Positions 1 to 36,477 of a stretch of 36,477 nucleotides of DNA are shown one piece after another. Made by a program: the position numbers and the translations under genes. Source of the stretch: an uncultured Selenomonadaceae bacterium (lineage in GTDB: Bacteria > Bacillota > Negativicutes > Selenomonadales > Selenomonadaceae); assembly GCA_902777615.1 (NCBI GenBank), contig CACYUQ010000001.1, positions 1 to 36,477 on the forward strand, in the 5' to 3' direction. The notes under the pieces are model-generated. The model did not search any database, was not told the origin of the DNA, and saw only the letters and a program-made list of their open reading frames with translations. Position 1 is the stretch's first letter; each line of letters begins with the position of its first letter.

Positions 1-1040
1 TGCTCGATACGATCGAGAAGCAGCTCGATGCGGCGGATATTCGCTTCGAGGAATTCGGCGGCGCCCAGCCGAACCCGACGCTTTCCCATGCCCGAGAAGG
101 CGTGAAACGGGCGGCGACCTTCGGCGCCGACCTGATCCTCGCGGTGGGCGGCGGCAGCACCATCGACACCGCGAAAGCGATCGCTCACGGCGCGGCGAAC
201 CTTGACACCGACATCTGGACGTTTTGGACCGATGGGAAGAAGGTCGAGCGTACATTGCCGGTCGGCGTCGTTTTGACGATCTCTGCGGCGGGCAGCGAGA
301 CCAGCGACTCGGCAGTACTGACGAACGAGGAGACGGGGAAGAAGGGCGGCCTCAACACGCCGATGAACCGCCCCGCGTTCGCGATCATGAACCCGGAGCT
401 GACCTACACTCTTCCGCGGGCGCAGCTGGCGGCGGGCATCGCGGACATCTTCATGCACACCCTCGACCGCTATATGACGCGGGAGCAGGGTAACCACCTG
501 ACCGACCGCATCGCGGAATCGCTGATGAAAAATGTGGTGCGCTTCGGCAAGAAGGCCATGACGAACCATCGTGACTATGAGGCCATGAGCGAACTGATGT
601 GGTGCGGCAGCGTTTCCCATACCGATTTCACCGGCCTCGGGCGCACGAAGGATTTCAGCGTCCACAAGCTGGCGCACGAGCTCAGCGGCAAATACGGCGT
701 GACCCACGGCGAGAGCCTGACCGTCATGTGGCCCGCTTGGGCGCGGGAAGTCTATCTTGACGCGCCGGAGCGTTTTGCCGAGTATGCGGAGAATGTTTGG
801 GGCGCGACGGTGGGTACCGTGGAGGAAAAAGCCCGGGCGGGCATCCGTGAGACCGAGGAATTTTGGCGCGGGTTGGGGCTTCCGCTGTCCTTTACCGAGA
901 TCGGAATCGGCGAGCTTGACGAAGCTGCGTTGGCGGCGCTGGCCGATAGCTGCACCGACGGCGGCAAGAAGACAGTGGGCGCGTTCCGTCCGATCGACCG
1001 GGAGACGGCGATTGCGATATATCGCCGCGCGAACCATTGA
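1..1040 (+). CDS. Iron-containing alcohol dehydrogenase, 5' truncated
   Basis: The reading frame is open from the window edge (first full codon at base 3), so the gene starts outside the window. The GTG at 102 is internal. The protein is a group III metal-dependent alcohol dehydrogenase of the butanol dehydrogenase/YqhD type, which reduces aldehydes with NAD(P)H. The dinucleotide-binding motif GGGST is present. The four metal ligands are visible with family spacing: D-x3-H in ADIFMH, then H of VHKLAH and, 14 residues on, H of VTHGE. The C-terminus is complete. The stop lies 17 nt before the next gene on the same strand, so the two are probably co-transcribed. The family is certain; the physiological substrate (butyraldehyde or another aldehyde) cannot be read from sequence. 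Confidence 0.9.
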   Translation, partial: LDTIEKQLDAADIRFEEFGGAQPNPTLSHAREGVKRAATFGADLILAVGGGSTIDTAKAIAHGAANLDTDIWTFWTDGKKVERTLPVGVVLTISAAGSETSDSAVLTNEETGKKGGLNTPMNRPAFAIMNPELTYTLPRAQLAAGIADIFMHTLDRYMTREQGNHLTDRIAESLMKNVVRFGKKAMTNHRDYEAMSELMWCGSVSHTDFTGLGRTKDFSVHKLAHELSGKYGVTHGESLTVMWPAWAREVYLDAPERFAEYAENVWGATVGTVEEKARAGIRETEEFWRGLGLPLSFTEIGIGELDEAALAALADSCTDGGKKTVGAFRPIDRETAIAIYRRANH

Positions 1041-1057
1041 GGAAACGGGGGAAGAAC

Positions 1058-2362
1058 GTGAAACGGGAAATGTGGCGGGGAATAGCGTGCCTGTGCCTCG
1101 CCGCTTCTCTGTGCGCGGGTGGCGCCGAGGCTGGGACCGGAGAACTTGAACAGAGCGCGCCGCGCCATGCGTGGGCGGCCTTGACGCAATCGTCGCGGGA
1201 TTTGCCGCGCTCCGCGCTGGTGGACAAGGTACGGCTGACATGGCCGCTGATACCGGGCGCGGTGCGTTACCAAGTCACACTGCTGTCCGCGCCGGAGCAT
1301 AAAAAAGAAACCGTGATTTACGCGGAAACGGTTTCCGCCCCCGGTACGGAAATCCGGCTTGAAGCGTTGCGCGGTGCGCCCTTTGAGAAAACGTACTGGT
1401 CGGTTTGCGGTCTGCGGCTCGACGGTTCGCCCATCGGCAGATTTTCCGCGCCGCAGCTCTTAGCCTCCGCTGAGCGCCGCCCCGTCGCGCCGTTGCTCCT
1501 TTCCGACTACGGTGAAATGGCGGAACCGCCGCTGAACCTCGTTTACGCTTGGGTACCCGTGCAGGGAACCAGCTCCTATGAGGTCGAGCTTTGGCGCGAA
1601 GACGGTGGACAACGTGAGCGCGTGCGTCACTATTACACCTATGAATGGATGTTGTACGACGAAGCGCCGCTCCGACAGAAAGGCGACTATTCGTGGCGCG
1701 TCCGCGCCCTCGACGGCAACGGGCGGAAGTGGAGCGACTGGTCCGAACCGGAAACATTCACCGTGCACGCCCCGGTCACGGTCGCGGCTCTTGGCGACAG
1801 CATCACCCATGGCGGCGGTGCGGTCATGACGCCGCCCTCCCGTGCGATGTACTGCTGGGAAAGCTACGCGGGCCTGCCGGTCAAAAATCTCGGGAAAAGC
1901 GGAGACAACACCTACGAACTGTGGTGGCGCTTCGAGGACGACGTGCTGCCTTTCGCGCCAAAATATTTGGTGATTATGGGCGGCGTCAACGATTTCCGTG
2001 CCGGCGTTTCCGCCCGCGTCACAATCCAAAATCTTTCGCACATCGCGGAAAAATGCCGCGCTTACGGCATTACGCCGATTTTCGCGACGGCGACGCCCAT
2101 CTGCCCGCACTTGATGGAAAAAATCTGGGACATCGAGACCGCGGCATGGAACTGGAAAGCTGAACAGCTCGCGGTCAATGAATGGATCATGGCGCAGCCC
2201 TACGCGGTGGACGTCGCGACGCCGCTGACCGACGAAGACGGTGAGCTGAAAGCGTCCATGACCACCGACGGCCTGCACCCAGACGCCGAGGCGAAAAAAA
2301 TCATCGGCGAGGCCATCGGGAAATATCTGCGGGAAAATTTTGGATTGCATGGAGACAAATGA
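1058..2362 (+). CDS. Exported SGNH/GDSL-family hydrolase with fibronectin-like N-terminal region
   Basis: 434 residues. A TTG at 1037 is possible, but the GTG at 1058 follows a GGGGGAAG ribosome binding site and gives a clean signal peptide (basic start, hydrophobic LCLAASLCAGG, AEA cleavage site). SGNH blocks are present: GDSITHG (nucleophile Ser), NLGKSGDNT (Gly), GGVND (Asn), and DGLHPD near the C-terminus (Asp and His). The region before the catalytic domain holds two beta-rich stretches with WRVRA and WSEPETF, typical of fibronectin type III-like modules. It is probably an extracytoplasmic esterase acting on acylated glycans or other cell-surface esters. The substrate is unknown. Confidence 0.85.
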   Translation: MKREMWRGIACLCLAASLCAGGAEAGTGELEQSAPRHAWAALTQSSRDLPRSALVDKVRLTWPLIPGAVRYQVTLLSAPEHKKETVIYAETVSAPGTEIRLEALRGAPFEKTYWSVCGLRLDGSPIGRFSAPQLLASAERRPVAPLLLSDYGEMAEPPLNLVYAWVPVQGTSSYEVELWREDGGQRERVRHYYTYEWMLYDEAPLRQKGDYSWRVRALDGNGRKWSDWSEPETFTVHAPVTVAALGDSITHGGGAVMTPPSRAMYCWESYAGLPVKNLGKSGDNTYELWWRFEDDVLPFAPKYLVIMGGVNDFRAGVSARVTIQNLSHIAEKCRAYGITPIFATATPICPHLMEKIWDIETAAWNWKAEQLAVNEWIMAQPYAVDVATPLTDEDGELKASMTTDGLHPDAEAKKIIGEAIGKYLRENFGLHGDK

Positions 2363-2368
2363 AACAAG

Positions 2369-2414
2369 AAAAACGTATAATCGCGTGATAAGGATCACAT
2401 GATTATACGTTTTT
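2369..2414 (+). terminator. Intrinsic terminator after the SGNH hydrolase gene
   Basis: A 14-bp perfect stem (2369-2382 with 2401-2414) ends in five T on the plus strand, six bases after the hydrolase stop. Confidence 0.8.
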
Positions 2415-2436
2415 ATGTGATCCTTCTGGGACAAAG

Positions 2437-2469
2437 AGAGAGCCGCAAGCATTTTGCTCGCGGCTCTCT
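2437..2469 (-). terminator. Stem-loop downstream of hsp20
   Basis: Arms 2437-2450 and 2456-2469 pair with one mismatch and enclose a 5-nt loop. It lies just beyond the 3' end of the minus-strand hsp20 gene. The T tract is weak, so it may act in both directions with the neighbouring hairpin. Confidence 0.6.
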
Positions 2470-2507
2470 TCATAAAGAAAGGGGGCGTATGGAAAAAATA
2501 GGTTTGT

Positions 2508-2969
2508 TTACTTGATGTCGATGTGGCGGGAAATCTCGGCTTTCGTCTGCTTCGGCAGCTCGACCTTCAGCACGCCGTCGGTAAACTCCGCACTGGCCTT
2601 CGCCTCGTCGATGCCGTCGATGTAGAACGAGCGGGACATGCTGCCCGTCGAACGTTCGCGGCGAATATAGCTGCCGTTGTCGTCCTTTTCGTCCTTCTGC
2701 TCCTCGTGCTTCGCTTCAATGGTCAGGTAGCTGTTCTCATAGGAGAGTGCGATATTCTCCTTCTTCATGCCCGGCAGCTCGGCGGTCAGCTCGTAGGCGT
2801 CGCCCTTATCCTTCACGTCCACGCGGAAGGAGCGTGCGCCCCAATCCGAGGCAAAGGGTGCGAGTTCGGTGTGGAAGAACGGCTCGTTGAACACATCGAA
2901 AATCTGGGAGAACGGCTCCTCTCTCTTTGCCAAATCCTTTCTTGCTCCAAACGGTACCAGTCCAAACAT
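2508..2969 (-). CDS. Small heat shock protein, Hsp20/alpha-crystallin family
   Basis: 153 residues, usual length for the family. It is an ATP-independent holdase chaperone that forms oligomers and binds unfolding cytoplasmic proteins. The alpha-crystallin domain spans about residues 45-140, with the family signature AELPGMKKENIALSYENSYL and FTDGVLKVELPK. A C-terminal IDI tripeptide matches the I-x-I motif that docks neighbouring dimers. The ATG start has an AAGGAG ribosome binding site. It is a single-gene transcript with its own promoter and terminator. No CIRCE inverted repeat is visible upstream, so control by HrcA is not supported. Confidence 0.93.
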   Translation of the reverse strand: MFGLVPFGARKDLAKREEPFSQIFDVFNEPFFHTELAPFASDWGARSFRVDVKDKGDAYELTAELPGMKKENIALSYENSYLTIEAKHEEQKDEKDDNGSYIRRERSTGSMSRSFYIDGIDEAKASAEFTDGVLKVELPKQTKAEISRHIDIK

Positions 2970-3066
2970 GATTCATCAATCTCCTTTCTATCCTTCCCTG
3001 TTTCGGGTTGCCTGCTGTTTTCTTCGGAGGCTCTTTGAATTTTCTCTGAACCTCTTTTCAAGTATT

Positions 3067-3094
3067 ATTATACTCATAAAAGTCAAAAAGTCAA
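3067..3094 (-). promoter_or_regulatory. Sigma-A-type promoter of hsp20
   Basis: On the minus strand, TTGACT (3089-3094) and TATAAT (3067-3072) are separated by 16 nt. The 5' untranslated region would be about 90 nt. Confidence 0.7.
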
Positions 3095-3152
3095 TACATC
3101 AAAACAACAAATATTGAATTTTTTTTCGCGTCTGCCGAAAGCCGAGAAATAT

Positions 3153-3193
3153 TGAAAATAAAGCGTCCCCGGAGATCATTCCAGGGACGCTTT
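3153..3193 (-). terminator. Intrinsic terminator after the thioesterase gene
   Basis: Ten-bp stem AAAGCGTCCC (3160-3169) with GGGACGCTTT (3184-3193), followed on the minus strand by a T-rich tract. It is 12 bases beyond the stop of the FlK-like gene. Confidence 0.8.
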
Positions 3194-3205
3194 CGTCTTC
3201 GACTT

Positions 3206-3610
3206 TTACTTTTTGATTTTTTTCGCCGCTTTCGCGAGGAAAGGTTCGCTTTCCACGGCGAAACGTTCGTGGACGCCGTGGCCGATCTCGCCCGCTTCGT
3301 CGTAGGCGCGCACCTGGAAAACGACTTTTCGCCCTTCCACCGCCGTGACTTCCGCTTCCGCGCGGAACGTCATGCCCAGCGGCGTCGCCGAGGTGTGCGC
3401 GATGTCGAGGGAAATGCCGACGCTGGTCCAACCGTCGGGCAGGAATTCCTCCAATGCGTTGGCCGCCGCCTGCTCCATCAGCGCCGTCATTGCGGGCGTC
3501 GCCAGAACCGGCAAAAGGCCGCTGCCAAGGGCCTGCGCTGAATGCGCCTCATCCGAGACGCCGTGCTCCTCGCGGGTCAGGCCCACTTTGATTGTTTCTG
3601 CCAAGTCCAT
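3206..3610 (-). CDS. FlK-like acyl-CoA thioesterase (hot-dog fold)
   Basis: 134 residues. It belongs to the thioesterase family typified by fluoroacetyl-CoA thioesterase FlK. The catalytic residues of FlK (Thr42, Glu50, His76) are matched by T38, E46 and H72 with identical spacing, in TPAMTALMEQAA and DIAHTSATPLG. The rest of the small domain (GMTFRAEAEVTAVEGRKVVFQV) follows the family pattern. It follows the lysR stop by 2 nt, so the pair is one transcript and the regulator may respond to the same acyl compound. Most members of the family are not specific for fluoroacetate, so the substrate is open. Confidence 0.82.
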   Translation of the reverse strand: MDLAETIKVGLTREEHGVSDEAHSAQALGSGLLPVLATPAMTALMEQAAANALEEFLPDGWTSVGISLDIAHTSATPLGMTFRAEAEVTAVEGRKVVFQVRAYDEAGEIGHGVHERFAVESEPFLAKAAKKIKK

Positions 3611-3612
3611 CG

Positions 3613-4527
3613 TTATGCATCCTTTCGTTGTCGTTTACTGATTTTATCTTGGTACAGCTCTTTCAGCAGCGTGACGAAATGCTGCGCGCCCGCCGAAAGC
3701 GTCCTGTTTTTCAGCCATGAGACGACCGTGTGCGTGGAGATTTCCGGCTCCACCAGCCGCTTGACGACCAACGCGCCGTCGTCGTCCATCATGCTCTTCG
3801 CCGACGATGGCAAAAGCGCCATGCCCAGCCCTGCGCGAACGCTCAGCACGTCCAGCACGATACTGTCGCTGACTGAGACCAAATAGGGCGTGAAGCCCGC
3901 CTGGCGGCAATAGCCCTCGAACACCGCTTTCCAGCGCAGCGGCACGATAATCGGGCAATCCCGCAGTTCCGCGACGCGCACCGTCTCCGTGTCCTCCCCG
4001 GCGATTCCCGCTTCGCGGTTCATCATCAACACCAGCGGCTCGTTGCCCAGCACCACCGAGTCGTAAAGGTTCGCGTCCACCTGCGAGCGCGTGATGCCGA
4101 TTTCGATGGCATGGCTGTCCAGCATTTCCAGGATGCGCGTGCCTTCGCCTTCCCAAATCTCGAAGGTCACCATCGGCCAACGGCGATGGAATTCGCTCAT
4201 CAGCCGCGGCATGACCAGTGCGCCCGACGAGGTGATGGTTCCGATTCGGATTGCGCCCGCGACACCCGTGCCGATTTCCGTAATTTCGCTAACCGTACCG
4301 TCCACCATGCCGAGGATGCGCTCGACCCGCGAGTAAAGCAAGCGCCCTGCTTCCGTCAAACGGATGCGGCGGCTGCCGCGTTCAAAGAGCTGCACGCCCA
4401 GCGAGCCTTCCAGCCGTTTCATCTGTCGGGACAGCGCGGGCTGCGCGACATCGAGCCGAAGCGCCGCGTGGCTGATATTGCCTTCCTCGACCACCGCGTA
4501 AAACGCCTGCATATCCTTGATTTCCAT
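3613..4527 (-). CDS. LysR-family transcriptional regulator
   Basis: 304 residues. An ATG at 4551 exists, but the ATG at 4527 has a GGAGG ribosome binding site at the right distance and begins at the conserved point (MEIKDMQAFYAVVEEGN). The winged helix-turn-helix fills about residues 1-60 (AALRLDVAQPALSRQMKRLE, then GVQLFER). A periplasmic-binding-like effector domain follows from about residue 90. It is the first gene of an operon with the FlK-like thioesterase. Such regulators usually sense a small molecule and control an adjacent or divergent gene. Here no divergent gene exists, so the targets are the operon itself or genes elsewhere. Confidence 0.92.
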   Translation of the reverse strand: MEIKDMQAFYAVVEEGNISHAALRLDVAQPALSRQMKRLEGSLGVQLFERGSRRIRLTEAGRLLYSRVERILGMVDGTVSEITEIGTGVAGAIRIGTITSSGALVMPRLMSEFHRRWPMVTFEIWEGEGTRILEMLDSHAIEIGITRSQVDANLYDSVVLGNEPLVLMMNREAGIAGEDTETVRVAELRDCPIIVPLRWKAVFEGYCRQAGFTPYLVSVSDSIVLDVLSVRAGLGMALLPSSAKSMMDDDGALVVKRLVEPEISTHTVVSWLKNRTLSAGAQHFVTLLKELYQDKISKRQRKDA

Positions 4528-4581
4528 AGTGCGCCCTCCATGAGGAAGCACAAAACCTACAATGCTCCCATAACATTTTCA

Positions 4582-4646
4582 CATAGAAACTATGCTAACG
4601 TTATTATTATAATGCCTTGATTCAGAGTTTGTCAAAGACAAACTCT
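4582..4646. promoter_or_regulatory. Two dyad symmetries flanking the lysR core promoter, candidate operators
   Basis: A perfect 10-bp inverted repeat with a 3-nt centre (4624-4633 and 4637-4646, core GAGTTTGTC/GACAAACTC) covers the -35 box. A second dyad, CATAG-AAA-CTATG (4582-4594), lies just downstream of the expected start point. The positions suit autorepression or effector-controlled activation by the LysR protein. The link to that protein is inferred. Confidence 0.45.
4606..4635 (-). promoter_or_regulatory. Promoter of the lysR-thioesterase operon
   Basis: On the minus strand, TTGACA (4630-4635) and TATAAT (4606-4611) are separated by 18 nt. Both hexamers match consensus. Confidence 0.75.
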
Positions 4647-4665
4647 CCGGGCGTTTCCCTACACT

Positions 4666-4704
4666 AAAAATCGCAAGCGACGGTTTTGCCCGTAGCTTGC
4701 GATT
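4666..4704 (-). terminator. Intrinsic terminator of the lpx operon
   Basis: A 10-bp perfect stem (4669-4678 with 4695-4704, GCTTGCGATT type) is followed on the minus strand by a run of T. It lies 18 nt beyond the lpxI stop and closes the envelope operon. Confidence 0.85.
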
Positions 4705-4721
4705 GATTCTCCGGTTTGATC

Positions 4722-5543
4722 CTATTCCTCGCCGCTCTCCTTCGCGACGATGGCGATGCCATTTTTGTCGGCGAAGGCGACGACCTCCTCGCGGTCCACG
4801 AGCAACGTGCGACCCGCTTCAATGGCCAGTACTGTCGCGCCTACGCTCGCCATCGTCTCGACTGTTTTCAGCCCGACGGCGGGAACGTCGAAACGCTGGT
4901 CCTGCCGCGGTTTCGCGGTCTTCACGACGACGGCGTTGCCCCGCGCCAATGCGCCGCCCCGCGCGATGCAGGCATCGGTGCCTTCGATGGCTTCCAGTGC
5001 CATGACCGCGAGCCCCTTGACGACGACGGTCTGGCCGACGTCGAGACGGCCCAGCTCCTTTGCCATGCGAAGCCCAAATTCGATGTCCTTTTCCTCGTCG
5101 GCGGTGGGCTTGCGCTTCGTCAGGCAGCCCGTTTCCGGCATCAGTAAGCGAATCAGTACCGTCTGGTCGAGGACCTCGATTCCGGCTTTGTTCAGCTCGC
5201 GGACGAAGCCGAGCATAATCGTGTCATCTTTGCGGTTCGGCAGCGTCGCGAGGAACGTGACCATCTTGAAATCGGGCAGCTCGTGCTTGCCGTTCATCAG
5301 GAGTTCCTTCGTGACCTTGCCGAGCATCGTCACTTTCTTTACGCCGTTCTTTTGCAGGTGTTTCAAGATGCCGCCGAGCTTGGCGATGTTGATATATTGA
5401 AAGCTCGCGCATTCCGGCGCGAGCCTTTCATCTGTTTCGGGAAGCAATGCGACGCCCACGACCTCATAGCCGGAGGCCTTTGCCGCGCGGGCGAACTCGA
5501 TGGGCAAATGGCCCGTGCCCGCCAACAATCCGATTTTTTCCAT
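4722..5543 (-). CDS. lpxI: UDP-2,3-diacylglucosamine pyrophosphatase LpxI
   Basis: 273 residues. LpxI hydrolyses UDP-2,3-diacylglucosamine to lipid X and UMP, the fourth step of lipid A synthesis, in the cytoplasm. It is unrelated to the calcineurin-like LpxH found in enterics. The N-terminal domain opens with GLLAGTGHLPIEFARAAKASGYEVV. The C-terminal domain carries GLAVMALEAIEGTD, ARGGALARGNAVVVKTAKP and QDQRFDVPAVG, the conserved block in which the catalytic Asp lies. It starts 4 nt after lpxA and is the last gene before the terminator. In many genomes lpxB follows lpxI; here it does not. Confidence 0.93.
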   Translation of the reverse strand: MEKIGLLAGTGHLPIEFARAAKASGYEVVGVALLPETDERLAPECASFQYINIAKLGGILKHLQKNGVKKVTMLGKVTKELLMNGKHELPDFKMVTFLATLPNRKDDTIMLGFVRELNKAGIEVLDQTVLIRLLMPETGCLTKRKPTADEEKDIEFGLRMAKELGRLDVGQTVVVKGLAVMALEAIEGTDACIARGGALARGNAVVVKTAKPRQDQRFDVPAVGLKTVETMASVGATVLAIEAGRTLLVDREEVVAFADKNGIAIVAKESGEE

Positions 5544-5547
5544 GCGC

Positions 5548-6393
5548 TTATTCCTTGTCCGTATCCCGGTGGCTGCGGCAGATGCCGCGCTCGGCGTCGC
5601 GCAGGAAGCGCAGGAAATGATCGACTTCGGTGCAGGTCTCGACTTCCTGCTCGATGACGGTAATCGCCTTCGCCAACGTCAGGCCGGAACGGTACAACAA
5701 CTTGTAAGCTTTTTTCAGTGCCCGGCGGGACTCTATCGGGATGCCTGCACGGGTGATGCCGACATTGTTCAGCCCATAGACTTGAGCGGGCTGGCCGTTG
5801 ACGATCGTGTAGGGCACGACGTCCTGCACGAGACGGGACATACCGCCGACCATAGCGTTACGCCCGATCTTGACAAACTGATGGACGCCGGTCATACCGC
5901 CGATGACCGCGTTGTCCTCCACGACAACGTGGCCCGCGAGCATAGCGGCGTTAGACATGATGACATGGTTGCCCACAAGGCAGTTATGCGCGATATGGAC
6001 GGTCGCCATCAGCAGGCAATCGTTGCCGATGCGCGTCTCCTGGCCTTCGCCGGTGGCGCGGTGGATCGTCGTGCATTCGCGGATTTTCGTGCGGTCGCCG
6101 ATGCGGACGTAACTCTTTTCGCCGCAGGACTTCATATCCTGCGAAGCCTCTCCGACGGAGGCGAAGGAAAAGATCTGGCAGTCCTCGCCAATTGTCGTCC
6201 AGCCCGTCACAAGCGCGTGGGATCCGATGACGGTGCGGTCACCGATTTCGACGTTCGGACCGATGAAAGTAAACGGACCAATCTCCACGTCTTTTCCGAT
6301 GCGTGCGCCCGGCGAGATAATGGCCGATTCATGTATTTTTGAGGCTGCTTTTGCACTCAATGGTTTCCACTCCCTTGCGATGCCTCCGTGCAT
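5548..6393 (-). CDS. lpxA: UDP-N-acetylglucosamine acyltransferase LpxA
   Basis: 281 residues from the ATG at 6393, which has an AGGAG ribosome binding site. A longer frame continues upstream but without a ribosome binding site. The enzyme transfers an R-3-hydroxyacyl chain from ACP to UDP-GlcNAc, the first step of lipid A synthesis. The left-handed beta-helix hexapeptide repeats run from about residue 22 to 205. The catalytic His is H136 in VHIAHNCLVGN. MTGVHQFVKIGRNAMVGG and the C-terminal helical part (RALKKAYKLLYRSGL) are standard. About 20 extra N-terminal residues precede the first repeat compared with E. coli. Confidence 0.95.
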   Translation of the reverse strand: MHGGIAREWKPLSAKAASKIHESAIISPGARIGKDVEIGPFTFIGPNVEIGDRTVIGSHALVTGWTTIGEDCQIFSFASVGEASQDMKSCGEKSYVRIGDRTKIRECTTIHRATGEGQETRIGNDCLLMATVHIAHNCLVGNHVIMSNAAMLAGHVVVEDNAVIGGMTGVHQFVKIGRNAMVGGMSRLVQDVVPYTIVNGQPAQVYGLNNVGITRAGIPIESRRALKKAYKLLYRSGLTLAKAITVIEQEVETCTEVDHFLRFLRDAERGICRSHRDTDKE

Positions 6394-6463
6394 CCTTTCT
6401 CCTATCCTGCTTCTTATATACTCGCCCGCAAATCCTGAGCGGTGGCGGGCGGTATGAATGGAA

Positions 6464-6504
6464 AATGGCGCGTTTTCCGGCGTTTTTCGGATTTTCGCGC
6501 CATT
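6464..6504 (-). promoter_or_regulatory. Hairpin in the fabZ-lpxA spacer
   Basis: A 9-bp stem, AATGGCGCG (6464-6472) with CGCGCCATT (6496-6504), encloses a 23-nt loop in the 173-nt gap between fabZ and lpxA. It is the largest spacer in the lpx part of the operon. It could be an RNA-processing or stability element. No good promoter was found with it. Confidence 0.3.
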
Positions 6505-6566
6505 ATCTGTATAATCGCTCTTAAAATGTGCCGTTTTCTGCAAGATTTCTATAAAATCGTGGCGTT

Positions 6567-7004
6567 TTATTGCCTTTTCAGGGCAAAGATGAAGTCGGCG
6601 GTGGCGGCGAGTTTGTCCTCCACATAGCTTTCCGCGTGGAGCTTGCCGAAATTCTTCTTGACGATGTTGACGATGTGGGCCTTCATCACCAGCTGGTCGC
6701 CGGGGATGACCTGCCGCTTGAACTTGATGTTGTCCATGCCGCCGAACAGCGCGAGCTTGCCGCGGTTTTCCTCCGGGTAGAGCATCGCGATGCCGCCGAC
6801 CTGCGCCATCGCTTCGAGGATGAAGACGCCGGGCATGATCGGGTTGCCGGGGAAATGGCCGGGGAAGAACGGCTCGTTCAGCGTGACGTTCTTGATGCCG
6901 ACGCCGGACTCGAACGGTACGAGGTCGATGATGCGGTCCACAAGGAGCATCGGCGGGCGATGCGGAAGAATTTGCTTAATCTCTTCGGTGTTGAGCTGAA
7001 TCAT
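6567..7004 (-). CDS. fabZ: 3-hydroxyacyl-ACP dehydratase FabZ
   Basis: 145 residues, normal length. FabZ dehydrates 3-hydroxyacyl-ACP in fatty acid elongation and so competes with LpxA for the same acyl-ACP pool; this is why it often sits in lpx operons. The hot-dog domain contains HRPPMLLVDR, the catalytic His H50 in PGHFPGNPIMPGV and the catalytic Glu E64 in LEAMAQVGG. The ATG start has an AAAGGAG ribosome binding site. Confidence 0.96.
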   Translation of the reverse strand: MIQLNTEEIKQILPHRPPMLLVDRIIDLVPFESGVGIKNVTLNEPFFPGHFPGNPIMPGVFILEAMAQVGGIAMLYPEENRGKLALFGGMDNIKFKRQVIPGDQLVMKAHIVNIVKKNFGKLHAESYVEDKLAATADFIFALKRQ

Positions 7005-7049
7005 GATAGTTCTCTCCTTTATGATAAAGTTTTCTCTATATATGCGGTG

Positions 7050-7877
7050 TTATACGCGGTAAGTTTCGTAGATTTTCTTGGCCAGAGCGGTGTTCAGCGC
7101 GTGAGCCGATTTGACGGCGACGACGTGGCCGCGCACGACACCTGCGAGCCGCAGGTCGCCGATCACGTCGAGGACTTTGTGTCGTACCAGCTCGTTCGGG
7201 AAGCGCAGGGTGTTCAGCCAGCGCTCGTCGTTGTAGACGATGACCGTCTCCAATGTGCCGCCGAGGCCGAGCCCCGCCTTCCTGAGCGCCTCCACTTCAC
7301 CCTCATAAGCGATGGTGCGCGCCGGGGCGATTTCCTTCCGGTAAACGTCCCCGCCCAGAATGACGTCGGCATACTGTGTGCCCGCCAACGGGTGCGGGTT
7401 CAGCGAAGTGAACGAGATGCGCAGCTCGTCGCAGGGGGCAATCAGGATGAAACGATCGCCGTCGTCGATGCGAAGCACGCGGTCGACGGCAATGACGCTC
7501 CTCTCCTCGTCCTGCTCGACAAGGCCCGCTTTCGCGATCAGGTCGAGAAAGACGAGGGACGCGCCGTCGGCGACGGGCGGCTCTTCGCTGTCGAGCTCGA
7601 CGACGCAGTTGTCGAGCCCCGACGCCGAAATGGCGGACATCAGATGCTCGATGGTGAAAAAGCGGGCGCCGTCCTCCTCGATGGTCGTGGCGCGCATGGT
7701 GGCGGCCACGTTCGGTGCCGCCGCTCGTACCCGGGGACGGCCGTCGAGGTCCGTCCGCTCGAATACGACGCCCGTGTCCGCAGGCGCGGGCAATATCCGC
7801 ATGTGGACCTCCCGCCCGGAGTGGAGCCCGACGCCGGAGTATTGGATTTTTGAAGCTAAGGTGGTTTGATGCTCCAA
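7050..7877 (-). CDS. lpxC: UDP-3-O-acyl-N-acetylglucosamine deacetylase LpxC
   Basis: 275 residues, starting with TTG at 7877. The start is fixed by a perfect AAGGAGG 7 nt upstream. This zinc enzyme carries out the first committed step of lipid A synthesis. The zinc ligands are H78 (in IEHLMSA), H233 and D237 (in VRHKVLDVIGD). H259 in SAHALN matches the catalytic His. It is somewhat shorter than the E. coli enzyme at the C-terminus, as is common outside Proteobacteria. The weak TTG start may hold down translation of this pace-setting enzyme; that is an inference. Confidence 0.95.
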   Translation of the reverse strand: MEHQTTLASKIQYSGVGLHSGREVHMRILPAPADTGVVFERTDLDGRPRVRAAAPNVAATMRATTIEEDGARFFTIEHLMSAISASGLDNCVVELDSEEPPVADGASLVFLDLIAKAGLVEQDEERSVIAVDRVLRIDDGDRFILIAPCDELRISFTSLNPHPLAGTQYADVILGGDVYRKEIAPARTIAYEGEVEALRKAGLGLGGTLETVIVYNDERWLNTLRFPNELVRHKVLDVIGDLRLAGVVRGHVVAVKSAHALNTALAKKIYETYRV

Positions 7878-7984
7878 GAAAGCACCTCCTTCTCGCTCGT
7901 CTAAATTTCCATAGTCGTTGTTGTCGTCGGTCGACGTGGAATATAGTCTATGAAAATTTATCCTTCGCGATATTTTTTATGATA

Positions 7985-9706
7985 TTACTTTTTGAATTGC
8001 AATGTGTAGAGTTCCGCGTAGAGCCCTTTCGCGGCCAGCAGTTCCTCGTGGGTACCGTGCTCGCGAATCTCGCCGTGCTCGATGACGTAGATTTGGTCCG
8101 CGCCAAAGATGGTTGACAGGCGATGGGCGATGACGAAGGACGTACGGCCGACCATCAGCCGGTCCAACGCCGCCTGCACGACCTTTTCGCTCTCGGTGTC
8201 GAGGGCGCTGGTGGCTTCGTCGAGAATCAGGATGCGCGGGTCTTTCAGGATGGCACGGGCAATGGCGATGCGCTGCCGCTGTCCACCGGAGAGCATCAGG
8301 CCCCGTTCGCCGATTTGCGTGTCATAGCCCTCGGGCAACGCCGTGATGAACTCGTGGGCGTTGGCGTCCCGGGCCGCCGCCTCGATTTCTTCGTCCGTGG
8401 CGTCGAGCCTGCCGTAACGGATATTTTCGCGCACCGTAGTCGAGAACAGCATCGTTTCCTGCGGCACGATACCAATCTGCGCGCGCAGGGAATCAATGGT
8501 CACGTCCCGGATGTCATGGCCGTCGATTTGGATGGAGCCGGAGTCCACGTCATAAAAACGCGGAATCAGGTTGGCGATGGTCGATTTGCCCGCGCCGGAC
8601 GGGCCGACGAAGGCGATCATCTGCCCCGGCTCCGCCGCAAGCGAAACATGGGACAGTGCCGGAACTCCCTCTTTATAAGAGAAAGTCACATCCTCAACAT
8701 GGACGCGCCCCTCAGTGGCGGGAAGCTCTGCCGCGCCGGGACGGTCGGAAATCGGCTCGTCGAGGTCGAGGACGCCGAAAACGCGGGACGCGCCCGCCAA
8801 CGCCTGCTGGATGCCCGCGTAGGCGCGGGAAAGGCGTTTCAATGGGTTCGACATATTGACCGCGTAAGTCAGGAACGCGACCAGCGTACCCGCCGTGATG
8901 CGCCCGTCCACGACCTCTTTGCCGCCGAACCAGATCAGTGCCGTGGCCGCCGCCGCCGCGATGAATTCGATGGTCGGCGTCAGCATGCTGGTCAGGCGCA
9001 CATTTTCCATCGACGCGTTGAAAGTCTTTTCGTTTTGTTCGTAGTAACGCTCGATTTCGTACCGCTCGCGGCCGAACGCTTTGACGACGCGCTCGGCGGA
9101 GAGGCTCTCCTGCATCATCGCCGTGAAATCGGAAAGCTTCGCCTGGATCTCCGAGCCGGAGTTACGGATCATCTTGCCGAAGACGCGCATGGACACGGCG
9201 ACAGCCGGCACGGTAATCAAAGTCATCAGCGAAAGCTGCCAGTCGAGCAGGAACATCATGACTAATGATCCGATGAGGATCGCGCCTTCGGTCACGACGT
9301 CGATGACCTTGTCCGCCAAGGCGCTTTGCACCGTCGCCACGTCGTTTGTGATATAGCTCATGACTTCGCCGGTCTGGTGGCGGTCAAAATAGGCGATGGG
9401 CAGCCGCTGGAATTTCGCGAAGAGCGAGTTGCGGATGTCGAGGACGACGCGCTGTCCCACATGAGCGATCAGGTAGCTTTGCCCGAAGTAAAAGAAGCCG
9501 CGGACAAAGAAAATCACGATGACGCCGATGCAGATCATGTTCAGCGTTTCCATATCCTTCTCGGCGAGGACCTTGTCAATCATGTCCTTGATAATCCAAG
9601 GCATATAGAGGTTTGCCGCCGCCGAGACGACCATGCAGATGACCGCCTGGAAAATCCGCAACCGATACGGCTTCAAATATTGCAACAGCCGAAGGTATTG
9701 TTTCAT
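7985..9706 (-). CDS. msbA: Lipid A flippase MsbA (ABC exporter)
   Basis: 573 residues from the ATG at 9706. That start overlaps the stop of the preceding acyltransferase gene as ATGA, so the two are translationally coupled. Six membrane helices lie in about residues 15-310, followed by the nucleotide-binding domain with Walker A GPSGAGKST, signature LSGGQRQRIAIARA, Walker B ILILDEATSALD and the switch His in IAHRLST. MsbA homodimers move lipid A-core from the inner to the outer leaflet of the cytoplasmic membrane. The operon context supports MsbA rather than a drug exporter of the same fold. Confidence 0.9.
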   Translation of the reverse strand: MKQYLRLLQYLKPYRLRIFQAVICMVVSAAANLYMPWIIKDMIDKVLAEKDMETLNMICIGVIVIFFVRGFFYFGQSYLIAHVGQRVVLDIRNSLFAKFQRLPIAYFDRHQTGEVMSYITNDVATVQSALADKVIDVVTEGAILIGSLVMMFLLDWQLSLMTLITVPAVAVSMRVFGKMIRNSGSEIQAKLSDFTAMMQESLSAERVVKAFGRERYEIERYYEQNEKTFNASMENVRLTSMLTPTIEFIAAAAATALIWFGGKEVVDGRITAGTLVAFLTYAVNMSNPLKRLSRAYAGIQQALAGASRVFGVLDLDEPISDRPGAAELPATEGRVHVEDVTFSYKEGVPALSHVSLAAEPGQMIAFVGPSGAGKSTIANLIPRFYDVDSGSIQIDGHDIRDVTIDSLRAQIGIVPQETMLFSTTVRENIRYGRLDATDEEIEAAARDANAHEFITALPEGYDTQIGERGLMLSGGQRQRIAIARAILKDPRILILDEATSALDTESEKVVQAALDRLMVGRTSFVIAHRLSTIFGADQIYVIEHGEIREHGTHEELLAAKGLYAELYTLQFKK

Positions 9707-10614
9707 GGGTTCGCGCTTACGCCGCCTTTCTTTTCGGGCACCACGTCCCGCCACTTGCTGTAGAGCCAGTTCCAATCCTCAGGGTATTTTCGGATATGCG
9801 CCTCGAAGACGCGGACGATAGCCTGTGTCGCTTCTTCGAGATCGGCGTCCTTGTCGTCGGTCTTCGGGACCTGGATCGGCGCTTTGACTTCGATGATATG
9901 TCGCCCACCCGGCTCCTGATGGATGAACATCGGCAGGACCGGTACGCCGAAAAAGCGCGCAATCGTCGCCGGGGCGGGCGTCCAGCCCGTCGTGTGGCCA
10001 AGGAATTCCGCCGGAACCGCGTCCTTCGCGTCGTGGATGCCTTGATCCATCAGGAAGTTCACGAAATAGCCCTCGCGCACGCTGCGGTAAAGTTTTCGCG
10101 TCTCGTCGGGATAAATGACGCGCACGGTGCGGATCTGCCGCGCCAGCTTGTCCCATGCGTCGAACTGCTGGCGACGGACGAGGGTCGCGAACGGCGCGGA
10201 AACGTAATGCGCCATGCCAAGCCCGAACAATTCCCAATTGCCGCTGTGCAGTGTGACGAGAATGCCGCCCTTGCCGCTGGCAAAGGCTTTCTCCGATTCC
10301 GCGTCCGCCTTGTAGCCGATATAGCGTTCCACGTCTTTAGCTATCAGCGGAATGCGAAGCCCCTCGACGCCCATCGGTCCGTACCGTTCGAGACTGGCGC
10401 GGAGAATACGCTCCGTTTCTTCTTCATTCGCGCCGAAATATTCGCGCAGGCTCACACGCGCGCGCCGTTTCCGATGCTCGGGCAAAAAATGCCAGACGCC
10501 GGAACCGATCAGACGCCCCAGCGAGGCCGCACCGCTTTCGGGCAGCATACGGCAAAAACCGGCGAAGGCCATGGTCGCCCAATACACCGGATAAGATGTC
10601 AATTTCAATCCCAA
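9703..10614 (-). CDS. Lipid A biosynthesis acyltransferase, LpxL/HtrB family (copy A)
   Basis: 303 residues if it starts at the TTG at 10614, which has AGG(T) and GGAAGGG just upstream and gives the usual family N-terminus. ATGs at 10656 and 10698 are in frame but lack a ribosome binding site. The enzyme adds a secondary acyl chain to the lipid A precursor at the membrane. The catalytic HX4E motif is HSGNWE. An N-terminal hydrophobic segment anchors it, and MDQGIHD and the EDWNWLYSKWR end are family features. It is coupled to msbA by a 4-nt overlap. Which acyl position it fills, relative to copy B, cannot be told from sequence. Confidence 0.88.
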   Translation of the reverse strand: MGLKLTSYPVYWATMAFAGFCRMLPESGAASLGRLIGSGVWHFLPEHRKRRARVSLREYFGANEEETERILRASLERYGPMGVEGLRIPLIAKDVERYIGYKADAESEKAFASGKGGILVTLHSGNWELFGLGMAHYVSAPFATLVRRQQFDAWDKLARQIRTVRVIYPDETRKLYRSVREGYFVNFLMDQGIHDAKDAVPAEFLGHTTGWTPAPATIARFFGVPVLPMFIHQEPGGRHIIEVKAPIQVPKTDDKDADLEEATQAIVRVFEAHIRKYPEDWNWLYSKWRDVVPEKKGGVSANP

Positions 10615-10722
10615 ACACCTGCCGCCCTTCCATTTACAATCATAAACTATGCTCATTGTATCAGAAAACCTATCAAATGGCAAAAAAATACGGCGCACAA
10701 ATCGTCGTGCGTCGCATTTTCG

Positions 10723-11670
10723 TTATTTCGTCTCGGAATCCTTCCGCATTTTCTGCGCGGAATGCCAGCGGTCATGCGCCTCGACCCATTCATTGCCATG
10801 TTCCTGCATCGAGCGTACAGACTTCCAACGGTCATGCAGCCAGAACCATTCTTCGGGATACGCGCGGATATGATCCTCCAGCACGCGCCCGACCGCGCGG
10901 GTCGCTTCGAGGACGTCGGCTTTCTTGTCGTCCGTGTGCGAAACGGGAATCGGCGGATGGATGATGCCTTTGTGCCGCCCGTCCGCGAGACGCGTGATGT
11001 AAATCGGGATGATTGGAAGATTTTGATGGCGGGCGAGAGTGGCGGGACCCTGCGCGAAATTTGTCGGACGGTCGAACCAATCAATGACAACGCCGTCCCG
11101 CGTGCTGACGTCCTGATCCATCAAAAGGCCGATGGCCCAGCCTTCCTTCAGCATCTTGAACATTTCGCGCACATCGTTTTTGTAGGTGACGTGCATCCCG
11201 ACGAGGCGACGGTTTTCCGTGATGAAGCGGTCCGAGCCGGATTCCTTCTGCTTCATGCCGACGGCGACGAGCGGGACGCCCGCTTCGGCCAATGCGCCGC
11301 CCAAGAGCTCCCAATTCCCGCAGTGGGACGTCGCGAAGACGACGCCGCGCCCGAGAGCGAGGATTTTCTTGACCTCGTCCAACCCTTCCAGCGTGACGCG
11401 CTCATTCAGCCGCCCTTTGAACTTCGGGAAACGCAAGACTTCAAAAGCCATCGGCCCGAAACGCACCCAGCTCGCTTTCGCGATGCGCTCGGCCTCCGAC
11501 TCCGAAACACCGAGGCACGTCATGACATTTTTCCGTGCCATGTCCCGCCGCTTCGACGGAACCAGCGGCCAAGTCAGAGCGCCCAGCGTCTTGCCGAGCC
11601 ATTCGCAGACACATTCCGGCAACAGGCAGCAGAAAAAGCTCACGCATTTTTCGAGATAATAAACGACCAT
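10723..11670 (-). CDS. Lipid A biosynthesis acyltransferase, LpxL/HtrB family (copy B)
   Basis: 315 residues. It is a paralogue of the gene immediately downstream. The catalytic HX4E motif is HCGNWE within FATSHCGNWELLGG, followed by MDQDVSTRDG and a C-terminal EEWFWLHDRWK. The N-terminus has a hydrophobic anchor (CVSFFCCLLPECV). It begins 12 nt after lpxD. Two adjacent copies suggest sequential addition of two secondary acyl chains, as LpxL and LpxM do in E. coli; the order is not known. Confidence 0.9.
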   Translation of the reverse strand: MVVYYLEKCVSFFCCLLPECVCEWLGKTLGALTWPLVPSKRRDMARKNVMTCLGVSESEAERIAKASWVRFGPMAFEVLRFPKFKGRLNERVTLEGLDEVKKILALGRGVVFATSHCGNWELLGGALAEAGVPLVAVGMKQKESGSDRFITENRRLVGMHVTYKNDVREMFKMLKEGWAIGLLMDQDVSTRDGVVIDWFDRPTNFAQGPATLARHQNLPIIPIYITRLADGRHKGIIHPPIPVSHTDDKKADVLEATRAVGRVLEDHIRAYPEEWFWLHDRWKSVRSMQEHGNEWVEAHDRWHSAQKMRKDSETK

Positions 11671-11682
11671 AAACGGGAAGCC

Positions 11683-12690
11683 TCAGTCCGTCAATTTCTT
11701 TTCCAGTTCCTTGACGCGCTTCATCAGCGCAGGAAGCTTGCGGAGCGCCGACTGCATCCGCAGCCATTCCTGATGAGTCTGTACCGGGAAGCCCGCGCCG
11801 AAATAGCCCTCGGGCATATCGCCGATGATGCCGCTGCGCGCGGCGTAAGTGGAATTGCCGCCGATGTGGATATGACCGACGGTGCCAACCTGTCCGCCGA
11901 AGGTCACGTTCGGGCCCGTCGAGGTTGAGCCGGAAATGCCCGTCTGGGCGACGATGATATTGTTCGCGCCGATGCGGCAGTTATGACCGATGTGGACAAG
12001 ATTGTCGATTTTCGTGCCGTGACCGATAACGGTGGAACCTGCCGTCGCGCGGTCGATACCGACGTGCGCGCCGATTTCCACGTCGTCTTCGACGACGACG
12101 TTGCCGACTTGCGGCACCTTCGTATGCACGCCGTCCTTCGTCGTAAATCCGAAGCCGTCCGAGCCGACCACCGCCGAGCTGTGGATGATTACACGTTTGC
12201 CGACGCGGCAATGCTCACGCACGGTCGCGTTTGAATAGATTACGGTATTTTCCCCAATCGTCGCGTATTGCCCGATATAGACGTGCGGATAAATCACCGC
12301 GCCGTCCTCGACAACGGCGTGGGCATCCACGACGGCGAAGGGCATCACGGTTGCGCCGGGGGCGACCTTTGCGTCGGGGCCAACGAAGGCCAAGTCGCTG
12401 ACGCCCTTCGGGAAGGAGAGCGGCGGCGTGAAAACGTTCAGCAGCTTTGCAAATGCGGCCCTCGGGTCGGTGACGTAAATTGCGGGAATCGGGAATTCCT
12501 CCGTCCCTTCCGGCAGCAAAATCGCGCCCGCCTTCACCGCTTTCGCCGCTTGGATATGCGGCTCGACGGCAAAGGTGACGTCCGTCTCCCGTGCCATTTC
12601 AAGATTCGCAACGCCCTCGACAGTCAACGCGGCGTCGCCTGTCAGCCGCCCGTCCACGAGTTTCGCGATTTCCCCCAGCGTCATTTTCAT
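11683..12690 (-). CDS. lpxD: UDP-3-O-(3-hydroxyacyl)glucosamine N-acyltransferase LpxD
   Basis: 335 residues, normal length. LpxD adds the N-linked hydroxyacyl chain to UDP-3-O-acyl-glucosamine, step three of lipid A synthesis. The N-terminal uridine-binding domain covers about residues 1-100, then left-handed beta-helix repeats to about 300. The catalytic His is in VHIGHNCRIG. A short charged C-terminal helix (ALMKRVKELEKKL) closes the trimer. It lies between the OmpH-like genes and the acyltransferases. Confidence 0.95.
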   Translation of the reverse strand: MKMTLGEIAKLVDGRLTGDAALTVEGVANLEMARETDVTFAVEPHIQAAKAVKAGAILLPEGTEEFPIPAIYVTDPRAAFAKLLNVFTPPLSFPKGVSDLAFVGPDAKVAPGATVMPFAVVDAHAVVEDGAVIYPHVYIGQYATIGENTVIYSNATVREHCRVGKRVIIHSSAVVGSDGFGFTTKDGVHTKVPQVGNVVVEDDVEIGAHVGIDRATAGSTVIGHGTKIDNLVHIGHNCRIGANNIIVAQTGISGSTSTGPNVTFGGQVGTVGHIHIGGNSTYAARSGIIGDMPEGYFGAGFPVQTHQEWLRMQSALRKLPALMKRVKELEKKLTD

Positions 12691-12700
12691 CGTTCGTTCC

Positions 12701-13348
12701 TCATTTCAGCTTTTCCAGCAAATCTTCCGTTATATCGACGCCGCCCCAGATGACCGATTTCTGGAAGGCGCTGTTGTCCATTACCACGTCAATCTTTTTC
12801 GATCGTGCGATTTCATCGACGGCAGTGTCCAGCTTCTGCTGCATCTTCATTTGGTACTGGGTGCGAAGCCCCTGTATCTGGATGCTCGCTTCCTGCTGAA
12901 TGCGCTGTGCCTCGACGGAAGCCTCCTGCTGGAGCTTCTGCATATCCTCTTCCGCTTCTTTCTGGAGCGTTTGCCCCAGCTCGTTCGCTTCCGCCTGGAT
13001 GCGGTCTGCCTCTTCCTGGGACGTCGGCGGGTTCGCCTGCACCTTTTGGTTGAACTCGTCTTCCTTCGCCTGGAATTTCGCCGCAATCTCGTCCTGCTTC
13101 GTCTTGAATTTCTCCTCCAAAGCGGCCTGCTTTTCCTTCATTTTTGCCTCAACCTCGGTCTGCTTCTCTTTGAGCTTCGCCGTGGCTTCGTCCTGCAGCG
13201 CCTTGATTTGCCCTGCCTCGCGATCGATGCGGTCCGCATTGTAGTAGCCGATGACAGCGGGCTTATCCGAGCAGCCCGCAATCCACATAGGCGCTGCCAA
13301 AAGCAACGCCGCGCCGACGCCGCGCGCCAGCTTGCCTAACTTTGTCAA
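12701..13348 (-). CDS. OmpH/Skp-family periplasmic lipoprotein
   Basis: 215 residues from a TTG start (13348) with GAGGA upstream. The N-terminus is a lipoprotein signal with lipobox WIAGC. The mature protein has the OmpH/Skp layout: a short beta strand (PAVIGYYNADRI), a long charged coiled coil rich in K, E and Q over about residues 45-165, and a closing strand (KIDVVMDNSAF, GGVDITEDLL). Soluble Skp trimers carry unfolded outer-membrane proteins through the periplasm. A lipid anchor would tether this one to a membrane. It lies directly upstream of lpxD, as skp does in many Gram-negatives. Confidence 0.87.
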   Translation of the reverse strand: MTKLGKLARGVGAALLLAAPMWIAGCSDKPAVIGYYNADRIDREAGQIKALQDEATAKLKEKQTEVEAKMKEKQAALEEKFKTKQDEIAAKFQAKEDEFNQKVQANPPTSQEEADRIQAEANELGQTLQKEAEEDMQKLQQEASVEAQRIQQEASIQIQGLRTQYQMKMQQKLDTAVDEIARSKKIDVVMDNSAFQKSVIWGGVDITEDLLEKLK

Positions 13349-13358
13349 TGTAATTTCC

Positions 13359-14450
13359 TCATTTCTCTTTTGTTCCGGTTTCCGCTGTATTGCTTTTCTC
13401 GATTTCCCGCATCAATTCCTCGGTCAAATCGACAGCCGTGCCGCCGATGACGCGAAGTCCGGCGACCGGGTCCGTGCCGACGCCGGCAATCGGAAGTCCC
13501 GCCGTCACAGGCGACGCGTAGACAATCGAAAGGTGATGGAGCACGGCGAGCTTTGCCGCCTTGCCTGCCAAGTCCACGGTCAAGCTGTCCTCCAGCGCCG
13601 TGATTTCCCGCTCTTTCGCCTGGAGCGCGTTCCGCGTATCCGCAAGGCGCATCCGAAGCTCTACAGCGTCCAGCATATTTTTTTGCAGCGCGTCGAGATT
13701 GCGCGCCTGTGCCTCGCTGCGCTTCCGCATCTCCTCGGCGCGCAGCCGCTGATCCGTCGCCTGCTCCAAATCGGCCAGCGCGACGCCGTGCTCCGCCGCC
13801 AGCGCTTCCTTGTACGCGCGGATTTCCGCCTCGTACTTTTGATGCAGTTCATATTGGTGGCGGCCCCGCTCTCGCTGCAGGTTTTCCAAATGACGCTTCA
13901 AGTCGGCGACCGTCTCATCGGAAAGTCGCATGATGTCGGCGTTGTCGAGCTTCAGTTGCGTATTGAAGATTTCGTTGAAATACGCGGCGTTGATCTCGTT
14001 TCGCGCGGCCTCGTAAAGCGCGCGTGTTTCCTCGCGCTTCGCCTTTTCCGCCTCGGCGAGCTTTTCCATGAACTCGCCGTGTTCCTTGATCAGCACTTGC
14101 TTTTTCTTTTGTTCAACGGCGTCGTCAAAGGGCTTTTTGATCGCGTCGGGAGCGGTCATCTTCAAAAGCTGCCGTTCGCCCCGGGCCAGCGTCTCCGAAA
14201 GCTGGGCATATTCGCCTCGCAAGCGGAGCAGCGTGCCGTATTGGGGATGCTTCCGCACCACCTCGCCGAGCCGAACGACGCCGGCGGCGTCGGAGGGTGT
14301 TTCCACAGCGGGGGCGGGAGCGACCTTATCGCCCGGGTGCAGCCAGAGCCAGCCACCGGCGACGCCGCCAATCAGGGCGAGCGATAATAGGCCGACGAAA
14401 ATCGGCTTGCGGGCACCGCCCGCGGACTGTTTTCCCTCGGCAGCGCCCAT
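13359..14450 (-). CDS. Long OmpH/Skp-like membrane-anchored coiled-coil protein
   Basis: 363 residues. The ATG start has an AAGGAGG ribosome binding site. One N-terminal transmembrane segment (about residues 16-37) is followed by VVRLGEVVRKHPQY, which matches the opening strand of OmpH proteins. A very long coiled coil (about 70-290) follows, and the closing OmpH-like unit LSIVYASP and VIGGTAVDLTEELMREI ends the protein. It is about twice the size of normal Skp and probably reaches further into the periplasm. The paralogy to its two neighbours is clear at both ends. Its function beyond envelope protein handling or spacing is unknown. Confidence 0.75.
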   Translation of the reverse strand: MGAAEGKQSAGGARKPIFVGLLSLALIGGVAGGWLWLHPGDKVAPAPAVETPSDAAGVVRLGEVVRKHPQYGTLLRLRGEYAQLSETLARGERQLLKMTAPDAIKKPFDDAVEQKKKQVLIKEHGEFMEKLAEAEKAKREETRALYEAARNEINAAYFNEIFNTQLKLDNADIMRLSDETVADLKRHLENLQRERGRHQYELHQKYEAEIRAYKEALAAEHGVALADLEQATDQRLRAEEMRKRSEAQARNLDALQKNMLDAVELRMRLADTRNALQAKEREITALEDSLTVDLAGKAAKLAVLHHLSIVYASPVTAGLPIAGVGTDPVAGLRVIGGTAVDLTEELMREIEKSNTAETGTKEK

Positions 14451-14469
14451 GCCCGCCCCTCCTTTCTAG

Positions 14470-14502
14470 AAAAGTACCGAGCCGCTTGCGCGCGCTCGGT
14501 AC
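14470..14502 (-). terminator. Terminator-like hairpin between the first two ompH-like genes
   Basis: A perfect 9-bp stem GTACCGAGC (14474-14482) with GCTCGGTAC (14494-14502) is followed on the minus strand by TTTTCT. It lies within the operon, so it probably ends part of the transcripts after the first gene and lowers expression of the rest. Confidence 0.65.
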
Positions 14503-14527
14503 GAAAGATGTCTATTGGGTTTTGGGA

Positions 14528-15001
14528 TTATTTCGCCATCTTGCGGATGACGTCCTGCGTGATGTCCGTACCGCCATAAACGACAGAACCTTTGTCAATG
14601 ACGACCTGCAGACCTTTCGCCTCGGCGACTGCCTTGCACTCGGCCTCGATTTTCTTCTGGATCGGCTCGATCAGGGACTGCTGCTTCTGCGCCAGCTTTT
14701 CCTGCGTCTGCTGGTAGAGATTCGCCTTTTCTTCCTCGCTCATGTTTGCGGACTTCGACTCGAACTCATTCTTGGCTTCCTCAACGGCAAGCTGCATTTT
14801 CGTGTTCGCGTCCTGCAGGTCCGTGGACTGCCCCATGACCTGACGGAAATCGACGACGCCGACGCTGGTGGAAGCCGCCGAAGCCGTGCCGCCGACCATG
14901 CCGCCCATCTGCGTCAACGCCAGCGCAACAACGCTGCCGACAAACACAACGGCAATCGCGATGCTAAAAATCTTGATGTGCTTCTTTTCCAATTTGATCA
15001 T
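14528..15001 (-). CDS. OmpH/Skp-family periplasmic chaperone
   Basis: 157 residues from the ATG at 15001, which has AAAGGAGAC upstream. A further in-frame start at 15034 lacks a ribosome binding site. An N-terminal membrane segment (IFSIAIAVVFVGSVVALAL) acts as signal or anchor. The Skp body follows: VGVVDFRQVMGQS, a coiled coil (residues about 60-125), then GLQVVIDKGSVVYGGTDITQDVIRKM. It is the first gene of the envelope operon and its size is normal for Skp. Together with the next two genes it forms a tandem family of three. Confidence 0.88.
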   Translation of the reverse strand: MIKLEKKHIKIFSIAIAVVFVGSVVALALTQMGGMVGGTASAASTSVGVVDFRQVMGQSTDLQDANTKMQLAVEEAKNEFESKSANMSEEEKANLYQQTQEKLAQKQQSLIEPIQKKIEAECKAVAEAKGLQVVIDKGSVVYGGTDITQDVIRKMAK

Positions 15002-15054
15002 TTTCCTGTCTCCTTTTGTTCCCGTGAACTCCACGGTTGTTTTGCATCGTTGAC

Positions 15055-15083
15055 ATTATAGCAAACTCTTTCTGGAGAATCAA
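15055..15083 (-). promoter_or_regulatory. Promoter of the ompH-lpx envelope operon
   Basis: On the minus strand, TTGATT (15078-15083) and TATAAT (15055-15060) are separated by 17 nt. The start point would be about 50 nt before the first ATG. Confidence 0.8.
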
Positions 15084-15202
15084 TGGAAAAGGGAAATTTA
15101 AAACCTCCAAACCACGCGCACGCCACTGTAAAGTTTTCGATGGCCCCCGCTTCATCGTGTATCTTGCTCCTGTCCACACACCATGTATACACACTCTCCC
15201 TC

Positions 15203-15231
15203 TTGACAAGAAACAAAAAACGCGCTATCTT
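15203..15231 (+). promoter_or_regulatory. Promoter of the amt-PII gene
   Basis: TTGACA (15203-15208) and TATCTT (15226-15231) are separated by 17 nt. Transcription should begin near 15238, about 275 nt ahead of the coding region. Confidence 0.75.
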
Positions 15232-15240
15232 AGGCACATG

Positions 15241-15331
15241 ATTTTCCGTCGTCCGGGCGGCGGGAAATGACATAGGGAAACGGACATCGGCGTCCGGCGT
15301 GAAGGTTCATCTTCGCGCCGGACGCTTTTTT
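15241..15331 (+). promoter_or_regulatory. Two-hairpin attenuator leader (ANTAR-type layout) ahead of amt-PII
   Basis: Hairpin 1 has an 11-bp stem (15241-15251 with 15258-15268, some G-U pairs) and the six-base loop TCCGGG. Hairpin 2 has a perfect 5-bp stem CGGAC/GTCCG (15281-15285, 15292-15296) and the six-base loop ATCGGC, with A at position 1 and G at position 4. A terminator with a 15-bp stem (15290-15304 with 15311-15325) and six T (15326-15331) shares bases 15290-15296 with hairpin 2, so the two cannot form together. Two hexaloop hairpins of which the second excludes a terminator is the known target layout of ANTAR-domain antiterminators, which often control nitrogen genes. The first loop has U rather than A at position 1, a deviation. 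No ANTAR gene is in this window. Confidence 0.65.
15290..15331 (+). terminator. Strong intrinsic terminator inside the amt-PII leader
   Basis: A 15-bp stem with one G-U pair and a 6-nt loop, followed by TTTTTT, lies about 50-95 nt after the start point and 180 nt before the ATG. Full-length amt mRNA therefore needs readthrough. Confidence 0.88.
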
Positions 15332-15511
15332 GTGAAAGCACTTAACGCACGCGAGCGTTAGCGAAGCGCAAGTTCAGTGCGACACATGCCTGACCGCTTA
15401 ATGAGGCCAAGCGATAGCGAGGGCTGAATATAGCGGGCATGGCGCTGTTTCCCGCGAGCCTTTGCGTGAACCGGTCGCGTGAAGCGTGAATTGGAAGAAA
15501 GGTGAGGACTT
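15332..15511 (+). other. Remaining amt-PII 5' leader
   Basis: No open reading frame of note lies here. A small hairpin, TAACGC-ACGCGA-GCGTTA (15343-15360), also has a six-base loop, but its fourth base is C. The AGGTGAGG ribosome binding site lies at the end. Otherwise I see nothing definite. Confidence 0.4.
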
Positions 15512-17287
15512 ATGAAACGGATTTTTCGATGTATGGCTCCGGCGTCGATGATCGGCGCTTGGCTTTTGGGGCTTCCGGGTATTGCTCTGGCGGCGGATAG
15601 CGCACCCGCGCGGTACGCGGCTGCCGATACGATTTGGGTTCTTTTGGGCGCGGCGCTGGTATTTTTCATGCAGCCGGGCTTCGCGATGGTGGAAACGGGA
15701 CTGACCCGCGCGAAGAACGCAGGCAATATCGTCATGAAGAACGTGATGGACCTTTGCATTGGCACGATCGCGTTCTGGGTGGTCGGCTTCGGGCTGATGT
15801 TCGGCACGGACGTCGGCGGCTTTATCGGAATACCGGACTTTTTCATTTCGGGATGGGATGTCGGCGCGGACGCCGGCTATCCGAAAATGGCATTTATCAT
15901 TTTCCAGACGGTCTTCTGCGCGACGTCGGCGACGATCGTCTCCGGTGCGATGGCGGAGCGCACGAAGTTCTCGACGTACTGTGTCTACAGTCTCGCCATC
16001 AGCCTTTTGATTTACCCGGTCAGCGGCCATTGGATCTGGGGCGGCGGCTGGCTCGCGGAAATGGGTTTCCATGATTTCGCAGGCTCCACGGCGGTGCACA
16101 TGGTCGGCGGTGTCTGCGCGCTGATCGGTGCGAAAATCCTCGGTGCACGCATCGGTAAGTATGACGAGGACGGCACGGTGAACGCGATTCCTGGCCACAG
16201 CCTGACGCTGGCGGCGCTCGGCGTGTTCATCCTCTGGTTCGCGTGGTTTGGCTTCAACGGCTGTTCGACGGTCTCGATGACCGGCGACGAGACGCTGGAG
16301 ACGGCGAGCCTGATTTTCGTCACGACGAATATGGCGACGGCGGCGGCGACTACGACGGCCATGATTTTGACATGGATCCGCTATGGCAAGCCTGACGTTT
16401 CGATGACGTTGAACGGCTCTCTGGCCGGACTCGTGGCAATCACGGCGGGCTGCGACCTCGTCAGCGTCGGTGGTTCGTTCGCCATCGGCGTGATTGCAGG
16501 CGTCACGGTCGTCTTTGCCGTGGAGTTCATCGACCAGAAGCTCAAGATCGACGACCCGGTGGGCGCGGCGGCGGTGCATGGCGTCTGCGGCGCGCTGGGC
16601 ACGATTCTTACGGGACTCTTCGCAGTCAAAGACGGTCTGCTCTACACGGGCAAGACGGATTTTTTCTTCACGCAGGTGCTTGGCGTCGTCAGTGTCGCGG
16701 CGTTCGTCGCCGTGATGATTACTATCGTATTCACCGTCTTGAAATCGACGATGGGGATTCGCGTGACGGCGAAGGAAGAAATCGTCGGCCTCGACTATGA
16801 GGAGCATGGTCTCGCGTCCGCTTACGCCGACTTCATGCCGACGCCGGAAACGCCGGGCACCACCGCAGCTCCCGCGCCGGTCGGGCAAGCGACGCCGCCT
16901 GTGGTCCCGACGATTCGACCGACGGACGGCCATGCGCTGACCCGCGTTTCCATCATCACGTCGCGAGAGCGGTTCGAGCCGCTGAAGGCCGCGCTGGAGC
17001 CTCTCGGCATCACGGGCATGACAGTCACGCAGGTGCTTGGCTACGGACTCCAGAAGGGTCATACGATGTACCGAGGCGCTCATGTCGCGTCTAGACTCCT
17101 GCCGAAAGTCAAAGTTGATCTCGTGGTGTCGGCGATCCCGCCGCAGGAGATTATCGAGGCCGCAAAACGCGCGCTCTATACGGGACACTACGGCGACGGC
17201 AAGATTTTCGTCTCCGCGGTGGATAACGTGATCAAGATCCGCACGGGTGAAGAAGGATTCGACGCGTTGCAGGATAAAGAAATATAA
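15512..17287 (+). CDS. Ammonium transporter fused to a C-terminal PII signalling domain
   Basis: 591 residues. A signal peptide (cleavage after IALA, about residue 27) precedes an 11-helix Amt/Mep/Rh channel to about residue 425. Channel residues D188 and H196 (HDFAGSTAVHMVGG) and H356 (AAAVHGVCG) correspond to E. coli AmtB D160, H168 and H318. A Pro/Thr/Ala-rich linker (about 430-474) leads to a complete PII domain (about 476-585) with LQKGH, PKVK, GDGKIFV and IRTGE, so nucleotide binding is likely kept. In normal cells a separate GlnK trimer plugs AmtB under nitrogen excess; here sensor and channel are one chain. The T-loop is one residue shorter before YRGA, and the uridylylation Tyr51 is Val. 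The leader suggests control by transcription attenuation. Confidence 0.93.
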   Translation: MKRIFRCMAPASMIGAWLLGLPGIALAADSAPARYAAADTIWVLLGAALVFFMQPGFAMVETGLTRAKNAGNIVMKNVMDLCIGTIAFWVVGFGLMFGTDVGGFIGIPDFFISGWDVGADAGYPKMAFIIFQTVFCATSATIVSGAMAERTKFSTYCVYSLAISLLIYPVSGHWIWGGGWLAEMGFHDFAGSTAVHMVGGVCALIGAKILGARIGKYDEDGTVNAIPGHSLTLAALGVFILWFAWFGFNGCSTVSMTGDETLETASLIFVTTNMATAAATTTAMILTWIRYGKPDVSMTLNGSLAGLVAITAGCDLVSVGGSFAIGVIAGVTVVFAVEFIDQKLKIDDPVGAAAVHGVCGALGTILTGLFAVKDGLLYTGKTDFFFTQVLGVVSVAAFVAVMITIVFTVLKSTMGIRVTAKEEIVGLDYEEHGLASAYADFMPTPETPGTTAAPAPVGQATPPVVPTIRPTDGHALTRVSIITSRERFEPLKAALEPLGITGMTVTQVLGYGLQKGHTMYRGAHVASRLLPKVKVDLVVSAIPPQEIIEAAKRALYTGHYGDGKIFVSAVDNVIKIRTGEEGFDALQDKEI

Positions 17288-17313
17288 CAAGGCTGAGATG
17301 CTGGCTAGAGTGA

Positions 17314-17334
17314 TTTTTCTCCTTCGGAGAAAAA
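17314..17334 (+). terminator. Small hairpin after amt-PII
   Basis: TTTTTCTCC (17314-17322) pairs with GGAGAAAAA (17326-17334) around a 3-nt loop. No T tract follows, so it may be a 3' stability element rather than a terminator. Confidence 0.4.
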
Positions 17335-17390
17335 TTAGATTTATGGCATTTTAATCGGCTTGTCTCGCTGCTTTCACGGCGGCGGCAAGA

Positions 17391-17428
17391 AACGCCGGAC
17401 GGTGCTGCCATCCCGTTCGGCGTTTTTT
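17391..17428 (+). terminator. Intrinsic terminator after amt-PII
   Basis: A 12-bp stem (17391-17402 with 17413-17424, one G-U pair) ends in six or more T. It separates amt-PII from the secreted-protein gene. Confidence 0.85.
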
Positions 17429-17532
17429 ATATGGAAGCAAAAATTACAGGACGCTTCGCGGAAGGAATTTTGCGCTGTACGGCGAATTACTTCATAGTTT
17501 TTATATCTCGGCGTTTTACGGGAGGGATTAGC

Positions 17533-18360
17533 ATGAATTGCACAAAACGCTTCGGAATGGCTTTGGCGCTGGCCGCGTCCGTTTTCGGCGGCGCGGTGGA
17601 GGCGGCGACGTTGCTGCCGGAGGAGCAGATCGACCTCATTTTGAATATGCCGGTCACGTATGGCGATGACCTCGAAATGCGGATGCGCGAGAACGGCGAT
17701 TTCGCGGTCACGGACCTCGACGGGAACGGACGGATAGAGCTCCTGTTTTTGCAGGAAACGAAACACGGCGTGCCGGAAGAAGCGGAGCAGGGCAATGAAA
17801 ATGTGCGCTCGGCTTGGCAGCACATCGCGTCCATTCCCGTCTCGCGGAAGCTCTACGCTTACGAAATCAGCGAAAACGGCAAACGGCTCGACCCCGTCGG
17901 AATCGTATTTACCGACGACGAGATCGACCCGAATCTCAAATATCTGAACCTTGCGTACCGTGACACGAAACGAAATATCACCTATTACAGCGTTTCAACG
18001 CTGACACGCGTCGGTGATGCCGGGTACCGCGTTTCCATCCAAAACGTTTCCCTGCAAAACGGAGCGCTTCAAATCCAGACGATTGCTTCCGAATTTGGAA
18101 ACTACGGCATCTATGCGGAACAAGGAACGCCGGAAGCCGTCTTCGACCACGCCGTGGACCGCTACGGGAACGCGCTGACGCAAGGCGCCCTCTCGTCCGT
18201 CGCAATGGATTACGCGGCGGGCTGCGAGGAGCGATTCGATGCTCGAATTCTCTGGCATCCGGTGCAGGCGCTGCGCGAATCGAAAATCCAGCCGAACGGA
18301 ATGAAGTCGCTGATGCTCAACTCATGGGAAGGCTTTTCGCTGACGCCGCAGAAATCTTAA
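17533..18360 (+). CDS. Secreted protein of unknown function with EF-hand-like loop
   Basis: 275 residues from the ATG at 17533, which has GGAGGG 12 nt upstream. The longer frame from 17431 runs through the terminator region and is unlikely. A signal peptide (MNCTKRFGMALALAASVFGGAVEA) precedes the mature protein. Residues near 55-65 read FAVTDLDGNGRIELLFL, a calcium-binding-type DxDGNGxxE loop as seen in VCBS/dockerin-like repeats. It occurs once. I do not recognise a family for the remainder, which is beta-rich. It appears to be a single-gene unit between amt-PII and rubrerythrin. Confidence 0.75.
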   Translation: MNCTKRFGMALALAASVFGGAVEAATLLPEEQIDLILNMPVTYGDDLEMRMRENGDFAVTDLDGNGRIELLFLQETKHGVPEEAEQGNENVRSAWQHIASIPVSRKLYAYEISENGKRLDPVGIVFTDDEIDPNLKYLNLAYRDTKRNITYYSVSTLTRVGDAGYRVSIQNVSLQNGALQIQTIASEFGNYGIYAEQGTPEAVFDHAVDRYGNALTQGALSSVAMDYAAGCEERFDARILWHPVQALRESKIQPNGMKSLMLNSWEGFSLTPQKS

Positions 18361-18442
18361 AAATGAATATGCAAGCAGGATTTTTCGCCCTTCGCAGCGA
18401 AATATAATTCAGTTTCAATTTTTTTCAAGGGGGGATTTTATT

Positions 18443-19015
18443 ATGGACGAGAAAAAAGCACTGGAAGAAATGAAGCGCCTCAAAGGAACGGAGACGGAGA
18501 AGAACTTGGCAGCCGCTTTCGCGGGAGAATCGCAGGCACACGTCAAGTACACGTTCTTCGCCCGCGAGGCGGAGAAGGACCCGAAAATGTCGCGGCAGAT
18601 TGCTGACGTGCTGGACGAGACGGCGGCCCAGGAGCGCGCCCACGCAAAAATCTGGTTCTGGCTCCTCGGCGGCCTGAAGCAGCCGACCGCCGAGCACCTG
18701 AAAATGGCGGCGGAAGGCGAGAACGAGGAATGGACCAGCATGTACCCGGCATTCGCGAAAAAGGCGAAGGAAGAGGGCTTCGAGCAGATCGCGTTCCTGT
18801 TTGAACGGGTCGCTGAAATCGAGAAGCGCCACGAGAAACAGTATCGTCTGATGCTGGCGAACGTCGAGAATGAAAAACTGTTCAAGCGCGGCGAGAAAAA
18901 GCTCTGGATGTGCGCGAACTGCGGCTTCATCGCCGAGTCGGTGGAGGCTCCGGAGGAGTGCCCGGTCTGTGGCCACCCGCAGTCGTTCTTCGCGATCCGA
19001 CAGGAAATGGAATAA
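18443..19015 (+). CDS. Rubrerythrin
   Basis: 190 residues, the standard two-domain form. The N-terminal four-helix diiron domain has the GESQAHVKYTFFA helix, ETAAQERAHAK (E-x-x-H) and EIEKRHEKQY. The C-terminal rubredoxin-like domain binds one iron with CANCG and CPVCG. Rubrerythrin reduces hydrogen peroxide to water in anaerobes, with electrons from rubredoxin or NADH-linked reductases. The ATG follows a GGGGGG-rich ribosome binding site. The 3' end runs straight into a large shared palindrome. Confidence 0.96.
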   Translation: MDEKKALEEMKRLKGTETEKNLAAAFAGESQAHVKYTFFAREAEKDPKMSRQIADVLDETAAQERAHAKIWFWLLGGLKQPTAEHLKMAAEGENEEWTSMYPAFAKKAKEEGFEQIAFLFERVAEIEKRHEKQYRLMLANVENEKLFKRGEKKLWMCANCGFIAESVEAPEECPVCGHPQSFFAIRQEME

Positions 19016-19070
19016 GGCTTAAGCATAAAGAAATCCCCGGCGACGCCGGGGATTTCTTTATGCTTAAGCC
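19016..19070. terminator. 55-nt perfect palindrome, bidirectional terminator
   Basis: The two 27-nt halves are perfect inverted copies around the A at 19043. It begins right after the rubrerythrin stop. On the other strand it contains the last codons and stop of the membrane 4Fe-4S gene. The outer parts are AT-rich, so each strand has an A/T-rich stem flank around the GC-rich core CCCCGGCG. It should terminate transcripts from both sides. Confidence 0.8.
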
Positions 19071-19645
19071 TTCGCCTTCCACTTGCAAATCATTTGCGTC
19101 ATCGTGCCCATCGGGCAATAGACGCACCAGGAGCGGGGCTTGTAGGCCAGCATGGTCAGCACGCCGAGAATGGCCGAGGTCAGCATCATGCTGTAAAAGC
19201 CGAAGGCGAACTGCGCGACCCAAGGTTCAATCGTTCCCGCGCCGCCCGTATAGGCAAAGCTCCACGGCACGGGAATCGACCAGAACAATGTCACCGTCTC
19301 GGACAACTCCGCCGCGCCGACGTAAACGCGATACGTCATATAGAGCATATTCGCGAACATCGCCATGAAAAACGCGAGGAACCCGTAGCGGAACGCTTTG
19401 CCCTTCATCCAATCCGGTACGTCCTTCCGCCGCGAGAAGCCCTTTTGCCCGCCCAGCGCGCGGAGAAGCTGTCCCCGGTCGCAGTAGCGATTGCAAAAGC
19501 CTTTATTGCCCCAGCCCACCGCGAAAATCAGCGGCAGGAAAAAACTGATCAGCCCGAGCCACGCGAACAGGATATGGAAAAATCCCATCGCGAAGTAGAT
19601 GACCGACCAAATCCAAAGATAGTTGTACCAGCGCGATTTCTTCAT
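19064..19645 (-). CDS. Membrane 4Fe-4S-binding protein (NapH/YccM-like)
   Basis: 193 residues from the ATG at 19645, which overlaps the ferredoxin stop as ATGA. Four to five membrane helices are visible. Cysteine pairs C51/C55 (FCNRYCDRG) and C174/C177 (WCVYCPMGTM) resemble the cytoplasmic cluster-binding motifs of the NapH/NosR/RnfC-linked 4Fe-4S membrane proteins. It probably passes electrons between a quinone or ferredoxin pool and a partner enzyme. With the 2[4Fe-4S] ferredoxin it forms a two-gene redox unit. The electron acceptor is unknown, although rubrerythrin lies next door on the other strand. The last codons lie inside the shared palindrome. Confidence 0.78.
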   Translation of the reverse strand: MKKSRWYNYLWIWSVIYFAMGFFHILFAWLGLISFFLPLIFAVGWGNKGFCNRYCDRGQLLRALGGQKGFSRRKDVPDWMKGKAFRYGFLAFFMAMFANMLYMTYRVYVGAAELSETVTLFWSIPVPWSFAYTGGAGTIEPWVAQFAFGFYSMMLTSAILGVLTMLAYKPRSWCVYCPMGTMTQMICKWKAKA

Positions 19646-19848
19646 GGCCGCGCCTCCAGTCGAATAACGGACGCGGGGCACTCCTTCGCGCAGAGCCCGC
19701 ATCCGATACAAAGCCCGTCGTCCACCACGGAATAGCTGCCCTTCCAGACCGTAATCGCGCCCCGCGGGCAAACCTCCGCGCAAGCGCCGCAAGCGACGCA
19801 GTGCGACGTATCGACCACCGCATGACGTTTCGGCGTTATTGTTGCCAT
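19642..19848 (-). CDS. 2[4Fe-4S] ferredoxin-type protein
   Basis: 68 residues. Two classical cluster motifs are complete: CVACGACAEVCPRG and CIGCGLCAKECPAS. It is a small cytoplasmic electron carrier or the peripheral subunit for the membrane protein whose start it overlaps by 4 nt. An AAAGGAAC ribosome binding site precedes the ATG. Confidence 0.92.
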   Translation of the reverse strand: MATITPKRHAVVDTSHCVACGACAEVCPRGAITVWKGSYSVVDDGLCIGCGLCAKECPASVIRLEARP

Positions 19849-19929
19849 AGGGTTCCCGTTCCTTTCTGCGATGAATGAAATATTATGGTTATTTTCGACG
19901 CGGCGCGATATTTTCCCTTTTCCACGGAC

Positions 19930-19950
19930 AAAAAAAGCCCCGTTGGGGGC
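19930..19950 (-). terminator. Terminator-like hairpin in the ferredoxin leader
   Basis: On the minus strand a short GCCCC/GGGGC stem (19937-19941 with 19946-19950) is followed by seven T. It sits about 80 nt ahead of the ferredoxin ATG and could attenuate that operon. The stem is only 5 bp. Confidence 0.35.
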
Positions 19951-19956
19951 GTGATA

Positions 19957-19985
19957 TTGATTTTTCCCTGCAATGCTTCTATAAT
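19957..19985 (+). promoter_or_regulatory. Promoter of the AEC transporter gene
   Basis: TTGATT (19957-19962) and TATAAT (19980-19985) are separated by 17 nt, giving a 5' untranslated region of about 28 nt. Confidence 0.7.
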
Positions 19986-20019
19986 TTGGAGGAAATTGAC
20001 AGGAAAGAATGAATTATGT

Positions 20020-20970
20020 ATGCCTATTGATTTTTCCAATCTCGTCGTCGCATTCCAAGCCGTGGTGCCGATGTTCTGCCTGATGTTCATCGGCGTCATG
20101 GTCAAGTATTTCGACCTCTTGAACGCGGCGGAGCTGAAACGTGTGAACCGCATGGTATTCCGCGTGTTCTTCTCGATCATGATGTTCTACAATCTCTATA
20201 CGACGAACATCGCGACGACTTTCCGCCCGCGGCTGATCGCCTTTGCGCTGGTGGCGCTGGCAGTGGTCTACATCTGCGCGTTCGCCGCCGTTTGCTTCAC
20301 GGAAAAATTGCCGAAGCGGCGCGGAGCGATGATCCAGGCAATTTACCGCAGCAATTTCGTACTGATGGGCATCCCGTTGATCGGGAACCTGTTCGGCGAT
20401 GAGAATATCGCGGTCACGACCATGATGGTCGCGGTCGTGGTGCCGATTTACAACGTGCTCGGCGTGTTCACGCTGGAATTTTTCCGGGGCGGGCGCGTCA
20501 GCTATCCGCATCTGTTCCTCGACGTGCTGAAAAACCCGATGATTCTCGGCGCGCTGGTCGGCGCGGCGTTCCTGCTTTTGGGGATTCCCGTGCCAAAGCC
20601 GGTGCTTCGCCCGCTGGCGCAGATCACGGCGGCGACTACACCAATCGCGCTGATCATCCTCGGCGCTTCGTTCCGCCTCGGCTCGACGAAGGAGCACAAG
20701 GCGCAGCTTGTCACCTGCGTGCTGGCACGTCTCGTCCTGATTCCCGGCGTCGTGCTGGCGGCGGCGGCCGAGATGGGATTTCGCGGCATGGAATTCGCGA
20801 CGCTGATCAGCATTTTCGCGACGCCTTGCGCCGTGGCGGGCTTCGTTATGGCGCAGCAGATGGACAGCGATGCCGACCTTGCGGGGAACTGCGTCGTATT
20901 CACCTCGGCTCTGTCCTGTCTGACGATTTTCTGCTGGATCGTACTGTTCAAGGAGTTAGGCGTATTGTAA
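20020..20970 (+). CDS. AEC-family transporter (auxin efflux carrier-like)
   Basis: 316 residues from the ATG at 20020; the promoter at 19957-19985 rules out the longer frame from 19885. A TTG at 19996 is possible. About ten membrane helices are visible, in the two-times-five arrangement of the AEC family. The broken-helix regions PIYNVLGVFTLEFF and TTPIALIILGASFRLG match family positions, and the C-terminal SIFATPCAVAGFVMAQQM is characteristic. Members usually move carboxylates such as malate or malonate. The substrate here is unknown. It stands alone as a transcription unit. Confidence 0.88.
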   Translation: MPIDFSNLVVAFQAVVPMFCLMFIGVMVKYFDLLNAAELKRVNRMVFRVFFSIMMFYNLYTTNIATTFRPRLIAFALVALAVVYICAFAAVCFTEKLPKRRGAMIQAIYRSNFVLMGIPLIGNLFGDENIAVTTMMVAVVVPIYNVLGVFTLEFFRGGRVSYPHLFLDVLKNPMILGALVGAAFLLLGIPVPKPVLRPLAQITAATTPIALIILGASFRLGSTKEHKAQLVTCVLARLVLIPGVVLAAAAEMGFRGMEFATLISIFATPCAVAGFVMAQQMDSDADLAGNCVVFTSALSCLTIFCWIVLFKELGVL

Positions 20971-21041
20971 GGAATCGCCTGTCCACTAAATTCAGCTTTC
21001 GCCTGCGGCTCAGCTTCATTAAGTAGTCTTGCGTGCGTCGC
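20971..21041. other. Spacer between AEC gene and 6S RNA terminator
   Basis: Short spacer without a gene. No plus-strand terminator with a T tract is seen; the 6S RNA hairpin may stop transcripts from both sides. Confidence 0.4.
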
Positions 21042-21079
21042 AAAAAAGAGTGGGGATTGCGTAATCGCAATCCCCACTC
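21042..21079 (-). terminator. Intrinsic terminator of the 6S-like RNA
   Basis: A perfect 14-bp stem (21048-21061 with 21066-21079) and 4-nt loop are followed on the minus strand by six T (21042-21047). Confidence 0.85.
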
Positions 21080-21082
21080 AAA

Positions 21083-21273
21083 GATGGAGTCCAAAATGCC
21101 GTACACAATATATGCCTAAACCTGCATGTGCAGGTGGGTACCCTAAGTCTTGTTTTTGTTCCTCGCGTCGAGGCGATCCAACAGCCGCAAGCTCAATTCG
21201 GGTTCCCGTTTGTGAAGAAGTCGGTTAGACACCTATATTTGCTTACGCACATCCCAGACGGCTCCGTCTTTAT
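21083..21273 (-). ncRNA. ssrS: Probable 6S RNA
   Basis: This is an untranslated minus-strand gene with its own promoter and terminator and an expected length near 190 nt. The two ends form a closing stem: GTCTGGGATGT (21259 to 21249) pairs over 11 positions with GCATTTTGGAC (21099 to 21089). This recalls the TCTGAGATGTTCGCAAGC/GGCATCTCGGAG closing stem of E. coli 6S. Near the 3' side, ACCCACCTGC-ACAT-GCAGGTTTAGGC forms a hairpin (21120-21135), as in the terminal part of 6S RNAs. Between lie weakly paired stretches suiting the promoter-like bubble. 6S RNA binds sigma-A RNA polymerase and dampens transcription in stationary phase. I identify it by structure, not by alignment. Confidence 0.7.
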
Positions 21274-21279
21274 GTGCCC

Positions 21280-21308
21280 ATCATATCACAAAGGAAAACC
21301 GGTTACAA
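21280..21308 (-). promoter_or_regulatory. Promoter of the 6S-like RNA
   Basis: On the minus strand, TTGTAA (21303-21308) and TATGAT (21280-21285) are separated by 17 nt. The start point is expected near 21273. Confidence 0.7.
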
Positions 21309-21389
21309 GACTTGACAAGCGCGAAAACATTGGTTTTTCAAGATTTTTTTCAAGAAAAATCGCTCGTTCGGAACTTTTGAAAATAAAAG

Positions 21390-21418
21390 CAGACAAAACG
21401 CGTGGAAACGGTTATAAT
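21390..21418 (+). promoter_or_regulatory. Promoter of the 120-residue protein gene
   Basis: CAGACA (21390-21395) and a consensus TATAAT (21413-21418) are 17 nt apart, ahead of an AAAGGAG ribosome binding site. Confidence 0.55.
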
Positions 21419-21453
21419 AATATAGATATACAACGTGTGCAAAGGAGACGACT

Positions 21454-21816
21454 ATGGAACAGGAAAACAAGTTCAGCGTGGCGATCCATTACGGGGATAC
21501 GCTCGGATATGTGGAATATGACGGCGACACCAAGAAGGCTGTCGTCACCCTCGCCGACGAGGAGGGTAAAAAGAAAGCGGAAGACTACTTGGCTTCGTCC
21601 CATGAGATTGCCGTGCCCGACATGACCCTGCTTGACTTCGAGACGAAGATCATCGACCCGCTGGCGGACGTCCGGAGCTTCCAAATCGCGATGACGCGCA
21701 TCTGGGAGGCAACGGAGGTCTATGTGGATTGGAGCCGCCCGGTCGCTTTCGTGAAAAAGTACCCGACCTTGGACAGCCTACCGAAGGGCGGCGGGGAATT
21801 TAAGCTGGAGGAATGA
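21454..21816 (+). CDS. Conserved-looking small protein of unknown function
   Basis: 120 residues, soluble and acidic, with no signal peptide or membrane segment. It starts with ATG behind AAAGGAGACGACT. The N-terminal part (FSVAIHYGDTLGYVEYDGDTKKAVVTLADEE) looks like a small beta sheet. The middle, with YVDWSRPV, resembles no family I can name. Its own promoter and a strong terminator make it a single-gene unit. The codon pattern is like that of its GC-rich neighbours, so it is probably native. Confidence 0.8.
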   Translation: MEQENKFSVAIHYGDTLGYVEYDGDTKKAVVTLADEEGKKKAEDYLASSHEIAVPDMTLLDFETKIIDPLADVRSFQIAMTRIWEATEVYVDWSRPVAFVKKYPTLDSLPKGGGEFKLEE

Positions 21817-21823
21817 TAAAAAG

Positions 21824-21861
21824 AAACGTGCCGTATGCAATAAAACGTGCGGCACGTTTTT
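21824..21861 (+). terminator. Intrinsic terminator after the 120-residue protein gene
   Basis: A 10-bp stem AAACGTGCCG (21824-21833) with CGGCACGTTT (21850-21859) ends in a T run. Confidence 0.85.
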
Positions 21862-21880
21862 CTTTTATTTCATTTGTTTC

Positions 21881-21895
21881 GTGATAAAATATCAC
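21881..21895. promoter_or_regulatory. Operator-like palindrome ahead of the ligA operon
   Basis: GTGATA-AAA-TATCAC is a perfect 6-3-6 inverted repeat 34 nt upstream of the 87-residue gene. It overlaps a TAAAAT -10-like hexamer. No binding protein can be named. Confidence 0.35.
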
Positions 21896-21929
21896 TATCC
21901 GATTCTACAAGCAATTTCGGGAGGTAGTC

Positions 21930-22193
21930 ATGGACAATGAAAAGATGGCGGTGAAGCGCGCCGAGTGTCTGGCGCTTTTGACCGCTTGGGCGGAGGAGAC
22001 GGAGCTGAAACTTCGCCGCAAGGGCATCGCGTTTACGCCGAAGGAGCGGGAGGCAATGGACGCGGCGAAGGCGAAGCTGGCCCTGCGCATCCAAAAGCAG
22101 CCGGACGAATTCTGGGCGGAGGACATGACCGCGAAAGCGCGGATTGAAAAGCTCGGCGAAGGGCTGCTGCAGGGCATCGGAGGAAGCCTGTGA
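21930..22193 (+). CDS. Small protein of unknown function upstream of ligA
   Basis: 87 residues, mostly helical and charged (KRAECLALLTAWAEETELKLRRKG), with no membrane segment. The ATG has a GGGAGG ribosome binding site. Its TGA shares a base with the ATG of the ligase gene, so the two are translationally coupled and may work together. I do not recognise the family. Confidence 0.75.
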   Translation: MDNEKMAVKRAECLALLTAWAEETELKLRRKGIAFTPKEREAMDAAKAKLALRIQKQPDEFWAEDMTAKARIEKLGEGLLQGIGGSL

Positions 22194-24157
22194 TGACGCG
22201 GGAGGAACAGCTCGCCGCGATCAAAGCAGCGGACGCGGCTTATTACAACGACGACGCGCCCGTAATGGCGGACAGCGAATACGATAAATTGCGCGCCGAC
22301 TATATCGCCAAGTATGGCGCCGCCGATCTCGACTATGTACCGGGGGAAGCAGCGGCGGCGTTTTCGAAGTTCCGCCACACGATGCCGGTCATCAGCCTCG
22401 CGAAAGTCAAGTACGACGAGGAGCGGGGCAAGCTGGAAACGGAACTTCGCCGTCTCTGGCCGGTACTCCACGAACCGAAGCTGGACGGACTGACCGTCGT
22501 GGCCTATCCGAAAGGCGACGGCTCCTGTACCTTCGTCACACGCGGCGACGGCAAGACCGGCGAGGTACTTCCGGCGTTCATCCGACAGTACGAGACAAGC
22601 GGCGTGAACCGTACCGGCGAGGCGGTGCGCGGCGAGGTGTTCATGGACACGGCGACCTTTGCCGCGATCAATGCCGAGCGAGAAGCGGCGGGCGAGGAGC
22701 CGTTCCGAAATCCGCGCAATGCGGCGGCAGGCATCCTTCGGAACAAGGAGCGCAGCGTCTATCTCGACCGGCTGCGCTATATGGTTTACGACTTGCCCTC
22801 TCTCGATGTGGCCGAGCCGGAAAAGCTGTCCCTGCTCCGGGAAAAAACCGCTTTCGAAGTGGCTCCGGTGGGCGGCGCGGACAGCGTCGAGGCGGAAATC
22901 GCGGCCATCGGGGCGTTTTACGAGGAACATCTGCGCGGTGGCGTGCCAATCGACGGCGTCGTCGTGAAAAACGCCGAAACGGGCAGCCTCGCGCGATTCG
23001 GCGGCACGAACCACCACAATTCCAACGCGGTTGCGGTGAAGTTCCGCCCGGATCAGGCGAAGACCGCGCTTCGGGAAATCGTCTGGCAGGTCGGGCGCGA
23101 CAGTCTGACGCCGGTGGCCGTCTTCGACGAGGTGGAGCTGGACGGCACTACGGTCTCGAAGGCGAGCCTGCACAACTGGGCCAACGTACGCCGCCTGCGA
23201 TTGCACCCCGGCGACGCGGTGCTGGTGGAAAAGGCGAACGAAATCATCCCGCAGGTCGTCGAAAATTTCGGACAGGAGGCGCCGCCCGCGCCGTTTGCGC
23301 GTCCGACGGTCTGCCCGGCCTGCGGTGCGGAACTGGTAGCCCGACGCCTCGAAACGGGCATTCCCGATATTCCTGAAGACGAGCAAATCGAGCTGTATTG
23401 CCCGAATAATGCCTGTGCTGAAAAATTGGCGCAGGCCGTCGCCTATCTCGGAAGCCGAAGGCTCCTCGCCATCGACGGACTGTCGGTCATGACCGCGAGG
23501 AAACTGACCGGCGCGACGAGCGAAACCGAAGCGCGCATCGCCGCGCCTTGGGATATTTTCCGCTTGACTTTCGAGGATTTCCGCGCGCTGCCGGGCTACG
23601 CGGAAAAATCCGCCGCCGCGCTTTACGATGCGGTACAGCGCGCGCGAAATTCCTGCGACCTCGCCCACTTCGTCGCAGCCTGCTGCGTGCCGAACGTCGG
23701 GTTGACTGTGGGAAACGCGCTGATGCGCCGCTACCATACCGTCGACGCGCTCTTCGCCGCGCTCTCCGACGAGACGCGCAGAGACGAATTGACCGCGATC
23801 GACGGCATCGGTGAAACGCTGGCTACGATTTTGCAGGGCGAGATGTTTACGAGCGCGTTCCGCGCCCTGCGCGAGCATATCACACCGACCGTCTATGAGC
23901 CCCCTGCCGAAAGCGACGGAAAACCGGCGGGCCAATCGTTGACCTTCGTGATCACGGGCAAGCTCAGCCGCCCAAGAGACGAAATCAAGGCGGAGCTGGA
24001 AGCGCGCGGCCATAAGGTCACAGGCAGCGTCACGAAAAACACCGACTACCTGCTCTGCGAGTCCAAGGACTCCCAAAGCACCAAGGCAAAAAAAGCCCGG
24101 GAACTCGGCACTCAGGTCATAGGAGAAGCCGAACTCGCGGGAATCTTGGACGCGTGA
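22193..24157 (+). CDS. ligA: NAD-dependent DNA ligase LigA
   Basis: 654 residues from the ATG at 22193 (a GTG at 22190 is also possible); GGAGGAAG lies upstream. LigA seals nicks in replication and repair using NAD+. The Ia domain (YYNDDAPVMADSEYDKL) binds nicotinamide mononucleotide. The adenylated Lys is K96 in EPKLDGL, followed by TRGDG, NPRNAAAGILRN and VAVKFRPD. Next come the OB fold, a four-Cys zinc finger (CPACG and CPNNAC), helix-hairpin-helix repeats (GIGETLATIL) and a C-terminal BRCT domain (residues about 580-654). The segment HTMPVISLAKVKYDEE departs from the usual MLSL motif, so it may be a divergent or second copy. Confidence 0.93.
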   Translation: MTREEQLAAIKAADAAYYNDDAPVMADSEYDKLRADYIAKYGAADLDYVPGEAAAAFSKFRHTMPVISLAKVKYDEERGKLETELRRLWPVLHEPKLDGLTVVAYPKGDGSCTFVTRGDGKTGEVLPAFIRQYETSGVNRTGEAVRGEVFMDTATFAAINAEREAAGEEPFRNPRNAAAGILRNKERSVYLDRLRYMVYDLPSLDVAEPEKLSLLREKTAFEVAPVGGADSVEAEIAAIGAFYEEHLRGGVPIDGVVVKNAETGSLARFGGTNHHNSNAVAVKFRPDQAKTALREIVWQVGRDSLTPVAVFDEVELDGTTVSKASLHNWANVRRLRLHPGDAVLVEKANEIIPQVVENFGQEAPPAPFARPTVCPACGAELVARRLETGIPDIPEDEQIELYCPNNACAEKLAQAVAYLGSRRLLAIDGLSVMTARKLTGATSETEARIAAPWDIFRLTFEDFRALPGYAEKSAAALYDAVQRARNSCDLAHFVAACCVPNVGLTVGNALMRRYHTVDALFAALSDETRRDELTAIDGIGETLATILQGEMFTSAFRALREHITPTVYEPPAESDGKPAGQSLTFVITGKLSRPRDEIKAELEARGHKVTGSVTKNTDYLLCESKDSQSTKAKKARELGTQVIGEAELAGILDA

Positions 24158-24179
24158 CAGAACATTTGATACGGCTTTG

Positions 24180-24211
24180 AAAACGGCATGACATGCAAGT
24201 CATGCCGTTTT
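24180..24211 (+). terminator. Intrinsic terminator after ligA
   Basis: A perfect 13-bp stem (24180-24192 with 24199-24211) ends in TTTT. It marks the left edge of the AT-richer island. Confidence 0.85.
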
Positions 24212-24230
24212 CGTTTTAGAGCAGTTATCC

Positions 24231-24294
24231 CAAAAACGCAAAACAAAATACCTCAAAAACGCGAAATGAAATACCTCAAAAACACAAAATAATT
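24231..24294. repeat. Three tandem A-rich 23-bp repeats
   Basis: Two near-identical 23-bp units (24231-24253 and 24254-24276, each starting CAAAAACGC and ending ATACCT) are followed by a partial third (24277-24294). They end directly at the -35 box of the next promoter. They could be an operator array or an UP-element-like activator of transcription. No spacers are present, so this is not a CRISPR. Confidence 0.75.
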
Positions 24295-24295
24295 A

Positions 24296-24324
24296 TTGCC
24301 CTTCCACGAAGAATCGCTTATAAT
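24296..24324 (+). promoter_or_regulatory. Promoter at the left edge of the defence island
   Basis: TTGCCC (24296-24301) and TATAAT (24319-24324) are 17 nt apart. It could drive the ATPase gene and, because gaps downstream are short, the restriction and Hachiman genes too. Confidence 0.7.
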
Positions 24325-24357
24325 GACGGCAGAAACGATATTTTGAAGGAGCCTGCC

Positions 24358-25647
24358 ATGGAATATTTTCCGAGAGTAGTAGATAAGGAACTTGCATTGC
24401 GTTTGGAAGCGTTTGGCGCTACGCTGATTGTCGGGCCGAAATGGTGCGGGAAGACCACCACAGGGGAACAGCAGGCGAAAAGCATTTTGCGGATGCAAGA
24501 CCCCGACCGAAGGGAAGCCTATCTGACAACGGCCAGTGCGAAGCCGTCCTTACTTTTGCGCGGGGAAAATCCGCGCTTGATTGACGAGTGGCAAGTCGCT
24601 CCGGTGCTGTGGGATGCCGTGCGTACTGCTGTGGATCTGCGGCAGGAAGAAGGCCTGTTTATCCTGACAGGGTCTACTTCGGTGGGCAATGACAAAATCA
24701 TGCATTCTGGCACAGGGCGGATTTCTCGCATGAAAATGTATCCGATGAGTTTATTTGAGTCGCGAGAATCCAACGGCGAAATTTCTTTGAAAGCCTTGTT
24801 TGACGAGCCAAGCTTGGATATTGACGGGAAGCTTTCAGCTCTTTCAATGGAACAGTTGATTTTTGCCGCCTGTCGCGGAGGCTGGCCCGCCGCGCTTCGT
24901 AGAAAGAGCGAGGCTGCCAAGTTGATGATTGCAAAAGATTACCTAAATAATATTTGTGAATCCGATATTTCGACGGTGGACGGCGTACAGCGAAATCCTA
25001 CATGGACGAACATGATCTTGCGTTCTTATGCGCGAAATCTTTCCACACTGGCGAAGAAGACCAATATATTCAAGGATGTTTCTGCAAACGCGGATAGCAT
25101 GACTGCCGCCACGATGGACAGTTATCTCAACGCACTGGAAAAGCTCTTTGTGATTGAAGACGTCGATGCTTGGTGCCCGGCAATCCGTTCCGCGACAACG
25201 ATTCGCTCCGGCAAGAAGCGAGAGTTCACCGATCCCTCCATTGCAGTGGCGGCGTTGGGGCTCACGCCGAGGGCTTTGGAAACCGACCTAAAAACCTTCG
25301 GATTTATTTTTGAGTGTCTGTGTATTCGGGATTTGAAAGTTTATTCGCAAGCGTTGGGCGGAAAACTTTCCTATTACCATGACCGCTATGATTTGGAAGC
25401 CGACGCCGTTCTCCATCTATCTGACGGACGTTTCGCGCTGATCGAATTCAAACTGGGAAGCCGGGAGATCGAAGAAGGGGCGGCTCATCTTTTGCAGATT
25501 CGGCAACTGATCCAAAAATACAACGAAAAAGAAAAGAAAGTCCCTCTTCGTGAGCCGGATTTACTGCTTGTCATTACCGGCGGCGAAATGGCCTATACTC
25601 GCGAAGACGGAGTAAAAGTCGTGCCGATAGGGACGTTGAGAAATTGA
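24358..25647 (+). CDS. ATP-binding protein, AAA_14 with C-terminal DUF4143
   Basis: 429 residues from the ATG at 24358 behind AAGGAG; a TTG at 24343 is less likely. The N-terminal P-loop domain has GPKWCGKTTT (about residues 26-35) and the LIDEWQ Walker B. Sensor-like FILTGSTS follows, then the RISRMKMYPMSLFES segment common to this family. The C-terminal half is DUF4143-like with a nuclease-like DLEADAVLHL and FALIEFKLGS (D...E-x-K). Such proteins are widespread in accessory DNA and their function is unsettled. The E-x-K motif suggests, but does not prove, a PD-(D/E)XK nuclease. It is separated from hsdR by 44 nt with no clear promoter. Confidence 0.87.
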   Translation: MEYFPRVVDKELALRLEAFGATLIVGPKWCGKTTTGEQQAKSILRMQDPDRREAYLTTASAKPSLLLRGENPRLIDEWQVAPVLWDAVRTAVDLRQEEGLFILTGSTSVGNDKIMHSGTGRISRMKMYPMSLFESRESNGEISLKALFDEPSLDIDGKLSALSMEQLIFAACRGGWPAALRRKSEAAKLMIAKDYLNNICESDISTVDGVQRNPTWTNMILRSYARNLSTLAKKTNIFKDVSANADSMTAATMDSYLNALEKLFVIEDVDAWCPAIRSATTIRSGKKREFTDPSIAVAALGLTPRALETDLKTFGFIFECLCIRDLKVYSQALGGKLSYYHDRYDLEADAVLHLSDGRFALIEFKLGSREIEEGAAHLLQIRQLIQKYNEKEKKVPLREPDLLLVITGGEMAYTREDGVKVVPIGTLRN

Positions 25648-25691
25648 TGATTGTAAAATAATTTGCTCAAATATGTATGAGGTGATTTCTC

Positions 25692-28226
25692 ATGGGAGTA
25701 AAAGAAGCAAAAGCTCGGATCAAAATCAATAAACTTTTGGAAGAAGCAGGTTGGCGGTTCTTTGATGATGAAAACGGTTCAGCCAATATCATAGTTGAAG
25801 CAAATGTGAAGCTTACCAAAAAACAGGTCGACGAATATGGTGAGAACTTTGAAAAGGCGAAAAACGGGTTTGTTGATTTTTTGCTCTTGGATGAAAAGGG
25901 GAAACCGTTCATCGTTCTCGAAGCAAAATCCGAAGATCACGATCCTCTGGTGGGAAAAGAACAGGCGCGCCAATATGCCAAGTCTCAATTCGTGAAATAT
26001 GTGCTCCTTTCCAACGGCAATATTCATTACTTTTGGAATATTTACAAGGGCAATCCTCAAATCATTGTCGCATTTCCCTCTTGTACAAGTGTTAAGGAGA
26101 GCAAGGTCTTCAACGCCGATCCCTCTCGGCTCTATACGGAAGAAATCGGGGAAGATTATATCGCCATCGTACGGGAGCCTCGATATGCTGAAAATCCTGA
26201 ATATATAAATCCGGATACTCGTGTGCAATATCTGAAAGATCACGGACTTCGCCTGTTGCGGAAGTATCAAGTCAATGCCTTAAAAGCTTTGCAAGGATCG
26301 GTGAAGGCAGGCAATCAGCGTTTCCTTTTTGAAATGGCGACAGGCACGGGCAAAACATTGACTGCCGCTGCTGTTATTCGCTTATTTCTGCGAAGCGGAT
26401 GCGCAAATCGGATTCTCTTTCTCGTGGATCGGATTGAGTTGGAAAATCAAGCAAAGAAGAATTTTATCAATTATTTGAAGCCCGATTATGATACTGTCAT
26501 TTTCAAGGAACATACGGAGGATTGGCGACGCGCTGATATTGTTGTATCGACCATCCAAACGTTGGCCTATAATAACAAGTACAAAACCGTGTTTAAGCCG
26601 ACGGATTTTTCTCTGATCATTGCAGACGAAAGCCATCGTTCCATCAGCGGAAACAGCAGGGCGGTGTTTGAGTATTTTATAGGATATAAGCTCGGCTTGA
26701 CAGCTACGCCAAAGGATTATCTGAAAAACGTGGATGGGGAAGAATTGGCGGCGAATGATCCACGCGCATGGGAGCGCCGCCAGCTTTTGGATACCTACCG
26801 CACCTTTGGCTGCGAGAGCGGCGAGCCGACTTTTCGGTATTCCCTGATCGACGGTGTGAACGATCCGGACGGCCCTTATCTCGTCAATCCAACCGTGGTC
26901 GATGCGAGGACGGAGATCACAACCCAACTCCTTGCAGACAAGGGTTATGCCGTTGTGAATCATGGCGACGAAGAGGATGAAGACGAGGAAGAAACCTATT
27001 TTGCCCGCGACTTTGAAAAGACCTTTTTCTCCGATGAAACCAACATGATCTTCGTCAAGACTTTTATGGACAATGCGTTGCGAGATCCGATTACAGGAGA
27101 GATCGGCAAAGGTATCATATTCTGTGTCAGTCGGAAACATGCCGCAAAGATAACCCAGCTTCTTAACGTCTATGCGGATAAGATGTTTCCCGATATGTAT
27201 TGTTCCGACTTTGCCATGCAGATTACCTCGGATGTGCAAAGTGCGCAAGAGTACACGATCAATTTTCAGAACAACAATCTGAACGGCCATTCCAGATTTC
27301 TGGAAGGATACAAAACGTCTAAGACGAGAATTTGCGTCACTGTCGGGATGATGACGACAGGATACGACTGCGAGGATATTTTGAACATCGGTCTGTTTCG
27401 CCCAATCTTTTCGCCTACTGATTTTATTCAGATCAAAGGCCGCGGCACGAGAACATATACATTTTCTTATACGACAAGGAAAAACGGTTTTGACGAAAAG
27501 CGCGAAGCTTCAAAAGAAACCTTCAAACTCTTTGATTTCTTTGGGAACTGCGAGTATTTCGAGGAAAAATTCGATTACGATGAAGTTATTAAACTGCCAA
27601 AACCTTCGATGAAAAGTTCCGGCCTCGGAGGAGGTTTTACAGCATCCACCTTTGAAAACTTTGAACCAGATCCTCTTAAGACGATGACGGAGACCAAAAT
27701 CGGTCTTGAAGGCATGAAGATTGACCGGATGTTTTTTCAAAAGTTTGAAGATGAAGTCAAGCAGGACGCCACGGCTCGTGAGCAGTATGAGCAAGGAAAT
27801 TACGCCGCTGCTCAGCGTTATATTGAAGAGACGTATCTCAATAAGCCAGTCGAGCAATATACTTGGGATAAGCTGCGCCGCGCGGCGGGCGTAGATCGCC
27901 GTGTGACTGTCCGTGAAATGATGGATAAAATATTCGGCCTGATTCCGGCGTTCAAGAGCAAAAAAGAATTGGTCAACGATGAATTTGACAGCTACCTCTT
28001 GACCTGCGGTGTTCCGGCAGGCGACTATTATGAGGTGCGCCGCTTCTTTGAAACCTATCTGACCGACAAAGAAGTTCGTCGCGCCATTGAGGATAAAAAG
28101 TACCAACGCTTGGGAACAGATATTTCCAGCTATACCATTGCAGATTTGAAACGCCTTGGACAGCAGAACATGAACAGCGTTATCGGCTATATTAACGACA
28201 ATGTGAATTTGTCCAGATTTATGTGA
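25692..28226 (+). CDS. hsdR: Type I restriction enzyme subunit HsdR
   Basis: 844 residues, similar to the EcoEI-type R subunits. The nuclease domain comes first, with the PD-(D/E)XK residues D62 (GFVDFLLLD) and E77-A-K79 (IVLEAK). The SF2 translocase follows: Walker A ATGTGKT (216-222), DESH box (312-315), TATP (337-340), and the late motif QIKGRGTRTY. The C-terminal helical part (about 680-844) should contact the methylase core. It cleaves unmodified DNA after ATP-driven translocation. The ATG has a GAGGTGA ribosome binding site, and hsdMS starts 9 nt after the stop. Confidence 0.94.
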   Translation: MGVKEAKARIKINKLLEEAGWRFFDDENGSANIIVEANVKLTKKQVDEYGENFEKAKNGFVDFLLLDEKGKPFIVLEAKSEDHDPLVGKEQARQYAKSQFVKYVLLSNGNIHYFWNIYKGNPQIIVAFPSCTSVKESKVFNADPSRLYTEEIGEDYIAIVREPRYAENPEYINPDTRVQYLKDHGLRLLRKYQVNALKALQGSVKAGNQRFLFEMATGTGKTLTAAAVIRLFLRSGCANRILFLVDRIELENQAKKNFINYLKPDYDTVIFKEHTEDWRRADIVVSTIQTLAYNNKYKTVFKPTDFSLIIADESHRSISGNSRAVFEYFIGYKLGLTATPKDYLKNVDGEELAANDPRAWERRQLLDTYRTFGCESGEPTFRYSLIDGVNDPDGPYLVNPTVVDARTEITTQLLADKGYAVVNHGDEEDEDEEETYFARDFEKTFFSDETNMIFVKTFMDNALRDPITGEIGKGIIFCVSRKHAAKITQLLNVYADKMFPDMYCSDFAMQITSDVQSAQEYTINFQNNNLNGHSRFLEGYKTSKTRICVTVGMMTTGYDCEDILNIGLFRPIFSPTDFIQIKGRGTRTYTFSYTTRKNGFDEKREASKETFKLFDFFGNCEYFEEKFDYDEVIKLPKPSMKSSGLGGGFTASTFENFEPDPLKTMTETKIGLEGMKIDRMFFQKFEDEVKQDATAREQYEQGNYAAAQRYIEETYLNKPVEQYTWDKLRRAAGVDRRVTVREMMDKIFGLIPAFKSKKELVNDEFDSYLLTCGVPAGDYYEVRRFFETYLTDKEVRRAIEDKKYQRLGTDISSYTIADLKRLGQQNMNSVIGYINDNVNLSRFM

Positions 28227-28235
28227 GGAATTATT

Positions 28236-30629
28236 ATGTTAAATTTTGATGTAAAACGAAAAATCAACACTCTGCGGGATATCTTGGTCGGCAAAGTGCC
28301 GGACCCGAAGGCACAAGTGGAACAGATTACGATTGCCCTGATTTATAAATTTATGGACGATATGGATTTGCAAGGCGTAGACTTCGGGGGGAACCGTGAG
28401 TTTTTCAAGGGCGATTACGAAAAATATGCCTTCTCGCAGATTATGTTGGCGCAAAATAGTGCGCAGGAACGGCTGAATCTTTATGCTGAGGGCATTGACA
28501 AGATGACCAACAATCCTAACTTGCCGAAACTGTTCCGCGACATTTTGCGTAATGCATATATTCCATACCGTGACCCGGAAACATTGAATCGCTTTCTGAA
28601 AGAAATCGCAGAATTCTCTTATGAAGACAGCGAAGATCTCGGCAATGCCTTTGAATATCTGCTTTCCATTATGGGAAGCCAAGGAGACGCTGGACAGTTC
28701 CGCACGCCTCGTCACATCATCGACATGATGGTGGCGATCATCGCGCCGACGAAAAACGAAACGATTCTCGACCCGGCTTGCGGAACGGCGGGTTTTCTAA
28801 TTAGTGCCTACAATTACATAAAAAAACAAAATCAGGACGAGCAGGGAAACTCCACGCTCAGCCCTGATGATAAAAAGCGCATGATGAACAATTTTGCCGG
28901 TTATGATATTTCGCCGGATATGGTGCGCTTGTCTCGCGTGAATATGTATCTGCACGGTTTTACGAATCCAAACATCAGCGAATACGATACCCTGACCAGC
29001 TTGGATAAATGGGATGATACGTATGATGTGATTTTTGCCAATCCGCCGTTCATGACGCCAAAAGGCGGCATCATTCCGCACAATCGTTATCGTGTTTCTG
29101 CCAAACGTGCGGAAGTCCTTTTCGTGGATTACATCGCGGAGCATTTGAATCCGACAGGGCGAGCTGCCATCATTGTCCCGGAGGGCATTGTATTTCAATC
29201 TCAGATTGCGTATAAAAACCTTCGTAACATATTGGTGAATGACAACTATCTGTACGGAGTCATTTCCCTCCCAGCCGGGGTCTTCAATCCATACAGCGGC
29301 GTGAAAACCAGTATTTTACTGCTTGACCGGACATTGGCAAAAGAGCGAGATAGTATCCTTTTCGTAAAGCTGAACAACGATGGATTTGATCTTGGCGCAC
29401 AACGCCGAGAAATCAAAGGCAGCGAGATATCAGATGTTGTCAATATCTTTAAGGATTATCAGCGAGATGTCAATGTTGACGGGAGAGCGAATGTAGTTCT
29501 TGCAAAGAAACACGATGTTGCAGCGCAAGATTATATTTTAGTTAGTGAACGATATATCGTTTCAAATCGGAATGAAGGCGTATGGCCGCTGATTCAGCTA
29601 AAAGATTGTTGCGATATTTTCGTTGGAGGAACCCCCTCGAAACAAGAATCGTCTTTTTGGGAAAATGGAACTATAAAATGGATTTCTTCAAAATATATTG
29701 GAGATGATGGACGAATTTTAAGCTATGACCTTATAACCGAAGCGGCCGCTAACAATTCCACCACAAAAATTGCACCGCCAAACTCAACGATTCTTGTAAC
29801 TCGTGTTTCAGTGGGCAAGAAAGCATATACTGATGATTATTATGCAATCAATCAAGATATGACTTGCTTGGTTCCAGATAAACAAATTAATCCACGATAT
29901 TTATTTTTTGTGGCATCCCATTTAACCCATCTCATTGAACGTAATGCGCACGGCATTGGAGTTAGAGGCGTTACTCAAAAATATGTTTCTGAACTAACTA
30001 TTCCACTGCCTCCTCTGACAGTACAAGAAGAAATTGTCGCCGAGATTGAACGATATCAGAAAATTATCGACGGCGCACGACAGATTGTGGAAAACTACAA
30101 ACCGACAATTAAGATTAATCCAGTGTGGGAGTTGGTAAAGTTAGGAGATATATTTAAGCTCTCCAGCGGAAGAGGTCTCCCATCTAAACATAGAGAAGAC
30201 GGAACATATTATGTCTATGGTGGAAACGGAATTACCGGATTGCATAATACATATTTCGTTGAACACCCAACGGTTGTGATTGGACGTGTCGGTGAATACT
30301 GTGGTGTAGCTCATATTACTTCTGCAAAATGTTGGGTAACAGATAATGCTCTAATGGCCACAGATTACTACATAGATGTTGACTTGAAGTATCTTTGGGT
30401 TATGTTAAATCAACTAAATTTGCATCAATATGCGAAAATAGGAGGGCAACCCTCTATTTCACAATCAACCGTATATGAGCATAGCATTCCGTTGCCACCA
30501 TTAGAAGTTCAGCAGAAACTTGCAAACAAAATCAATGAAGAAATGGAAATAGTCAATCAAAACAAGCACCTAATTGAAATCTTCCAGCAAAAAATCAAAG
30601 ATAAAATTGCCGAAGTCTGGGGTGAATGA
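28236..30629 (+). CDS. Type I HsdM-HsdS fusion (methylase plus two-TRD specificity subunit)
   Basis: 797 residues. The N-terminal HsdM part (about 1-430) has the helical N-domain, the AdoMet motif DPACGTAGF (179-187) and the adenine methylase motif NPPF (269-272). Fused in frame is an HsdS: target recognition domain 1 (about 449-590, ending IPLPPLTVQEEI), a helical spacer (593-622), target recognition domain 2 (about 629-752, ending IPLPPLEVQQKL), and a closing helix. Methylase and specificity are normally separate polypeptides in an M2S1 complex; a fusion would change that ratio. The specificity half is AT-richer than the methylase half, suggesting exchange of recognition domains. Target sequence unknown. 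Confidence 0.93.
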   Translation: MLNFDVKRKINTLRDILVGKVPDPKAQVEQITIALIYKFMDDMDLQGVDFGGNREFFKGDYEKYAFSQIMLAQNSAQERLNLYAEGIDKMTNNPNLPKLFRDILRNAYIPYRDPETLNRFLKEIAEFSYEDSEDLGNAFEYLLSIMGSQGDAGQFRTPRHIIDMMVAIIAPTKNETILDPACGTAGFLISAYNYIKKQNQDEQGNSTLSPDDKKRMMNNFAGYDISPDMVRLSRVNMYLHGFTNPNISEYDTLTSLDKWDDTYDVIFANPPFMTPKGGIIPHNRYRVSAKRAEVLFVDYIAEHLNPTGRAAIIVPEGIVFQSQIAYKNLRNILVNDNYLYGVISLPAGVFNPYSGVKTSILLLDRTLAKERDSILFVKLNNDGFDLGAQRREIKGSEISDVVNIFKDYQRDVNVDGRANVVLAKKHDVAAQDYILVSERYIVSNRNEGVWPLIQLKDCCDIFVGGTPSKQESSFWENGTIKWISSKYIGDDGRILSYDLITEAAANNSTTKIAPPNSTILVTRVSVGKKAYTDDYYAINQDMTCLVPDKQINPRYLFFVASHLTHLIERNAHGIGVRGVTQKYVSELTIPLPPLTVQEEIVAEIERYQKIIDGARQIVENYKPTIKINPVWELVKLGDIFKLSSGRGLPSKHREDGTYYVYGGNGITGLHNTYFVEHPTVVIGRVGEYCGVAHITSAKCWVTDNALMATDYYIDVDLKYLWVMLNQLNLHQYAKIGGQPSISQSTVYEHSIPLPPLEVQQKLANKINEEMEIVNQNKHLIEIFQQKIKDKIAEVWGE

Positions 30630-30630
30630 T

Positions 30631-31731
30631 ATGTCTTCCGATGATTTTTCTTTCATTGATAATCTAATGGATTTCTTTCCATTGGATAAGGTTGATTGGA
30701 ATGCGGGTACATACGATCAGTATCTTGCTGATCTTCGGAAAACTGTAGTGGATAATTATGAATGTGGCAACTATCAGGTGGCATACTTTTATGCCCATTT
30801 GATTTTTATGAGTTATGTTTACTATTGTGTTGAACGAGCGTATCAAATACATCCAAATAGAATGAAAGATGTTTTTTATCCAATCAATGCTTATCATGGC
30901 AAAGACGACAAACCGAAGTTGGAGAACTATAGCAGTATTTATGTCTTCAGTAAGATACCCGAAAAAGAAATCTTTAAAGTATTTTATATAATGGGGATGG
31001 AAGATGGTTTAATTAAAGATATTTCAAGATATGTAAGCAAAAGAGATGAATATGCTCATGCAACTGGGAAAGGCAATATTTCTGAAACCGAATGCATCCA
31101 GAATATCCAAACTATAGAAGGAAACATGGAGACTTTAAGTAATTTATTTAAACTAGAAATTAAAGAACAGTATGTAAAGTATCTTTTAGAGCATAAGCTA
31201 AATGACTTCACAACAATTTCTGATACGGCAAATGACTTTGTGCTTGATAATGCATTATCAATGAATGATATTCGTTTTATTTGCAACATAGGTCCCAGCA
31301 ATATCCGAAATGAGAATGAAGAATTTAAAATGAACTATCGCCTTGTCAAGAAAATCCACTGTGCTTTTATAGAATATTGCATAGAAGATAAAGCGATTGA
31401 AGAGCCGGAAACAATGCAGGCATTGCGTGACGACGCTTATTTATGTTATCGGTATAAAGGAAACGCTGATGAGTATGTAGAAAATGAACTTGGAATAAGT
31501 AGATACCGTTGTGGTAAAGATGGCGTAGAGTTTCCTGTATACGAATGCCCGGAATGCGAAGAGGAACAGCTCGTTTTTGATGCAGAAAAAGAACAATATC
31601 ATTGTTTTGCATGCGATAGGAATTTTACAACAAAAGAGCTATCTTTCTGTGAACGGTGTGGGAGTCTCATGCAACGGAAAGATGATTTCCAAATTTGTCA
31701 AATGTGCATTGCGAATATTGAAAGAGAATAG
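30631..31731 (+). CDS. HEPN-motif protein with two C-terminal zinc ribbons, unknown function
   Basis: 366 residues from the ATG at 30631, one base after the hsdMS stop. The N-terminal half is helical and has RDEYAH (138-143), which fits the R-[N/D/H]-x3-H active-site motif of HEPN RNases, within KRDEYAHATGKGN. The C-terminus holds two four-Cys zinc ribbons: C306/C309 with C325/C328, and C340/C343 with C356/C359. The ribbons could bind nucleic acid. The gene is AT-rich like its neighbours. It lies between a type I system and HamA/HamB, in the same tight transcript. HEPN RNases often act as suicide effectors in phage defence, which would suit the place. I cannot assign it to a named family; the HEPN call rests on one motif and helical content. 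Confidence 0.65.
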   Translation: MSSDDFSFIDNLMDFFPLDKVDWNAGTYDQYLADLRKTVVDNYECGNYQVAYFYAHLIFMSYVYYCVERAYQIHPNRMKDVFYPINAYHGKDDKPKLENYSSIYVFSKIPEKEIFKVFYIMGMEDGLIKDISRYVSKRDEYAHATGKGNISETECIQNIQTIEGNMETLSNLFKLEIKEQYVKYLLEHKLNDFTTISDTANDFVLDNALSMNDIRFICNIGPSNIRNENEEFKMNYRLVKKIHCAFIEYCIEDKAIEEPETMQALRDDAYLCYRYKGNADEYVENELGISRYRCGKDGVEFPVYECPECEEEQLVFDAEKEQYHCFACDRNFTTKELSFCERCGSLMQRKDDFQICQMCIANIERE

Positions 31732-31755
31732 TTGAACAATCCAAAGGAGTGCTAT

Positions 31756-32694
31756 ATGTCAACTTACTCGGAATATAAAAATATATTTGAGCGAGAAATT
31801 ATCCAACAGAGCAAAGGGGTAATTTTCTCCTTTTCACCGATGAACGACAGGTTTATATACCAGCCCTATAGTCATGATATTTCTCCCGACGCTGTCGAAA
31901 AGCTCGGAACACTCATGCGGCAAAACTTGCTTTTCTATAGCTTCGGGGAGGATGAGGTTGTCGCATATTATAGGAACAATGCCTTTCCTTCTTTAGAACA
32001 TGCTGCAAGATATGCTTATAAAAATAGACTACCCCATCGTGTTCCAATGCAAGATGGTCTTCCGAGTGAAGTGCTCTTGGACTTGTTAGTACAGATTTAT
32101 AATCCGGATGCTTACAAACTTGCGGTTAGAACAATTTTTCGACAGAATGATAATAATGAAATAAAGGGATATGACCTTACATATTTTACGAAAGATGATT
32201 CTGGAATTTCGCTGTGGCTTGGGCAAGCTAAGCTTGGAGAGAAGAGTTATTGTAAGAGTGGAATCAAGAACGACCTAATAGAGAAATATATAGCCGATTA
32301 CTTATCAAAACAGTTGTTTTTCATATGTGATAAAAGAATAGCAATTACAGATGATGCTAAAACTATACTTGAAACGATAGATACTTTGAACCTTCGTACA
32401 ATAGATGACGATGAAACGGTTCGTGCTCAGCAGCTTATTGATTTGCTCAATAAACTAAACATACAAATCAAAATTCCGTGCTTGTTGGCGTATGAAGGAA
32501 GGGCTGTTTATCAAGAGGCAGCAAAATTGTGTGAGCGTATTATTGCCGAAGTGGAAAATCTGAGAGCGTACTTTAACAGCCATCCATGCACATTTGTTGG
32601 CTTTACGCCCGAGATTATTTTTTATGTATTTCCAATTGAAAGTATTGACCGTCTGAGAGATAAGGAGAAAGGCTTCTATGCAGGATTATGCTAA
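31756..32694 (+). CDS. hamA: HamA-like nuclease subunit of a Hachiman (AbpA-type) defence system
   Basis: 312 residues from the ATG at 31756, with AAAGGAG 5 nt upstream; the earlier TTG at 31732 has no ribosome binding site. It matches the DUF1837/HamA pattern: EVLLDLLVQIY, then KGYDLTYF and SLWLGQAKLGEKSY. The PD-(D/E)XK core would be D140 and residues 157-159, but the usual E-x-K is Q157-A-K159. In Hachiman, HamA is a DNase held inactive by the HamB helicase and released when phage DNA is sensed. Its last 17 bases overlap hamB. Confidence 0.8.
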   Translation: MSTYSEYKNIFEREIIQQSKGVIFSFSPMNDRFIYQPYSHDISPDAVEKLGTLMRQNLLFYSFGEDEVVAYYRNNAFPSLEHAARYAYKNRLPHRVPMQDGLPSEVLLDLLVQIYNPDAYKLAVRTIFRQNDNNEIKGYDLTYFTKDDSGISLWLGQAKLGEKSYCKSGIKNDLIEKYIADYLSKQLFFICDKRIAITDDAKTILETIDTLNLRTIDDDETVRAQQLIDLLNKLNIQIKIPCLLAYEGRAVYQEAAKLCERIIAEVENLRAYFNSHPCTFVGFTPEIIFYVFPIESIDRLRDKEKGFYAGLC

Positions 32695-35059
32695 GCGTCT
32701 TCTTACCGCAATCAATCAATATGACCCTGACAAAGAGGAGACAATTGAATGTTTGCGGGATTTGGTTTGTTGGATATCAGATCGGAATGATTTGAAAAAA
32801 GATGCGACGATTGCAGAGTTGCTTTACATTGCATCTCAAAAAATGCGGATTTTTGGCTATAACAAGCTGAACGATTTTGAGAAAGAACCTTGCAATTTTG
32901 ACGGTTCGATGCATAGTATTGGTAATGAAGCAATAAAGAATTTGTACCGTTCTGATAGTGACAGCAGGATTACACTCGATAAAACGCAAAAAGAAGTTAT
33001 AGATTTATTTCAGAGCATTTCGCCTAAGCGGCTTTTGGTGAGCGCTCCGACCTCATATGGAAAGACGTTTTTACTGCGGGAAATTATTTTTCTAAACCAG
33101 AGCAGATACAAAAATATTCTTCTCGTCTTTCCTACGGTAGCCCTGCTTTTGGAAAACGCAGGAGTTATGTCATGGTTCGTGAAAAAGCACGAGCTGGATT
33201 ATCGGATTATTAAGACGGTTGATGACGCCTGTGCGGTCGAGGAAAATAAAATATTTGTTTTTACTCCGGAACGGGCATTGCAGCTTTTGGCATATTTTCC
33301 CGATCTACAAGTTGACTTTTTCTTTTTTGACGAGATATATAAAATCGATGAAGATTATTGTAATGACGAACTGGATGAAAACCACGATGATGGTGGTGCA
33401 GTAAATAACGCACAACGAGAGGTGTCTTTTTTAGATGAAGATCGGGGTAAAACATTTCGAATTGCGCTTTATCTGCTGGCAAAACGGGTAGATGAATATT
33501 ATCTGGCAGGTCCCAATTTGAGCCAAAATCATTTTGGTTTAGGGATGAAACGGTTTATTGAACTTAACCACATAACAGTTAAGGAGATTGCCTTTGAGCC
33601 AACACTTCGCATCACAGTAAATGCGTTTACGTCACGAATAGAAGAACAGATTCCGCTCACACTGCCTCAGCCGGAAGTCAAGGCAATGGTGCGGATGGGA
33701 AACAGGATAAATGAAAAGGTAAAGGATGTAGTTTCCTATATAAGTGCTCATGATTATGGGCAAACGTTGCTCTACTGCACCACTCCCACAAAAGCTATTA
33801 AGTATTCCCGTAAGCTTTCAAATGCTGTCGGTGATACACATGCATATGATAATTATCCTGAGGAATTCAAAACTTTTATAGAACATATCAGGACAGAATA
33901 TGATGTAAACCATAGTGTTGATGAATGGAGCTTAATTCAGGTTCTAAAAAATGGCTTCGGAATGCATCACGGAAATCTTCCTAAATATATACAACGAGAG
34001 ATCCTCGAACAATTCAATAAGGGTACATTCAATACACTATTCTGTACATCAACAATTGTCGAGGGCGTTAATACTGATGCAAAAAACATGATTATTCTTA
34101 ATTCCACAAAAGGACGGAAGAAATTGTCTCCCTTTGATATTAAGAATATTAAGGGGAGAGCCGGTCGTTATCATCATTGTTTTGTTGGACGTGTTTTCTA
34201 TATGAAGGAGGAATTGCAGGATATAGAGGCATCGGGAGAGTTCGCACTTGATTTTGTTACATATTCAGATCGACCATTAAACATAATCGACTTGGACAAT
34301 GCTAAATATGAAGATTTAACAGAACGCAATGCGTCTAAAAAAGAAGAAAGGGATACGCAAACAAAGTCTTTTCAGATTTCAGAAGTTACTTTTGAAAAGA
34401 ACAGAACGATCTCAAAAGATAATCAAGAAAAATTATTGCAAATCCTTTCAGAAGAAAAAACATATGCAATATATCGTCCGCTTATTACTCATACTGTAGA
34501 GGTAGAAAATTTCCTCAACTATTATTGGATTACGAAATTGTTACATGCATTTTATTTAGCAGGATTAATTGGAGAGACTGTGGAAAAAAAATATTCAGCA
34601 GTTGCAAATAGTTACTATAAAAATGGTTTCAAGGGAATTTTACGTTATGAAATTGAACGATGCTCGCAAGATAATAAAAGAACAGTCGATATGGCATATA
34701 ATGAAGCGTTCAAATGTTTTAGAGGAATTCTCGAGTATAAAATTCCGAAAATATTATCTCTTTTTGAAAGCATTATCATTTTTGTTGCCGAACAAAAAGG
34801 TGATGACATAAGTAAGTTTACGTTGTCCCCTATCCGCCGTTACTATGAAACCGGCGTAAAAAGCCCCATCGGTGAGGCTTTGATGGAATATGGATTCCCA
34901 ACTGACGCGATACGAAGGATTGAGGAAAAGCATGGTACACTATGTCGTTTAAAAGTGGACGAAGCCAAAACTTATTGTAAGAAGTGCAAGGATACTATTT
35001 CCCCGTTGCTTGACGTGTATGAAAGAAGATTATTTGTCAAAGCCTTAAATTCCTTATAG
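32678..35059 (+). CDS. hamB: HamB-like SF2 helicase of a Hachiman (AbpB-type) defence system
   Basis: 793 residues. The ATG at 32678 lies within the end of hamA and has AGGAGAAAGG upstream, so the two are coupled. Ski2-like SF2 helicase motifs are present: Walker A APTSYGKT (123-130), a DEIYK box (218-222), TSTIVEGVNT (motif V region) and KGRAGRYHH (motif VI). A long helical C-terminal part follows. The DEIY form of motif II, rather than DEAH, agrees with my recollection of HamB relatives. It probably unwinds or scans DNA and controls HamA. It ends at a terminator shared with dinB. Confidence 0.85.
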   Translation: MQDYAKRLLTAINQYDPDKEETIECLRDLVCWISDRNDLKKDATIAELLYIASQKMRIFGYNKLNDFEKEPCNFDGSMHSIGNEAIKNLYRSDSDSRITLDKTQKEVIDLFQSISPKRLLVSAPTSYGKTFLLREIIFLNQSRYKNILLVFPTVALLLENAGVMSWFVKKHELDYRIIKTVDDACAVEENKIFVFTPERALQLLAYFPDLQVDFFFFDEIYKIDEDYCNDELDENHDDGGAVNNAQREVSFLDEDRGKTFRIALYLLAKRVDEYYLAGPNLSQNHFGLGMKRFIELNHITVKEIAFEPTLRITVNAFTSRIEEQIPLTLPQPEVKAMVRMGNRINEKVKDVVSYISAHDYGQTLLYCTTPTKAIKYSRKLSNAVGDTHAYDNYPEEFKTFIEHIRTEYDVNHSVDEWSLIQVLKNGFGMHHGNLPKYIQREILEQFNKGTFNTLFCTSTIVEGVNTDAKNMIILNSTKGRKKLSPFDIKNIKGRAGRYHHCFVGRVFYMKEELQDIEASGEFALDFVTYSDRPLNIIDLDNAKYEDLTERNASKKEERDTQTKSFQISEVTFEKNRTISKDNQEKLLQILSEEKTYAIYRPLITHTVEVENFLNYYWITKLLHAFYLAGLIGETVEKKYSAVANSYYKNGFKGILRYEIERCSQDNKRTVDMAYNEAFKCFRGILEYKIPKILSLFESIIIFVAEQKGDDISKFTLSPIRRYYETGVKSPIGEALMEYGFPTDAIRRIEEKHGTLCRLKVDEAKTYCKKCKDTISPLLDVYERRLFVKALNSL

Positions 35060-35090
35060 GAACGGGAATATTGGATGGAAAGAATGAAAA

Positions 35091-35118
35091 AGGGCGGATT
35101 TTTTACTCCGTCCTTCTT
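35091..35118. terminator. Bidirectional terminator between hamB and dinB
   Basis: An 8-bp stem AGGGCGGA (35091-35098) with TCCGTCCT (35107-35114, one G-U pair) is flanked by A-rich sequence on the left and T-rich sequence on the right. It can act for both converging genes and marks the right edge of the island. Confidence 0.7.
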
Positions 35119-35121
35119 TCT

Positions 35122-36273
35122 TTATGGTTTTCGTCCGGCGCGGGTCAGGATATTCTCACCGAAGCGGCCTTTCAGTTTGTCAATGGCGTCATAGAGCCGG
35201 TCCTTTTTCTCGTGGTCGTCGAACAGCGAGACTTCGCCGCCCATCGAAAGATTCCCGGTGCTGACGCCGAGCAGTCGGATTCCTCGTCCCGGCGGTATCG
35301 GAAACTCGCGAAAGAGGGCGCGCGCCGCCTCGAAGATGTCTTCATCGTAGGAAACGGGGTCGGGAAACGTCTGCTGCCGCGTGTAAGTGTCGAAAGGCGC
35401 GAAGCGGAGCTTCAGCGTGACCGTGCGGGCGACGAGCCCTTCGCGACGGAGCCGCCAGCCGACTTCCTCGGAAAGGGAGAGGAGCACGCGCTCCGCATCC
35501 TCGCGGGAATGGATGTCCTCGTCGAAAGTTTCCTCCCGCCCAATCGACTGCGCCTCGCGACGCGGCTCCACCGGCCGGTCGTCAAGACCGTGGGCGAGAG
35601 CGAGAAGCTGCGCCGCCATACGGTCACCGAGGGTGCGGGCGAGTTTTGCGCGGTCGGCGGCGGCAAGCTGCCCGATGGTCTTGAAGCCGAGCGCGGCCAG
35701 CCGAGCCTCGGTCTTTTTCCCGACGCCGAAGATGCGGCTGACCGGCAGCGGCGCGAGGACTTTTTCCGCGTCCTCGGGGCGAATCACGACGAGGCCGTCG
35801 GGCTTTTCCATATCGGAAGCCAGCTTCGCCAGGAATTTATTCGGTGCGATGCCGACGGAGGCGGTCAGTCCCGTTTCCTCACGCACGGCACGCTTGACGG
35901 CCTTACCGTAATCGCGGGGACTTTCCATCAGCCGCTCCATTCCGGTGAGGTCGAGAAATCCCTCGTCGATGGAAAGCGGCTCGATGACCGGGGAAAACCG
36001 CGCGAGGATCGAAAAAATCTGCCGCGAAACCGCGCTGTATCGCGCGTGGTCAGGAGGAAGGAACACGGCGTTCGGGCAGCGCCGCCGAGCTATCGCCATC
36101 GCCTGCGCCGAATGTACGCCGAATTTTCGCGCTTCGTAGGACGCGGTGGAAACGACGCCCCGCGGCCCAAGTCCGCCAACGATCACGGGTTTCCCACGAT
36201 ATTCCTCATGGTCACGCTGTTCCACCGAAGCGAAAAACGCGTCCATGTCGATATGAAGAATGATGCGTTCCAT
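35122..36273 (-). CDS. dinB: DNA polymerase IV (Y-family)
   Basis: 383 residues, normal length. It is an error-prone polymerase that copies past damaged bases. The palm has HIDMDAFFASVE with catalytic D9, and SIDE with D103 and E104. The aromatic F13/F14 pair includes the steric gate. FGVGKKTEARLAALG is the helix-hairpin-helix of the thumb, and the little finger domain runs to about residue 355. EVSLFDD near the C-terminus fits the beta-clamp-binding motif. The ATG has a GGGAGGGG ribosome binding site. No LexA-type dyad is visible just upstream. It follows the SNF2 helicase gene by 18 nt. Confidence 0.95.
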   Translation of the reverse strand: MERIILHIDMDAFFASVEQRDHEEYRGKPVIVGGLGPRGVVSTASYEARKFGVHSAQAMAIARRRCPNAVFLPPDHARYSAVSRQIFSILARFSPVIEPLSIDEGFLDLTGMERLMESPRDYGKAVKRAVREETGLTASVGIAPNKFLAKLASDMEKPDGLVVIRPEDAEKVLAPLPVSRIFGVGKKTEARLAALGFKTIGQLAAADRAKLARTLGDRMAAQLLALAHGLDDRPVEPRREAQSIGREETFDEDIHSREDAERVLLSLSEEVGWRLRREGLVARTVTLKLRFAPFDTYTRQQTFPDPVSYDEDIFEAARALFREFPIPPGRGIRLLGVSTGNLSMGGEVSLFDDHEKKDRLYDAIDKLKGRFGENILTRAGRKP

Positions 36274-36291
36274 TCCGCACCCCTCCCGTTT

Positions 36292-36477
36292 TTATTCGAA
36301 CAACGCCCGGATTTCCGCTTCGGTGAGTTTCGACAGGAAGCTTTCGCCGGGCTGGATCATTCTGTCGATCAGCGCTTTTTTCTGCTCCTGCAGCGTGAAG
36401 ATTTTTTCCTCGATGGTGTCCTTCGTCACGAGCTTCACGACCTGTACCTTGTTCATCTGGCCGATGCGGTAGGCGCG
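36292..36477 (-). CDS. SNF2-family helicase, C-terminal fragment
   Basis: The last 61 residues are visible; the gene continues beyond the window edge. The sequence begins RAYRIGQMNKVQVVKLVTKD, which contains motif VI of SNF2 ATPases (R-x-x-R-I-G-Q). It ends with the DxxIQPGESFLSKLTEAEIRALF-type tail of bacterial SNF2 helicases of the HepA/RapA-like group. Such proteins are ATP-dependent DNA translocases; the particular role is unknown. It lies upstream of dinB and is probably co-transcribed with it. Confidence 0.88.
   Translation of the reverse strand, partial: RAYRIGQMNKVQVVKLVTKDTIEEKIFTLQEQKKALIDRMIQPGESFLSKLTEAEIRALFE

Follow-up and report, generated by a model that had tools for sequence, protein, structure and literature searches.

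How is the synthesis of an ammonium transporter switched off, and on again, in a rumen Selenomonas-like bacterium that carries an RNA off-switch element in front of the transporter gene? The element lies in a stretch of 36,477 nucleotides, referred to here as the window. A sequence-only reading had proposed that two hexaloop hairpins, the second overlapping a terminator, form at this site the target layout of ANTAR antiterminators of the EutV type. It was reported previously, from a covariance search, that ANTAR elements precede genes of ammonium transporters, PII proteins and glutamate synthases (PMC3369931); control of amt genes by ANTAR proteins as such is therefore already known. The classical model requires both hexaloops (PMC3369931; PMC8934654): deletion of the first hairpin, P1, abolishes induction of eutP in E. 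faecalis (PMC3369931), and both loops are held necessary for antitermination (PMC8934654). Crystallographic work showed that hexaloops are bound singly, one per ANTAR dimer, and redefined the single hexaloop as the minimal site (PMC8934654). Since both hexaloops have been held necessary, a working attenuation site with one hexaloop is not an established thing.

Architecture of the amt leader

Features of the locus are listed in Table 1. From the position of the promoter, transcription is expected to start at about 15238, which places the beginning of hairpin 1 approximately three nucleotides into the predicted transcript, as the sequence-only reading had it. Hairpin 1 is formed by pairing of 15241-15252 with 15257-15268 and is followed, after a linker of 12 nt, by the second hairpin, P2. 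The arms of the terminator occupy approximately 15289-15305 and 15310-15326, with a T-run at 15326-15331, and positions 15289-15296 are common to P2 and the terminator. The predicted fold of the leader (15225-15345) has an energy of -51.4 kcal/mol, better than that of any of 200 dinucleotide shuffles (z = -4.8). The OmpH-like gene upstream is divergent (14528-15034, minus strand); as it points away from amt, the terminator can be assigned to the amt transcript. In the encoded protein, Pfam places PF00909 at 42-434 and PF00543 at 477-580, and TIGR00836 scores above its cut-off. The dispersed repeat that separates the terminator from the start codon is present in one congener (L025) and absent from three others (L023, L024 and L027).

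Table 1. Features of the amt locus (coordinates refer to the window)
Feature	Position	Strand	Basis
TGTATACA box, upstream of promoter	15184..15191	.	same place in 8/8 congeners and in sister genus
Sigma-70 promoter: TTGACA (15203-15208), 17 nt, TATCTT (15226-15231)	15203..15231	+	sequence; same promoter in 8 congeners
Hairpin 1, 12-bp stem, CCGG tetraloop	15241..15268	+	fold; 8/8 congeners
P2, CGGAC[AUCGGC]GUCCG, ANTAR hexaloop with A1 and G4, antiterminator hairpin	15281..15296	+	sequence, scan
Intrinsic terminator, 15-16 bp stem, U-run, 5' arm overlapping P2	15289..15331	+	fold, scan
Dispersed repeat, about 110 bp, between terminator and start codon	15335..15448	+	second copy G000:C75:3231-3341, 77% identical
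amt-PII fusion gene (ammonium transporter, PII domain at its C-terminus), regulated gene	15512..17287	+	Pfam, TIGR00836

The TGTATACA box is found also upstream of the promoter of the glutamate-synthase leader in the same genome (L253, about 4003-3994, minus strand), and 22 of the 82 amt leaders from Negativicutes contain TGTATAC, against about 2 expected. This distribution suggests that it is probably the site of a second regulator, one acting at the DNA level.

At both gathering and permissive thresholds, Rfam returned tRNAs and a 6S RNA located elsewhere in the window (21084-21263, minus strand; RF00013, 77 bits, E 1e-13), and nothing at the site itself. Leaders of 10 loci gave no Rfam match either, and a literature search on ANTAR in Selenomonas yielded unrelated matches only.

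The P2 hexaloop is conserved

The AUCGGC loop with A1 and G4, read originally from the letters as overlapping the 5' arm of a terminator, is confirmed by sequence, fold and scan. When both strands were scanned for an A1/G4 hexaloop (stem of at least 4 bp) on the 5' arm of a terminator, 15281-15296 was the only case in the 36-kb window. Within the genus the loop has the form A-NN-GGC, in which A1, G4, G5 and C6 are fixed while letters 2 and 3 vary (UC, CA, CU, GA); positions 1 and 6 (A and C) are unpaired in all eight genomes, and the terminator arms change around the conserved hexaloop.

For a broader view, sequences preceding amt were gathered at the level of genus, family and class, and also from named genomes, chiefly Clostridia. 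In the first 153 leaders the strongest terminator near the gene was located first, and any hexaloop on its 5' arm was sought afterwards. Such a loop was present in 117 leaders, and the best one had A1 and G4 in 88 of them, compared with about 7 expected from a chance level of 1 in 16 for random loop letters, many of the leaders coming from related species and not being independent. Counted singly, G4 occurred in 103 and A1 in 91 of the 117. In some leaders missed by the script (L110, L118, L119 and L181, for example) an A1/G4 hexaloop could be seen by eye, and loops of this kind overlap amt leader terminators throughout Negativicutes and Clostridia. An exception is genus g21, where the first letter of the P2 loop is G in three of four genomes (L177, L178, L179) and G4 is kept. 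The missing A1 weighs against an ANTAR target; it also fits the structural claim that A1 is uncontacted, the crystal structure revealing direct contact to G4 and none to A1 (PMC8934654).

Hairpin 1 is not a hexaloop

Hairpin 1 had likewise been taken for a hexaloop, with G4 kept and U at position 1, and thus for a possible variant ANTAR target. In the eight genomes of the genus holding the gene, its loop as first read is UCCGGG, CCCGGG or UCCGGA, and positions 1 and 6 form a standard pair in every case (U-G, C-G or U-A, respectively). Because these positions always pair, they constitute one extra pair of the stem and leave a CCGG tetraloop. A search allowing up to three mismatches returned one copy per genome, each time before amt. 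The extra closing pair speaks against the variant-target reading, as do the sister genera, in which the loop is of the CUCGAG or CUGCAG type, and the glutamate-synthase element described below, which has no hairpin 1. As regards conservation in orthologous amt leaders, the expectation of the sequence-only reading held for the second loop and failed for the first.

A 5' hairpin with CUGCAG in a 9-nt loop, two nucleotides before it and one after, occupies the position of hairpin 1 in 15 Selenomonadaceae leaders (L178 representing also L179 and L180, to which it is nearly identical). Of the 60 cells for its four closing pairs, 49 are paired. The shuffle mean was 27.8 and none of 5000 shuffles reached 49, in a test that leaves relatedness in, with stems that differ strongly between genera; sliding by one lowered the count to 20. 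Covariation thus supports the CUGCAG hairpin as an RNA element. Reading it as a concealed ANTAR hexaloop, [NCUGCA], was also tried and rejected: the preceding base is A in just 5 of 15 leaders, and since it is not kept as A, no hidden ANTAR loop is present. A family-wide search for the CTGCAG-P2-terminator pattern gave leader-like matches which, where they could be placed, all precede amt; the remaining rows, not each checked, resemble chance matches, many in coding-like sequence. The hairpin has no match in Rfam and no description in the literature searched, which comprised open-access papers only and makes this weak evidence of absence.

Other palindromic loops are CUCGAG in a sister genus (L169), YCCGGR (CCCGGG or UCCGGA) in the genus of the window, and GCGCGC in most of genus g67, which belongs to another family. 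Loops of L248, L220, L225, L217 and of the f33 and f4 leaders are not palindromic, and GNRA-type loops occur in other lineages as well. Self-complementarity of the loop is thus frequent, not universal, and the argument from palindromes rests on few independent changes. The best reading of hairpin 1 is that of a promoter-proximal accessory hairpin, with a loop that, if U-G is admitted, is self-complementary in this genome, as it is in several related genera. As first guesses at its role, it might protect or insulate the 5' end, or engage in RNA-RNA (kissing) contact; a role as pause hairpin was considered as well.

One hexaloop instead of two

A P1 of the EutV type is an upstream A1/G4 hexaloop separated by a linker of about 5-12 nt, and hairpin 1 does not have that loop. 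The same holds more widely. Within 40 nt upstream, another A1/G4 hexaloop with a stem of 4 bp or longer was found in 1 of 56 distinct Negativicutes leaders, against 1.8 expected, and in 1 of 34 other leaders, against 1.0. Relaxing the search to 3-bp stems gave 7 of 56 (5.5 expected) in Negativicutes and 3 of 34 (2.5 expected) in the others, the expectations, like the shuffle mean for the CUGCAG hairpin, being derived from mononucleotide or row shuffles, which keep relatedness in. Five of the seven relaxed matches come from close relatives in one genus and overlap the CUGCAG hairpin, so that they are not independent. In several genera P2 lies directly behind the promoter, with no hairpin before it. 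In several genera of family f15 (L234-L244), the hexaloop-terminator unit is situated, again with no preceding hairpin, between amt and an upstream gene that we take, by its C-terminus PTYGELLFGVN, to encode glutamine synthetase. As a second hexaloop was looked for and not found, the site is a variant and not a standard member of the ANTAR targets; of the layout recognized in the sequence-only reading, the conserved P2 and terminator stand, together with the regulator described below, and the first A1/G4 hairpin does not.

A different arrangement was observed in other Negativicutes (L255, L263, L266, L268, L038 and L043), in which two tandem hexaloop-terminator units, 47-111 nt apart, precede amt. 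By its organization, this is a putative double attenuator.

The genome encodes a single ANTAR regulator

The search for a two-component ANTAR regulator, suggested earlier as a check, was successful. The genome encodes exactly one ANTAR protein (contig C73), composed of a receiver and an ANTAR domain, and its gene adjoins that of a kinase with GAF_PdtaS, PAS and HisKA_2 domains, i.e. of the PdtaS/EutW type. In comparison with PDB entries the protein matches, over its length, EutV (6wsh, 1.6e-43) and Rv1626/PdtaR (1.3e-53). Aligned to 6wsh, the protein is identical to EutV at R142, K143, K149, Y164 and M172, residues described as contacting RNA or as needed for its binding (PMC8934654), and has R in place of K147. 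In EutV, Y164 stacks on G4, and the role proposed for M172 is to keep out smaller loops, tetraloops among them (PMC8934654). Judged by domain architecture, the designation EutW/EutV-type is right for the proteins, and the ligand sensed need not be ethanolamine.

The kinase-regulator pair lies directly behind two genes presumed, from protein sequence, to encode L-serine dehydratase (L251, 4979-8542, minus strand), an enzyme that releases ammonium. The two genes are linked to amt-PII in congener G009, where they follow it in the order kinase, ANTAR regulator, with the glutamate-synthase genes in front. ANTAR genes were detected in 52 of 60 relatives and in 43 of 45 genomes of good quality. G054, intended as a control lacking ANTAR, has amt-type hexaloops and no ANTAR gene that could be found, possibly through incompleteness (it is 87% complete), and decides nothing.

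Further targets

A hexaloop, GGC[AACGGG]GCC, with a terminator lies upstream of the glutamate-synthase operon of the same genome (C22:3919-3862), without hairpin 1, and in G009 the genes for kinase and regulator are preceded by GGC[AATGAG]GCC and a terminator. The presence of such elements before these genes suggests a small nitrogen regulon with self-control. A pattern search of the genome for a hexaloop followed by a T-run yielded no more than the reversed control did, and most of its matches were due to chance. Among the matches listed and examined, convincing leader terminators were those of amt and glutamate synthase only, so that further targets may exist outside that list; the genome is a fragmented draft. 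One candidate (G000:C40:420-476), a hexaloop on a terminator, was set aside as probably fortuitous, being located behind the end of a gene.

Discussion

We consider it highly probable that the site is a single-hexaloop, ANTAR-controlled transcription attenuator with a promoter-proximal accessory hairpin; P2, the terminator and the regulator carry the ANTAR part of this reading. By default, RNA polymerase starting at about 15238 would stop at the terminator, at about 15331, and as a consequence of this stop the gene of Amt-PII would be off. The GAF/PAS-HisKA_2 kinase would sense a signal, probably related to nitrogen, and phosphorylate the receiver-ANTAR protein, a dimer of which would then bind the P2 hexaloop of the nascent RNA. 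Bound P2 would hold the 5' arm of the terminator, and transcription would read through. Hairpin 1 would play no part as a second ANTAR site.

One alternative is that hairpin 1 is a variant P1 (U1, G4), a recruitment hairpin bound first by the same ANTAR dimer. The layout and spacing do match those of eut (hairpin 1, a 12-nt linker, P2 on the terminator), and with G4 being the contacted base, a G4 loop devoid of A1 is not impossible. However, closure of the loop by positions 1 and 6 in all eight congeners makes it a tetraloop, and A1 and Met172 have been argued to exclude cross-loop pairs and tetraloops (PMC8934654). Moreover, neither A1 nor the size of a hexaloop is kept in sister genera (CUCGAG in L169, the 9-nt CUGCAG loop elsewhere), and many amt leaders, like the glutamate-synthase element, manage without hairpin 1, so that we regard a dual-hexaloop target as improbable. 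Somewhat better placed, though still rather doubtful, is the idea of a kissing-loop element, in which two leader RNAs, or a leader and another RNA, would pair loop to loop and tune the attenuator or the terminated short RNA. The covariation-supported CUGCAG hairpin of the 15 Selenomonadaceae leaders argues in its favour, as does the fact that changed loops are often palindromic again (L169, the genus of the window, most of g67). On the other hand, the non-palindromic loops of L248, L220, L225, L217, f33 and f4 do not conform, the UCCGGG loop of the window is palindromic only if U-G pairs are admitted, strict maintenance of CUGCAG on a drifting stem suggests recognition of sequence beyond self-pairing, and trans pairing between nascent leaders is kinetically hard.

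Hairpin 1 could also act as DNA, being an inverted repeat recognized by a repressor near the start site rather than an RNA element. In the genus it is indeed a near-continuous dyad with its centre approximately 17 bp from the start, but its half-sites differ at no fewer than three positions, all of them G-U in RNA, the palindrome of the CUGCAG leaders lies half a base off the stem axis, and its distance from the -10 box ranges from about 16 to 45 nt; such an operator seems quite improbable. Two further explanations would dispense with the ANTAR protein, and both appear very remote. A riboswitch, binding a ligand in place of a protein, would account for a conserved hairpin of the CUGCAG class and a terminator in front of a nitrogen gene, but no meaningful Rfam match appears at the site at E values up to 10, no conserved core has the size of an aptamer, and the A1/G4 hexaloop of P2 is kept across clades devoid of hairpin 1. 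An ordinary constitutive terminator, or that of the upstream gene, bearing a hexaloop by chance, would be consistent with its strength and GC-richness; against it stand the divergent orientation of the OmpH-like gene, the promoter just before the hairpins, and a hexaloop that persists while the terminator arms change.

A single-hexaloop attenuator shares with the eut attenuators governed by EutV/EutW in Enterococcus, Listeria and Clostridium (PMC3369931; PMC8934654) the receiver-ANTAR protein, the HisKA_2 kinase, the RNA-contacting residues and an A1/G4 hexaloop over the 5' arm of an intrinsic terminator, and differs from them in having one such hexaloop, a tetraloop hairpin 1 and target genes for ammonium transport and assimilation. 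The elements reported in PMC3369931 precede the same class of genes and overlap terminators in the same way, but the model that detected them had two hairpins, each with A1/G4 in its loop, whereas the sites described here have no first A1/G4 hairpin. The NasR/nasF and AmiR/amiE leaders also represent ANTAR antitermination of nitrogen genes, with other sensor domains and with a dual hexaloop (as described in PMC3369931). One-hexaloop ANTAR attenuators as a class-wide rule were not found in Rfam or in the literature searched, weak evidence given that it was open-access only; published searches use two-hairpin models and would have missed them.

It is conceivable, although we put it forward only tentatively, that single-hexaloop ANTAR attenuators are the form which amt leaders take in Negativicutes and that, in addition, the classical recruitment hairpin has been replaced in Selenomonadaceae by a new conserved element, a hairpin whose apical loop (CUGCAG or one of its palindromic substitutes) is self-complementary and which would act by loop-loop pairing of leaders or by binding a second factor. 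In the dimer-initiation (DIS) hairpin of retroviruses, a 6-nt palindrome sits in a loop of 9 nt, preceded by two bases and followed by one. The CUGCAG leaders of related genera have the same loop geometry; there is no common descent, the loop in the window is YCCGGR, and the likeness on our side is one of sequence.

The switch in front of this ammonium transporter thus appears to have one of the two textbook binding hairpins, and a different conserved hairpin in place of the other. With one hexaloop, it seems, an entire bacterial class controls the uptake of ammonium and, in this genus, glutamate synthase and the genes of the regulator itself as well. Natural attenuators hence offer a direct test of the proposal, made on structural grounds, that ANTAR proteins need no more than one hexaloop as their minimal site.
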